The notes under the pieces are model-generated. The model searched no databases. It was not told the origin of the DNA and saw nothing but the letters and a program-made list of their open reading frames with translations. Both the position numbers and the translations under genes were made by a program. A stretch of 64,000 nucleotides of DNA from Tetrahymena thermophila SB210 (taxonomy: Eukaryota > Ciliophora > Oligohymenophorea > Hymenostomatida > Tetrahymenidae). Numbering within the stretch: position 1 is the first letter of the stretch; the number at the start of each line of letters is the position of its first letter. Below, piece by piece: positions 1 to 64,000 of the stretch. Location of the stretch: assembly GCF_000189635.1 (NCBI RefSeq), contig NW_002476360.1:71887-135886 (forward strand), given 5' to 3'.

Positions 1-3000
1 TAATTGTTTTAATAACTTTAACAGCTCAACTCTTTACTCTTCCATTAGCTGATTCATTTGACGTTAATTATCTAAAATAAGGAGGGTGTAAAGTAGTATT
101 TTATTATATCCCTGCTATCGCTCTCATAATTTCTATATTTTCCAAACTAAATACTGGCTTTTTTAAAGAAAATATAGCTGTCCATGATAGGAAAAAAATT
201 TTTCTGAATTATTACTATAGCGGAGAACTGATGATTGATTTAATAACTGTTCTTTCTTTTTTTGCAACATAAGACATTTATGATTATGTGTTTTTACTAC
301 TCAAAATATATTAAATTTAGAACTCAATAGTAAAAGTAGATACAAAATTTTCATTATCTTAGAGGTTTCCATTAAGTTTTTAAATTTTTAAGCTCATTTT
401 TATTGTGATGATACTTGCTCATTTGAATGGTAGCTCATATTTGTTGAAATGAATTCTTTTATAATTATTTTTGTATATAAAAAATTATTAGGTTGCATTT
501 TTCACTAAGTAGCTAAGAATGTCGATGAAAGCTGGATAACCAAAAATAATTTAAAAACTGCTAACTGGTATGAGTAATATATTAATAGTGTATACTTTTC
601 TTTCATCACTATGGTAACTGTTGGATATGGAGATATTACACCAGTATCTCTCTAAGAGAAAGTTTTTGTTATTTTCATGGTCGTTTATAGTTGTGGATTT
701 TTTGGCTACATCGTAAGCAGTATAGGAAATATTTTTACTTAGAGAGCTTAAATACAAGCAAATTACAAGTAATAATTATCTTATTTATGGTTAAATATAT
801 CTATTTATCTTTAATTATTTGTAATTTATAATTTAAAATATTTTATATGTTAAAAAGGAGACAATTAGTCGATATGATTTAATATATGAAAACAAGAAAT
901 ATTAGTTAGGTGATCTAATAATAAGTATTTTAATATCTACATTACTTAGAGTAGATGGATTATTACAACCATTAAAAAGGTGAAGAAATAGTCAAAAAGC
1001 TTTCACCTTACCTCTAATAGCAAATTAATATAAACTCTTATTATCCTTTTCTTAAAAGCTCTAATTACTTTAAATTAAATTTTAAAGATACTATTTTAAT
1101 TAATGCTTCTCTCAAAATGAAAGAACTTACATTTGGTCCTGGTTAAATAATATTTAAACAAAATGATTAAGATAATAGGTTATTTTACATTTTAAAAGGA
1201 GAAGTGTAGCTAAGTAGTAACAATCATCAAATTTGTATCAAAGATGTAAAGCAGTAAAATTTAAATATTCTAATTAACTTTTTATAAATAAAATAGGAGA
1301 ATGATAATTGCTTTGGAATAAATGAATTTTTTACAGGAGAGTGTAGAAATTTAGAAGCTAAAAGCTTAACTGTTTCTTAAATTTTATATCTAGAGTTAAA
1401 CGAATTCAAGCAAGTCTTAAAAGAAGATCCTTTGGAATACGTAAATTAAAATATTTTAAATAAAGTGTTGGAAAATAAAAAAATATGAACAAAAATTAAA
1501 TATTATAATTATAAAAATATTTAATTAAAGTGTTTTATTAATAAATAATTCAAAAATTATTAAAATTCAATATTTATTTTATTTATTTTTAACACGTTTC
1601 ATACTATCAAAAATACTACAAAATAAATATTTTTAAATAATAAATTAGGAAAAATTTTGTTCACTTAAAGATTAAGTTATCTTCAGTAAGATCTCTATTG
1701 ATTAACCATGCTTTTTTTGCAATAAATTTAGTCATAGGTATGATCAATGCCCTTTTTACACTTTGAAAAATTAAAGATTATTAGTGATTGAAAAAAGTAA
1801 TAGAAGCATTAGCTAAGAAAGAAAATAATTTGAGAGATATGATCGCTTTAAGTTTAACAGTGTTTTAGAAAATGCCGAAGTCAAGTTAAATTTAAGAGCT
1901 ATTAGGTTAAATTACATAAATAATTTAGCTATCGATAAGAATGAAATGATTCAGCTTGCGCAAGATACTATTCAAATTGAAAACGATGTAGATTTTTATA
2001 GGTACAACGATGCATTTTAATTAAAGTAAAACAGCGAAGGATAAGATTTTAATATAATTTTAGTAAGTTCTGATAAAATAGCTGATGAGTTTTTTTTAGA
2101 GGAAGAAAAGCTAGAATATGGCGAAGAGGGTAATGATTAATTAAACCCTATTATTAATTCTTAAAAGAAAGTAGCAACAAGCTAAACAATAGCTACAGAA
2201 AGTTTGATAGAAGAAAATAAAAATCAACTTTAACCTGCACTTTAAAACTCTCAAAATCAGCATAGGAAATCAATTTCTTTTTTACAAAACGCATTTCATA
2301 CCTAAAACAGTAGTAATTTAAACACTTACAATTATGAGAAACTTCAAACTATAAAAGAGCAATTTTCAACGACAAACCATAGAATCCAAAACCACACTAG
2401 ATAACAATCTTCAAGAAAAAATTCAGATATTTCTATATCCAGCTATTAAAATAAAAATGCTGAACCCTCTCCCTCTAAAGTATAAGAATAAAACCTGCTT
2501 AAGCAAATACTAAACTTAATTGAGCTTACTCAAATCAAGTAAGAAGTTGAAAATAAGCATGAAGTTTCATTTTTTATTTAAAAAGATGAATTTTTTTGCA
2601 TAAATGATTTTGATTAATTATAAGAATTTACTAGATATTTTCCAAAAAGCAATTTTAGTTAAGTTTTAGGATAAATAAGTAAAACAAATTTAAAAAAGCA
2701 AAAAGTTCCTTTGAAAAAGGCAAAAAAAAACTAAAATAAACCAAGGAATACAGTTTTTAAAAATTTAGCTATTAAGAAAAAAAATATTTTATCAAAGATA
2801 AATACATGCAGGGCTCTTGCTAATAAGCATAAAAAATCACAAGACACACCTCTTGTTATTGCAAAATCATCAAGTTATAACCAGTCCAATACTGAGAGTT
2901 TGAGTAATGCTCTATCATGTAGAACCTAAGAAATGCAAGACTTTAATATTGATCAAAAAAGTGAAAACAAACTTTTGCAAAGTTAACAATTTGATAATGT

Positions 3001-3031
3001 AAGATCAAACTTTTTAAAACCTTAGCAGTGA
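1..3031 (+). CDS. Cyclic-nucleotide-gated-type K+ channel, tandem copy 1 (5' end outside window)
   Basis: This is the 3' part of a six-transmembrane potassium channel. Exons are 1-429, 492-768, 858-1245, 1297-1440 and 1649-3031. The reading enters within S1, and the first full codon is at position 3. S2 to S6 follow, with the selectivity filter TVGYGDITP in exon 2. S4 lacks the regular Arg ladder of voltage sensors. Exons 3-4 encode a cyclic-nucleotide-binding-like domain whose phosphate-cassette region reads CFGINEFFTGE, like plant and EAG-type channels and without the classic acidic FGE. Exon 5 opens with a CCHC zinc knuckle (CFFCNKFSHRYDQC), then a Gln/Asn/Ser-rich cytoplasmic tail with the family block QEFTRYFPKSN. 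It ends at TGA 3029. The protein would sit in the plasma or ciliary membrane with both termini cytoplasmic. The ligand is not predictable. The gene has at least three full paralogs immediately downstream. Confidence 0.92.
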
Positions 3032-3774
3032 AAATTAAAAAAATCAAATTAACTTTTAGAAAATAATTTTTTGGGTTTTAAAATATATAATAAGATAATT
3101 AAAACTGAATTAACTTTAATAATCAATAATATTTTTAAAAAAACTAATTTATTATCTAAACAAATAATTTAAATATAAAAACTAAGATATACTAAATTAA
3201 TTTTATTTTAGTATATATTTTATACAATAAAAACCATTTAGTCTATTATTTATAAATTAATTAATTAATTCATTTATTTTTAAATAATTTTCATTCAAAA
3301 TTTAAAATAATTCTAAAATTAATTAATTAAAATTTAACATTTAAATAAAATATTAATAAAAATAATTTTGTTAAATAAATTAAAATTTAAATAAAAATTT
3401 TTCAAAATAAAAATATAATGAATTGTTATATTTAAAGAAATTAAAGAATACCTGATAAAAAATAATAATTAACTTTTTTAACTTTAATTAATTAATGGTA
3501 GTATAGAATTTTTTCACTATCAATAAGTTAAAAGTAGGTTTAAAGGTAGGTATAAAATTTATGAAATAAACCAGATACATGCATATTTTATTTTATTTTT
3601 TATTGCGATTGTTAAAAGCTATTTGATTTGCCAACAAAGCTTTGGTTGAAGCAAAAATTGATGCCTATCAAATTTTTAATAAATTAATATAAAATACAAT
3701 AATTAGCAAAATAAGTTAGTAAGTAAGGGCTAAGTTATTAATCTATTATTATCCTAGTAGAACTAACAAAGAAA
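3032..3774. other. Spacer between channel copies 1 and 2
   Basis: About 740 bases of extremely AT-rich DNA with TTAATTAATT-like runs. I see no coding signal or RNA gene. It must hold the 3' end of copy 1 and the promoter of copy 2. Confidence 0.6.
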
Positions 3775-6700
3775 ATGTAAGAAAACTAAAAAACAGAAGA
3801 AAATTAGATATATAATTAAAATGGCAAAGTTAATAAATAGAATTAAGATTTGCCAAAAGTCATACACATTGAGAAATTTGATTTACACTATCACAACATT
3901 GCTTCAAATATAACTTCTACTTAAAAAAAAATAGAAATTAAATAATTGGAGGGTGAGGAAAATTATGAAAGTGGCAGAGATTTTAATGAAAAATTAGATT
4001 TTAATAGCATAAGCTAATAGATGAGTGCAAGTCAATAAGAATTAATGATGTTATAAACTGAAAGATAAAATCAAAATAGCCTTTTACCATTAAATTCCAC
4101 TATTAATCCTAAAATTAATCTCTATGAGAAATAACTTGAAAACACAAAGATGGAAACTTATTATGAGAAGCGAAATAGTAATTTACTTAAATAGCAAGTT
4201 AAGTTTGCTTTTGAGTAGTCAAGAGTACGTTAAAATTCTGAGATTAAGCCAGATATTATAGTAGAAGATTCTAATAAAATTGTAGAAGATTACAAGCAAA
4301 AAAAAATGGGTAATACAGTAAATTAAAAAAGAAATAGCAGCAAAATGTAGGCTGAATAATTTTAAATTAACTTGCAGAAAGTTATCTAAATAAAAAATAA
4401 TTAGTATAAAGAACACAAAGATAAATATTTTGATAATTTTGACAAAGAAGAATCTATGCAAACTTAAGAATTAGAGACGAGTTACAATAACCAAATTTAA
4501 GACCCTTATCAATAAGATTAATAATAGAAATTTGATAAAATTCAAAAATTAATTAAAAAGGAGGGGTAGCTCTCTAATAGTTTTGTTGCTAGGTTAGGAA
4601 TTTTTTAAAGGTTTTTAAGAAATATAAAGAATTTATCATAAGCCTATAAATTTAAGAATATGAATTTTGAGTAAAAATAAAGATTTAATGACTTATCGTT
4701 CTTTTAATCTAAAAAGAAATAAGCTTCAAATGTAAGCAGTACTCATAAAATTTTAATAAGAGTATTCTAAAAACTTTTTAATAGGTTAATAATCTAAATA
4801 CCAGTTTTTAACCCTTTTAATTTTGCAGTTATTGGCCTAGAATTAACAGTATTAATCACTTTAATTATCTCAATATTCATATTACCACTAGCTGATTCAT
4901 TTGATATTCATTTTATTTAAGAAGGAAATTGTAGAATTTTTTTTTATTCTATTCCAATTTTTGTATTTACAACTGCCATATTATTTAAGTTAAACACTGG
5001 ATTTTCTAAAGAGAGTCTAATTGTTAGCGATCGAAAAAAAATATTTCTAAATTATTTCCAAAGTTGGGGACTTTTAGTTGATTTAATTACTGTTGTTTCT
5101 TATTTAGTGGCTGAAAATTATTACATTTATGCATTCTTACTAGTCAAGCTTTATTAAATATAAAATTCAATAATTAAATTAGATGCAATATTTTTATTAT
5201 CTTAGAGATTTCCTTTCTGCTTTTAAATTACTAAGCTTATTTTTCTTGTTTTCTTGCTTGCGCACATCAACGGTACATTTTTTCAATAAATTTTAACAAT
5301 TTATTTATTTTTGTTATTAAAAATTTTATATTTATAATAAAGGCTGCATTTTTAATTAAGTTGCTAAAAATTTAGATGAAAGCTGGCTAACAAAAAATAA
5401 TATTAATAATGCTGATTGGTACGTAAGATATATTAATAGTGTATACTTTTCTTTTATTTCAATGGTTACTGTTGGATACGGAGATATTACTCCTATTTCT
5501 CTCCAAGAGAAAATCTTTGTTATTTTCATGGTAGCTTACAGCTGTGGAGTATTTGGATATATTGTTAGCAGTATCGGTAACATTTTTACAGAGAGGGCAT
5601 AAGTAAAAGCTAAATTTAAGTATTTTATTTTTTTACTCACATTTAATTTTAGATATTCTAATTAAATAAAAGGAGTTAATTAGTCGACATAATTTAATAT
5701 ATGAGGACAAGGAACATCGACTAGATAATCTAATCATAAGTTTACAAATATTTAGATTATTTAGAAAAAATGGATCATTACAATCATTAAAAAGGAGAAT
5801 TTACAGTTTAAAAGCTATCTCCATACCTCTAAAAACAAATTAAAATAAACTCTTATTATCCCTTTCTTAAAAAAATAAATTATTTCAAGCTAAACTTTAA
5901 AGACTCCATTTTAGTTAGCGCTTCTCTAAAAATAAAGGAAATTACTTTTGGACCCGGCTAAATAATATTCAACCAGAATGATTATGATAATAGATTATAT
6001 TTTATTCTCAAAGGTGAAGTCCAGCTTAGCAATAATAACCACAAAATTTGCATTAAAGATGTAAACAAATTATAAATTTATTTTTTATAAAAATTTGAAT
6101 AAAATTCTAGGAAAATGATAATTGCTTTGGGATAAATGAGTTTTTTACTGGAGAAGCCCGAAATCTATAAGCTAAAAGCTTAACAGTTTCTTAAATTTTA
6201 TATTTAGAGTTGAGTGATTTTAAAGAAATCTTAAAAGAAGATCCATTGGAATATGTAATAAAAAGCTATTTTAATAATATTAAAAAATATTTCAAAATAA
6301 ATTAGGAAAAATTTAGCTCTCTCAAAGACTAAGCAATTTTTAGTAAAGTTTCAATAGACTAATCCTGCTATTTTTGCAACAAGTTTAGCCACATGCATGA
6401 TTTATGTCCATTTTATACTATAAAAAACTAAAGATTGCTAATTATTGAAAGAAGTAAGAGAAATATTGATTAACTAAGGTAAAAGTTTGAGAGACCCTAT
6501 CTTTAAAAGTTCAATAGTTTATTAAAAAATTAAATTGTTAGGCTGAACTTAAAAGCTGTTAGATTAAACTATATCAATAACTTAGCAGTCGATAAATATG
6601 AAATTATATAGCTTGTTTAAAACAATACCAATATTGAAAACGATTTAGACTTTTATAGATAGAATGATGCCTTTGAGTATAGAAAAAGCTTAGATGCAGA

Positions 6701-7625
6701 AGGAGAAGAAGCAATGGATTTAAAATAGAATATTGTTTTGATCAGCTCTGATAAAATAGCAGAAGAGTTTTTCTAAGATGAAGAAATACTTGAAAAATCA
6801 TAAGAAACTTAAGAATCAAATTTTTTCTTTAATTCTAGCAAAAAAATAGCAAGAAGTTCAATTCTAGCTGTAGAAAATTTTATAGATGAGCAAAAAAATA
6901 TTTAACAATTTCCTTTTATTAGTTCTAACAATCACCAAGCTAAAAGAAATTCATATTTAAAAAGCTGCATATTTCACTAAAATAATAATGCTTTTGAGAG
7001 GCTTACTTCAATTAAAGAGCATATTTCATAAAAAAATATTAACATTTAAAATTCTTAGGATTTGTCATAAAAGAAAATACCTGAATAATCTGAAAATCTA
7101 AATTAAAATATGAATAATAATCAGCATTTACTCAATCAGATATTTAATTTTATAGAGTAAAAAAAAGGAAAGTACAATTCTGATAATTGTGTTGACATTC
7201 AAAATATTAATAAATCGGATGATTTTTTTATTGTTTGCAACTTTGATTTAATGCAAGAATTTACTAGGTATTTTCCAAAAAATAATCTACATATTGTATT
7301 GCAAAAATATAACAAATTATGCTAAAAATAGCTAAAATTAAAAACTAAAAAATCTAAAAAACTGATTAACAGAAGTAAGAATACTTTGAAATAAAGTAAG
7401 ATTTAATAAGCTTTATACAAATACCAAGCTATTAATATATTGTAATAAAGAAATTCTAATCTAAACTAAATAAGATAAAGTTCTGTAAATATAAATGATA
7501 ATCTAAAATTGGAATTAGAAGAAGGGACATAAAATCTAAATTCAGATTCACAAAGCGAATATTAACTAACTCATATGAAACAAGTAGATACAATAAAATC
7601 CAATTTTTCAAATTCATAACAGTGA
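3775..7625 (+). CDS. Cyclic-nucleotide-gated-type K+ channel, tandem copy 2
   Basis: A complete 1208-residue channel with exons 3775-5272, 5343-5619, 5673-6060, 6111-6254 and 6306-7625. The start ATG in AAAGAAAATG opens the only frame that runs into the family block FVARLGIFQRFLRN and then S1. The order is a hydrophilic Gln-rich N-terminus (about 260 residues), a conserved juxtamembrane block, S1-S6 with the TVGYGD filter, a CNBD-like domain over exons 3-4, the zinc knuckle CYFCNKFSHMHDLC at the start of exon 5, and a long disordered tail with QEFTRYFPKN. Intron positions and phases equal those of the neighbouring copies, so the array arose by tandem gene duplication. A K+-selective pore is well supported by the filter. 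Gating by cAMP or cGMP is only inferred, because key cassette residues differ. Confidence 0.93.
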
Positions 7626-8837
7626 TATTAAAAAATATTTTATTGCATAATTTATATTTTTGTTTTGAGTAACCATAGTTAAATACTTTTCATTATTGCA
7701 TTTCCTTCCTTACTATTTTATAATTTTTAAATTTATCTTTATAAATTTTTTATAGTAAAAATAGAAATGTTTTTGATGAATAGCTAGTTGTAAAATAATT
7801 TAAGTATTTTAATTCCTTGTATATTAATCCAATTGAAGTAATCAATCAGTCATCGCAGAATTTAAATACTCTAAAAATTCTAAATTCTATGCATTTTCAA
7901 AATTCTAAATTCTAAAAATTTTCAAAATTCTGAAATAAATTTTACTTTTTTTATTTGATTTACACTTCAATAAAAATAAACTAAAAATATAATATTTTTT
8001 AAATAAACAAAACTATTTTAAAAAATAAATAATTTAATTTAAAATTTAAAATTAGATTTTTAAAATAATAAAAAAATGGTTAAATGCCTAAATTCATCAA
8101 ATTATTATTTATTTTATTAATATAATCGATGAAATTGCTGTAATTAAAATTTATTTTTAAAATGAAATTTTACTTTTTCAAAAACTAGATTTTTTTTAAA
8201 AATAAATAATACATTTATAAGAACCATAGTCTTTCTATTTTACAATTAAAGAAGTAAATAGCTATTACATCAACAAATAAAGATACAAATGACTTTAATT
8301 AAAATTATGATCTGAAACTTTATTTTCCTCTCCTTTTGAATATAAAATTAATTGGTTTGAATAATAAAAATCTAAACATGTATTTACATGAAATTAACTT
8401 TATTCTATTTATTTTGTTAGAAGTTTATTGCCCTATTTGCTTCTATTAATGTTTTTACAATAAATAATACATTATTGTTAAGTAATATAGCATCTTTGTT
8501 TTACAATTAAAGAAGTAAATAGCTATTACATCATCAAATAAAGAAACAAACAAATGGTTTTAATTAAAATTATGATCTGTTAACTTTATTTTCCTTTCCT
8601 TTTTAATAAAAAATAATTGGTTTGAATAATAAAAATCTAAACATGAATTTAAATGAAATTGAATTTATTCAATTTATTTTGTTAGAAGTTTATTGCCCTA
8701 TTTGCTTCTATTACTTGTAGTAATACTTTTTAATTTTTGATTAATACATCTCTTTAAATTAAGAATAAGTAAAAAAAGAAAAAAGTAGACTAAATCTTCA
8801 ATTAATATTTTATTTTATAATTTTAAAAAGTAATAAA
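7626..8837. other. Spacer between channel copies 2 and 3, with an internal duplication
   Basis: About 1.2 kb, AT-rich, with no convincing reading frame. The notable content is a tandem imperfect direct repeat at 8233-8713, described separately. Confidence 0.6.
8233..8713. repeat. Tandem imperfect direct repeat, two copies about 215 bp each, 261 bp apart
   Basis: Copy 1 (about 8233-8447) and copy 2 (about 8494-8713) share long blocks: TTTTACAATTAAAGAAG..., TTGGTTTGAATAATAAAAAT..., and the end block TTTGTTAGAAGTTTATTGCC followed by CTATTTGCTTCTATTA. Neither copy has a sustained reading frame in the ciliate code. Point differences and small indels are scattered, so the duplication is not brand new. 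It lies directly upstream of channel copy 3, so it could be regulatory sequence, an RNA gene or a decayed element. I cannot distinguish these. Confidence 0.75.
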
Positions 8838-11800
8838 ATGCTTTAATATCTCTAAGCATAGCAGGAGGCTAAAGATGACTCAAAAATTAAAAACGATATA
8901 AAATCTAAAACAATTTAATAGCAATTTAATTAGAAAAAAAATAAAAATTTACATTTTCAATAGTTTGATATTGATCCATTTGTATTTGAGGTAACTCCTA
9001 CTAGAATATATTAAGATTTGATTCACTAAGAAAATGAAGAAAACTATGTTAGCGGTAGAGATTTAAATGATACTTGCTTAGAAATCAGTAGAAACTAAAA
9101 AGGTCATCATGCTACTAAAACTGATTGTAATAACATGAACGAAGTATAGCCACTAAACTCTACTATTTTTCCTAAAATTAATCTTTTCGAAAAATAAAAA
9201 GAGAATCAAAAGATGGAATATGTTCAAGAACAATACAATAATAATTTTTAAAAAAAGTAAATCTAATCTTCATCAGAATAAGATATATGCGATTAAGAGT
9301 TATTAGACAAGTACAGTGAGAGTAAGGATTAAAATGATTTATTTAACCCAAATTATATTGATAGCAAATAAAATAATAAAATTAAGACAATCGTTTAAAG
9401 AAGGAGAAGTAGCAAACTCTAAATTGAAAAACTATAAAATACCTTGTCTTAAATGATTTAAGCCAAGAATAAAATATAAATATATAATCAAGAACCAGAG
9501 ATTACGGAACAAATTGATCTAGAAGATATTTTAAAATCGTCACAAGATTAAGTAGTTTATAAAAGTTCATACTTATAACCTATTGAAGGTGAGTTGTAAA
9601 CCAAAGTAGATACAAAAAAATAATTAAAAAAAAAAGAAGAAAAGCTAACAAATGTTTTTGTTGCAAGGTTGTGGATTTTTTAAAGGTTTTTAAGGAATAT
9701 GAAGAATTTATCTCAGGCTTTCAAGTTTAGAAACATGTCAGAAGAATAGATATTAAAAGTGAATGATGTTTCATATTATTATTCTAGAAATAAATAAATT
9801 ACTGAAGGTCAAAATAAATACATAGCACTCCTCTTTAAAGTATTTACAAAATCTTTTTCCAAATTAAATATCCAAATACCAGTCTTTAATCCTTTGAATT
9901 ACACAACTATATGTTTAGAAATAACTATATTAACAACGTTGATTATTTAAATTTTTATTGTTCCTTTATCTTCCTCATTTGATATTAACAACTTAAAAGA
10001 AGGAATTTATTAAATAATATTTTATTTTATTCCTGCTTTTTTAGTGTTTATGAATATGCTAGTTAAGCTGAATACTGGATATTTTAAAGGATATATTCTG
10101 GTTAACGATAGAAAATAAATCATTGCCAATTATTGCTTAAATGGCGATTTTGTTTTGGATTTGATCACACTATCATCTTTTTTAGTTACATAGGATTTTT
10201 GTATTTATCTATTTTTGCTTGTCAAGCTTTATTAAGCTTCAAATTCAATTCAAAAAATAGATACAAAATTCACATTATCTTAGAGATTTCCCTTTAGCTT
10301 TTAAATCAGTTAACTTATCTTTTTGATTTTAATGCTCGCTCATATCAATGGTAATTAATTAATTAATTTATTTTAATTGGTGGTAAATTTTAATTTAAAA
10401 AAATTAATTAATTAATTGATAATAAAGGTTGCATTTTTAATTTTGTTGCAAAGGGTTAAGATAATAGTTGGCTAACTAAAAATAATTTGCTGAATACTGA
10501 TTGGTATGAGCGTTATATAAATAGTGTTTATTTTTCTTTCATCACAATGGTCACTGTAGGATACGGAGATATTACACCCATTTCCCTTGCAGAGAAGGTC
10601 TTTGTAATTTTCATGGTTGTGTACAGCTGTGGAGTATTTGGTTATGTCGTCAGTAGTATTGGAAATATATTTACAGAAAGAGCTCAAATACAAGCAAATT
10701 ATAAGTATTCAATTTAATTTTTTATCATTTTAACATACTTAAAATTAAACAAAAGGAGATAATTGGTTGATATTTTACACTATATGAGGACTAGGAATAT
10801 AGATTAAATGATCTAATCATAAATATTTTAATATTTGCATTATTTAGATTAGATGGATCACTACAATCACTAAAAGGGAGAGTAAATACTTTTAAAGCTA
10901 TCTCCTCATCTCTAAAAATAAATAAATATCAGTTCTTATTATCCTTTTCTGAAAAAAACAATTTATTTCAAACTAAATTTTAAAGACTCTATATTAGTTA
11001 ATGCTTCTTTAAAGATGAAGGAACTTACATTTGGTCCTGGATAAATTATATTTAACTAGAATGACTGTGATAATAGATTATTTTATATTCTCAAAGGGTA
11101 AGTGTAACTCAGCAGTAATGGTCATAATATTTGTATAAAAGATGTAAAGTTATTTATAAATAAATATATAATATATTTTTATTATATTATTTTTTCATAG
11201 GAAAAAGATAACTGCTTTGGCATCACTGAATTTTTTACAGGAGAGGCTAGAAACTTACAGGCAAAAAGCTTAACTGTTACTTAAATTATATATTTGGAAG
11301 CATCTAAGTTCAGTGAAGTATTAAAAGAAGATCATTTAGAATATGTAAAATATTTTATTAATTTTTCTTTTTAAAAAGCAAAAAATCTACATTTAATTTA
11401 TGCTTATTTGATGACATTTATATGAGTTCATAATGCGATTTTTTTTCTAGTAGCCTATATATTTATTTATTTATTTATAAATAAAATAAATACATATTAT
11501 TAATTTTTTAATGAATATTGAAATGCTAAACATATAAAATATAAATTGATTTTTTGTTAACATTAACTTCTTGATTTCATAATTAATACTTAACATATAA
11601 CACATTTTTATTTATATATTGAATAAACAAAATGAGTGGTTATTAAAGAAATATAAAATGCTCCTATTAACTCATATAGAATGACATAGCCTTTTAATTC
11701 TACACTGACTGATTTTGTAAATGAAATACTTCGATTTAAAAATATTTTTCAAGTATTTCATAAAACTATTATAAAATCTTTATTTAAAATATGATTTTAT

Positions 11801-13194
11801 CATCGAAAATTATTAATATTAATTTTTTATTTAATTAATAGGAGAAGTTTTGTTCTCTTAGAGACTAAATTATCTATAGCAAGATTTCAGTAGATTAACC
11901 ATGCTATTTTTGCAACAAATTTAGTCATGTGTATGAATAATGCCCATAATATACTATAAAAAATTAAAAACTACTAATTATAGAAAAAAATAAGAAAAGT
12001 GATAATTAAACTAGGTAAAAATTTGAGAGGTTTATTCGTTAAAAATTTAATAGTATTGAAGAAAATGAAGATGTAAGATTAAATCTGAAGGCTGTTAGAT
12101 TGAATTATTTAAATAATTTAAATTTTAATAAAAATGAAATAATAAAGCTGATTGAAAATAACAATTAAATTGAAGAAGATATAGATTTTTATAGATTTAA
12201 TGATGCTTTTTAGTTAAAATCAAATGAAGAAGGATAGAGCTTAGACATTCAACTTATCAGCACTGATCTAATAGCTGAAGAATTTTTCCTCGATGAAGAA
12301 TTTGAAGAAGAAGAATATAAAGATTCGGTACAGAATATTATGCCATTCAACGAATCATATAGGATAATTAAAAGAACTTCTATCCAAACAAGTAACAGTA
12401 TAACTGAAGAGTAAAAAGATTCTTATCATGCTCCTTTAATCTACTCTAGCAATTAATTATAAAAATAAACTTCAATTTTGCAAAACTAAAATTTGGAGTA
12501 AAATAACAGTAATTAATAAAATTTTTAAAATGATCTAAATGACAGATATCATTAAAAGAATAATAAGATTTAACACCTTTATAGATAAAAATCGAGATAA
12601 AAAACAATTATTCCCTCAAATTTTTAAAACTAAAACATTAATGAATCTTAGCCTTAGCAATAAACTTAAAACTAATAATTATTATTCGATTAAATGCTTT
12701 GTTTATTTGAGAGAATGAATGAAAAGCAATAAACAGAAAACTAAACAGATGTTGTTACTCATGTTTAAAAGGAAGAGTTTTTTGGAATAAGGAATTTTGA
12801 TTAAATGCAAGAATTTACAAGATATTTTCCTAAAAGTAACTATAATTAAATTTTAGGAAAATTAAGTAGGATAAGCTAAAAAAAGCAAATGGCATCATTA
12901 AAAAAAGCAAAGAAGCCATAGCTTAAATGCAAAAGTGCAATTTGCAAGTCACCTTCATCAGCTAAAAGTAAAATTATGTCTACTTTAAAAGCTGTAAAAT
13001 GCATTGCTAAATTATAGAAAAGATCTTTATTTTAGAATGAAAGCTAATTAAATTTTAGTCATTAAAATGTTACTCTTACTGATAGATCCACAGGAGCTTA
13101 AAATATTACTATGGATTAAAAAAGTGAAAATGTTTTATTAAATAATAAGCAAAATTGTGTTGTTAAATCTAAATTTTTAAGTCCTTTTGTATGA
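8838..13194 (+). CDS. Cyclic-nucleotide-gated-type K+ channel, tandem copy 3
   Basis: A complete 1224-residue paralog with exons 8838-10350, 10428-10704, 10756-11143, 11201-11344 and 11842-13194. It has the same order as copy 2: a Gln-rich N-terminus, the block FVARLWIFQRFLRNMKNLS, S1-S6, the filter TVGYGDITP, a CNBD-like domain containing FGITEFFTGEARNLQAKSLT, the zinc knuckle CYFCNKFSHVYEQC, and a tail with QEFTRYFPKSN. It stops at TGA 13192. The fourth intron is 497 nt, far longer than the 51-208 nt of its paralogs, so it may contain inserted sequence or an unrecognised exon. The start is chosen because this frame alone runs unbroken into the conserved block ENEENYVSGRDLND, shared in similar form by all full copies. 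Confidence 0.93.
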
Positions 13195-13913
13195 AAAATA
13201 TAAATAAAATTAAACAAATTTTTTTAATCAAGCTATTTTTATTTCAAATTAATAAATTAATGTATAACTTTGAATATAATAAATGTTTAAATTTAACTAT
13301 TTCATTTTAATTTAAAACATCTATTTTATTTATAAAGGGAAAATTTAGACTATTTATTTTTTTTTAATTTTTAAAATCAAAATAAATCCCAAAAATTTAG
13401 CTGGGTTTTTTCTGGTAATTATTTGTTTAATTAAAAAAATTATTCTTTTATTGATTAAATTCTTATTTATGGATAATATTTTAAGAATTTTATTCACTAT
13501 CAATTTGTTTTCTCATAAATTATGTATTTAGAAAATAGTTTGAAATAGTTGTAATAATTAGATTTTTTATTCTAAAAATATAAATTAATAGGGTTTATGT
13601 TTATCTTTCTATTAAAAAAATAGATTTTTGTTGAAAATACCTATTAATCTTTAAGTATTTTTTTCGATTAAGCTATATTTTGATCGATTTACTTATTTAG
13701 ATGAAATGTAGAAAGTATTTTTGTATAAAAGTCATTAATATATTTCAAAATTAGCGAAAAATGTGAATGAAAATCTTATATTATAAACCAATTTATTTTT
13801 AGAGGTTTTTATACGAATTAACTACTTAAATTTATTGGTCTAACTAATCTTAAAAATAAAATATAATTTATTTCACAAAAAAAAATTTTGATTGATTAGG
13901 ATAATTAACAAAA
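13195..13913. other. Spacer between channel copies 3 and 4
   Basis: About 720 bases, AT-rich. No coding frame, RNA gene or repeat noticed. Confidence 0.6.
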
Positions 13914-16900
13914 ATGAAAGAAAATTATACCTAGAATGATGTAATTTAAAAATATGATAATATAAATGTAAATAAATAATTATAAGAACTCAATTCAGGC
14001 TTGCAAACTTAATAGCCTATGTTTAGTCTGAGAAACCATACTTCAAGTTTTTCTTCTAGTAGAGCTTTTAAGGATTATTAAAAGTAAGAAAGTGAAGAAA
14101 ATTATGTTAGTAGAGGGGATTTTAATGATAATTCTGATACAATAATAGAGCGTAAGTAGATAAGCAGAAGTTAGTTAGAAATTTTACTTTAATAATCATA
14201 GAGATAAAAGTTAAATTGTATTTAACCTTTAAATTCTACTATTTATCCAAAAATTAATCTTCATGAGAAATAACAAGAAAATAGTAATATGGAATTCAAT
14301 CAAGATTAATATGACAGTAATTTGTTATAAAAGCTTTATTCAAAATAAAAAAGTACTATAAAAAGTTCTTAAGACACTGATTCAGATTGTGCTAAGCAAG
14401 ATTCAGAATAAAATATATTCTATAATAAACAACATAATTTCAAGAAAGAACTTCCTTACTAAAGAAATAGTGATGAACATTAATCTAAGAAGTTCTAAAA
14501 TTAATACAAAAAAGAGATTGTAAATGAAAATAAAAAACATTCGCAAAATCAATAAGCTTAGAAAGGAGGGCAATGTGAACTTTTTAATAGTAAAAAAGTA
14601 TAAAATTCAGAAGAAATTAATTTAAGCTAACTGCTACTGCAGTAGAGAAGAGAATAACTATGTAAAGAAACAAAATAAATTATAAAAAAGAAAGATGAAA
14701 AATTATGGAATGTTTTTGTAGTTAGGCTGGGTATTTTTTAAAGGTTTTTAAGAAATTTAAAAAACTTATCCGAGTCATACAAATTTAGAATGATGAATGC
14801 AGACTAAAAATAGAAATTTAATGATTTATCTTTCTTTCAATCAAAATAAAAAAAGTTTAATAATTCAGCTAGTTTCCAAAAAATACTTTTAAAAATATTT
14901 TCTAAATTTTTTTAAAAAATAGCAAGTAAAATAAAAATATTTAATCCGCTCAATTTTGCAGTAATTTGCTTAGAATTGGTGATGCTAGTGATTTTAATTG
15001 CACAAATATTCATTTTACCACTTGCCGATTCATTTGATATTAGCTATTTGAAAGATGGAATATTCTATCTTATAATTTACACTTTCCCTGTAATTATGTT
15101 TTCAATCACTATTCTAGTTAAATTAAACACTGGGTTTTTTAAAGAAAATATTGTAGTTAGTGATAGAAAGTAAATTTTCCTCAATTATTACTAAAGGGGT
15201 GATTTATTTCTTGATTTTATTATTGTTGTTTCTTTTTTGTGGACAAACGGTTTTTATAATTATTTATTTTTGCTCTTAAAACTTTTCTAAATTCAGAATT
15301 CAATAGTAAAAATCGATATAAAATTTTCGCTCTCTTAAAGATTTGCATTTAGCTTTTAAATCTCAAAACTCATCTTACTTGTTTTGATGCTCGCACATTT
15401 AAATGGTAATTAATTTATTTTAAATATTTTTCTTCCATTTAATGTAAATTAAACAAAAAATAATTAATAGGGTGTATTTTTAATTAAATTGCAAAGAATT
15501 TAGAAGAAAGCTGGTTGACTAAAAATAATTTATAAAACACGGATTGGTATGAGAGATATATAGATAGTTTATATTTTTCATTTATCACTATGGCTACAGT
15601 TGGGTATGGAGATATAATACCTATTTCTCTTTAGGAGAGAGTATTTGTAATTTTTATGGTTGTTTACAGTTGTGGTGTTTTTGGTTATATCCTCAGCAGC
15701 ATAGGAAATATTTTTTAAGAGAGAGCATAAATTAAAGCAAATTATAAGTATTTTATTTTATTTTATTTTTTTATTTTTACAATGAATTTTTAATCAAATA
15801 AGGAGGTAACTAATTGATATCATTCATTATATGAGGATAAGGAATATTGATCAGATACTCTAATAAAAAATTTTTTAATATCTGCACTATTTAGAGAAAA
15901 TGGAAGATTATAACCACTAAAAGGGACAGCAAATAGTTGAAAAGCTTTCTCCTGACCTTCAATAATAAATCAACATAAATTCTTACTATCCTTTTCTTAA
16001 AAACTCTAATTACTTTAAACTCAACTTTAAAGATTCCATTTTAATTAACGCTTCTCTTAAAATGAAGGAACTCACATTTGGCCCTGGTCAAATAATATTT
16101 AACCAGAATGATTTAGATAGCAAAATTTATTTTATATTGAAAGGAAAAGTTCAACTTTCTATTAATAACCACAATATTTGTACAAAAGATGTAAGAATAA
16201 ACTAATTAAATAATTATTTCTTTAAATAAATAAATTTAATTTTTGAACTAGGAAGACGACAGGTGCTTTGGGATAAGCGAGTTTTTTACAGGTGAATCAA
16301 GGAGCTTATAAGCAAAAAGCATCTCTGTCTCTTAAATATTATATTTAGAATTAAGTAATTTCTAAGAAGTTTTAAAAGAAGATCTTTTAGAATATGTAAT
16401 TAATTTATTTTTTAAAAATGAATGTTTAAAATTTAATTTAAAAATGAATTAGGAGAAGTTTTGTTCTCTGAGAGATTAGATTATTTTTAGTAAGATTTCG
16501 GTAGACTAATCATGCTATTTCTGCAATAAATATAGTCACATCTATGACTAATGTCCCTTTTATACTTTAAAAAATTAAAGGCTTCTAATGATTGAAAAAA
16601 GTAAAAGAAATATAAATTAGCTTAGATAAAAAATTGAGAGACGCTTTCCCTTTAAATCTAATTGCCTTTAAGATATTGAAAAAATAAAGCTGAATTTAAA
16701 AGCAGTTAGATTAAACTATATAAACAAACTTGCATTTGATAAAAATGAAATGATTTAACACATATAAGATAATATTTTGATTCAAAACGATATAGAATTT
16801 TATAGGAATAACAACGCTTTCTAATATAAGTATAATGAAGAAGAATAAACATTTAGTATTCTTTTATTAAATTCTAATGAAGTATGTGATGAATTTATGT

Positions 16901-17748
16901 CAGAGGAGGATGAATAAATTGAAAATAGTGATTCTGTTGAAACTTTTGACTAAATTTAAAATAATAACAATAAGAAAATTGGTAGAAGTTCAATAATAGG
17001 AGGTGATATCTATACTGAAGAACAGTAATTTCCATCATCTTCTATTTTTTAAAACTAACATAACCAACTTAAAAAAAGAAACTCTATTTTACCAAACCCT
17101 ATTTAAATGCAAAGTAATAATAATATAAATTCTCATAATAGTTATACAGGAGATAGACTTCATTAATAATCAAACACAAAAATTCAAAATTTGTATCGAT
17201 AAGCATCATAGAGTTCCTAAAAATCTTCAAGGAGGTAGTCCAATTAGTCATACAAGCGAAATCCAACTTCTGATGGTTCTGCTAAAAAAATTCAAGATTA
17301 ACTTTTATTTAATTAAATTGTTGAAATTTTAACATAAGTACAGGCAAAATAAGAAGCTGATAAATCAGATATGCAAAGTATTTTTTTAAAAAATTAATTT
17401 TTTGATATTAATAATTTTGATTAAATGAAGAACTTCACTCGCTATTTTCCTAAAAGCAATTTTATAAATATTATAACAAAGTATAATAACCTAAATTTAA
17501 AAAAACAAAGAGCTTAACTTAAAAAAGATGGAAAAAGTAACAAAATAAGGCAGGCATTAATTTACTCCTCTGCTTTTAAGAAAAGTAATAGACCTCATAC
17601 TTCATAATAAATCTAAAATACCATTAAACTAGATGCTAAAGATAAAATCAAATCAAATTTTTAAATACATTCATCTCAAGAAATAAAAGATGCCAAATTT
17701 AATTTTAATATTGAAAAATAATAAAATATAACAAATGGTTTTAGATGA
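13914..17748 (+). CDS. Cyclic-nucleotide-gated-type K+ channel, tandem copy 4
   Basis: A complete 1198-residue paralog with exons 13914-15405, 15471-15747, 15803-16190, 16252-16395 and 16453-17748. The juxtamembrane block FVVRLGIFQRFLRNLKNLS is near residue 268, S1 starts near residue 347, and the pore filter ATVGYGDIIP is near residue 540. The filter flanks differ slightly from the TVGYGDITP of the other copies. The CNBD-like domain spans residues 590-765, and the zinc knuckle CYFCNKYSHIYDQC falls at about 786-800. The tail is Gln/Asn/Ser-rich, with the conserved FTRYFPKSN block near residue 1095. S4 is poor in basic residues, which suggests weak or absent voltage sensing. The zinc knuckle is identical in spacing in all four copies, so it is under selection and not accidental. 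Confidence 0.93.
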
Positions 17749-17871
17749 TTTTTTTGTTACTCAAAAATTAAATCAATGTTCTTATATAGTTAATGTATAA
17801 TTAAGTTATTTAAAAGTTTTAATATTATTTCATAAATTCATTCTATCTATAAAGTTTATTTTTTTTAAATA

Positions 17872-17998
17872 TACCGTAAATACTCTTATTTAAGCCTACC
17901 AAAAATTCTATTATCAATAAATTTAGTCAGCTTATAGTGTGCTCATATTAGAACACCATCTTAAATTAGGATCAGCTTAAGATAGAGTATTTACGGTA
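17872..17998. mobile_element. MITE-like inverted-repeat element, copy A
   Basis: The left end reads TACCGTAAATACTCTTATTT. The reverse complement of the right end reads TACCGTAAATACTCTATCTT. This gives terminal inverted repeats of about 15 perfect and about 25 imperfect bases enclosing roughly 75 bases with no coding capacity. The outer TA on both sides could be a TA target duplication, as in Tc1/mariner-type elements. A second element of nearly the same length with the related terminus CCGTAAATCCTC lies at 29038. Non-autonomous transposon is an inference, and a structured RNA or a cruciform site is an alternative. Confidence 0.6.
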
Positions 17999-18596
17999 CA
18001 ACTTTTATTTCTATTAAAAAAGTAAAATCTCCTTAATGATATTGTATATTTTCTAAGCTTTTTTTAATTTTTTTAGTCTCTAAAATAATTAAGTACGTAT
18101 TATAATAATTTTTTAATTATAAGTGCTCTAATCTAAATTAAGTAATATTTATAGATGAATTATAATTATGTTCTAATGTTTATTGGCAAATTAATCTTTG
18201 CTTATTTTTTTTAAATTTTCACATAAAAGGGGAACATTAACAGATATTAACAAAAACGCTGCATAAATATAAATAGCAAACAAATTTTTACTTACTCTTT
18301 TTTTAAATTTAAATCTTTTACAAAATAAAAAATAGATACATGATTTATTAATTGTTTGTAATAATTAACATTAACTAAGTTCCTTTCTAAGTTTTATGTT
18401 GTTTTATTTTCAAATATAAATATGTAAACTTAAAAGTAAAAAAAATAAATAGTTTATTTAATTATTTTACAAACAAAATAGATAGTTTATTTAATATTTT
18501 CCAAACAAATTAAATAATATTTAGATATATTTCTAGTAGATTTTATATCTAATTGAAAGTTATTTCTAGATTTCACATATGAAGATAAATAAATAC

Positions 18597-18655
<59 letters not shown>
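18597..18655. repeat. (GATA)n microsatellite
   Basis: A near-perfect tetranucleotide run of about 14-15 ATAG/GATA units. It is simple sequence in a spacer with no gene signal around it. Confidence 0.97.
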
Positions 18656-18658
<3 letters not shown>

Positions 18659-18859
18659 AATACGCTTAAATTTTTTAATTAATTCAGAAATTAAAATGAA
18701 ATTTTAATAGAAAGTAATAACAAACAAACTTATAATAATCTTAACCCATTTCAAATAGATTATAAGCTTCATTAATTATTTATCTATAATTTATTGATTA
18801 ACAATTTATACTAAAATTAATTAAAAAAAGATCTACTTATCAAAATAGGTATTAACATC

Positions 18860-20515
18860 ATGAGTGCTAAGAAAATAGCAGTAATTATTAAGTCTAACAA
18901 ATTCATAAATAAAATATATCATTTATAAAATTAACCAGAGGGATCTCATTTTTTCAGGTATTTAGCCAACAGGAAAGCTTCATTTAGGAAATTATTTGGG
19001 TGCCATTTAAAACTGGGTAAAACTACAAGAAAAATATCATGAAAAATCAGATATTTTCTTTTGTATAGTTGATTAGCATGCACTAACCGATAAATTTAAA
19101 ATAGGTAAAATCAACTTTATAATTATAGATAAATACATTCTTTATTGAATGCATTAAACAAAATATTTTCTAAATTTAAATTATTTTTTTAAGTATAAAT
19201 TGGATTTGAGACTAATCACTATTTTTTAATGAAAAAATAAAATAGATCATTAGATCTACTTTGAAGATACAACTAAAGATAACACTATTATAATGGCAGC
19301 TGCTTTATTAGCATCTGGAATAGATCCCAAAAAATCTAACATTTTCGTTTAATCAGCTGTAATTTCAAAATTTAATTTTATGTGTTTTTTATTTGCATGT
19401 AACAAACCTAATTATTTGTATAAATATTATTATTATAAAGGTTCCTTATCATGCAGAGCTTTAATGGATGTTAGGATGTATTGCTCCTCAAAATTGGTTA
19501 AATACAATGACTTAATATAAAGATAAAAAATCAAAAAACTCTAGTTTGGGTTTATATTCTTACCCTGTTCTCATGGCAGCTGATATTTTACTTTACAAGT
19601 AATTAGTTAATGATTTATTTATTTATTTACTTATTTAGCCAAATCTTTTTGTTAATAATAATATCTTTCTAGAAATATTAATAATTAATTATTTTCGTAA
19701 ACAAATTCTAATTTTTTAAATAGTGCTACTCATGTTCCTGTTGGAAGCGATTAAAAGCAGCATTTAGAGTTAACTAGAGACTATGCTACAAGGTTCAATA
19801 CATTATTTAAAAATGATAAAACATAGGGTATTTCAATGCCTTAATACATAGAATGTAATTCAATAAAATTCCATGAAATAGTTAATTTAATATAAATTTT
19901 TTAAATAATACAAGCTGAATTTCCTAGAGTAATGAGTCTTAAAGATGGTACTAAAAAAATGTCTAAATCAGATCCTAGTGATTTTTCTAGAATTAACTTG
20001 ACTGATACTCCTGAAGTAGTTTATGACAAGATCAAAAAAGCTAAAACTGACTCAATCCCTATTGTATTTAAAAGCAATATTTAAAAATCTTCTTATTCAT
20101 TTTTTATTAATAAAGGTTAAATTAGATCCAAACAGACCTGAAGTAACTAATCTTATTAGAATATATAGCTCTTTATCTGGTTAGAGTATCAAAGAAATTG
20201 AAGCTACTTTTTCATCAAGCTCTATGAAAGATTTTAAAGACAAACTCTCTGAGCTTATTATTACAAAGTAAATAAAATTAATTTTTTAATTAGCATTAAT
20301 TAAATAATATTTTTATTATTCATTTATTTAACTAATAATAAATAATTCTTTATTTTTTAATTAGAGTTTGCCCAATTGGTTTAAGAATAGAAGATCTATT
20401 ATCAAACTAAGACTACGTTTACGAGTCTTTAAAGCAAGGTAACGAAAGAGCTTACGATAGAGCCAAAGAAAATATTCAAAGAATAAAAAAAGAGATGGGA
20501 ATGTATGTTATGTGA
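18860..20515 (+). CDS. Tryptophanyl-tRNA synthetase, bacterial/mitochondrial type
   Basis: Class Ic aminoacyl-tRNA synthetase that charges tRNA-Trp with tryptophan using ATP. Eight exons (18860-18891, 18941-19104, 19246-19358, 19441-19598, 19724-19854, 19915-20063, 20116-20267, 20365-20515) give 349 residues, the usual length of the bacterial and organellar enzyme. The HIGH-type signature is seen as [17 protein letters not shown], followed by DQHALTDKF, a [17 protein letters not shown] active-site stretch, [17 protein letters not shown], and the KMSKS loop in [13 protein letters not shown]. It is the WARS2/TrpS form, not the eukaryotic cytosolic form, so an organellar role is expected. However, the N-terminus ([11 protein letters not shown]) has no long presequence before the catalytic domain. 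An upstream alternative start or exon was not found. Confidence 0.95.
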
Positions 20516-21039
20516 TGGATAAATATTTATAAAATAACTATTTATATTTGATTAGTTGATTAAAAATTAATTTTTTAAATAAAATTTTGTCAATTCAATG
20601 AAAAAACTTTATCTACAAAGTGTTATTTTATAATTTTAAAAACTTATTCAATAAATTAGGCATAAATATAAACAAAATATAAAAATTTATGCAATTTTTA
20701 AGAATAACAATATATTTAAACCATAAAAGTTACACTTTAATTTTTTAGAAGGATCTGCAAATAATTATTTTTATTGATAGTAAATAATTATTTTTATTAC
20801 TCATTAGCAACTAATTACCAGATTACAACAGAAGATTTCAAATAAAATAATACTTGCATTTTTGAGGGTTGATAAGTATTGATTAAATTTGATAAAAAAT
20901 ATGATAGCGTGGGTAACTTGAATTGAAGCATTTGTATCTTTATTAAAGAAAGATTAGCTATTCTATTGGAATAATTTGATTAAAAAAAATATATTTTTCA
21001 AATAAAAAAGTAGAGTTAGAATAAAATTAGTTATTAGAA
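20516..21039. other. Spacer
   Basis: About 520 bases between two same-strand genes. No coding or RNA feature recognised. Confidence 0.6.
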
Positions 21040-21693
21040 ATGGAGCTAGTACTTTTATTATTCTTATTAGGATACGTAATTTAAGATGCAGGCTGCGTAA
21101 TTTTACTTCTAAGAATATTGAAGCAAAGGTCTGTTGATGGTTTATCTCTTTAATCCCAAGTTATGTACGGATTAGGAACATTAATGAGAGTAATCTACAC
21201 TTTCGATACAAGACTAAGCAATTACACAATTGTATTTGTTGAAATGATGGTTGCTGTTTTACTCCACATAGGCATACTTTATGGTTTCTTCAAGTACAGA
21301 TACACTCAAACTTCAGATATTTAATCTCCTTTAATTAGCTGGAAAACAATAATACCCGTATGTTCAGTTTTAGCTTACTTTTTCCATCCAGGTGAATAGT
21401 ATGAATATCTACAAATTTTAGTATCTCTATCCATGTTTATTGAAGCAGTAGGTCTCCTACCATAAATTTATGTAAATCGCAAGCAAGGACGTGTAGAATA
21501 TGAATTAGGAAAATATCTCATTTTTATGGTTGCAAGCAGAATAGCAAGATTAGCATTTTGGTTTGTAATGTATAGAATGGGTGATTAAAATATTGAATTG
21601 ATGGTTGCTGATATTGTTCATACAGTTCTTCTTGCAGATTTTGCAATTCTTTTTATTAAAAACAAAGGCAAAGAAGTTATCTTAGTAATTTGA
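21040..21693 (+). CDS. ER lumen protein retaining receptor-like (KDEL receptor/ERD2 family), seven-TM
   Basis: A single-exon 217-residue protein, almost entirely hydrophobic with about seven membrane segments, matching ERD2 length and topology. Recognisable family positions are KQRSVDGLSLQSQV near the first loop (compare SCAGISGKSQ in ERD2), MRVIYTFDTR, the segment SMFIEAVGLLPQIYVNRKQG (compare ESVAILPQLF..QKTG), and ELGKYLIFMVASRIARLAFW. ERD2 proteins bind C-terminal HDEL/KDEL signals of escaped ER residents in the Golgi and return them in COPI vesicles. The N-terminus is shorter and more divergent than in typical ERD2, so a related PQ-loop-like transporter fold with another ligand is possible. 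The ATG is the first in frame, and the stop is TGA 21691. Confidence 0.78.
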
Positions 21694-22168
21694 ATTATGT
21701 AAGTAAGATATGTTAAAAAATAAAATAGTTAAATTCATTTTTTTCGTTCATAATATTTGTACAAACGTGTTAGTTAATTGATTTAATCACAAAAAAGATA
21801 CATCAAAAACGAAATTTATTAACTTATTTATTTAGTTATTTATTTATTTTGTGTTTATTATAAAAATCAAATAGATTATAATCTATATTCTCATTTATGT
21901 ATTTATTTAGTTATTTACTTTCTGTTTTTCCAATCAAAATAGCAAAAGTAAATTCTTTATAATTACCTCTTTTATGTATTTATTCTATTTTAATTATTAT
22001 CTCTTAAGCTTATCATATATTTTTAAGATAGAATTATATTTAATTTTAACAATTTTCTATAATGATTATGTTGAGTTATATTTTAAAACGAATTTTTAAT
22101 AAAATTATAAAAGAAGATATTTGAAACATTTTTCTTACATATTATTAATATAAATAAATACATTTTAA
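21694..22168. other. Spacer between convergent genes
   Basis: About 475 AT-rich bases between the 3' ends of two convergent genes, with TTTATTTATTTAGTTATT-like runs. Nothing else seen. Confidence 0.6.
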
Positions 22169-23665
22169 TCAAACAAAATCGTATTATTCTTTGAAAACAG
22201 TATAAAAGGGACTTATTTTGCTAACTACTGTAATTTCAGCTACTTGTGGCAAGACGTATCCTCTAATTGAAAAAACTTGGTTTAAAGTTAAGTTTGCATC
22301 TATTTTTTTATATCCTTAGGCTGAAGGCCAAGTTTTTAAATCTGTTGGTTAATATAAAGGCTTTGTTTAGTTGAATTCAATATAAACTTCTATATTTTCC
22401 ATAGTGTATTAATGTTTATGATCCCATGGTAATGGATCCTTGAAGATAGCAGCCAAATGATCTTTGAGCACATCTTTCTCTCTTGTGTCATCAATGTAAT
22501 CCATCTAAGAAAATTCGGGGTAGTGAACGAAAATAGGAATATGCAAAATTTTCTCATCATCTAAATAAACACATTTCTATATTTGAAAAAAAAGTCAGCA
22601 TACATTATGATGTAAAATTTAAATTATAATTAATAATAATTACTTTGCATGAGTCAGGGAAATCCATCATTTGGTTACCCAAGTAGATTTTTCTCTTTTT
22701 TAGCTCTGTATGCAAGATCAAAGTTTGTGTATTTTTATGTTCTTAAATTTTTTCCCTTCTTTTTCTTTCATTTTCTATTTGTTTTTCACTTTCTTTTTTA
22801 ATATCTAACAATTCCTTATTATTTGGCTCATGCTATAAACCTGTCAAACAAGTTAACAAACTTTCATCATATCTTCTTAATAAACTTTCAATTTGAGCTT
22901 TTCTAAAGTAAGCCTTAATAAACTTTTCATCGTATTTAATAGCCATTTTACAGTCATCAATAGCCTTACCATAATTTTCTATTTTTAATAAGTAAAAAAT
23001 GAAAAATCTATTGAAATAAATAATCGTTATAATCAATAATATCAAATCTAAATGGAAGTTTTAGAAGCTATTTTATATTTATGTATAACCTATTGTAAAA
23101 TAAATTGTAAGTATTTACTTAATTTCATGTTCATTAAAGCTCTATTATTATGTAACTATGCATTTACATCCTTTTCGCTACTTTTAGCATCAATACCTTC
23201 AGTATAAGCGTTTAATGCTTATCTAATAAAATATCTTTTACCTTCTCCTTTTTTGTAATGCTCATTTCCTTATCTCTAAAAAAATAATTTAAAATTGATT
23301 AATACTTTTCAAACTATAAACTAAAAGTAGGGATTTCTAATTACTTCAAAAACTAAAAGCTATTTAAAAACTATTTTATTTTACTAAGTAAATAAAATCC
23401 CTCTTTTTTTATTATGTAAAAAAAATACTTCGATATAAACTCTAAAAATACTAACCTTGAAATTTTAAGCAAGATTTTCTGGAGTATCATCATACATTAA
23501 ATTTTAAAGAGCAAGCAATTCAGGATAATCTTCTATATTCTTAGGAATTTCCTTCATAAAGAGGGGATGCTTCTTTAAATAATTTGTTGTTTCTTCTAAC
23601 TCTTCAGGAGTCATTCTAGTCTTAGACTCCCAATCATCAGGCATATCATCAAATAATCCAGCCAT
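22169..23665 (-). CDS. TTC4/Cns1-type tetratricopeptide Hsp90 co-chaperone
   Basis: Four exons on the minus strand (23665-23456, 23275-23119, 22978-22644, 22576-22169) give 369 residues, close to human TTC4 (387) and yeast Cns1. Residues 1-70 carry the N-terminal region (MAGLFDDMPDDWESKTRMTP). A three-repeat TPR region follows (GNEHYKKGEG, YTEGIDAKS, NNRALMNMKLKNYGKAIDDC, AYFRKAQIESLLRRYDES). The C-terminal third is the wheel domain, recognised from the order LHIPIFVHYPEFSQMDYI, DPLPWDHKHQYTMENIEVYI and LTLNQVFSIRGYVLPQV. The family binds the Hsp90/Hsp70 EEVD tails and supports translation-elongation factor folding. Part of the third exon has a hydrophobic-looking shadow frame that is not a gene. 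Upstream lies another possible minus-strand coding segment. Confidence 0.92.
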
Positions 23666-23894
23666 TTAATACAATACGCTAATTTAGAATATCCTACTTT
23701 TTTAGAAATCTATTTATTTATCTTTACTCTACTTAACCAATATAAATAATTACTTTAGTTTAATAATTATTAATTTAGCTTAAATATATCTTCCTAATAT
23801 ATATAAATATAATAAGTAATATTTCTTTCTATCTTTCTTTTAGATACTTTTGATTTATATCAATATTTTATAATAAATTCTTTCGTTAAACATT

Positions 23895-24344
23895 TCAAAA
23901 GTTAATCATTTTACAATTAAAAGCTAATGCTTTCATTATTCGTTATTGTAGAAATAACTCATTTAAAATATTTAATTTTTTTTATTTACCAGAATTCATA
24001 AATAACTTGATCTATTTTTATTTACATTTAATTTTCAATATATTTAATTTTATTTTAAAAATTTAATTCATTTATGTTTAAATCAATCTATTAATAATAT
24101 ATTTTTAATACTAAATATTAGTCTTATTATAAAAACCACAGTTTCTAAGGTAATATCCTTTTACGTTATCGACACTACAATCATAATCAAACCTCTGCTA
24201 ATTATCTGTTGTAACATCATAAGTAAAGTAAGTTGATAATACTTTTATTTCTTTGTTTATGTAATCAATAACTTTCTAATAAGCACTTACAGATAAATAG
24301 AATGATAAATTAAATTAGCTATCTGAATTTGGTTTTTGAAATTG
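23895..24344 (-). CDS. Probable coding segment of an unknown minus-strand gene (ends unresolved)
   Basis: The minus strand is open without TGA for 149 codons here. Its first ~78 codons have a varied, protein-like composition that includes SAYQKVIDYINKEIK, DNQQRFDYDC and KGYYLRNCGF. Surrounding spacer does not look like this. No ATG begins the frame, so an upstream exon is needed. A signal-peptide-like ATG frame (MKKTMILFTIITIDFC) starts at 24710, only 44 bp from the divergent gene at 24755, but I could not join the two with a convincing intron. The last part down to TGA 23895-23897 becomes low-complexity and may be 3' untranslated or intron sequence. I recognise no family. It may be a small secreted or membrane protein, or a decaying copy. 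Confidence 0.4.
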
Positions 24345-24754
24345 TCAAAAAAACTTAAAAAAATTGAAAATATTATTTTTATATTTTTAAGATAGTTATT
24401 AAAAAATTAATAATATAATTAGTCCTTTAAAATTAATAAAAATTAATAGAGAGATTTTACAAAAAATTAATCTAAAATATATTTTTAAGATTCATATCAT
24501 ATAAACAGTGTATTTTGAGAAAATAATATTTTTTATGATGATAGTATTTGTGTTAATTAAATTTAGAAAAAGGATAAGGATTAGTTAGTAGAAATTCATT
24601 CCTATTTCTGATAATAATCTTAATATTTAGATCTAAATATCTAATAATTAAATTTTTGAAAGGCAAAAATCAATTGTTATAATTGTAAATAGAATCATAG
24701 TTTTTTTCATTTTGATTAAAAATAAAAAAAATAATTGATTATTTATTTTTATAA

Positions 24755-27700
24755 ATGGACCTCAAAACAAGCATTTTTCTAACTTTTTTCGTGCCGATCA
24801 CTCTTACTTCAACTATAATTTTGGTCTTAATTTACTATTTAATTAATGATTTTACTAATGATTACACTGATACTATGCAGAGAGATATAATTAATGATAC
24901 AACATCAAATGTTAACTAAGTAATTAATGCAATGTAATTTAAATTGCAATAAGATTATCAATCGATTGTTATTTATATTACTGCAATGAATTAACTTATT
25001 AATTAAATGGCAAAAAATCCAAAAATAATAAACCCAAATTATCTTGCCTAACCAATAGGCTAATTTAACTTTAATTAGTATAAATAATTTTTGCAGCAAC
25101 ATCCATCATACGACTTAAATAAGCTTGAGTATTTTACTAGTTCTTTTTATAATTCTAATGTAGCTGACTTTGATGAATTGACTGATAGTGATAAAGATTT
25201 TATTAATCTTAAAAAATAAATAGATATTTTAACTTATACTTTCATAAAGGATGGAGGTATTAACCTAATAAATCTTCTAAGTACTTATATAATATCTATA
25301 GACAGCGGAACAACTTATGACTACCCAAGTAATTAATTATTATTATTTTCTCAAATCACTTAAAGCAAGAAACTATTTACAAATAATAATATAATATACA
25401 TAAATAAATAATACTATTCTTCAAATATATAAACATTAAAATTATTTTTATTAATAGATAATATAGGTTAATACTAATAATATATTTCATAGACCCCAAA
25501 AAAATTAAAAACCCATTTTACTAGTAGTAATTGTGATAGTTAAACAAATACATATCCATACAACTTCAAGTGTAGCTCTTGGTTTTAATAAGCAAATAGC
25601 ATAAATAATAACAATATCACATTTACATAGCCTTATTTAGATAGTTTATCTAAAACTTTTATTAGCACTGTTTGTGTAAAAACATATGACATGAAATATA
25701 TATTCTGTTTTGATTTTAATATTAAAAGCAATCCTTTTGGAAATAATAATAATGGTACAAGCAAAAGCTATTACTATTTAATATTTCCTGGAACAAGAGA
25801 ACCAATAGTATATCCTAATCTGAATATAACTACAGTGAAAACTATAGATTACTATGAATTTGTTAACACAACCACTAATTCTTAAGATTAGAAAAGTTTT
25901 AAGGATAAAACTTCTATTTTCGATTAAACTTATACTTCTTTTAACAGTAGTGATACTTTAGGTTTGTATGAAAATTAGACACTAACAGTAAAATATATGA
26001 AGGATCTTCAAAATTATTACTTATTTATAAAGAATATATCGACATGTTAAAAGTTAATTGATTAATAGTATAAAACAAATCCCGGCAAATCTCTACCTTA
26101 TTAAGATAGTTAGATAGATATCAGAGCTTATTTGGGTTATGTTTTAAAAGAAGATGCAATTTTATCTGATGTTCAGGATATCTAAGACTAAATTAGTTTT
26201 ATTCTTGTTATGGATTAAATGATTCTAATTTTCATTGTATTTATTATGGTCTATTAAGTTTTTGCTTTCACTTTTACTTTCTCTAATCAGATTATTGAAC
26301 CTGTTGATCATCTTATAGCATGTCTTAAAAAAATATAGGCTGATGAATTGGAAAAAGTTTATGAATTTCTCTCTAAAAATTTAGTTGACGATGAAATTTA
26401 ATAAAAGAAAAAGAAACGTAAAAAATAACTTAACAATAATTAAACTTAAAATATTAATGGCCTATATAGTCCTGATTATTTGCTGTAAAATACTTCATCA
26501 GATAGCAGTTCTTCATCCTCCTCCTCCTCTTCCCTTTCCAGCTCTGACGATTCTATGGATGAATAAATCACACTTTAACAAAAAAAAGAAAAGAATAGAT
26601 AAAAGATATTAAAAAAGAAAATCAGAGATGAATCAATAAAAATTAAAAAGTAGAAAGAGTAAGAACAACAAAATCAGATATCTGCTGATTTAATGTAAAA
26701 TATTATTTTAATTTTAAAAATTTTGAATAATATTTTTATTGGTAATATAGGTAACTTTACAGGGTATTATATGAGATTGTTCATGTAATAAAAGTAGCTA
26801 ACATTAATTTTCTTCAAGGAAATGCAGAGTAAGCTCTAATAACTTATGCTAAATCAGTAAATTTCTTTACAGCTCTTTAAAACGAGGTTAAAACTTAATA
26901 TAATTTAATAATCATTTTTAATTGTTAACTAATTTATTTTATTAACAGAATGCAGTATCAATATGTTTAAATAATATGGGAAATGTGTATATGAAGCAGC
27001 AAAAGTATATTTAAGCATCTTAGAAGTACCAAGAGTCTCTGCAATTCGTACAAACTCAAAGAGAGAAATTAATTGAAATTTGTAAAAAAAAGAATTAAGA
27101 TTAGGTAAAATTAAAAATAAAAAATATGTATTCGCAATAATTTTTTACTTGCTTATTTAGCCCAACTTTATTAAAGAATTTAAAATTGTATAAATTAAAT
27201 TCATAATTATTTGATAAAGTTTTAATAATGAATAAACTTTTTTCTATTCTATTCATGGAATTTTTATAAAAATCAATACATTTTTTAAATTCATTTTCAA
27301 TCTTATTAAAATTTTATAAGGATTTATACCAAGATGAACAGTTTAGGTATTTTACATCTCTGTTTATTACTAGATCTTTCCATTTAGCAGAATCACTTAT
27401 AGAGGCAATTTAGTAAAAATAATATGATGCAATGAAGTTTTTAGGTTTGTTCTCAAAGGAAGATTGCTATCTTGAGATTAAAAAGAAATACGAGGTTATT
27501 AGATAAAATCTAAGAACATTTAATAGTGACAGAAGTTTGTTTGATCCAATGATAGCTCATGTTCTTTTGTAATTAGCATTATGTTCTATTGAGTTAGGAA
27601 AAAAGAGTGAGGCAATAATGTTTCTTGAAGAGGCAGAAGATGAAATTAAAAAGGATGTCAATCCTTTATATCCTTTTCATTTAGATGTTCCTAAAGAAAT

Positions 27701-28639
27701 TTTAGCTTAAAGAATTTTATATTTACAAGGATATTTTAATATTAAAATAAATTAACTTTATATTGGCGCTATATTTTTAACTAAATCTATTGAGTATGGT
27801 AAAATATATTGCCCTAAATATAGATTGAAGGCTCTTTTACTACTCAAAAATCTCTTCGATATGATTGAAGAAAATAAATAGCTATCTTCGTTTTCTGGAA
27901 TTAACTATCTGCTAGAGAAATATAGGCCATTGATCAAAGATGTTCTTTTTCTCTCGAATATTTCTAGTTCCATGGGTTGTCGTGAAAAGATTCTGTTCTC
28001 AAGCTAAATTATATATACAATTTTCTAAAAATATATTGGAAAGAAATTTGACAGAATTGGGTAATAAATTAATATTAATTTAGCAATAAAATGTAGGAAA
28101 AAAAATTTCTTAATAATTTATTTAAACTAACAAATAGGTATTATTTATTTAACGAGAGTGTGAAAGAAGTATTTGGCTTATAGAGAGCTGATAAAAATTG
28201 GTGCTTCTTAGAAAATATGCTGTAAAACATGCCAACTGTGTCTGGGAAAGCATCAATATCTAATGCTCTAAACGAAGCATTTAAAATATATGATAAAAAT
28301 TAATATTATGCTCATACTTTGCACATGAAAAAAGTTGATTTAAATTATAAAAAGTTTGTTATTTTATTTACTGATGAAGCAGATATTCTCCAAGAAGGAA
28401 AGTAAATCAAGAAACAATGGTAAAAGATTAAAGAAAATTTCAGATTTTCAAATATTATCCTAGTTATCTTCGCTTTCACAGATAATCACGAAGTTATGAA
28501 AATATTTAAAGAGCTTGTTGATTATTGCTAAGATGGTTTTGTAATTCACTATAAAGAAGAAAAAACTATTCATTCTTATTTTTAAAATATGACAGAAACA
28601 TTAATGCAAGAATCTTATGAAATAGAATACATTTCATGA
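24755..28639 (+). CDS. Two-TM receptor-like protein with Ser-rich linker, helical-repeat region and C-terminal vWA domain
   Basis: Five exons (24755-26694, 26751-26886, 26949-27104, 27321-28060, 28138-28639) give 1157 residues. One membrane segment is at about 7-29, then about 455 non-cytoplasmic residues rich in Asn/Ser/Tyr, then a second segment at about 487-510 followed by a charged stretch resembling a HAMP-like juxtamembrane linker (SNQIIEPVDHLIACLKKIQ). This is the layout of Cache-type sensors, though I cannot confirm a Cache fold. A Ser-rich acidic patch near residues 575-600 is followed by a helical region with TPR-like character. The C-terminal domain reads as von Willebrand A: strand plus SNISSSMGCREK where the MIDAS motif DxSxS belongs, and FVILFTDEAD for the later Asp. 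The first MIDAS Asp is Asn here. No enzyme domain is visible, so signalling would be through protein partners. Confidence 0.8.
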
Positions 28640-29443
28640 AATAATTTATTAATTTATAATTTTGTTGAAATTTTGAAAATCTTATAACTAAAAATATCCT
28701 ATTATGTTTATGAATAACCAAAAAAAATAATTATAAGATAAAATTCCTTCAATATATTCTTTTATCTTAACAAAAAGTTTGTAATTAGAGTTATACCAAC
28801 CAATATATCTAACATTTATTTTATATTCTTAAAATATTGATATTTATTGATAATTTTTTTTCTCTCAAATAATTAAGTAAATAATATCCAAAATTTAGAT
28901 TATTTCCATCCTCAAAAGAGTTTATAAATATAGGATTTATTTGATTGATATAAAAAATAAACTATTGAACAATTCTATTTGTAACTTATTACATATTGTT
29001 TTATATTTAAATTGTTTGTTGAATCTATAAATATTTTCCGTAAATCCTCATTAATTCTCACCAACCCTCCCCCCAAACTCCAGGAGTACTATATGGTGAT
29101 TTATAAATATTCAGAAAATATGGTGAAAATTTATGCTGGTGAGAATATATGAGGATTTAAGGTAATAAGTTTTAAATTACTAAATAAAATGAAATATCAA
29201 TATTTTTATATGATTTAATTAGAAAAGATTTAATCAGATAGATTATAAATCTTTCTATAATAATTGGATTATTTTTGATATTAATAATGTAATTCAGTTT
29301 GTTATTCTATTTGCGTTGTTAATATTTAACAGTGTTTATAATTCTTATTTGTGATTATAATTATTTAACATAGATAAATCTTTAAAAAAAACAAAAGTTA
29401 TTAAAGCTATTCATTTTATATCACATAGAAATAAATTTAAGAA
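28640..29443. other. Spacer with inverted-repeat element
   Basis: About 800 bases between two same-strand genes. The only structure seen is the 125 bp element at 29038-29162, which includes a local GC-rich patch (CCAACCCTCCCCCCAAACTC). Confidence 0.65.
29038..29162. mobile_element. MITE-like inverted-repeat element, copy B
   Basis: The left arm is CCGTAAATCCTCATTAATTC, continuing TCACCAAC. The reverse complement of the right arm is CCTTAAATCCTCATATATTC, continuing TCACCAGC. These are about 28 bp terminal inverted repeats around a non-coding middle, 125 bp in total. The terminus CCGTAAATCCTC matches CCGTAAATACTC of the 127 bp element at 17872, so the two look like one family in different spacers. 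The internal sequences are different. No transposase is present in the window. Confidence 0.6.
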
Positions 29444-31024
29444 ATGGAAGAAATTTTAAGCAATATTCTTGAAAGCAAGAAGACAAAAACACTTAGAGAG
29501 TATGAAGAAATAGTTTAAAAATCTGGAATGATTTGGAAGAAATCATTTGAGTATAATACTCCAATTACAGGATAGGTCAATTTTGATGATTTCTTTAAAA
29601 TTGCTGGAAAAAATGTACAGAAAGTATGCAAATTTATCGTCAAATGCATAGACAGAGTAATTTTCTTTCTTAATTTTTAAAACTAATTTATATATTAAAC
29701 CAATTATAAAGGGAGACAGTATAGAATATGTAAGGTCAGTATAGTTCTTTTATAAAACTGTTAGTGGTGAAATAGTAGAAGGTTTTTAATAGATGCATCC
29801 TTAAGCTCCAAGCAAAGGAAAATTTGCAGAAAAAATATTTGAATTGGAAGACGATGAATATATAATAAAGATGATTGGAAGAACTGGTCTATTTCTGGAT
29901 GCATTCGGCTTTGAAACAACCAAAGGTACTAGCTAATAAATTATTTCATTTAAATATTTATTTATAAGAAATTAAATGATATGATTAGGTAGATAATACG
30001 TATTTGGAGGTAATGGTGGAGGCGAGAGAGAGTTAAAGGCTCCAGATGGTTTACATTTTTCAAATTTTGGGTCAATTCATTGCGATGGTGGTGTCTTTAG
30101 TGTTTTATGTGATTCTTTGATTATACCAAACAAGGAAGAAGATAAAAATAAATAGCCTGTTGATTTCGAATAACTAGGAACTGCTGTCAAATACATCATT
30201 GATTGCTTGGGAATAAAAGATATATTTACTTTATTCAAATTGAATAGATATTTTGCATCATGGAGATATTCAGCAATATTCCTTAATAAGCTATCAAAGA
30301 GAATTATTTATAGTTGCAATATTTAAACAAGATAATACATAGAAGAAATCATGAAAAATGCCAATACAAGCTATCGTTCGATATAGCAGATTTAAAAACT
30401 TTTAAATGTAACTAAAAATTAGATTTCTAATCCGTTTGGAGATTAGGACTTTAATGGATTTACAGTTACTAAAAACGGAGGAAATGGAGTAATTGTCATT
30501 CATTCGAATATGCAAAACTATAGAAATTCTGCATTTTAGACTTCTTTTGCATACGGAGAACTCATGTTCGAAGCTAAGTTATCTGATTTGTTTGATGAAG
30601 AATTTATGTAAATGCTGATATCTAGAAATGCATGTATTGTAGCTGGGTGCTATATGAAATAACCTGGATTTGGTGCAGAAGTAATTTTAATATAATTCAA
30701 ACAATCTATGAGATAATCAAAAAATAAATTAAATAGGGGTATGTTGAGTTATTCATAAGAGATGACAATGCTTAAAAAAATATTTTTCACTAGAAATTAA
30801 GTGATACTAAACTTACGAAGGATTGGAAGTAGCTATTTATTAAATATGAAAAAGATGAATTATCAAACGAAATGGCAAAATTTACACCTACTTCAATTAA
30901 ATTATTAGTAGGAGGTAAAGATACTTGTTATTGGGGAGGACATTATGGTAATATTTTCTCAGGAATAACCTTAAGAGGAATTCCTTTTTATTCAAGAAAG
31001 GATAAAGCTTTTCTTTCAATATGA
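29444..31024 (+). CDS. Jacalin-like lectin + F-box + FBA (F-box-associated sugar-binding) protein
   Basis: Four exons (29444-29656, 29712-29925, 29989-30680, 30737-31024) give 468 residues. After a short N-terminus, residues of about 72-185 form a jacalin-like beta-prism: VRSVQFFYKT, LEDDEYIIKMIGRTGLFLDA, then VFGGNGGG. The next ~50 residues read as an F-box (LGTAVKYIIDCLGIKDIFTL, then FKLNRYFASWRYS). The C-terminus is an FBA domain like that of the FBXO2/FBXO6 family: it opens NPFGDQDFNGFTVTKNGGNG, has LTKDWKQLFIKYE, and closes GGKDTCYWGGHYGNIFSG, matching the family's HGGxDTxxWxGxYG end. FBA F-box proteins recruit glycoproteins to SCF ubiquitin ligases for ER-associated degradation. The extra lectin domain suggests dual glycan reading. 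The FBA call is strong; the F-box is weaker by sequence but fits the position. Confidence 0.82.
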
Positions 31025-31883
31025 GAAATCAAAACATATTATATACTTTAAATCCATTATAATTCTCATTAAAATTAATTCTCAAAATTTAATAAATAAG
31101 TAAATATAAATATAATTTTAATAAAAAACAAATAAATTTTAGAAATCTATAAATATAAATTAAACAGTATTTAAATTTTTATAATATAATTTATTTTTTT
31201 CAGTTTCAATAGATTCTATTTGATTAGTTGTTTTTATTTTTAAATTTGACTCATGTAAATTATAAGATCATATTGTAATAAAATTAAATTAATGGAATAA
31301 ATTGTTTGGTAATTTAGGTTAAAGCAAAAAAAAAATTATAAAATTTAAAAATCATTTAAATAATTTAATTTTATATTTTTAAAGAAAAACTTGATCTCAA
31401 TTATTCATTTGTTAATTTAAATATTTTTATCCATGAATCGTATAGAATTAATTGCATTATTTCTTTAATAAATTACAAGAAAATTTTATTCTACTACTTA
31501 ATTGATTTGGATATTTTAAAAGGATGAGTAATTAATTAATTAATTAATTTTGATTTAATCTAGCATATTTAATACATTTCAAACTATAAATGTTACATTA
31601 AACATGCAAAAATGCTTAAAGAAAGAATGTGTTTTAATAATTGAATATAGTAATTCCAAATTAATTTTGCTAACTTAATTAACAAAATATTATGATAAAA
31701 ATACAGTAAACATTATACATTTGATTTAATTGATTAGGAGGTATTGTTTATAATATATTATTGTTTAGTATTAATTTAATTTTTAGAATTAGAAATTTAT
31801 TTATTTATTTTTTGGAAGTGTTATTTACTTACTTACTCATTAATATTAGGAAAGAAAGAATTAGAGTTTTTTTTAATATAAAT
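31025..31883. other. Spacer between convergent genes
   Basis: About 860 AT-rich bases between two convergent 3' ends, with an (ATTA)n-like tract near 31529. No gene or RNA recognised. Confidence 0.6.
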
Positions 31884-33530
31884 TCAAATGAGCTTTTTAC
31901 CAGCAAAAAGAAGTACACTATTATCTCTCTAGAGATTTGTGTTCGAGATGCTGTTAGCGCTTGTTGTAATACCATTTACTATATTATTTTGGCTACTGAT
32001 AGGATTAATTAACTTGTTACTATAATTTTTTGATATATATGAATTGTTACTTCCTTGATCATAGTTTTTATTATAATTAACTGGTTTGATATTTGTTAAT
32101 ATATTATCTTAAACAGATTTAATTAAATTTCTCTTATTTTCATTTATTGGTGGGAGAGTTGGAATTGTATCTTTGCTTTGCTAATAACGATGATTTCCTA
32201 ATTAAAGATTTTATTAAGAACCTTTAGAACTCATAGGATGCTTCATTTATATTAAATTTTCAATACTTCTACTTCTGCTAGCTTTGCTGATGTGGGGATT
32301 GTGGCGCTGCTCATAAGCATCTAAATTCATTTCTGATTGAATTTAATTGATTGAGGGTATATTGCTAGAAGAAGGAATCATATGCTAAGAATATACTCCG
32401 TTGTAATGGCTACTCTTTTTTGGGATTACAGGAGAGATATTTTTTTAAGATGGTGGTTAGCTGAGCTTTCGTTATTCGTTGCGCCTAAGTGGGCTATTAA
32501 GTTAATTGTTAATTTAACTATCACTGATTTGTGTTGAAATTGGATTTTTTGAGTTAGCTTCATTGCTAAAAGAATTCATTTCTGAAGAAGCTGTTGACTC
32601 ATATTAGGGCTCTGGCAATATGTTATTAAGTTATTTAAGATTCCTCCCTACCTTCAGAGTCTTTAGCAATTCCTACTTTACATCACAATTAAAAGGATTG
32701 TAGTCAACATTCAATTCTTAGGCTATGTTGAGTCTTCTTTAAATGTAAGGTGTTTCAAGTAATTCTGAAGTTGTTAATCTCATTTTTGGATTTACTTACA
32801 AGCACAAACTCAGAAAGTCAGTTAAATCTTATGAATACCAAGATGGGATAGGATCATATTACCCTTTTTGTACTTTCTTAAACAAGCCTTCCATATCTTG
32901 AGCCTTGAATGGTGGGTTTAAAGAAACCAATTCGTAGATTACACACCCAAGAGACCAGACATCTGATTTTGAATTATAAGGCTTATCTCTCCACACTTCA
33001 GGAGAAGCATAATAAGGAGTTCCAGTCTAAGTGTAAAGCATCCCTTTCTTAGCGACTTTTGAGACATTTAAATCTCCAAGCTTCAAATTTTTATGATCAC
33101 GAGTGAGCATAATGTTGGCACACTTAAAATCCCTATGCAAGATATTTAAATCATGTAAACACTTTAAACCTTTAATCATCTAAATTATATACAGCCAAAC
33201 TACCTTCTCATCAAGATACTGGTTCTTTTTCTTTAAATTGCGAATCTTGTTTAAGAGGTCACCGCCCGCACAATATTCCATTATTATATGTAAGAGTCCA
33301 GTCTTTTCATCATAAAATGCTTCTTTATATCCAATGATCTCTTATGAGCTCAAAGAGGCAAGGAACCTAACTTCGTTGATAGCGTTTTCTTGCTCTTTGG
33401 CAGAAAGACTTCCCATCTTAATATTTTTCATAGCATAATCTTAACCATTGCTGATTTTACGAACTTTAAAAACACTGGAATAGGCACCTTCACCTAATTT
33501 CCTAATTACATCAAAATCATTCAAAGACAT
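31884..33530 (-). CDS. NIMA-related (NEK) protein kinase
   Basis: A single-exon 548-residue Ser/Thr kinase. The catalytic domain spans residues 7-260: glycine loop GEGAYSSVFKV, catalytic Lys35 in YAMK, HRD at 132-134 within LHRDFKCANIML, and the activation segment ending GTPYYASPEVW. The metal-binding motif is DLN (153-155) instead of DFG, a variant I associate with NEK-family kinases of protists. The hallmark NEK stretch LNILHRDFKCANI and the HIIMEYCAGGDL hinge support the family. Residues 260-548 are Ser/Asn/Gln-rich and probably disordered, with no coiled coil noticed. NEKs in ciliates control cilia length, basal bodies and mitosis. Which of these applies here cannot be told. The start is the first ATG, and the frame is closed upstream. 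Confidence 0.93.
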
Positions 33531-35546
33531 CTTGCAAATTTACACAAAAACTGTTCTTCAAAATAATCTTAAGTCAAAGTAGCAGCTAACTTTTAAATTT
33601 AAACTTATTTGTTTGAACTTATTTATTTATGGTTTTAATATAGAAATCAAAAGCTCTTTTCTCTACTTAAACTTTTTTTAAAATGAATAAAAGTAAGATT
33701 AGCACATTTATTTAAAAAATATGAAATATTTGATTATAATTAAACAATAAATATCTACTTTAGTGCTAGCTATGGTCTTAAGTTAAAACAATATTTAAAC
33801 AATTTATTATATACTCTCGTTATTTGTATTTTTTTTTACTTTTAATTTTTGCTTTTTTTACTTGTTTTTTTGTTTGTTTGTTATTTGTATATTTTTTTAA
33901 GAGTTAAAATGTTTAAATTCTTACTTTCTAAATTTAATTGTTTTGTAATTAAAATTAATATAAAATAATAACAACCTTTGAAGTCATTTTAAAAGTAATA
34001 TTAAAATATAAGCATATTTCTTTTTTGATGAAAATAAATCCAGTTAGTTGCCTCATTTGCACTAACTCTTTTACCATTTCTTCTTTTATATCAAAGTTAA
34101 TAATATTAAAAATCAACCTCTTAAATTGCTTATCTATTACCTTCTTCGCTTATCTCTATCTATATTTTAAGCAATCTTTACAATTTGTCTCATATGTTAA
34201 GACAGATATATAGATCTATCTTTTTATATTGAATCCATCATTCGATCGTTAAAATCTTGTTTGTATCTATATGACTTCCAATTTATTTATATATAAAACT
34301 AATTAATCTAAAAAATAAAAATAATCTTCTTTTAAAATAAATAACCATTAAATTATTACCACATAATTATTCAATAATAAAGACAAACAATAACAAAATT
34401 TTATATTTATTGAAAGACAGAAAATTATCATAAAATTAGCTAAATAATTCAAACTATGTAATTTATATTTCATTCATTTTTATTTATTTTTTCTATTTTT
34501 TCCTCAAGCATATGATTGAAGTTTTACTATCTTTTGTAAAAAATAAAACTTTTTTATGTTGAACTTGTGAGTTTAAGCACTAAAATAAAATACAAATTAA
34601 TTTTGCTAATTATATTGATATATTTTATAATAGTTTTATTCTTTTATTTTAAATCGTTAATTTCAATAAGCTATTTAAATTTTTTATTAGTTTTTTAAAA
34701 ATATTTGATTAAGTAAATATTACTTTATAATAACCTAATTGTTTACATTAAACAATAATTTAAAGAAAAATCATAAAATCATACAGGGAGATAGTTATTA
34801 CTCTTTTATATCTTAATAAATAACTATAATTATTCTGAAATTCAAAGAAAAATAGTAGAAACACATTATTAATTTTATAAGGATGTATTATACTTTTCTA
34901 TCATATTTTATAATTGATGAAATCAAGAAGTTCTTTTATATTGGTAGCGATTTAAATACAGTTATTATAAAAGATATTAATTTGCAAAAAGATATTTATT
35001 GAAACATATTTATTTATTATATTAATTCCTATGAAATAAAAAAAAATCTTTTAAAATTAAAATTCTCAAGTGATTATGAATTTAAATATTATTTTGATTT
35101 TAATAATAAATATGAAGATAGTTTTATTTTGATATTTTAAAGCATGTTTAATATAATTTTTTATATAAAAGTATCTAAGTAATAACCTTTAATGATATCT
35201 AAATATTGCATTTAAAATCAACAAAAATAGTTACACATACACTTAAAAAAAATGAGTAGATATTATCTTAAGACACCACTGTATTCTATTTTTTTATGTT
35301 TTTCATATCAGAAAGACGAAATAGCTTTATTTTTGTTGATATCAATAAAGATTTTCTATTATCTTTTTTATTTGATTAGAATGTGCTATTAAATATGATG
35401 TAATATAGTCCTTTCATATGTATGATTGATTGGCATTTTATATAGACCAAGGCTTTTTGAGAAATTAATTATTTTTTGTTGAGATAAGAAAATTTTAAAT
35501 TAATAAAATAAAAAGATATTAAGTTTATAAAAGAAGAAGATAAGAT
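33531..35546. other. Spacer between divergent genes, about 2 kb
   Basis: Very AT-rich. A frame from ATG 34883 is open for 172 codons apart from one TGA at 35000, but its composition is unremarkable and I do not call it. It must contain both divergent promoters. Nothing else recognised. Confidence 0.55.
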
Positions 35547-36113
35547 ATGATTCCCAAATACTCAATGAACCCCTGGCACTATGTGAATTATGGTCCAGAA
35601 GCACCTAGAATAGTAACATCAGTTATTGAAATTCCTTAAGGCTCCTAAGCAAAGTATGAGCTTGATAAGGAGTCAGGTATGCTCCGTTTAGATAGAGTTC
35701 TCTTTTCAGCTGTTCATTACCCCGCTAATTATGGTTTTATTCCCTAAACCTACTGCGATGATAAAGATCCTTTGGATATTTTAGTACTCTGCTCAATTAA
35801 CGTCGAGCCTCTTTGCTTAATAGAATCTAAAGTTATTGGTGTTATGCATATGATTGATGGAGGAGAGACTGATGATAAAATTATTTCTGTAGCTGCTCAT
35901 GATGCTTCAGTAAATCACTTTAATGACATCAGTGAGCTACCTCAACATATGTTAATGCAAATCAGAAGATTCTTTGAAGACTATAAGAAATTAGAAAAGA
36001 AACAAGTCATTGTTGAAGAATTTTAAGGTAAAGAAAAGGCTTATTAAGTAGTTGAAGATTCAATCAAAATGTACAAAGAACATTTCCCTCAACATGATGA
36101 TCCTAAGTTGTGA
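35547..36113 (+). CDS. Soluble inorganic pyrophosphatase, family I, short (prokaryote/plant-like) form
   Basis: Single-exon, 188 residues. It hydrolyses pyrophosphate to two phosphates, pulling biosynthetic reactions forward. The family signature DxDPxD is seen as [10 protein letters not shown] near residues 73-82. The substrate- and metal-binding order is otherwise conserved: [48 protein letters not shown] and [14 protein letters not shown]. The length fits bacterial and plant soluble enzymes (about 170-210), not the larger fungal/animal cytosolic type. It starts [11 protein letters not shown] with no targeting presequence, so it is probably cytosolic. The origin of the gene could be vertical or bacterial-like acquisition and is not decidable from this window. 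Confidence 0.96.
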
Positions 36114-38374
36114 TTGAGTTATTATACAAATGCATTTTTTATTTTTTTTATATGTTAATATGTAGCCAATCTTATAAATTCGTTTTGAAGTACCTAAAGC
36201 TTCTATTATAACATTTTCAAATTGATATTTTAAATATTTAAGCTTATTCAAAGAATAAAATCATTATATTTTTAGATAATTTATCCTGAAAAAAAGTCGT
36301 ATTTTACTATTTTAAGTTACTAATATTAATAAATCTTCTTGAGTAGAATATGTTTGCCTGATAATTAGTATTGAAAACAAAAAATATAAGCAATTGATTA
36401 ACTTTTTTATTTTCTAAAATAAATTATATTTTGGTAATCATAAAGTTAATGAATGATCTAATAACAGTTGTAATAATGCAAAAAAAAAAACTAAATATTC
36501 AAGTAAACTAATATTTCATTTGAAAAGTAGATAACTTTATTAAAAATTGTAAATAATTTTTAAACAGCTGATACGAAAATTATTTTATTTCAAAAAAAAT
36601 TATTTAGATAAAAATAAATTAGAAATAAAATTTATAGAAATGAGATTATTGAAGCCAAATTAATTTGTTAAAATTAATTAAATTTATTAATTTAAAATTT
36701 AAAAATATAAATTGAAATTTTTCTATTTTAAATTAAACTTTAAGAATCTTATTAAAAAATACAAATAAATAAATCCTTCTTGTTATTATATTATGGATAA
36801 ACCTAATAAAAATTATTATTAACTTTTAGAAATACAATTTAATTTTATTACTAGAATAAAAAAATGTAATTTATTTAAATTTTAGATGTTAATCAAAATT
36901 AAATTTAATGAGCTTAATTTAAATTTCTATTGCTTATTACTATTTTTGAGATTAATAAATAAACATTATCTCTCATTATAATTTCAAAAAATTAAATTAG
37001 AATATATTTATTTATTGATTTGGTTTTTATTTTTCTTGCCTAAAATTAATATTTAAAAAGTAAACTTCTTTAAATTTAACTAAAAAAAATAAATCAAATA
37101 TAAATTAATTTATCAAAAATAAACATTTTTTTAGAAGTTTATTTTTTGAAAAATGAATTAGCTAACATTTATTTATAAGTCCATCCAACTTCAAATATTT
37201 TTGTTTAAAAAAATCAAATAAAAACTTATTTTTTACAAATATTAGTGCAAAAAAGTGAAAAAATAAGTGTAAAAATAGATATATAAATAAATAGAAAATT
37301 CAATTGAATATTTTTGTTGGTTTTTAAATCTTTGAAAATGTAAATTAATGAGTATATTTATTTATTTTATTTAACTTTATAATTATAGGATAATAAATAA
37401 AAGAAATTGTTATTCAATGTAATTAATTTGAATATATTTTTTAGATAAAAGCAAAAGGTATGTATGCATGTATATTGGAATGCATAAAAGGATCATAAAA
37501 AATATTAATTTACACTAAAAGTTATATAAAATTAAATTAAGACACGTTTCCATAAGAATACCCACTCACAAAAGTGAAAATTAAATTCATCTATGAGCAA
37601 CCCCACTCTGTTTATTTTAAATTATTATAAAAGATTTTTGATAAGCAGTATGCGATTTCTATTCGTTTAGTATATCATCGCAGGTAGAGTCAAATACTTA
37701 CTTCCTTTTAAATTAAAGGAAAAATTGAAAAATTAAATGAAATTTTAAAGATCAAAGATGAAATTATAAAGGATTTTTAAAATTTGATACATGAAACTCA
37801 ATATTAAGTGTTTTATAGAATTATTTATTAATATAGTTTTTTTAAGTATTTAATATAATAGTATTTATTTATTTATTTGTTATAAATTTAAACATTGATT
37901 TGCTTGTTGAGTCAATGTTTGCTTGCTTTAAAACCCTAGTTAGTTAGTTAGTTACAAGTTTTTTAAGTCACATTTTTAGAAATTAATTTTTATTATCAAA
38001 AATCAAAAGAAACATCTTTGATAGTATTTGTGAGGATGAATTAGTTAGTTTTATAATTATAATTTTTATAATTATTATAATTTTAATAATTTATAGCTTT
38101 TACTCAGTTTATATTTTATAATGAGCTTTAAGGATTATTTATCATTAAGTTGTTTATATGAATTTAATTTTTATATTGATTTTGGAATATTTAACAATTT
38201 ACTACATATTAACCATCAATTTTTGTTTCTTTCTTTATCTTTTTTTTTCCGTTTTTTTATAATTTTTGAGAGGTTGTTGTTAATTACCTTAAGTTACTTT
38301 TAATATTAATGTTTTTTATTAGTTAGGAAACAAGAATTTTGTTTGAATAATTAACTTAACCCGATATAACTCAA
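36114..38374. other. Spacer between convergent genes, about 2.3 kb
   Basis: AT-rich with no convincing gene. A less AT-rich patch at about 37540-37700 (GACACGTTTCC, GAGCAACCCCACTCTG, GCAGGTAGAG) has no open frame. It could be an unrecognised small RNA gene, but no tRNA arms or snRNA core are visible. Confidence 0.5.
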
Positions 38375-40276
38375 TCAATCAAAATTCTTTATAGATGATT
38401 AAGAGCAAGCGGAAGGAAGAATGTTGAACTCAGCTATTGAATTTTTTGACTAACTCTGGGTTTAATCACTATCCAATAAATTTAAGGAGTGCTCGATTAT
38501 GTTAATACCTGAAAAGCTTTAAGTAATGACTCTATTATGTTTGGTAGTTTCATGAGGTGTGGAGGTAAGTGCTGTAGAAGAAATGCAAAAACTCTATTTT
38601 CTTGGATTTTTAAGCACTTTAAGCTTATCTAATTAGTCTGGTTAGCCTATGCATTTTTAGAAGTATTAGAGCATTATTAAATGGGAATCCTTATTTTCTA
38701 CTTTTGAGTGAATGAATAACCAGTCTTAGGCATAATTTAACAACCAAAATTCAAAGACGGCACTGTAAGATTAATTCATCAATAAATCTTTTATTAATTT
38801 GTTATTGAACTTCTTCTTTTTTAAGTAAGCTGAGAATCTTTGTCTAAATTGCTCTAACTCTTTAGGCTCTTTCATTCTAAGTAGTTGAGTAACTTTGTCC
38901 TTATTTTCTGATTCGTTTAGGAATGACTTGAAAGCCTTTACAAAATTTTTTACTACATTTTTTTTCTCAGCCTTTGCAAGGTACTCCTTAGTAAAGTCGA
39001 TATCTTGAATTATGTTTGAATAATCATTAAAATCTATTTCAGATTGATTGCTTTCTCCAAATGTGGAGTTAACTTTTACTTATTGAGTTTTATCTTATTA
39101 GCTACCTAAATTTTTACAAGGAGTTTAGATGATAAACTAGCTCTAAAGTGAATTATTTTCGTGTGAGGAGATTTCTGGTCTTTAAAGGAGCTCTATTGCT
39201 ATTTAACCTTGGAGAATCGAGTAAAGATCTTGAGATAAAATCATAGATTATTAAGGAGAAAAAGAGAGTTTTTAGTCAGAGGCGTTCGAGTTATGCTAAT
39301 AGCTGGAAAGAGATTCATCGATTATTAATTTATCACATTTAGGATTAATTTTTTAAATAATATTCTTATCAGCAACATTCTGAGTGGTTTGGTTTAGACG
39401 GGGATTTTCTTTATTAATAAATTACGATTAATTAGTGGATTCCTAATTTTGGTTAGGAGGGGTGATGTAATTATTATTATTTAGAAAAATATTACTTGTC
39501 TGATTAATTAATAGCTATTATTTATTATTATTATTAGTACTGAGTAATGATTTCTGTTCAGATAATTCTGATTTGCAATGATCAAAATTTAAAAATTTTT
39601 AATTCTTTAAACCTTAACTTTCAAATTAGTGGTTTATAGCTTAATCAAAAATGTATTTGTTGCAAGAGGGTTCATTAATCAATGTTATATCTGACAAGTC
39701 AGAGTTGCAGCTTCCTTTGCGCAGTTTAGCTCTGAGAATACTATCCTAAATCAAGCAAGAATCTTCAAATTCTAAGAGCTTTTAGCTAGTTAATTGTGAT
39801 TATTATTGATTACAAGAAGAGCAAATTTACCCAGAAGAGATTTGATTGCAGTATTTTTCTTAATTTTAATTAAGAATATCAATATCAAAATTTATCGTTT
39901 ATTTCTGATTACCATACTAGAAATCAATACTTAATTAAAGTTTTTCATCACAATGTTAGATTTTTGGTACAACTTCTATTGTTTCAATTCTATGTTTTTA
40001 GCTATCATTATTCATCTCCAAGTACTCTGAGCTAGTGTGAGCAGAAATTTACACTTTCAAATTTTTTTTAAGGTCAATTTGCTTTTAAAAAAGCTATCCG
40101 TTATAATATTTAGTACTCCCATTAGTCTTTTAAGGGTGGAGCTACCTGTTGACTTTTATCTGAGAAAATTATTAGGTGGCAGTTTAGTTTTTCTTGTCAG
40201 CTGCTTTTATGACCTCAGTCTGATGAAAGTTTACTTATTTAAAATTGCTTGATGACTATTTTATATTTTGAGTCAT
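38375..40276 (-). CDS. Unknown ciliate-style protein, Gln/Ser/Asn-rich N-terminus with a C-terminal helical domain
   Basis: A single open frame of 633 residues, beginning MTQNIKQSSSNFKQVNFHQT, with an in-frame TGA just upstream of the ATG. Residues 1-410 are low-complexity (Gln, Ser, Asn) with short ordered-looking motifs such as MILSQDLYSILQGQIAIELL. Residues of about 415-560 form a charged helical domain (EYLAKAEKKNVVKNFVKAFK, FRQRFSAYLKKKKFNNKLIK, FEFWLLNYAQDWLFIHSKVE). From general familiarity, this type of C-terminal block is widespread in Tetrahymena and Paramecium predicted proteins, but I know no function. There is no signal peptide or membrane segment. Codon composition is like its neighbours. 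I would not assign a role. Confidence 0.82.
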
Positions 40277-43200
40277 TCGTCAAAATACTAGAAACCTGTC
40301 TCAGAAATTCTGAATAGAAAAGCACCTGAGGAGTTTACAATAATGAAAAATTGTTTTAGTTAGTATTTGCTTATTAAAATTTTCTTTTTTTTTTTTTTTT
40401 GATAGAGAATATTGATTTTTATATTTATGAGAAAGAATACTATTTATTTATTTTTCAAATTTGGTGTTAAAATGAATTATTAAATTTTTAGTTTGTTTGT
40501 TTGTTTAGCTGGATATTCTTTTTATAATTAAAGCTGGTTTTTTAGTTAATATTTTTGCAGCTATTAGCTATTTGGGGTGTTTTAATCTTTTTCTTATTTA
40601 CTTTTTCTTTTTGTTTTGAATTTTTATAAATGATTTATAATTTATTTGTAATTTCATAAAGAATAATTAATCTTCAAAACAAACTAAAAAAAGAAATAAC
40701 AAAATGAATATTTTAAATTACTTTTTCATTTCATTTAATTTAATTTGTTTGGTTTTTTGACCATTAGGAAAAATAAATATTTTGTTTTTCTAAGTTGGTT
40801 TCTGCAAATTTGGATTAGAGTTGCTTATTAATAAGCAATATTTTTACAATTTTGTTAATATTCAAAGATTTAATTACCAATTTCTAATATAAAATTATAA
40901 ATTCATAAATTTTTTCATACTTTGATTACTTTTTTTAATAATATAGACTAGCTTTTCACAAAGCCTTTTGCCATAATAATAAATCTATAGACGAAGAAAT
41001 CGAATTTGATTTGTCATTAATAAAATAAATAAATTTGATTAAAAGTAATTTTCAAAATACTTTATGGACGAATAATTATTATAAACAATTCTTATTACAA
41101 ATAATTTATAATTAAAAATTTTTTCAATCAATTGATTAACAAATAATAATTTAACATTTTTTAATATTTTTATATCTAAATTGTGCTTTTATTTTTATGC
41201 AAAACTTAAAGGAAGATATTAAGTGTATAGAATGAAATGAATAATTGCAATAAATTAATTTTTAGATCAACTCAATCAAAAAAATTTTAAGAAAATTTAA
41301 TTCAATCTTAACTTTAAATTTAAATTAAAAAAGAATGTTATCATCTATTTTTGATTTATTGATTAGTCAATTGCCTTCTAGCCTATTTACATTTAATAAA
41401 AGAATTAGACAGTTTAAATACTTGTGATCTTTACTTGAGAAACGAAGATTGTTTAATACAGCACTTATATTATTTGATTGACATTTAACTAAAGAAATAC
41501 TTACTAAAAATCTAATAAATAGGGCACAATATACTGAAATATAGAGTGAGTCTTTCATACTTTCATTCAAATACTAAAAAATATTCCTCTTTCGAATTAT
41601 TTTATTTATATTAGTGGGGGTTGCTGCTTACTATAAAATAACAATATTATTTGGGAAACACTTAAGTAGACCCCCCTTTTATTTTAATAAATTGAGCTTT
41701 TAAATGGGACAAATGAGATACTAATAGAGAATAGCTAGCTATCATGCTGATAAAAAATATCTAACCTTTTCTTAAAAATTTTTAATTCAGATTAGTAGTG
41801 TTAAAGATTTACATCAAACTAAAATTAATTATAAAAATAAATATTAAAATAAAGCAAAAACATTCACTCATAAACTCATACTTAGTATTTACTAAAAATT
41901 TGTTCAGTATGATTTTGAATCTGATTAATCTACTATAAATTTAATAATTTTAATAGAATTGCTTATATTTTTTCATTCATTTATCCATAAAATTATTTTT
42001 AAACTAGTTCAAAAAAATATTTCTTCAAAGCTTCAAAATCAAATAGAATTTGTTTAATTTGAAGTGAATTTTTAGATTAAAAAACATTTATAAAACCTTT
42101 TAACTAAATGTAAAGAAGCTTAAAAATATTCTTTTATTAAATAATAAAGAAATTTAAATAAAAAATAAAAGACATAGTTAAATATTTTGTATTAAATTAA
42201 GTCTTTAAATTTTTGTTTGTTAAATCAAATATTTAAAATTTAATCATTTAAATTATAAAAAAAATAGCTATGATAAAGATTAGGATAAACAATACAAATA
42301 AATTTCACTTTCTTACCTTTGAATTAACTCATTTTTAACGAAGATTTAAAAAAGCATTTTTAAAAATTTTTTTAACTTAATTCAAAACTTAAATTTGATG
42401 TTCATATTTATTATTTTTTATTTATGAGGTATAATTGAAGTTAAGTATATCTTGTTAAGCCCTAATTTTATTTTGAAAATATATTTTAAGCCATATATTT
42501 TGACTAACTGACATTTTCTCTAAAATTAATTCTAATCAGCTTATCTTCTTTTTAATGTTTTTAAAAATCCGATAAAACATGTTTATAAAGTTATTTAACT
42601 CCCAATTAAAAGTGTTAATAATAATAATTAAGAACATTTTAAAACAATATTATATTATAATTAATTATACATGTCTAAAGTAGTAAATAAGAAAGGAAGA
42701 ACTAAAATACTTTATCTTTATATCATGTTTATTTATTTCTATAGGTAGAAAAGAGATTATAAAGACAAACTCCTTTATTTAATTTGATTTGATTAGCAAG
42801 AAGAAGATAGAATCACTAAAATTATACGAAATTGATACATCCAACATATGAACAAAAAAAGAGTAGTGAAGTGACTCAAAATTAATTTACTTTTCTTCAT
42901 CATTTTATTATCAAATTCAATTAATAATGATGATGTTTTTTAATCAGTAGAGACGTCATCTAGTTTTAGCCATTCGCTTTATCAATTAAAAACTTTTAAT
43001 ATTCCTTCTATTGATAGTAATTATATTCAAAGGTATTTGAAACTATAAAAATAATAATAATATATTATAAAATGTGTATTTTTTTCTTTGAGATTCATTT
43101 TCCTTCATATTTTAGCATCATAATAAAATTTTAATGGAGTTTTAGGTAAAAGTTTTATTTTATAGAAAGTGGCTTTATATTGAAATTAAGTAAATTATAG

Positions 43201-44241
43201 ATTACGTAATCGTATTTTTACGTGCTTATATATGTAAGACAACTTTCATCAAATTTGTATTTCTAAAGAAATACATTAACCTTAATAATTAAATTATTAC
43301 ATAATTAAGCAATCAATCAATAATTAATTAAATTATTTGCAAAAATTCTTAATAATTGGATTGAGTTTTCTCAATAGAAAATAAATATACTATTAAAACT
43401 TTATCCATATTTTGTTTCCATTAATTCAGTAAATATTACATCTTTTTCACCTAAAGACCGAAATGATTTAAATACTTCAATTAAATAAATAAAAATTGTA
43501 AATGCTTCTAAATTAAGCAAACTCTTTCTAATTAATAATAAAATTTTTATTATGATTAAAAATTCCTGATAATTAATTTATGTTAAACAAAAACATAGTT
43601 TATTATAACTTTCTATTACTTAAACCTTTAAAATTCATAATACAAAACAAATGAATCATTCTACACAAACAATCTAGGAAATTTTTTATTTCTTTTATAA
43701 TTTATTATCAGTACTAAAAATGTATTTTTATGAATTACTTTATTAAATATTAATAGACTTATTTATTGATATTGTTGAATTAATTTTTTATTAGTTTCAA
43801 CCATTTATTTATTTAGAATGTTTTATATTATAAAATTATTTAATATTTAAAAAAAAATAAATATCAATAAATTAAATATTTTTATTTATTTTCATAAAAT
43901 AAAATTTTATTTAAAATAAATATAATGAATTAAATAATAATATTTTTTAATAACTATGATTTACTGTTAAAAATAAATTTAATTTCAAATATTCTACAGA
44001 TAGCTTAGTAAACAATTCACAGCCCATAAAATAAATAAAAAAAAAGAGATTATGATTAATATTTAATGGATTATGCCGCTTTTTAATTTATATTTTGAAT
44101 TTGAAAACCTAAATATATTTGTTTAGCTAAAAGATTTGAGTTAAAAAATAAATTTCAATAAATATTAGGTTGAAAAACAAATTTAAAATATCAAAAAAAA
44201 TATAAATAAGTTAAAAATTAATAAAAAAATACTTATTAGAA
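40277..44241. other. Spacer between divergent genes, about 4 kb
   Basis: Mostly featureless AT-rich DNA, including a 17-base T run near 40386 and a patch with GTGGGGGTTGCTGCTTAC near 41615. One possible broken small secreted-protein gene lies at 42848-43183. A short ATG frame at 42671 is too weak to call. Confidence 0.5.
42848..43183 (+). pseudogene. Possible small secreted or membrane protein gene with one in-frame TGA
   Basis: From ATG 42848 the frame reads eight codons (MNKKRVVK), meets TGA at 42872, then continues in the same frame with a signal-peptide-like core (LKINLLFFIILLSNS). A Ser-rich, protein-like mature region follows (DDVFQSVETSSSFSHSLYQL) to TGA 43181. A plausible intron, GTATTTGAAA...TTCTTTGAG at about 43033-43100, would remove the low-complexity part without changing frame. 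The single TGA could be a sequencing error for TGG, a recent inactivating mutation, or a sign that the true start lies in an unrecognised exon. No homology recognised. Confidence 0.35.
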
Positions 44242-44865
44242 ATGCCTGAAGAATTATATATAGCAGGAGGAGTCTTTATTATTATAGTAGGAATATTAGC
44301 TTATTTAGGTTATTATGGAGTTCTTAGTCCTGTCACTGTTTATAATAAGAAATAATATTTTGGTCCTCGCCAATACCTTTATTTCAATCAAAGAATAAAC
44401 TATATCAAAAGTAGTGAAATCTGGAATAAAGTTTGTGAAGCTATGAATAAACATTTCAAATTTGCAGTGCCAGCTGGTTTATACTATGATCCTATTGAAA
44501 TTGTTGAAGATTAAGATAATTGCAGAATAACATTTGGTATTTTGGTAAACCCTGGAGAAGTTAAAAAGATTGAAGCATTTTTAGCAGAATATCCTGAGTA
44601 CAGCTAAACTACTCTTCCTAGCGTCGACGTTATTTATGCAAATTTTCCTTACAGAAGCGTTATGAGTTTCATGTTTGGAGTCAAAAAAGTATATCCTAAT
44701 TTAAAGAAATATATTGAAAAGCATAACATTGAAGTCACATCCTTCATGGAATTGTATGACTTAACATTTGGAAAAACCATTCAATTTTATGCTTTTTATG
44801 GAGATAAATCTAATGCCTACTTCTTAACAGAAGACGAAGCTCCTAAATACAAAAAGTTATCATGA
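44242..44865 (+). CDS. TEX264-like ER membrane protein (GyrI-like domain), short form
   Basis: A single-exon 207-residue protein. An N-terminal membrane anchor (about residues 4-26, AGGVFIIIVGILAYLGYYGV) is followed by a GyrI-like soluble domain. The order matches TEX264: GVLSPVTVYNKK after the anchor, VPAGLYYDP, CRITFGILVNPGE, then VDVIYANFPYRSVMSFMFG, KKVYPNLKKYIEKHNI and FMELYD. In animals TEX264 sits in the ER membrane and is a major ER-phagy receptor via a C-terminal LC3-interacting tail. It also works with p97. Here the protein ends about 20 residues after the GyrI-like domain (APKYKKLS), so the long disordered tail with the LIR is absent. The core role may therefore be older than, or separate from, the autophagy role. 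Confidence 0.85.
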
Positions 44866-45358
44866 AATTAATGTTTAAAAAAAAATATTTTTTGTTACAA
44901 TTTTGAGTTTTTTTGTTAAAAAGTATTTTCTTTTTATTTTTTGAAATTATAATTTATGTTTTTCATATTATTTATGCAAGAGTCACCAAATCTTTCAATT
45001 TTTAATAAATAATTTAAAACTAGTTTGTTTTTTAGGTTAGTAATAAAATTTGTTTTCTATCTTTTAATTTATCTAAATAATTATCAGAAATACAATGACA
45101 GAGAAATAAGAAATCTTATAAAGAGAAAATTTAATGTCTGTTTGCTTGTTTATTTTTATTTATTTATTTAATTATTTAAAGCTTACCTTGAGTATAAAAA
45201 TTTCTCTGGTTTGTGTTTTATAAATATTGGATATTAATAATCAATAATAACTTTTAGTATTCTACTTGAATTATTATAAAAATTCTTTGGTTTATTCATA
45301 CTAAATAAGATCTGCAATATATTTTTGAAGTAAGACTAAAAATTTTGAAAAAAAGAAA
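44866..45358. other. Spacer
   Basis: About 490 AT-rich bases between same-strand genes. No feature recognised. Confidence 0.6.
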
Positions 45359-46911
45359 ATGATAAATTCTGTTAAAATAACAAAAATCATATTCCTGCTG
45401 AGCTTAGTATAAATTTTAGGGACATCATCTAAACGCGAGCTCGAAATGGTACAAGTTTTATTTAGACATGGTGCTAGATACACCATGCATGGTAATCTAC
45501 TAAATTAAGATCCAGAATAAGAAATGCTCATGGATAATAAGGGCTAATTAACAGAAGTTGGAATGAGGCAATTGTATTTATTAGGTAAAAAAATTAGAAA
45601 AAATTATATTATTGATCAAAACTTAATACACCAATAATACAATAAGTAACAAATTCATGTGTAATCGTCAAATGTTAATAGAACTCTTTAGTCTGCCCAA
45701 AGCTTTATGCTTGGTTTATATCCTATTGGAACTGGTTTTTAAATTCCTACTGGAGTCAAAAGCGAATTATTGAGTCCACCTTCATTTACTTCATCAGAAT
45801 CTGACAAAGAATTATTGAATGAGAGTTTTATTAATAATTAAGCTTTACCAAGCGGCTTTTATCCTTATCCCATTCATAGTTTGGGGAACCATGATCATAT
45901 TTTGAACCCTCCTTGCCCTGCTGAAGATGAAATTGAAGAAAAATAATATCAAAAATCAGAAAAATTGATTTAAGAAGAAATTAACAAATACACCTAAGAA
46001 ATTCATACCATCACAAAAAAACTAAATATTAAAGGAAATTTTGTAGCTAAAAATATAACTAAAATTCAAGATATTATTAATACATAGAAATATAGAGGTA
46101 TTGATTATGGAATAACTGAAGATGAATATTAGTTAGTCATGTATTTAAAAGCTTATGTCAAGATTTTATAGTAATTTACATTTGATTACAGCAGATTGAT
46201 TTCGGCACCTCTTTTTAACTTTATATTTGGTCATTTTGACAACAAGGTATAATCTTATTTTATTATTATATCATTACTTACATCATCTCTTATTTAAAAA
46301 TTGAGAAATATTTCTTAAACGAATAAAATTTATATTTTTAACAAATAAGTAAACAACATATTGTTAATATTAAAAGAATTTTTTTTTATAATAATAAATA
46401 GATAAATGACGAAACTAGCTTGAAAATGATAATAGAAAGTACACATGATAGCTAAATAATGCCAATGCTAGTAATGCTTTAATTAATTAATGCTGAGTGC
46501 TTAAAGGCAGACTATGACAATGAAACAAACTATTGTTAGAAATTCCCTCCTTTTGCTTCAAATTTTATTTTTGAACTTTACAGTGTAAGTAAAGATGAAT
46601 ATGAAATTTAAATTAAGTATAATGGAAATTATATAAAAGTCTGTGGAGATAAAATATTTTGTAATTACAAAGAATTTAAGAATTAAATATTAAAAAAGAT
46701 AGTAAGTATGGAAGACTATCCAAATTAATGTGGATTAACAGCAGAAAGCAACTTTGGAAAATAAGATAAAAAGAGTTATATTCCTGTATGGATAGTTGTA
46801 TTCATCGTGATTTTGATTTTAGTAATCATTGGTTTAGTTATTTACATCAAAAAGATTTAAAATGATTTTAACATTCATTATGACAGATTTAAAAATGTTG
46901 TCAGTATCTGA
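45359..46911 (+). CDS. Membrane-anchored histidine acid phosphatase
   Basis: Two exons (45359-46246, 46402-46911) give 465 residues. A signal peptide (MINSVKITKIIFLLSLVQIL) precedes the catalytic signature RHGAR at about 36-40, where the His forms the phospho-enzyme. The second catalytic motif, HD, is at about 311-312 in ESTHDSQIMPML. A C-terminal membrane segment at about 420-445 (VWIVVFIVILILVIIGLVIY) with a short basic cytoplasmic tail anchors the enzyme, so catalysis is extracellular or in the lysosome/phagosome lumen. Six or more cysteines in the second exon fit disulphide bonding. Ciliates secrete and store many acid phosphatases for phagosomal digestion. The substrate is not predictable. 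The order, motifs and topology match the lysosomal/prostatic acid phosphatase branch. Confidence 0.94.
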
Positions 46912-47375
46912 TAAATAAATCAAAAGTGAGCCTTTTATACTTATTATTTACATGTTGTGCTATTCCAGTTTATAATTTGAGAAAACTCTTAAATGAAATC
47001 TTAATTTTTATGTCATACTTTTTAATTTGATAGATCTTAATTAGAAACAAATTATTTATAATTAATGGTAAAATTTAATATTGTTATAACTTAAAATTAA
47101 AAGGTACTTTTTATAATAAATTTTTATTGAAAAAAAATATATAATTTAATCAATTTTTTATATTTAATTTATTTATTGCTCACATTAGTGGAGATAAATT
47201 GTGAGAAAGAAAGAAAGAAAGAAAGAAATAAATAAATACAACATATGTTCTAAATCAAAATTTGAAATTTATAATAATAATTAAAATTTCAAAAAGTAAA
47301 AAAAAAACTCACACACAAAAGAAAAACAGAATATTAGATAAAGTTCTTTCCATCTATAAAAAATTTGGAGAGAAA
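46912..47375. other. Spacer with short (GAAA)n run
   Basis: About 460 bases. A (GAAA) tract at about 47204-47227 passes into AAAT repeats. No gene recognised. Confidence 0.6.
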
Positions 47376-47777
47376 ATGGTTAAAAAGAAAGGAAAAAAAG
47401 GAAAAAAGAAAGGAAAGAAGAAATAGAAAAAGGTCAAGGAATACGATCCTCCCAAATATGAATTACCAGAATACGAAGACCCAGATATTGTGACACCAAA
47501 AGTGGAATTGACTATTAAGTTAGCAAATCCTGTTAATGAAGTACTAACTCTAAAATTATCTGATATTCCAATTACAACTAGAGTCGAATACATAAGATAA
47601 AAAATAGCAGCTATGCACCAAGGAGCAGTAAGTGAGATCATGATTTGTAGAGATAGATTCAACCCTGAAGAAGCATTTGACCCTACTAAAACTCTTGAAA
47701 AATGTGGAATAATTTCAGAAGGCGAAGTCAAATTGTTTTATGATTTCAAACCTGTAACAAACCCACTTTTAGTTTGA
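47376..47777 (+). CDS. Small protein with Lys-rich head and ubiquitin-like fold
   Basis: Single-exon, 133 residues. The first ~22 residues are almost pure Lys/Gly (MVKKKGKKGKKKGKKKQKK). A Pro/Glu linker (PPKYELPEYEDPD) follows. Residues of about 42-128 then read as a ubiquitin-like beta-grasp: VELTIKLANPVNEVLTLKLS, TRVEYIRQKIAAMHQG, EIMICRDRF, TLEKCGIISEGEVKLFYDF. There is no C-terminal Gly-Gly, so it is not a conjugated modifier. It more likely acts as an interaction module. I do not recognise a named family with confidence, and a ciliary or microtubule-associated role is only a guess from the basic head. The antisense strand is also open here; that frame is a shadow. Confidence 0.8.
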
Positions 47778-48451
47778 TAAAGCAGCTATTTAATACTTTA
47801 TAATAATCTAAAAAGCATAATTAAATTACTAATAATTCTCCATTTCATATAAAGTACATATATTTTCTTAATATATTACATGTTTGTTTCTTATAAGTCT
47901 TCATTAGCAATTACAACAACTTTAAAAAGTCCAACCAAATCACTAAAAAAAAAATAAAATAAATAATTTCTTATTTTTATTACCAAACAATAGAATAACT
48001 TTACATAAATAAACAACTTCCACAATTTAAGATAAAATAAGTAAAATATATTTTGAAATACACATTTAGTTAAAAAATATTTAGTTTAATCTTTAAAAAT
48101 TTCAAGGAGATATTTATTGCTAAAATCTTATTGGAAATTAAATAAAATTAATTTGATGAGTTTTCATATAAATTTACATAATAAAAAAATTTTAATTTAT
48201 TTGTTTATTTTCTTATACTTAAATTTATGAAATTATTTTAGTTGAGATTTAAAATTTTAATTTTTTATGATTATCTATTATCTATCTATCTATCTGATAG
48301 TAGGTTTAATATATGTATATGCGATATAAATTTTGTATAATTTTTGTACTATATAGATATTAATTAATATTTGGTTGATTATTATTTAAAATCAGTCTTT
48401 AATTTTTAGTTTAGCAAGAAAAGAAACAAAGAAGTTATTTAGTAATTTAAA
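47778..48451. other. Spacer with short (ATCT)n run
   Basis: About 670 AT-rich bases. A few ATCT units near 48276-48296. No gene or RNA recognised. Confidence 0.6.
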
Positions 48452-50230
48452 ATGTCTAACAAAAAGAAAGCTATTTAGGTTTACTTAGATTTTATGGTTG
48501 GCAGCAAACCTTTAGGTAGAGTAGTCTTTGAGCTGTTTACAGACTTAACCCCTAAAACTGCTGAAAATTTTAGAGGGTTATGCACTGGTGATTATGGATA
48601 ATCTGGCCTTAGTGGAAGAAACGCTAAATTATGGTATGAGAATAGCAAAATTCATAGAATCGTAGATAATTTTTGCATTTAAGGTGGAGATATAACAAAT
48701 GGTGATGGAACAGGAGTAATTAAATTATTTACTCTATTAATCAAGAGAATAAAATTTGTATTTTATAATTATATTAGGGGTTCTCTATTTATGGTAGACA
48801 CTTCGCAGATGAGGATCTATCAAGACGCCACACTTGTGCAGGTTTGCTATCTATGGCTAACTCAGGAAGAAATACTAATAGCTCATAATTTTTTATCACT
48901 CTTAAAGCAGCTCCTCATCTTGATGGGTATTATTGAATTAATTTATTAAAAGGTAAATTAGAATTATAAATATAAAAAATAGAAAGCATGTTGTATTTGG
49001 TTAAGTTATTGATGGCATGGATATAGTAAGATAAATAGCTAAAGTACCAGTTGATTTAAATGATAGACCAAAAATACCTGTTATTATTAGATAATGTGGT
49101 GAAGTAGGTGACAAAAGAGCATTTTTGAGGGTAACTTAAATAAATTTATATTTAATAATTTTAATTGATTTTTATTTTTATAGGATGATCCTTTCTCAAA
49201 ACAAAGTTATGAAGAAATCTAACAAAGAAAAACTCAAGCAGAAGAACTAAGAAGATAGGGTATTGATCCTGAAGAGTATTTTAAGAAATTAGACGAAAAA
49301 GAGGAAAAATTAAACGAAATCGACGAGAGCTTAAAAGTTTTGTAGCAATTAGAGGAAAAGATTAATGAAGTTAAAGAGAAACCGATCACTGAAATGAATG
49401 AGAGTACAATAAAGGAAGACGTTATTGCGAGTGATAAAAGCAAATTAAATGAAAAATAAAAAGATAGACTGCGTGAAATTCGCTTGAAATTAAATGAAGC
49501 TAAGAAGCTAAATAGTTTAGCCGTCTTAGAAGAGGAAAAGAGAGCTGTAGATCCATATTATGAAAAGAATAAAAAGAAAGAGATCATCAAAGATAAGGCA
49601 TAAAAAAAGCAAGAAGAGCTCATTAAGAAAGGCTTTGAAAAAAATTAATAATACATGGAATAGTCAGCTATTAAGCAAGAAATATTTTAGGGAAAAGAAA
49701 AGAAAAATACCACAGATAACTTTGGATGGAATGGTAAGTTTCTTTTTTTTCATCTTTCATATATTTTTAATATATTTTATTTTCCATCACAAATAAATTA
49801 TATTACAAAAAAAATACAATTTCTATTAAACATTAAATTAATTTATTTAGTATTCAATTCTGATACTTTATATGGAGCCTATGAGAAGAGATGCAAAAAT
49901 CTAGTATTTAATGAAGAGCAATATAAATAGTAAGTTGAAAATCCTCACCAAGAATTCCAACCCACAGAAGAATCCTTACATAGATTATAGCAAGATATGG
50001 ATTAATAGTAATTTTTTAATATTAATTTAGATTTTTAAAAAAAGCTAATTTTTCTAAAATAAAACAGAAAAGCAAAGAAAAAAGAATTCAGCAGAAGAAG
50101 AGGATTCGACGAACAAAATATAGATTTCATTGATGAAAGAAACAGAGTTTTTAACAATAAAATTAAAAGACATTTTTCAGAATATACCAAAGAAATAAAA
50201 GCTAATTTAGAAAGAGGAACAGCTCTTTGA
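48452..50230 (+). CDS. Cyclophilin-SYF2 fusion: peptidyl-prolyl isomerase joined to a spliceosome factor
   Basis: Six exons (48452-48715, 48778-48926, 48983-49130, 49184-49733, 49851-50007, 50068-50230) give 476 residues in one frame. Residues 1-187 are a cyclophilin: [66 protein letters not shown]. The catalytic Arg, the Gln of IQGGD, the Phe of QFF and the His of GKHV are kept. The CypA Trp121 position is His, so cyclosporin binding should be weak. From about residue 190 the protein is a full SYF2: [20 protein letters not shown], the helical middle, and the diagnostic end [20 protein letters not shown]...[19 protein letters not shown]2 belongs to the Prp19-associated (NTC) spliceosome complex, where cyclophilins also sit. 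The last intron (60 nt) keeps frame if retained, so splicing there needs RNA evidence. Confidence 0.92.
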
Positions 50231-51493
50231 AAATATTTCAATAAAATTTTACAACTACTTTAATAGATGTATTCAATTTTCGTTTTATAAGAATTTGTAA
50301 AAATAATTTTAAAATATAGATTAAAATTAATCAATTTAAACAATAATGAAATAAAAAATAAGAAAATTGTATCATTATTAAAATTTTGGAATTTACTAAT
50401 CATTAAAAATCTCTAAAACTTTTTAAATTTTAAAATCTAAAATATTTAAATGAATTATAAAGAATAAGTTCACTTTAAGCTTCTTATCAAAAAAAATAAT
50501 TATTGTAAAATGATTTATTTATGATTTAGTAATTTTAGAAAAATAAAAAACTATAAAGATATCAGATAAGAAATTATTTGCAGTTGTATTTGATATTTAT
50601 ATAATGTTTTTGTGGTAATTTTTTATATCAGCAATTCAAAAAATAAATAGACTTTCTTTAATTAAATAATAAATATTGAATTCTTAGCATTATTATTACT
50701 CCTTTATTTTATGAATATTTTACGATAATTTTACAAAATCAATTAATTATACTTAATATCAGAAAGGTGTTTGCTTTAAAATAAAAATTTGTGATAAAAT
50801 TTATATTAACTATTTATTTAATTAGTAAGAATAATAATCATTAAGTTAAGGAAGAAGATATCTGTAAATTTATTATGATGAACATAAATAAATTTTTCAA
50901 TATCCAAATGACAAATCTAAAATTCGGCCATTAAACTTAATTATTTTTACATTTTTTCTATTTTTTATTAAAAAAAATAAATTTAAACTCTTTCTTAATT
51001 ATATTAAAGATTTATTAAAATATTAACAATTCACTTAATATTTCCAATTATCTAAATGATCAGACTATTAGTCAATTTAGCTGAAGCAGGAATAATATCA
51101 TAATTTAAGTAAAATATTCTTTACTATGTAGAGAACATCCGATGATTTATGACTTTTTTCAAAATAGTTTCTCATATTTACATTCAGTTTGCCCTATTAC
51201 CTTACTAGTTACTTTCATTTAAAAATATTAGCAATTTAATGTAAAAAAGTAAAAAATTAATGGTTTTTAGGTAAAGATTGATAGTAATAACTTGTGGTAA
51301 GCTAAAATATAATTTTTAATTGAAATACTAAAGCGCATATGTTACTTAATACATACTGCTATCTTATATTATTAAAAATTTGGGTTGATTTTTCGGTAAT
51401 ATGACAGATATAATAAATAATAAATTAAATAAAAATTGTCAAAATAATTAATTAATTAAGATTAATAAACAATAAATTAACTAATAACTATTA
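50231..51493. other. Spacer, about 1.3 kb
   Basis: AT-rich, between same-strand genes. No coding frame, repeat or RNA gene recognised. Confidence 0.55.
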
Positions 51494-53970
51494 ATGGTGT
51501 TCTCAAATTTTGATTTGTTTTCATCTACTTTCCAATTTAACGTTGGAAAGTAAAACTTGAAAAAAAGAACTTCTTTAGGAGGAATCTTATCACTTTTAGT
51601 TGTTTCAGCAACATTAATTTACTTCATCTATGAGCTTCTTTAGTACTTTAATAACAAAATTGATCCAAAATTTATTTCTTAAAGTTTCATTACAAGCGAT
51701 CCTATTGATGTGGAATTGCATAATGACTTAATTGGATTTAGATACGAGTATATCTTAAATAAAGATTTAATGGATCTTTAAGAAAAAACAAATAAAACTT
51801 ACTTAGTATTTATTCCTGTATTCGAGTATGTAGGTGACGATGGCATCGAAATCATTTAAGTGGATTATTCTAGATGCACTAATTCTTTAATCAGTGGTTT
51901 CATGTGCTTAGATTTCTCATAAATATAAAACTACACCTTAACATTGAGGTCTTTAAATGATATACATTCTAGAATTAACATATTAATATACAGATGTTAG
52001 GATATAGATGATATTAAAACAACTATACCAAATAATTGCGCTGATCCTTTAGAAATATAAAATATGGTAAACAGTCTTGCCTCTGCCTTCCACTTAAAGC
52101 TTTACACTTCACAATACAATACAACTTCTACTTAAATCTAAACAAATTATAGAAACTCATATATTAGTTTTTAAGGAGACTAATTTGTTTACAGTATCTT
52201 TAAGGCTTAAATTTAAAGGACAAAAGTTTAATAAGGACCCTTTTTTTAGTATACTGAATCATACTAATCTCCTATTTAATATGATTAAATTAACTCAGTT
52301 TATGACTATGAAAAATTTAAAATTAAAACTGGCTAAACAAACTTAGTATAAGTCTCAATATAAATGGATGAAATAGTTTAGTATATATAAATACAATATC
52401 ATTCATTTCCTGAAGTGCTGGCTGTTTGCAATAGCACTTTAGCTCTATTAATGCTTTTTGGAGTTTTTGCAAGATATTTTGCTTCTTAACTCATCAAATA
52501 AGATTTTTTCCTTTTGTTTTTACAAAATATGTACTGTGGCACTTATGAAAACATTTTGAAATTAAACAGTATACTGGCCTAAAATGAGCCAATTAATTCT
52601 ACAATCAAAGAAAATCTTTCATTATCCAAACAGTAAGATTAAAAGCTTGAAGAATTAGAAAATATAAAATCGATTATTGTTCCTAGTTTTTAAAGCACAT
52701 TCATTGATCATTTACATTAAAAGTAACTCATATCATAGAAGTCATAACTTGAAAAATAGATAAGTAGTGAGTAAAAGGATAATATCTAAAAGGTTAGCAA
52801 TTAATAAAGTTTTTAGACCACTTAGTTTTTATTTAAGGATAAATTTTAGTAACAAAAATAAAATTTTTAGATCAGTAAAACATAAAATTTTGAATCTACA
52901 ACAAATCCTTTCATTAATAACAGTAATAATGAAGAAATCAATTCATTTTAACCTTAAAGAAAAACCCAAGGTAAAGATTCATTGGTTAACTCAAATAATT
53001 AACTCAATTTTGGACTAGATACAAACATGAGCCCTTACAAATTATAATTAAATTATCCTTAAAGTTAAAAGAAAAATTTTAATTTTCGAAATATCAGCAG
53101 CATTTTTAGCAATTCAGTGTTTTAAAAGATTCAAAAAATAATATTTAGTGTTAGGTAATATTTTTTAATTATTAAATTTATTTTCAATAAGAAAAAAACT
53201 TCATTTCTATTAATAAAATTTATTGAGTGAAGTATCTTTAAAAATTAAATATCTAAAGTAAAAATTTTGTAAGTTTAGCAGATTTTTAACCGAAAAAAAT
53301 ATAAATTGTTTATTTATTTAATTTACTGTAAGTTTTACAACACCTCTACTTATCCTCTCATATTTAAATTAATAAGAAATCAATAAAATAAACATAATAT
53401 TTCTAATTTTATTTTCAAAACTTTTGATTTAAAAATTAAATTATTTACAATAGCTTATTAAAAAGATTATAAAAATAATGATTATTTATTTGAAATTTAA
53501 AATAGACTATGTAAGAAAAGTGAATATTTGAGCTCAAAAGGTCTAGATATCTAAATGAAAAAATAAATAGAAGATTAGGTAAATTAAAGCATAGATATAT
53601 TATAGGTATATTAGGACATTATACTCTTAAAGAAAGCTATAATGATTTTGTTTAATGATGAGTAATTAGCAGCTTTAAAATTAGTAGGATTTTCTCCATC
53701 TAATTATGATTTTAGTAGCTAAAAATAAACATAAAATAATACCGAAGAAAGTAATTTTTGTAAGTTTAGATTTTAATAAATTTATTAATTTTATTTAAAT
53801 TTGTAGAAAATGACCTAAATCACTTCCAGAATTAATACTCTATTTACAATTCAGAAGAAAAATGTATACAGTCAATTCAAAAATTTATATTGAGATGTTA
53901 AACTCAAGATATATTAAGTAAAATTGATAAAAGAATTTATTCTTCATTAAGCTTATCCTTGATAGATTGA
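51494..53970 (+). CDS. Two-pass membrane protein of a ciliate family, paralog A
   Basis: Three exons (51494-53154, 53506-53759, 53807-53970) give 692 residues. A short cytoplasmic head (FDLFSSTFQFNVG) and first membrane segment (GGILSLLVVSATLIYFIYEL) are followed by about 280 extracytoplasmic residues with several Cys and N-glycosylation sequons. A second membrane segment (VLAVCNSTLALLMLFGVFAR) leads to the cytoplasmic motif SQLIKQDFFLLFLQNMY. The rest is a Gln/Ser-rich cytoplasmic region, then a conserved C-terminal helical block (DIILLKKAIMILFNDEQLAA; RCQTQDILSKIDKRIYSSL). Exon phases match paralog B at 56823, which fixed the long 351-nt first intron here. I know this layout from Tetrahymena predicted membrane proteins but know no function. 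Confidence 0.85.
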
Positions 53971-56822
53971 GATAGTATTTAAGTTAAGATGCAAATAAAT
54001 ACCTATAAAATATTCTATAAAGAATTAATATTCTATTCTAACTATTTTAATATGAATGCCAAAATAGTGTATCTACTTAAACTTTTCTCCTAAATAAAAA
54101 CTAAAAGTTTATAACTAATTAGTGTAATTAATTTAATTCATATCTGTTTTTTATGTATCATAGCTTGTAAATTATAAAAATGTTTTTTTATATTTTAATT
54201 AATCAATAAATTTTATAATTCAGATTTTACTTAATCCTTTTATAAAAGTAAAAGGGATTTATTTATTATTTTAAAAATAAATAAAAGCTATTTATTTCAA
54301 AATAATTATAAAAATTATTTTTACAACTAAATCAATTTATAAGAAATTCGATCAAGTTTATATAGCTTTTATAATAAATATCTAGTTAATTTAAAACAAT
54401 TTTCAAAAATGAAATTAATAAGAATGATACTATTAATAAATTTTGAATATCAATTATTTAATAAATCTTTATAGTAAATACTAAAAGTTTATTTTTGAAT
54501 TGATTAATATTTTTACTTATTTGCTAAATACTTTCAATAAGACTAATTTAAAAATTTCTAATTTTTATTAATGATAAGGTTTTAATATCATTTCAAAGTA
54601 TGCATAAAAACTTTGATATAAATTTTATTAAATAAAATTATCTGTCTGATAAATGTTCATCAAATTTTATAGCAATAAAAAATAGAAATATTTTATTCAT
54701 TTTTTTTTTAATAATAAAAGTAAATTTGTAAATTTATGAATTAATCAATAGAAATTCTGGTTTAAAATAATTTTGAAGTATTAATTAAATATTTTTTTCC
54801 CAATATAATCCTTTAAATTATTTTTTATTAGCTTAATTTGATAGATGATAGAATTAAATACATCTTTTTTTCTTCTTAAAGTTGTTTTAATAATCCAAAT
54901 TAATGTTTTATTTAGTGTGAACTCTTTTAATTTCTTAAATATTTAAATATTTATTTATTCATTTTAAATAATAATCTAAAATTAAAATTTACATATTAAA
55001 TTACAAAATCTTAGATTTTAAAATTGGATGAAAATAATTTTAATAGTAATAAATTTTAAAACTTAAAATATAAAATATTTTTTTATTACAAATATTAATT
55101 CAAAATTTTGGTTTTAGGCTTTTAATGCTCTATCCTATGAAATATAATAATAATTTAGCCAATGAATAAATATATTTTTTTTAATATCAATAAAATTGTA
55201 ATTAATAAATAATTTTCTGATAAAAAAAGAACTAATTACTAATATCATTTTTTAGTGAACAAATATTTACTAAGCAATTACTTTTTGAATAATTTTTTAT
55301 CTTCTTTTACTAACATTCAACTTTAAAAACGAATAAAAATCTTACTAATTTTATATTTAGTTTTTTTAACTAAAACGGTAAATAAAATGAATGTTTCAAA
55401 TTTGTATTTCTGTAATAATGCTGCTTTTTTAATCATAATATCATTTTAATTTGAATAATGCAAAACATATAGTATAAAGATTTTTAAAAATTTGCATATC
55501 AATCTTTATTATTTTAGTATTAGTAACAATTTGTGTTTCAATAATCTTCATCACAAACATATAATATTGGGTGGCAAGATGTACCCTAGCAGCAAAAATC
55601 AAATAATTCTTCAACATCACAATGATCTCCTAACTAAAGACATTAAGGCTATTAAGGTTCATGACTAAATCTTAATTTCTTTCCTAAAGTTGCGCTCATC
55701 AACAAAGAAAGTATTAATAAAACAAAGATGTGAAATTTCATTCTATTTATTTATTATTTTTTAGCGTTTTTTATAGTTAATGTTTTATCTTTCAAATAAT
55801 TATGATTATAATTTTTTTAAATGTATTTATCCTAATATACCCTTCTATTTTTGAATATATTTTTTTGATTTAGTAGCTAATATAAATTTTCAACACTTAA
55901 TTAAGAAGTTTATATTTATTTATTTAAATAAAAAAAATATTTTATCATAAATTATTAAATATTTAGTTAATCCTTGTTAACTACTTATTATATAAAAGCT
56001 AACAATATGTTAGAAACAAATTATTTATATTTTTTATATGATTTGGGATAAAATTTTAGTATTTAAGCAAATTCACTAAATTATTCAATAATGAATTGGC
56101 AATCTAAGCAAATTTATTATAAATTCTATTTTAAAATTTAAAAAATTAATAATTTAATATAGTTCATTAAATCTAATATTTTATAATTTTTATAAATTGG
56201 CAGTTTTAATATTTTATCTATTGATAAAAAAAATGAATTTTATAATAAAAAAGACTTATTTTTAAGAAGTTTTTAAAGAAGTTATAAAAGGTAGTATCAT
56301 TTCATTTTCCCTTTATTTAATACAAAAATTTATTTTTAGAAATAATTTTTAAATTTTAAATATTTTTTAATAGAAAATAAATTTTAGTTAACTATTTTTT
56401 TAATTTTGTTATGATAAATCTAAATTAATAACAAATAATTAAGAAGAAAGGGTTATTTCATTTTATTATTTGATTTTTTTTACTAAATCTAGCTAATAAA
56501 AAAAGACTAAGGATTATTCATACTTTTTAATAAATGCTTAATTCAATCTAAATTTTATAATGGGTGCATTAAATAAAAAAATAGAATGACTACAAATTTC
56601 AATTAAATAATAAATTATTTAAATTTAATTGTATTATAATTATTATAACAATTAATGAAAAAGAATAGTTTATTCGACTCATTGTTTATTTTTTTGGTTA
56701 ATTTATTTATTTACAATTTATAAAAATAATAAATTAATGATTATTTAATAATATTAATAGTTGTTTAAATATTCTTTCAGTTTATTAAGTTAAAAGTTCT
56801 ACTGCTAAATATACTAACTATC
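53971..56822. other. Spacer of about 2.9 kb between the two paralogs
   Basis: Very AT-rich except for a sharply less AT-rich island at 55530-55745, which is the cysteine-rich peptide gene on the minus strand. Nothing else recognised. Confidence 0.6.
55538..55741 (-). CDS. Small secreted six-cysteine peptide with inhibitor-cystine-knot (knottin) spacing
   Basis: A 67-residue, single-exon gene hidden in a spacer. Residues 1-20 are a textbook signal peptide (MKFHIFVLLILSLLMSATLG) with cleavage expected near residue 18-21. A short basic/Gln-Pro segment precedes six cysteines at 34, 41, 50, 51, 56 and 63. The spacing C-x6-C-x8-CC-x4-C-x6-C is that of the inhibitor cystine knot. There are no other cysteines, as expected for three disulphides. 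The mature part is acidic (CDVEELFDFCC, ending CDEDY). It ends at a proper TGA and uses TAA/TAG as Gln four times. Knottins occur in animal venoms, plants and fungi as channel ligands, protease inhibitors or antimicrobials. No activity can be assigned here. Local base composition differs strongly from the surrounding spacer. Confidence 0.82.
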
Positions 56823-59068
56823 ATGAATCTAATTACAAGGATAAAACAATTAGATCTTTTCTCTTCAAATTTTCAATTCAATATGGAATCAAATTAACTA
56901 AAAAAGAGAACATTGTTCGGTGCAATATTGTCTTTATTAGTTCTTGGTGTTGCATTTTGCTATTTTATATACCAAATGTATTTGTATGTTGATAATTAAA
57001 TATAGCCAACATTCAGAGCTTAAAGTTTTATTTAGGAAGACACTAGTGTAGATTTAAATAATAATCTTGTTGGATTTAGATACTTGTATAACTTTAATAC
57101 AAGCTTAGATTAAGTTTAATCTTCTACTAATACTACCTATTTAGTGTTTGTTCCTTAATTTTAGTTTTTAAATTATGATGACTACGAATTAATTCCACTT
57201 GATATTATTGAATGTTAAGATCCTTAACTTGATGGATTTCACTGTTTAGATTTTTCTAAAATTTAGAATTACACTCTCATCTCAGCTTAAAATAATAAAA
57301 TTTGGTCAAGTATTATAATCTATGCTTACACATGTTAGGATGCAAAAGTAAAGAATATTTAAGTATCAAATAATTGCGCCAGCGAGAATGATATAGATAC
57401 TATGATTAACAGTGGTGGAAGTGCTTTTTAAATAAAGCTACAAACTTCTTAATACAACATCACTAAAAAGCAAATCTAAACCAACTACAGGAACTAATAT
57501 ATTGATTTTTATTTGAATGAGTTTATAATATCTGACTTCAAAACATAAAAATAAATAACCTAGGTGAAATAAGGACCATTTATATAGGAGGAAACTACAT
57601 TTTCATCTCCTATTTAGTATTCGATGACAACTCAGTCGTTTGATAGAGCAAACTAAATTTAGCAACTCAACAATACAGCTTTACTTTAAGTTTTTATTGA
57701 GATGGATGAAATTGCTTAGTTTTTTTTTATTTCTTATCCAACATTCCCTCAAGTGCTAGCTGTTTGCAATAGCATTCTTGCTCTATTTATGTGTGTAGGT
57801 GTTTTGGGTAGAAGTATTTCCTAACAATTGATAAAATAAGATATTTTCTTACTTATCTTACAAAACATACATTAAGGAAAATACCTTGAACTGCTAAAGA
57901 AAAATAAACTTATAGCATAAGAAAATTAGAATTAACAATAAGAAAGCTATTAAAAGGATATTCATGAATAAGATTTTATGTAATCCGAAACTTAAGAACC
58001 TATAAAAATTCCAGCATTTTTAACTAAATCTAGATAATCTGTAGACTAAAATGCATTAAGTCCTCATCTTCTTCCCTCTATCAATAATTTTGAAAACTCT
58101 CAATAAGATGAAATAATTGAAAGTAAAATATAAGAATCTACAATTTAGAGCAATTCAAGATAGCTAAATTCTATAGATTAAAGAGATTAATTTCCTGTAC
58201 TTGGAAATTAAATAACTTCAAGTGAAAATAATTATCCTTTAATAACATAGTCTTTTTAAAAAGATTAAAGTTTTCTGTTTAATTCTAAATTGAAAAAAAG
58301 GGAATCTTAATTTTCTAATAAAATACCACAATTATTTCTAAAATAGACTCAAAAAAAAAATACAATTAATAAAAATAAACCAAAAAATCATGAAAATCTT
58401 GAGGATAAATAATTAAAATAATAGTAAAATAAAATATCTATGCCTCCATTAACATAGTCAGAGAGTTTTTTATCTAAAGTGAAACAAATTAAGGATAAAA
58501 TCTTTTAAAAAAGGATTCATAATTCTTTATTTGGATTTAGGTAAATTATTAAAAAAAAACATTTCAATATTTGTATTAATTCTATATTTTCAATTTCATC
58601 AATAGGTTTTGGAAAAAGAATGAGTATTTTAAATCATTAGAACTCAATCATTCATTTTTTTAAAACATGGAGAGTGATGTTTAATAGAACTTAAATATTT
58701 TTCATCTGTACAAATAAATCATTGTATTGTAAAAAGCATTAATGGTTTTATTAACTCCTGATTAATTTGCTGCAATAAAACTTATGGGTTGCTCTGAGAA
58801 GCTTTCTACTTTATTATTGAATAATAAAAAAGAAAAATTGTGTAAAATTTTTAATTTATTGAAAAAATAAAATAAATTTTTTAAATATTAAAAAGCTTAA
58901 AAAATTTAAATGAGTCATTTTGAAGAGTAATTTGTAAGCTAATTCTATGAAGATGAAGAGCAAAAACAGATAAACAATTTTTTTTAACGGTGCCAAAATA
59001 AAAAGAATGTATGTGAATTAGACAATAGAATATATCATTCTATAATAAAATGTTATTCAAGTTAATGA
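56823..59068 (+). CDS. Two-pass membrane protein of the same ciliate family, paralog B
   Basis: Three exons (56823-58540, 58606-58841, 58896-59068) give 708 residues with the same plan as paralog A. The head is DLFSSNFQFNMES, the first membrane segment is GAILSLLVLGVAFCYFIYQM, then an extracytoplasmic domain with paired motifs such as VGFRYLYNFN and VSNNCAS. The second membrane segment (VLAVCNSILALFMCVGVLGR) is followed by SQQLIKQDIFLLILQNIHQG, a Gln/Ser-rich linker, and the C-terminal block KQIIVLQKALMVLLTPDQFA. Intron phases (2, then 1) equal those of paralog A. The last exon lies inside a 255-bp tandem duplication, so a second, nearly intact copy of its coding end sits just downstream. The function is unknown. 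The two genes are a local duplication pair. Confidence 0.85.
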
Positions 59069-59412
59069 TTTTTGTGGATATAAATAAATGCACTTAAAAT
59101 TTAATCGAAAAAATTCTATCAAATTGAAATTTTTAATTATAAAAAAATTATTCATCAAATTTAAATGAGTCATTTTGAAGAGTAATTTTTAAGCTAATTC
59201 TATGAAGATGAAGAGCAAAAACAAATAAACAATTTTTTTTAACGGTGCGAAATTAAAAAGAATGTATGTGAATTAGACAATAGAATATATCATTCGATAA
59301 TAAAATGTTATTCAAGTTAATGATTTTTGTGGATATAAATAAATGCACTTAAAATTTAATCGAAAAAATTCTATCAAATTGAAATTTTTAATTATAAAAA
59401 AATTATTCATCA
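58902..59412. repeat. 255-bp tandem duplication covering the last exon of the preceding gene
   Basis: Copy 1 (about 58902-59156) and copy 2 (about 59157-59412) differ at only a handful of bases, so the duplication is recent. Each starts AAATTTAAATGAGTCATTTT and includes the coding end of the membrane protein, its TGA (59066 and 59321) and about 90 bases of 3' flank ending TTATTCATCAAA. Confidence 0.96.
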
Positions 59413-59892
59413 AAATTAAAATCAATTTAAAAATAATTTTTATTTATTTAAATGTCAAAAATAAATTCTTAAAAATTAATTTCTGTAAAAAAAATTCTAG
59501 ATTAAAAAATATTGGTTTTATTTAGTTTAATTATTCAGGATTTATATAAATTTAAGTTATAAAACACATTAGAGTTATTTTAAACTCTAAAAAACTTCTT
59601 AAAATTATTTTTAAATAAAATTATATGTCTTAGATATTTTAAATTATCTTCTACTACTATGAGTTCAAAGATCATATTATTCAAAATCTTCATTTTAAGA
59701 ATTAAGTCTTTGTTATTTAAGTGTTATAATGTCTGAATCAAGATTTTGGTTCAAATTTTATAGCCTTCTTTCGATATTTAATTTTAAAGCAGATGTGTTA
59801 GATTTCATTGATCTTACTCTTTTTTATCATAAAAAATAGTTAAAAATAAATGGATAAACATAAGAAATTAGGTTTACTCCTTTTGTATGCTA
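59069..59892. other. Spacer between convergent genes
   Basis: Contains the second repeat copy, then AT-rich DNA to the 3' end of the minus-strand gene. An open frame at 59343 lies in the repeat flank, is nearly all Lys/Ile/Asn, and is not called. Confidence 0.6.
59165..59323 (+). pseudogene. Duplicated terminal exon (copy 2) of the membrane protein
   Basis: This segment encodes the same ~52-residue end as exon 3 of the gene at 56823, with four amino-acid differences (for example FVSQFYEDEE versus FLSQFYEDEE, and RCQNKK versus RCEIKK) and an intact TGA. It begins with an in-frame ATG (MSHFEEQF), but there is no separate promoter evidence. It is downstream of the stop of copy 1, so it would be used only by alternative splicing or not at all. 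Confidence 0.7.
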
Positions 59893-62800
59893 TCAATAAT
59901 TAAATTCTATTATGGAAATTTTTAAGTTTATTAGCTATTTTAAGAGTTTTGTGCTAAGTAATTTTAAATTTAATAGTGCTAGGTTTCTATTATAAATAAA
60001 ATGTTAAATATTTTTTATTTTTACTAAAAAATAAAATATACGATTGAGCTAAGGTTAAGATTTTAAATAAAAGTTAGATGTTTCTGCTTTATTTTCAAAT
60101 TAAGATGGTGATGTAATTGATATTCTTTTCGAAGTTTGTGCTTTTTAGGTCTGTGGGAGAACATAAACATGCTCTTCTTTTTATTATGACTTTTCTCTTC
60201 TGCTTGTTAAATAGCTCTTTAAAGGAGAAATATCTTGTCTTCTAGGTCTTAGGAAATCTTGAATGTTAACAAATTACTGTTGCAACTATCTTTCATCAAT
60301 GCTTTGAATTGCTCTTGAAGATACATAGTTGTTGTTAATAGCACTTTCATAAGTATATTCTGCTTTTGGGGCTTTTAATTAAATCAAAGTATTTTCTAAT
60401 AAATTTTTTATAATAAAATATACTTTATATTGGAGTAGAAACTTATGCCAATGTTTCATAGTTTGGTTGCTAAATGGAATCGTATTGATTATTTTAATTT
60501 ACTTTGAACTAGTTTGCATTAAAATTTTGATAAAATTTATTTGCTGTACTATTGTTACTTCCTACTTAATTAGTATTTATATTATTAGGATTATTATTAT
60601 TGCTTAGATTATCTATAAATTAGATAGTTTATTTATGCTGCTCTACTACCATTAATTCAACCTGATACTCTAATCTTCTTAAATCATTCTTCAAATCTAA
60701 AATTTCATTTTCTTATCTGTGATTTTTCTCTTTTAAAACAATATTTTCAGTATCCAAGTTATTCTTTTCCTCTTTTAATTCAAGTAATTTATTTTCATAA
60801 ATCGCACTGCTTTCTTCAATTAACTTAAGACATTCTTCTATCTTTTATTTATACTGATCTCTTTCGTCTTCAAAGCTTGAAATAACCCTAAGCAAGTCTT
60901 AATTCTATTAAAAAAATTATATTAATTTATTTTAATATTTATCAATTAATTAAAACCTCATTTTTTTAATTTTAAGATAGTATTTCTGCAGATGTGCATC
61001 TTTCTTCTAGCTCTACTTTAAGCTATTCTAATTTGGCAATATAATTATCTTAAGAAGCGTTTTTAATAGATAATGCTCCATATTATTCTTTGTATCCTCT
61101 TTCTTTAACTAATTTTACATTTTTTAATTTTATAGAAAATATTAATTTTAGTAATTTTCATTCAATTCAATTTTAAGAATTATTTTAAAGAAAAATTAAA
61201 AGCTTTAATTTTCTTAAAATTTTGTAAACATGAACAAAACTTACTTTCAAAATCAGATTGCATTTATTAAATGTTCATATTGAGTTGAGAATATTACTCC
61301 TTCAAATCAAATATCATTTACTCATACTTAGAAGATTTATTGACAAGTTCATTGTCTAAAATATTTAGCTTTTTCAGAAGTTCTTTATTTTCTGTTGAAG
61401 TAATCATGTGTTCGGTTTATAAATTTTCAATTTATTCATTTTTTTAAGAAATATTTAACTTTAATTCTTGAATAAACATATCCTTTTCAGTAATTTCAGA
61501 TTTCAAAAAATCTATGTTTTAACTGAGAATATCTAGTTTGTTAATATAATCAATTTATTTATTATCAGCTTCGTTAGCATATCTCATATTTTAGTTGCAT
61601 GCATCCTGTAGACTCTTAAGCATAAGCTCCTATTCAATGATTTTTCTTTTAAATTACTATATATTATTGTCCTTTATTCCCAAAATCAAGTAATGAAATA
61701 CCTTTAAAAAAAAAAATATTTTTATAAATATTTACAAGCTTTTTAAATTTAATTTAATTTACTCTTTATTTATGATAAAATTCAGCTTTACTTAGCAATC
61801 TTTGTTATCTTTTTTATTTAGCAACATAAACTTTCCAGAATTAGAAAGCTTTTTAAAAATTTTAATTTAATTTAAAAACCTTTTGGCTTTTTAAAGCAAT
61901 GCTCTTTGCCTTTCTGTTAGCTTACCTATCAGCCTTCTTTTTCATAATGTTCAAGTATTTTGATTATATCTTTAATTCTATTTTCTTGACTCTTTCTTTC
62001 TATATCTTTTACTCCTATAAATACTACTTAACTCCTTTGAAGTATTTTTACAGAATTTATTAATTTTTTTCTGAAATAATTTAGTTAGCCCTTTTTTCTA
62101 TTTTTTTATTATTGGAAACATTCATTTTTAATGATTTTATCACTTTAATAATAAGTTTATGATCGATTTTAGATTATAAGGATAACTACTTTGCAATTTT
62201 ATTCTCTCTTATTGTCTTGGCTTAGCATAGTGCCTTAAAGTATTTTATTTTTAATTAAAAGTTGTATTTACTGCTAAATGTTTTCTTTTTAACATATATC
62301 TTATGATAGTCATCTTTCCATCTCCATAACAACTTTTATAAAAATTTTTTTTGTTTTCTCTAAGCAGCTAATTCAGCTTTTTGCTCATTTTGAAGTCTAA
62401 CTGTTCTTAAAATAGTCCATCTGTAGAACGATTTTTAAAGTATTTTAGAATTAAAGTGAATTAAACTCTTTTTAGATTTTTCCTTCATAGGTAAAACATT
62501 CTATTTAATGTAATTTTTCCAAAAAAATAAAACGACTTTCTTTTTGTAATTTGTGTAATGATTTTAAGCCTGTCGATTTATAGCATTAAGCTCTTTTTTG
62601 TTAACGATGTTATATTTTTAATAAAATAACTTAATTAGTTAAAAAGCAACTTTTTTTAACTTTTTTTAGTGAAATTTTACAGCGACAGAATCTTAAACTT
62701 TTAATTTTTTTGAACCTCTAGCAAAATCTTTTATTTTACAATATGTTTCTAATTCTATTCTTTTTTGTTATTTCAGTTTAAATTTTTAAATATTTTTACT

Positions 62801-64000
62801 GAATGCAGCATTATTTTTCCATTATTTGAAAAACGTTGTTACTATTTAGTTATTCTAAACAGCTTATTAATGCTTTACACGTTATCCTTTAATGGTGAAT
62901 TCTATCCATTTTTTAAACAAAAATGCTCCTTAATTGTGCATAAATTTATTCTCAATTTTTTGCTAAAAGGAATTAACCTTTTTAGTTTATTAAGTAGCAA
63001 ATTTTAGGCAATTAAGGCCGAACTATAAAACTCGTTTATTATAATAATCTCTAGCAAATGATTCTTTTTCATCTAGAAATTCTTGATATTAAAACGCAGC
63101 ATTCATGCTTTAAATAATTTATTCAGATTTATCTAAGTTACTTTTGCATCTCTCCATTTCATAATTTTGAAATATGAGAACGTTTAGCTTTTATTTAGTG
63201 TCTTTTAATGATTATTCCATGGCTTTCATTTATTCTTAACAGTTTTTAATTTATTCTTCTTTAAATAAGACTTAGTTTTATAAATCTGAATTAATATTAT
63301 CAGCCTATTTGCATTAGTCGTTTATTTCAACTCTTAAACGTTAATTTGTTTCTTCAAGTTTAACATATTCAGCAATTTTAGCATTAAGAGACTCACTCAA
63401 CTAACATATTAAAGTATCTTTATCACTATTTCTTAGTTTTAGACAATTTGATGGATGATTTGCGAATTCCTTTTGTTAAAATTAATAAATAATAAATTTT
63501 ATTTTTTAAATGGATAAATATTTTTTCAGATAATTTTAATTAGTTTATTTATCAAAATTAACTTAAAAAATTGTTTAAATATTTTTGATTAATCCTTTCA
63601 ATTTTATTTCATCCATTTCTTTTAAACGAATGAATATCTTTTGATTTTTTTAGTTTTTTAAGATCTTATTAATTATACATTTTAATTAAGGAAAATAGCA
63701 ATGTGTTAGAAAATAAATATTACTGTTAATTTAGTAAATTTGTTCATGGTATTTAGAGAGTTGTTAATTCTAGAAGTTGAAAAATATGATTGAGAACTTG
63801 TTTAATGCTGTAATTTTTAGTTTGAGCTATTCAACTGTCTCCTGCTCTAGTTTCCCCCATTGCTCATAATACTTAAATTCATTTAAGAATTATTTGTGTT
63901 AAATGTATGATGAATATTCTTATTTTAATATGTTTATTCTATATTCTCTTAGTTTTATTAAGGCACTCCTATTTTCTTATGTGAGCTACTCCTTAATAGT
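59893..64000 (-). CDS. Large SFI1-repeat (centrin-binding) and coiled-coil protein, 5' end outside window
   Basis: Exons on the minus strand: 64000-63724, an unresolved stretch at 63723-63470, 63469-62800, 62754-61736, 61701-61245, 61108-60957, 60904-60424 and 60371-59893. The N-terminal visible part is coiled coil (EQMKAMEQSLKDTKQKLNVL). The middle carries SFI1-type repeats with the F-x-x-W/F-K signature: LFKKWIEFTIKGQRV, FFKQWKNN, FWKNYIKQNV, FYRWTILRTVRLQ, LLWRWKDDYHKIYVKKKTF and FQFWKVYVAKQKRQQRLL. Such repeats bind centrin and occur in basal-body and centrosome fibres. A second long coiled coil follows (FLKSEITEKDMFIQELKLNI, KIEECLKLIEESS), then a Ser/Gln-rich tail. The first in-frame stop is TGA 59893-59895, but coding character fades below about 60070, so the true end may use another intron. 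A basal-body or infraciliary structural role is inferred. Confidence 0.8.

What the first reader, a model, noticed from the sequence alone, without database searches (positions are those of the whole stretch)
55538..55741. Secreted knottin-like six-cysteine peptide gene hidden in a spacer
The sequence directly shows a 67-codon minus-strand gene with a clear signal peptide and cysteines in the exact C-x6-C-x8-CC-x4-C-x6-C order of the inhibitor cystine knot, with no extra Cys. Known knottins are small extracellular effectors (channel ligands, inhibitors, antimicrobials). I do not recall such a peptide described from ciliates, so this could be a pheromone, defence or predation factor. It is too short for most gene finders and lies inside 2.9 kb of AT-rich spacer.
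Basis: partly seen in the sequence, partly recalled or inferred. Interest (0 to 1): 0.85.

Follow-up and report, generated by a model that had tools for sequence, protein, structure and literature searches.

The report
Tetrahymena secreted knottin-like peptide gene
A short gene in the ciliate Tetrahymena thermophila encodes a small, probably secreted peptide that looks like the knotted mini-proteins of spider and cone-snail venoms, and the same genome appears to hold several similar genes, which suggests that single-celled ciliates may also use this scaffold.

Summary
Under the ciliate code, window 55741..55538 (minus) reads as a 67-residue ORF with a signal-peptide-like leader and C-x6-C-x8-CC-x4-C-x6-C. 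The window is T. thermophila SB210. It is a real gene: T. malaccensis has an 80% identical orthologue, ungapped over 65 residues, with all six cysteines; the Cys domain is the best conserved part. It was apparently not hidden: the protein database lists both proteins. AlphaFold2 of the mature part, from two sequences, gives a moderate-confidence hairpin model (pLDDT 74) whose four best VIA-align matches are spider knottins at 0.9-1.2 Å over 33 residues; no Foldseek E-value is significant. P0001 matches no Pfam family at E ≤ 10; disulphide pairing was not testable. New here: nine further genes with C-x6-C-x(5-13)-CC-x(3-4)-C-x(8-13)-C; one passes the Pfam Toxin_12 cut-off. Their kinship to the window gene is weakly supported. 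One tandem pair has a conserved leader and variable mature part; the window peptide is the opposite, conserved and very acidic, which favours an endogenous ligand or inhibitor over a venom-like effector. Function is inferred.

The parts
55538..55741 (-). CDS of the 67-residue prepeptide (ciliate code, TGA stop), no intron inferred
   Evidence: ungapped orthologue of 66 aa in T. malaccensis
55682..55741 (-). predicted signal peptide, residues 1-20 (cleavage after Gly20 is inferred)
   Evidence: best 12-residue Kyte-Doolittle mean 2.94 from residue 5; 15 of 20 residues identical in the orthologue (counted); no SignalP available
55643..55681 (-). linker or short pro-segment, residues 21-33 (KKLRFSHEPQQPQ)
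   Evidence: 9 of 13 identical in the orthologue (counted); possible dibasic processing is inference
55553..55642 (-). six-cysteine knottin-like core, residues 34-63, C-x6-C-x8-CC-x4-C-x6-C
   Evidence: residues 34-65 are 28 of 32 identical in the orthologue, all Cys kept (counted); predicted fold
51401..53230 (+). context only: ORF of a flanking transmembrane-protein gene, ERGIC_N-like (below cut-off)
   Evidence: identical over 554 of 554 residues to P0010 of T. thermophila SB210
56586..58820 (+). context only: ORF of the other flanking gene, a relative of the first, so the peptide gene sits antisense between two related genes
   Evidence: P0003: 99% identical over 56% of the ORF; P0010: 50% over 48%; both on a 153,188-base contig

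Best explanation
It is a genuine, apparently intronless T. thermophila gene for a secreted, acidic, knottin-type mini-protein. Shown: the ORF, an orthologue with an unbroken Cys framework, conservation of the mature domain, and nine further genes in the genome with a related framework. Inferred: the leader targets the ER and is removed near Gly20; the 47-residue (or shorter) peptide oxidises to a 1-4, 2-5, 3-6 cystine knot with a C-terminal beta-hairpin; it is released and acts outside the cell, or in a secretory compartment, as a ligand or inhibitor of one specific protein. The binding face would be the conserved acidic loop 2 (DVEELFDF, 8 of 8 identical) and the hairpin loop (HPILYV, 6 of 6). 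An endogenous partner (receptor, channel or secreted protease of Tetrahymena) fits the conservation better than a prey or pathogen target.
Confidence: 0.6

Rival explanations
1. A secreted six-cysteine peptide with a different fold: hevein-like, a truncated LDL-receptor class A-like module, or a novel disulphide arrangement. It would still be secreted but not a cystine knot.
For: The best sequence matches in the PDB are VLDL-receptor class A modules (E 0.07-0.23, 19-20 residues). No knottin Pfam match for P0001. Model confidence is moderate.
Against: The LDLa match covers only about half a module; the ORF ends before the remaining Cys and the calcium-binding acids (module anatomy recalled). 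No hevein or LDLa Pfam match at E <= 10 for P0001, its mature part or P0002. The predicted fold overlays knottins over its whole Cys region.
Confidence: 0.2
2. Knottin scaffold used as a weapon: a defence or predation effector against bacteria, competitors or prey, under diversifying selection.
For: A knottin-like scaffold in a set of about ten genes. In the C135 tandem pair the leader is conserved (25 of 28 identical, dN 0.048, dS 0.575) and the non-Cys mature part is variable (7 of 24 identical, dN 0.858, dS 0.903). The leader is better conserved than the non-Cys mature part in 4 of 5 pairs compared.
Against: The window gene shows the reverse: its mature domain is its best conserved part between species. 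It is strongly acidic, unlike most membrane-active or cationic effectors (general knowledge). The C219 pair has an identical mature part (40 of 40). Three of the five pairs are saturated at synonymous sites or partly misaligned, and dN/dS near 1 in one pair does not prove positive selection.
Confidence: 0.15
3. A chance ORF in AT-rich spacer with no product.
For: With TGA the only stop, long random ORFs abound (87 ORFs of 60 aa or more overlap the last 14 kb).
Against: 80% identical ungapped orthologue; G+C about twice that of the flanks; exact pattern absent from 200 randomised windows.
Confidence: 0.02

Closest known systems
Inhibitor cystine knot (knottin) peptides, Pfam Toxin_12 (PF07740)-like spider peptides
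   Same: Signal-peptide-like leader, six-Cys framework with CC at positions 3-4, CCxGxxC motif, predicted C-terminal hairpin, 30-residue core from C1 to C6
   Different: Ciliate origin, net charge -8, x8 loop 2, no Pfam match above cut-off, no venom context; disulphides unproven
Euplotes pheromones
   Same: Acidic, cysteine-rich secreted ciliate proteins of 37-105 residues; the two described in the paper lose a signal peptide and a pro-segment (PMC9229436, passages read)
   Different: Their solved structures share a helical fold, and several have a CX1-3CCX2-3C motif (PMC9229436); here the predicted mature fold is beta and the spacing is x8-CC-x4
LDL-receptor class A module
   Same: Resembles the C-x-P-x-x-(W/Y)-x-C-D stretch over 19-20 residues
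   Different: Second half of the module is absent, and there is a CC pair

Membership tests
Knottin / ICK scaffold | Six Cys in order C..C..CC..C..C with knottin-range loops (range recalled) | tested here: met
   loops 6, 8, 0, 4, 6
Knottin / ICK scaffold | Disulphides I-IV, II-V, III-VI, with III-VI through the ring (definition read in passages of PMC6024828 and PMC2984590) | not testable with these tools
   no mass spectrometry or structure; model coordinates not given
Knottin / ICK scaffold | Knottin fold | tested here: inconclusive
Knottin / ICK scaffold | Entry to the secretory pathway | tested here: inconclusive
   Hydrophobic N-terminus, KD12 2.94; no SignalP or localisation
Pfam Toxin_12 (PF07740) | Score above the curated cut-off | tested here: not met
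   Window peptide: no match at E <= 10; orthologue E 0.23, 12.6 against 21 bits. The C91 gene meets it: 29 bits
Euplotes-type pheromone | CX1-3CCX2-3C motif (PMC9229436) | tested here: not met
   Spacing x8-CC-x4
Euplotes-type pheromone | Helical fold | tested here: inconclusive
   No helix of 4 or more residues in the mature model, but the model is of moderate confidence and the poor full-length model has short helices there
LDL-receptor class A module | Complete six-Cys module with C-terminal calcium site (recalled) | tested here: not met
   Match covers only 19-20 residues; the ORF ends four residues after the last Cys

The most novel reading that the evidence does not exclude
Tetrahymena carries an undescribed multigene family of secreted cystine-knot peptides (ten genes seen, on seven contigs). 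Some members diversify in the mature domain beneath a conserved leader, as venom and defence peptide families do, while the window gene is a conserved endogenous member. This would place a venom-type scaffold and its mode of evolution in a free-living unicellular alveolate.
Probability: 0.4. Interest if true: 0.75.

Novelty: new member of a known kind. Interest (0 to 1): 0.55.

Why it matters
Knottins are best known from animals and plants as channel ligands and inhibitors (general knowledge). A genetically tractable ciliate with a small set of such genes would let their native roles be tested by knock-out and peptidomics, and would bear on whether the scaffold arose repeatedly or is older than thought. 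It also gives concrete candidates for soluble peptide signals or inhibitors in Tetrahymena.

Tried and rejected
Full-length structure prediction was too poor to use. Pfam Conotoxin and Toxin_7 searches of the genome found nothing at E ≤ 10. NCBIfam found nothing; PHROGs and PADLOC were not run. The profile search of the protein database with both sequences found no third relative among 4 candidates. Expression could not be examined. No T. malaccensis DNA was at hand, so orthologue dN/dS was not computed. [quoted passage not shown] A control asking how often AlphaFold2 knots unrelated six-Cys peptides was not run (both jobs used). Fold families absent from the VIA list are not thereby excluded. 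Two papers listed with the words knottin and protist were checked: in one the word protist concerns targets of defensins, in the other tyrosine kinases (passages).

Full report
Observation. The minus-strand ORF at 55741..55538 is present as described. With table 6 it encodes MKFHIFVLLILSLLMSATLGKKLRFSHEPQQPQCLQLGDHCDVEELFDFCCQGTSCHPILYVCDEDY and ends in TGA. With table 11 the same frame is broken by five TAA/TAG codons. The Cys order C-x6-C-x8-CC-x4-C-x6-C is exact, with no other Cys. In 100 Markov windows and 100 triplet shuffles the exact pattern never occurred; the looser ICK pattern occurred 0 and 1 times, and the loosest 2 and 3 times. ORF length alone means little here, because TGA is the only stop.

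Where it is. The window is G000:C177:71887-135886 of a 101.0 Mb assembly. C177 is 153,188 bases long. The second flanking ORF matches a T. thermophila SB210 protein on a 153,188-base contig (P0003, 99% identical over 56% of the ORF), and the first flanking ORF is identical over 554 of 554 residues to another on a contig of that length (P0010). So the genome is T. thermophila SB210. The peptide gene lies antisense in the spacer between these two related transmembrane-protein genes.

Is it a gene. The protein database returned two proteins: the window's own, on a 153,188-base contig, and T. malaccensis ABPG74_016843 (E 2.4e-29, 80% identity). The second aligns without gaps over 65 residues. By region, counted from the invariant columns: signal 15 of 20, linker 9 of 13, residues 34-65 28 of 32, Cys 6 of 6. 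The mature domain is the best conserved part. G+C is 0.299 in the CDS against 0.134 and 0.154 in the flanks. So the gene is real, and the listing implies that it had already been predicted (the source is blanked by the tool); 'hidden' is not accurate. A search with both sequences found no third relative among 4 candidates; the method needs shared 5-residue words, so this does not show absence.

Other genes in the genome. A PF07740 search of the genome returned three places: C91 at 29.2 bits (cut-off 21), C433 at 19.4 and C329 at 15.1; of 14 control genomes, not matched for size, one rang and none passed the cut-off. Reading the frames showed short proteins with a C-terminal six-Cys core at all three, and a second such frame beside the C329 one. 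Protein searches from these added C167 (E 3.2e-8), two C135 genes (only E 0.015 and 0.024) and C219 (E 0.002 from C433; 9.5e-5 in reverse), the last in two tandem copies. That makes nine genes besides the window's, in three groups that are better linked within (C91/C167/C329; the C135 pair; C433/C219) and weakly linked between. Pfam scans of seven of the nine (the C219 pair was not scanned) put a knottin-type toxin family first, or tied first, in seven of seven; only the C91 gene passes a cut-off, 29 against 21 bits. Loops in the ten genes: loop 1 is six residues in 10 of 10, CC in 10 of 10, x4 after CC in 9 of 10, loop 2 is 5-13 and the last loop 6-13. The window peptide pair and the eight-member family profile match at hhalign probability 90. 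In a rerun (observed probability 86), 2 of 100 Cys-kept shuffles and 0 of 100 full shuffles reached the observed score. The leader of the upstream C329 gene is unresolved. Searches with the window peptide and its orthologue do not find these genes, and searches with the family do not find the window gene, so common descent is possible, not shown. The set was found through an ICK model and its relatives, so its framework is partly selected for.

Evolution. Five pairs were compared. In the C135 tandem pair the leader (residues 1-28) is nearly fixed (25 of 28 identical, dN 0.048, dS 0.575), while the non-Cys mature residues changed freely (7 of 24 identical, dN 0.858, dS 0.903). That is the pattern known from venom and defence families (general knowledge), though dN/dS near 1 is not proof of positive selection. 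Three more distant pairs point the same way by identity (leader 18, 12 and 11 of 28; non-Cys mature 4 of 25, 5 of 19, 7 of 23), but are saturated at synonymous sites or partly misaligned. The C219 pair is the reverse: mature part 40 of 40 identical, leader 27 of 28. The window gene resembles C219 in this. It is also strongly acidic, -8 from C1 to the end, against -2 to +1 in the others.

How it most likely works. Inferred: ER entry, signal cleavage near Gly20, oxidation to a cystine knot, release, and binding of one partner through loop 2 (DVEELFDF) and the hairpin loop (HPILYV), which did not change between the two species. Conservation favours an endogenous partner. Euplotes pheromones show that ciliates use acidic disulphide-rich proteins as signals (PMC9229436, passages), but their motif and helical fold differ. 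The cell-free co-stimulation factor of Tetrahymena is described as large (PMC12029339, passages), so it is unlikely to be this peptide.

What is known in print. Searches pairing Tetrahymena or ciliate with knottin, cystine knot and inhibitor cystine knot listed 8, 16, 2 and 12 papers, all that held the terms. Broader ones on secreted or Cys-rich peptides showed only 20 of 648, 15 of 40 and 15 of 220. No title or abstract start seen describes such peptides in ciliates. In PMC9865768 and PMC10530976 Tetrahymena occurs only in references (passages). A survey of plant-type small secreted peptides across eukaryotes (PMC13091385, passages) used T. thermophila data; its main text does not contain the words knottin or cysteine-rich. 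Most subscription papers are not covered.

Noticed in passing
G000 C91, C167, C329, C135, C433, C219 (L004-L007, L009-L012, L020, L028): Nine dispersed or tandem genes with a six-Cys ICK-type C-terminal domain, eight with a clear hydrophobic leader; one passes the Pfam Toxin_12 cut-off.
   Followed up: partly
window 51401-53893 and 56586-59068 (+), extents inferred: Two related transmembrane-protein genes flank the peptide gene. 14 of 22 listed relatives are named 'AMP-binding enzyme family protein' in public records, but the two window ORFs match only ERGIC_N in Pfam, below its cut-off.
   Followed up: no
window 58902-59420: A 255-base unit repeated twice in tandem at 97% match, overlapping what looks like the 3' end of the second flanking gene.
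   Followed up: no
L023 5990-6276: The upstream C329 knottin-like gene has no clean signal-peptide start in frame; a missed first exon or a decayed copy.
   Followed up: no
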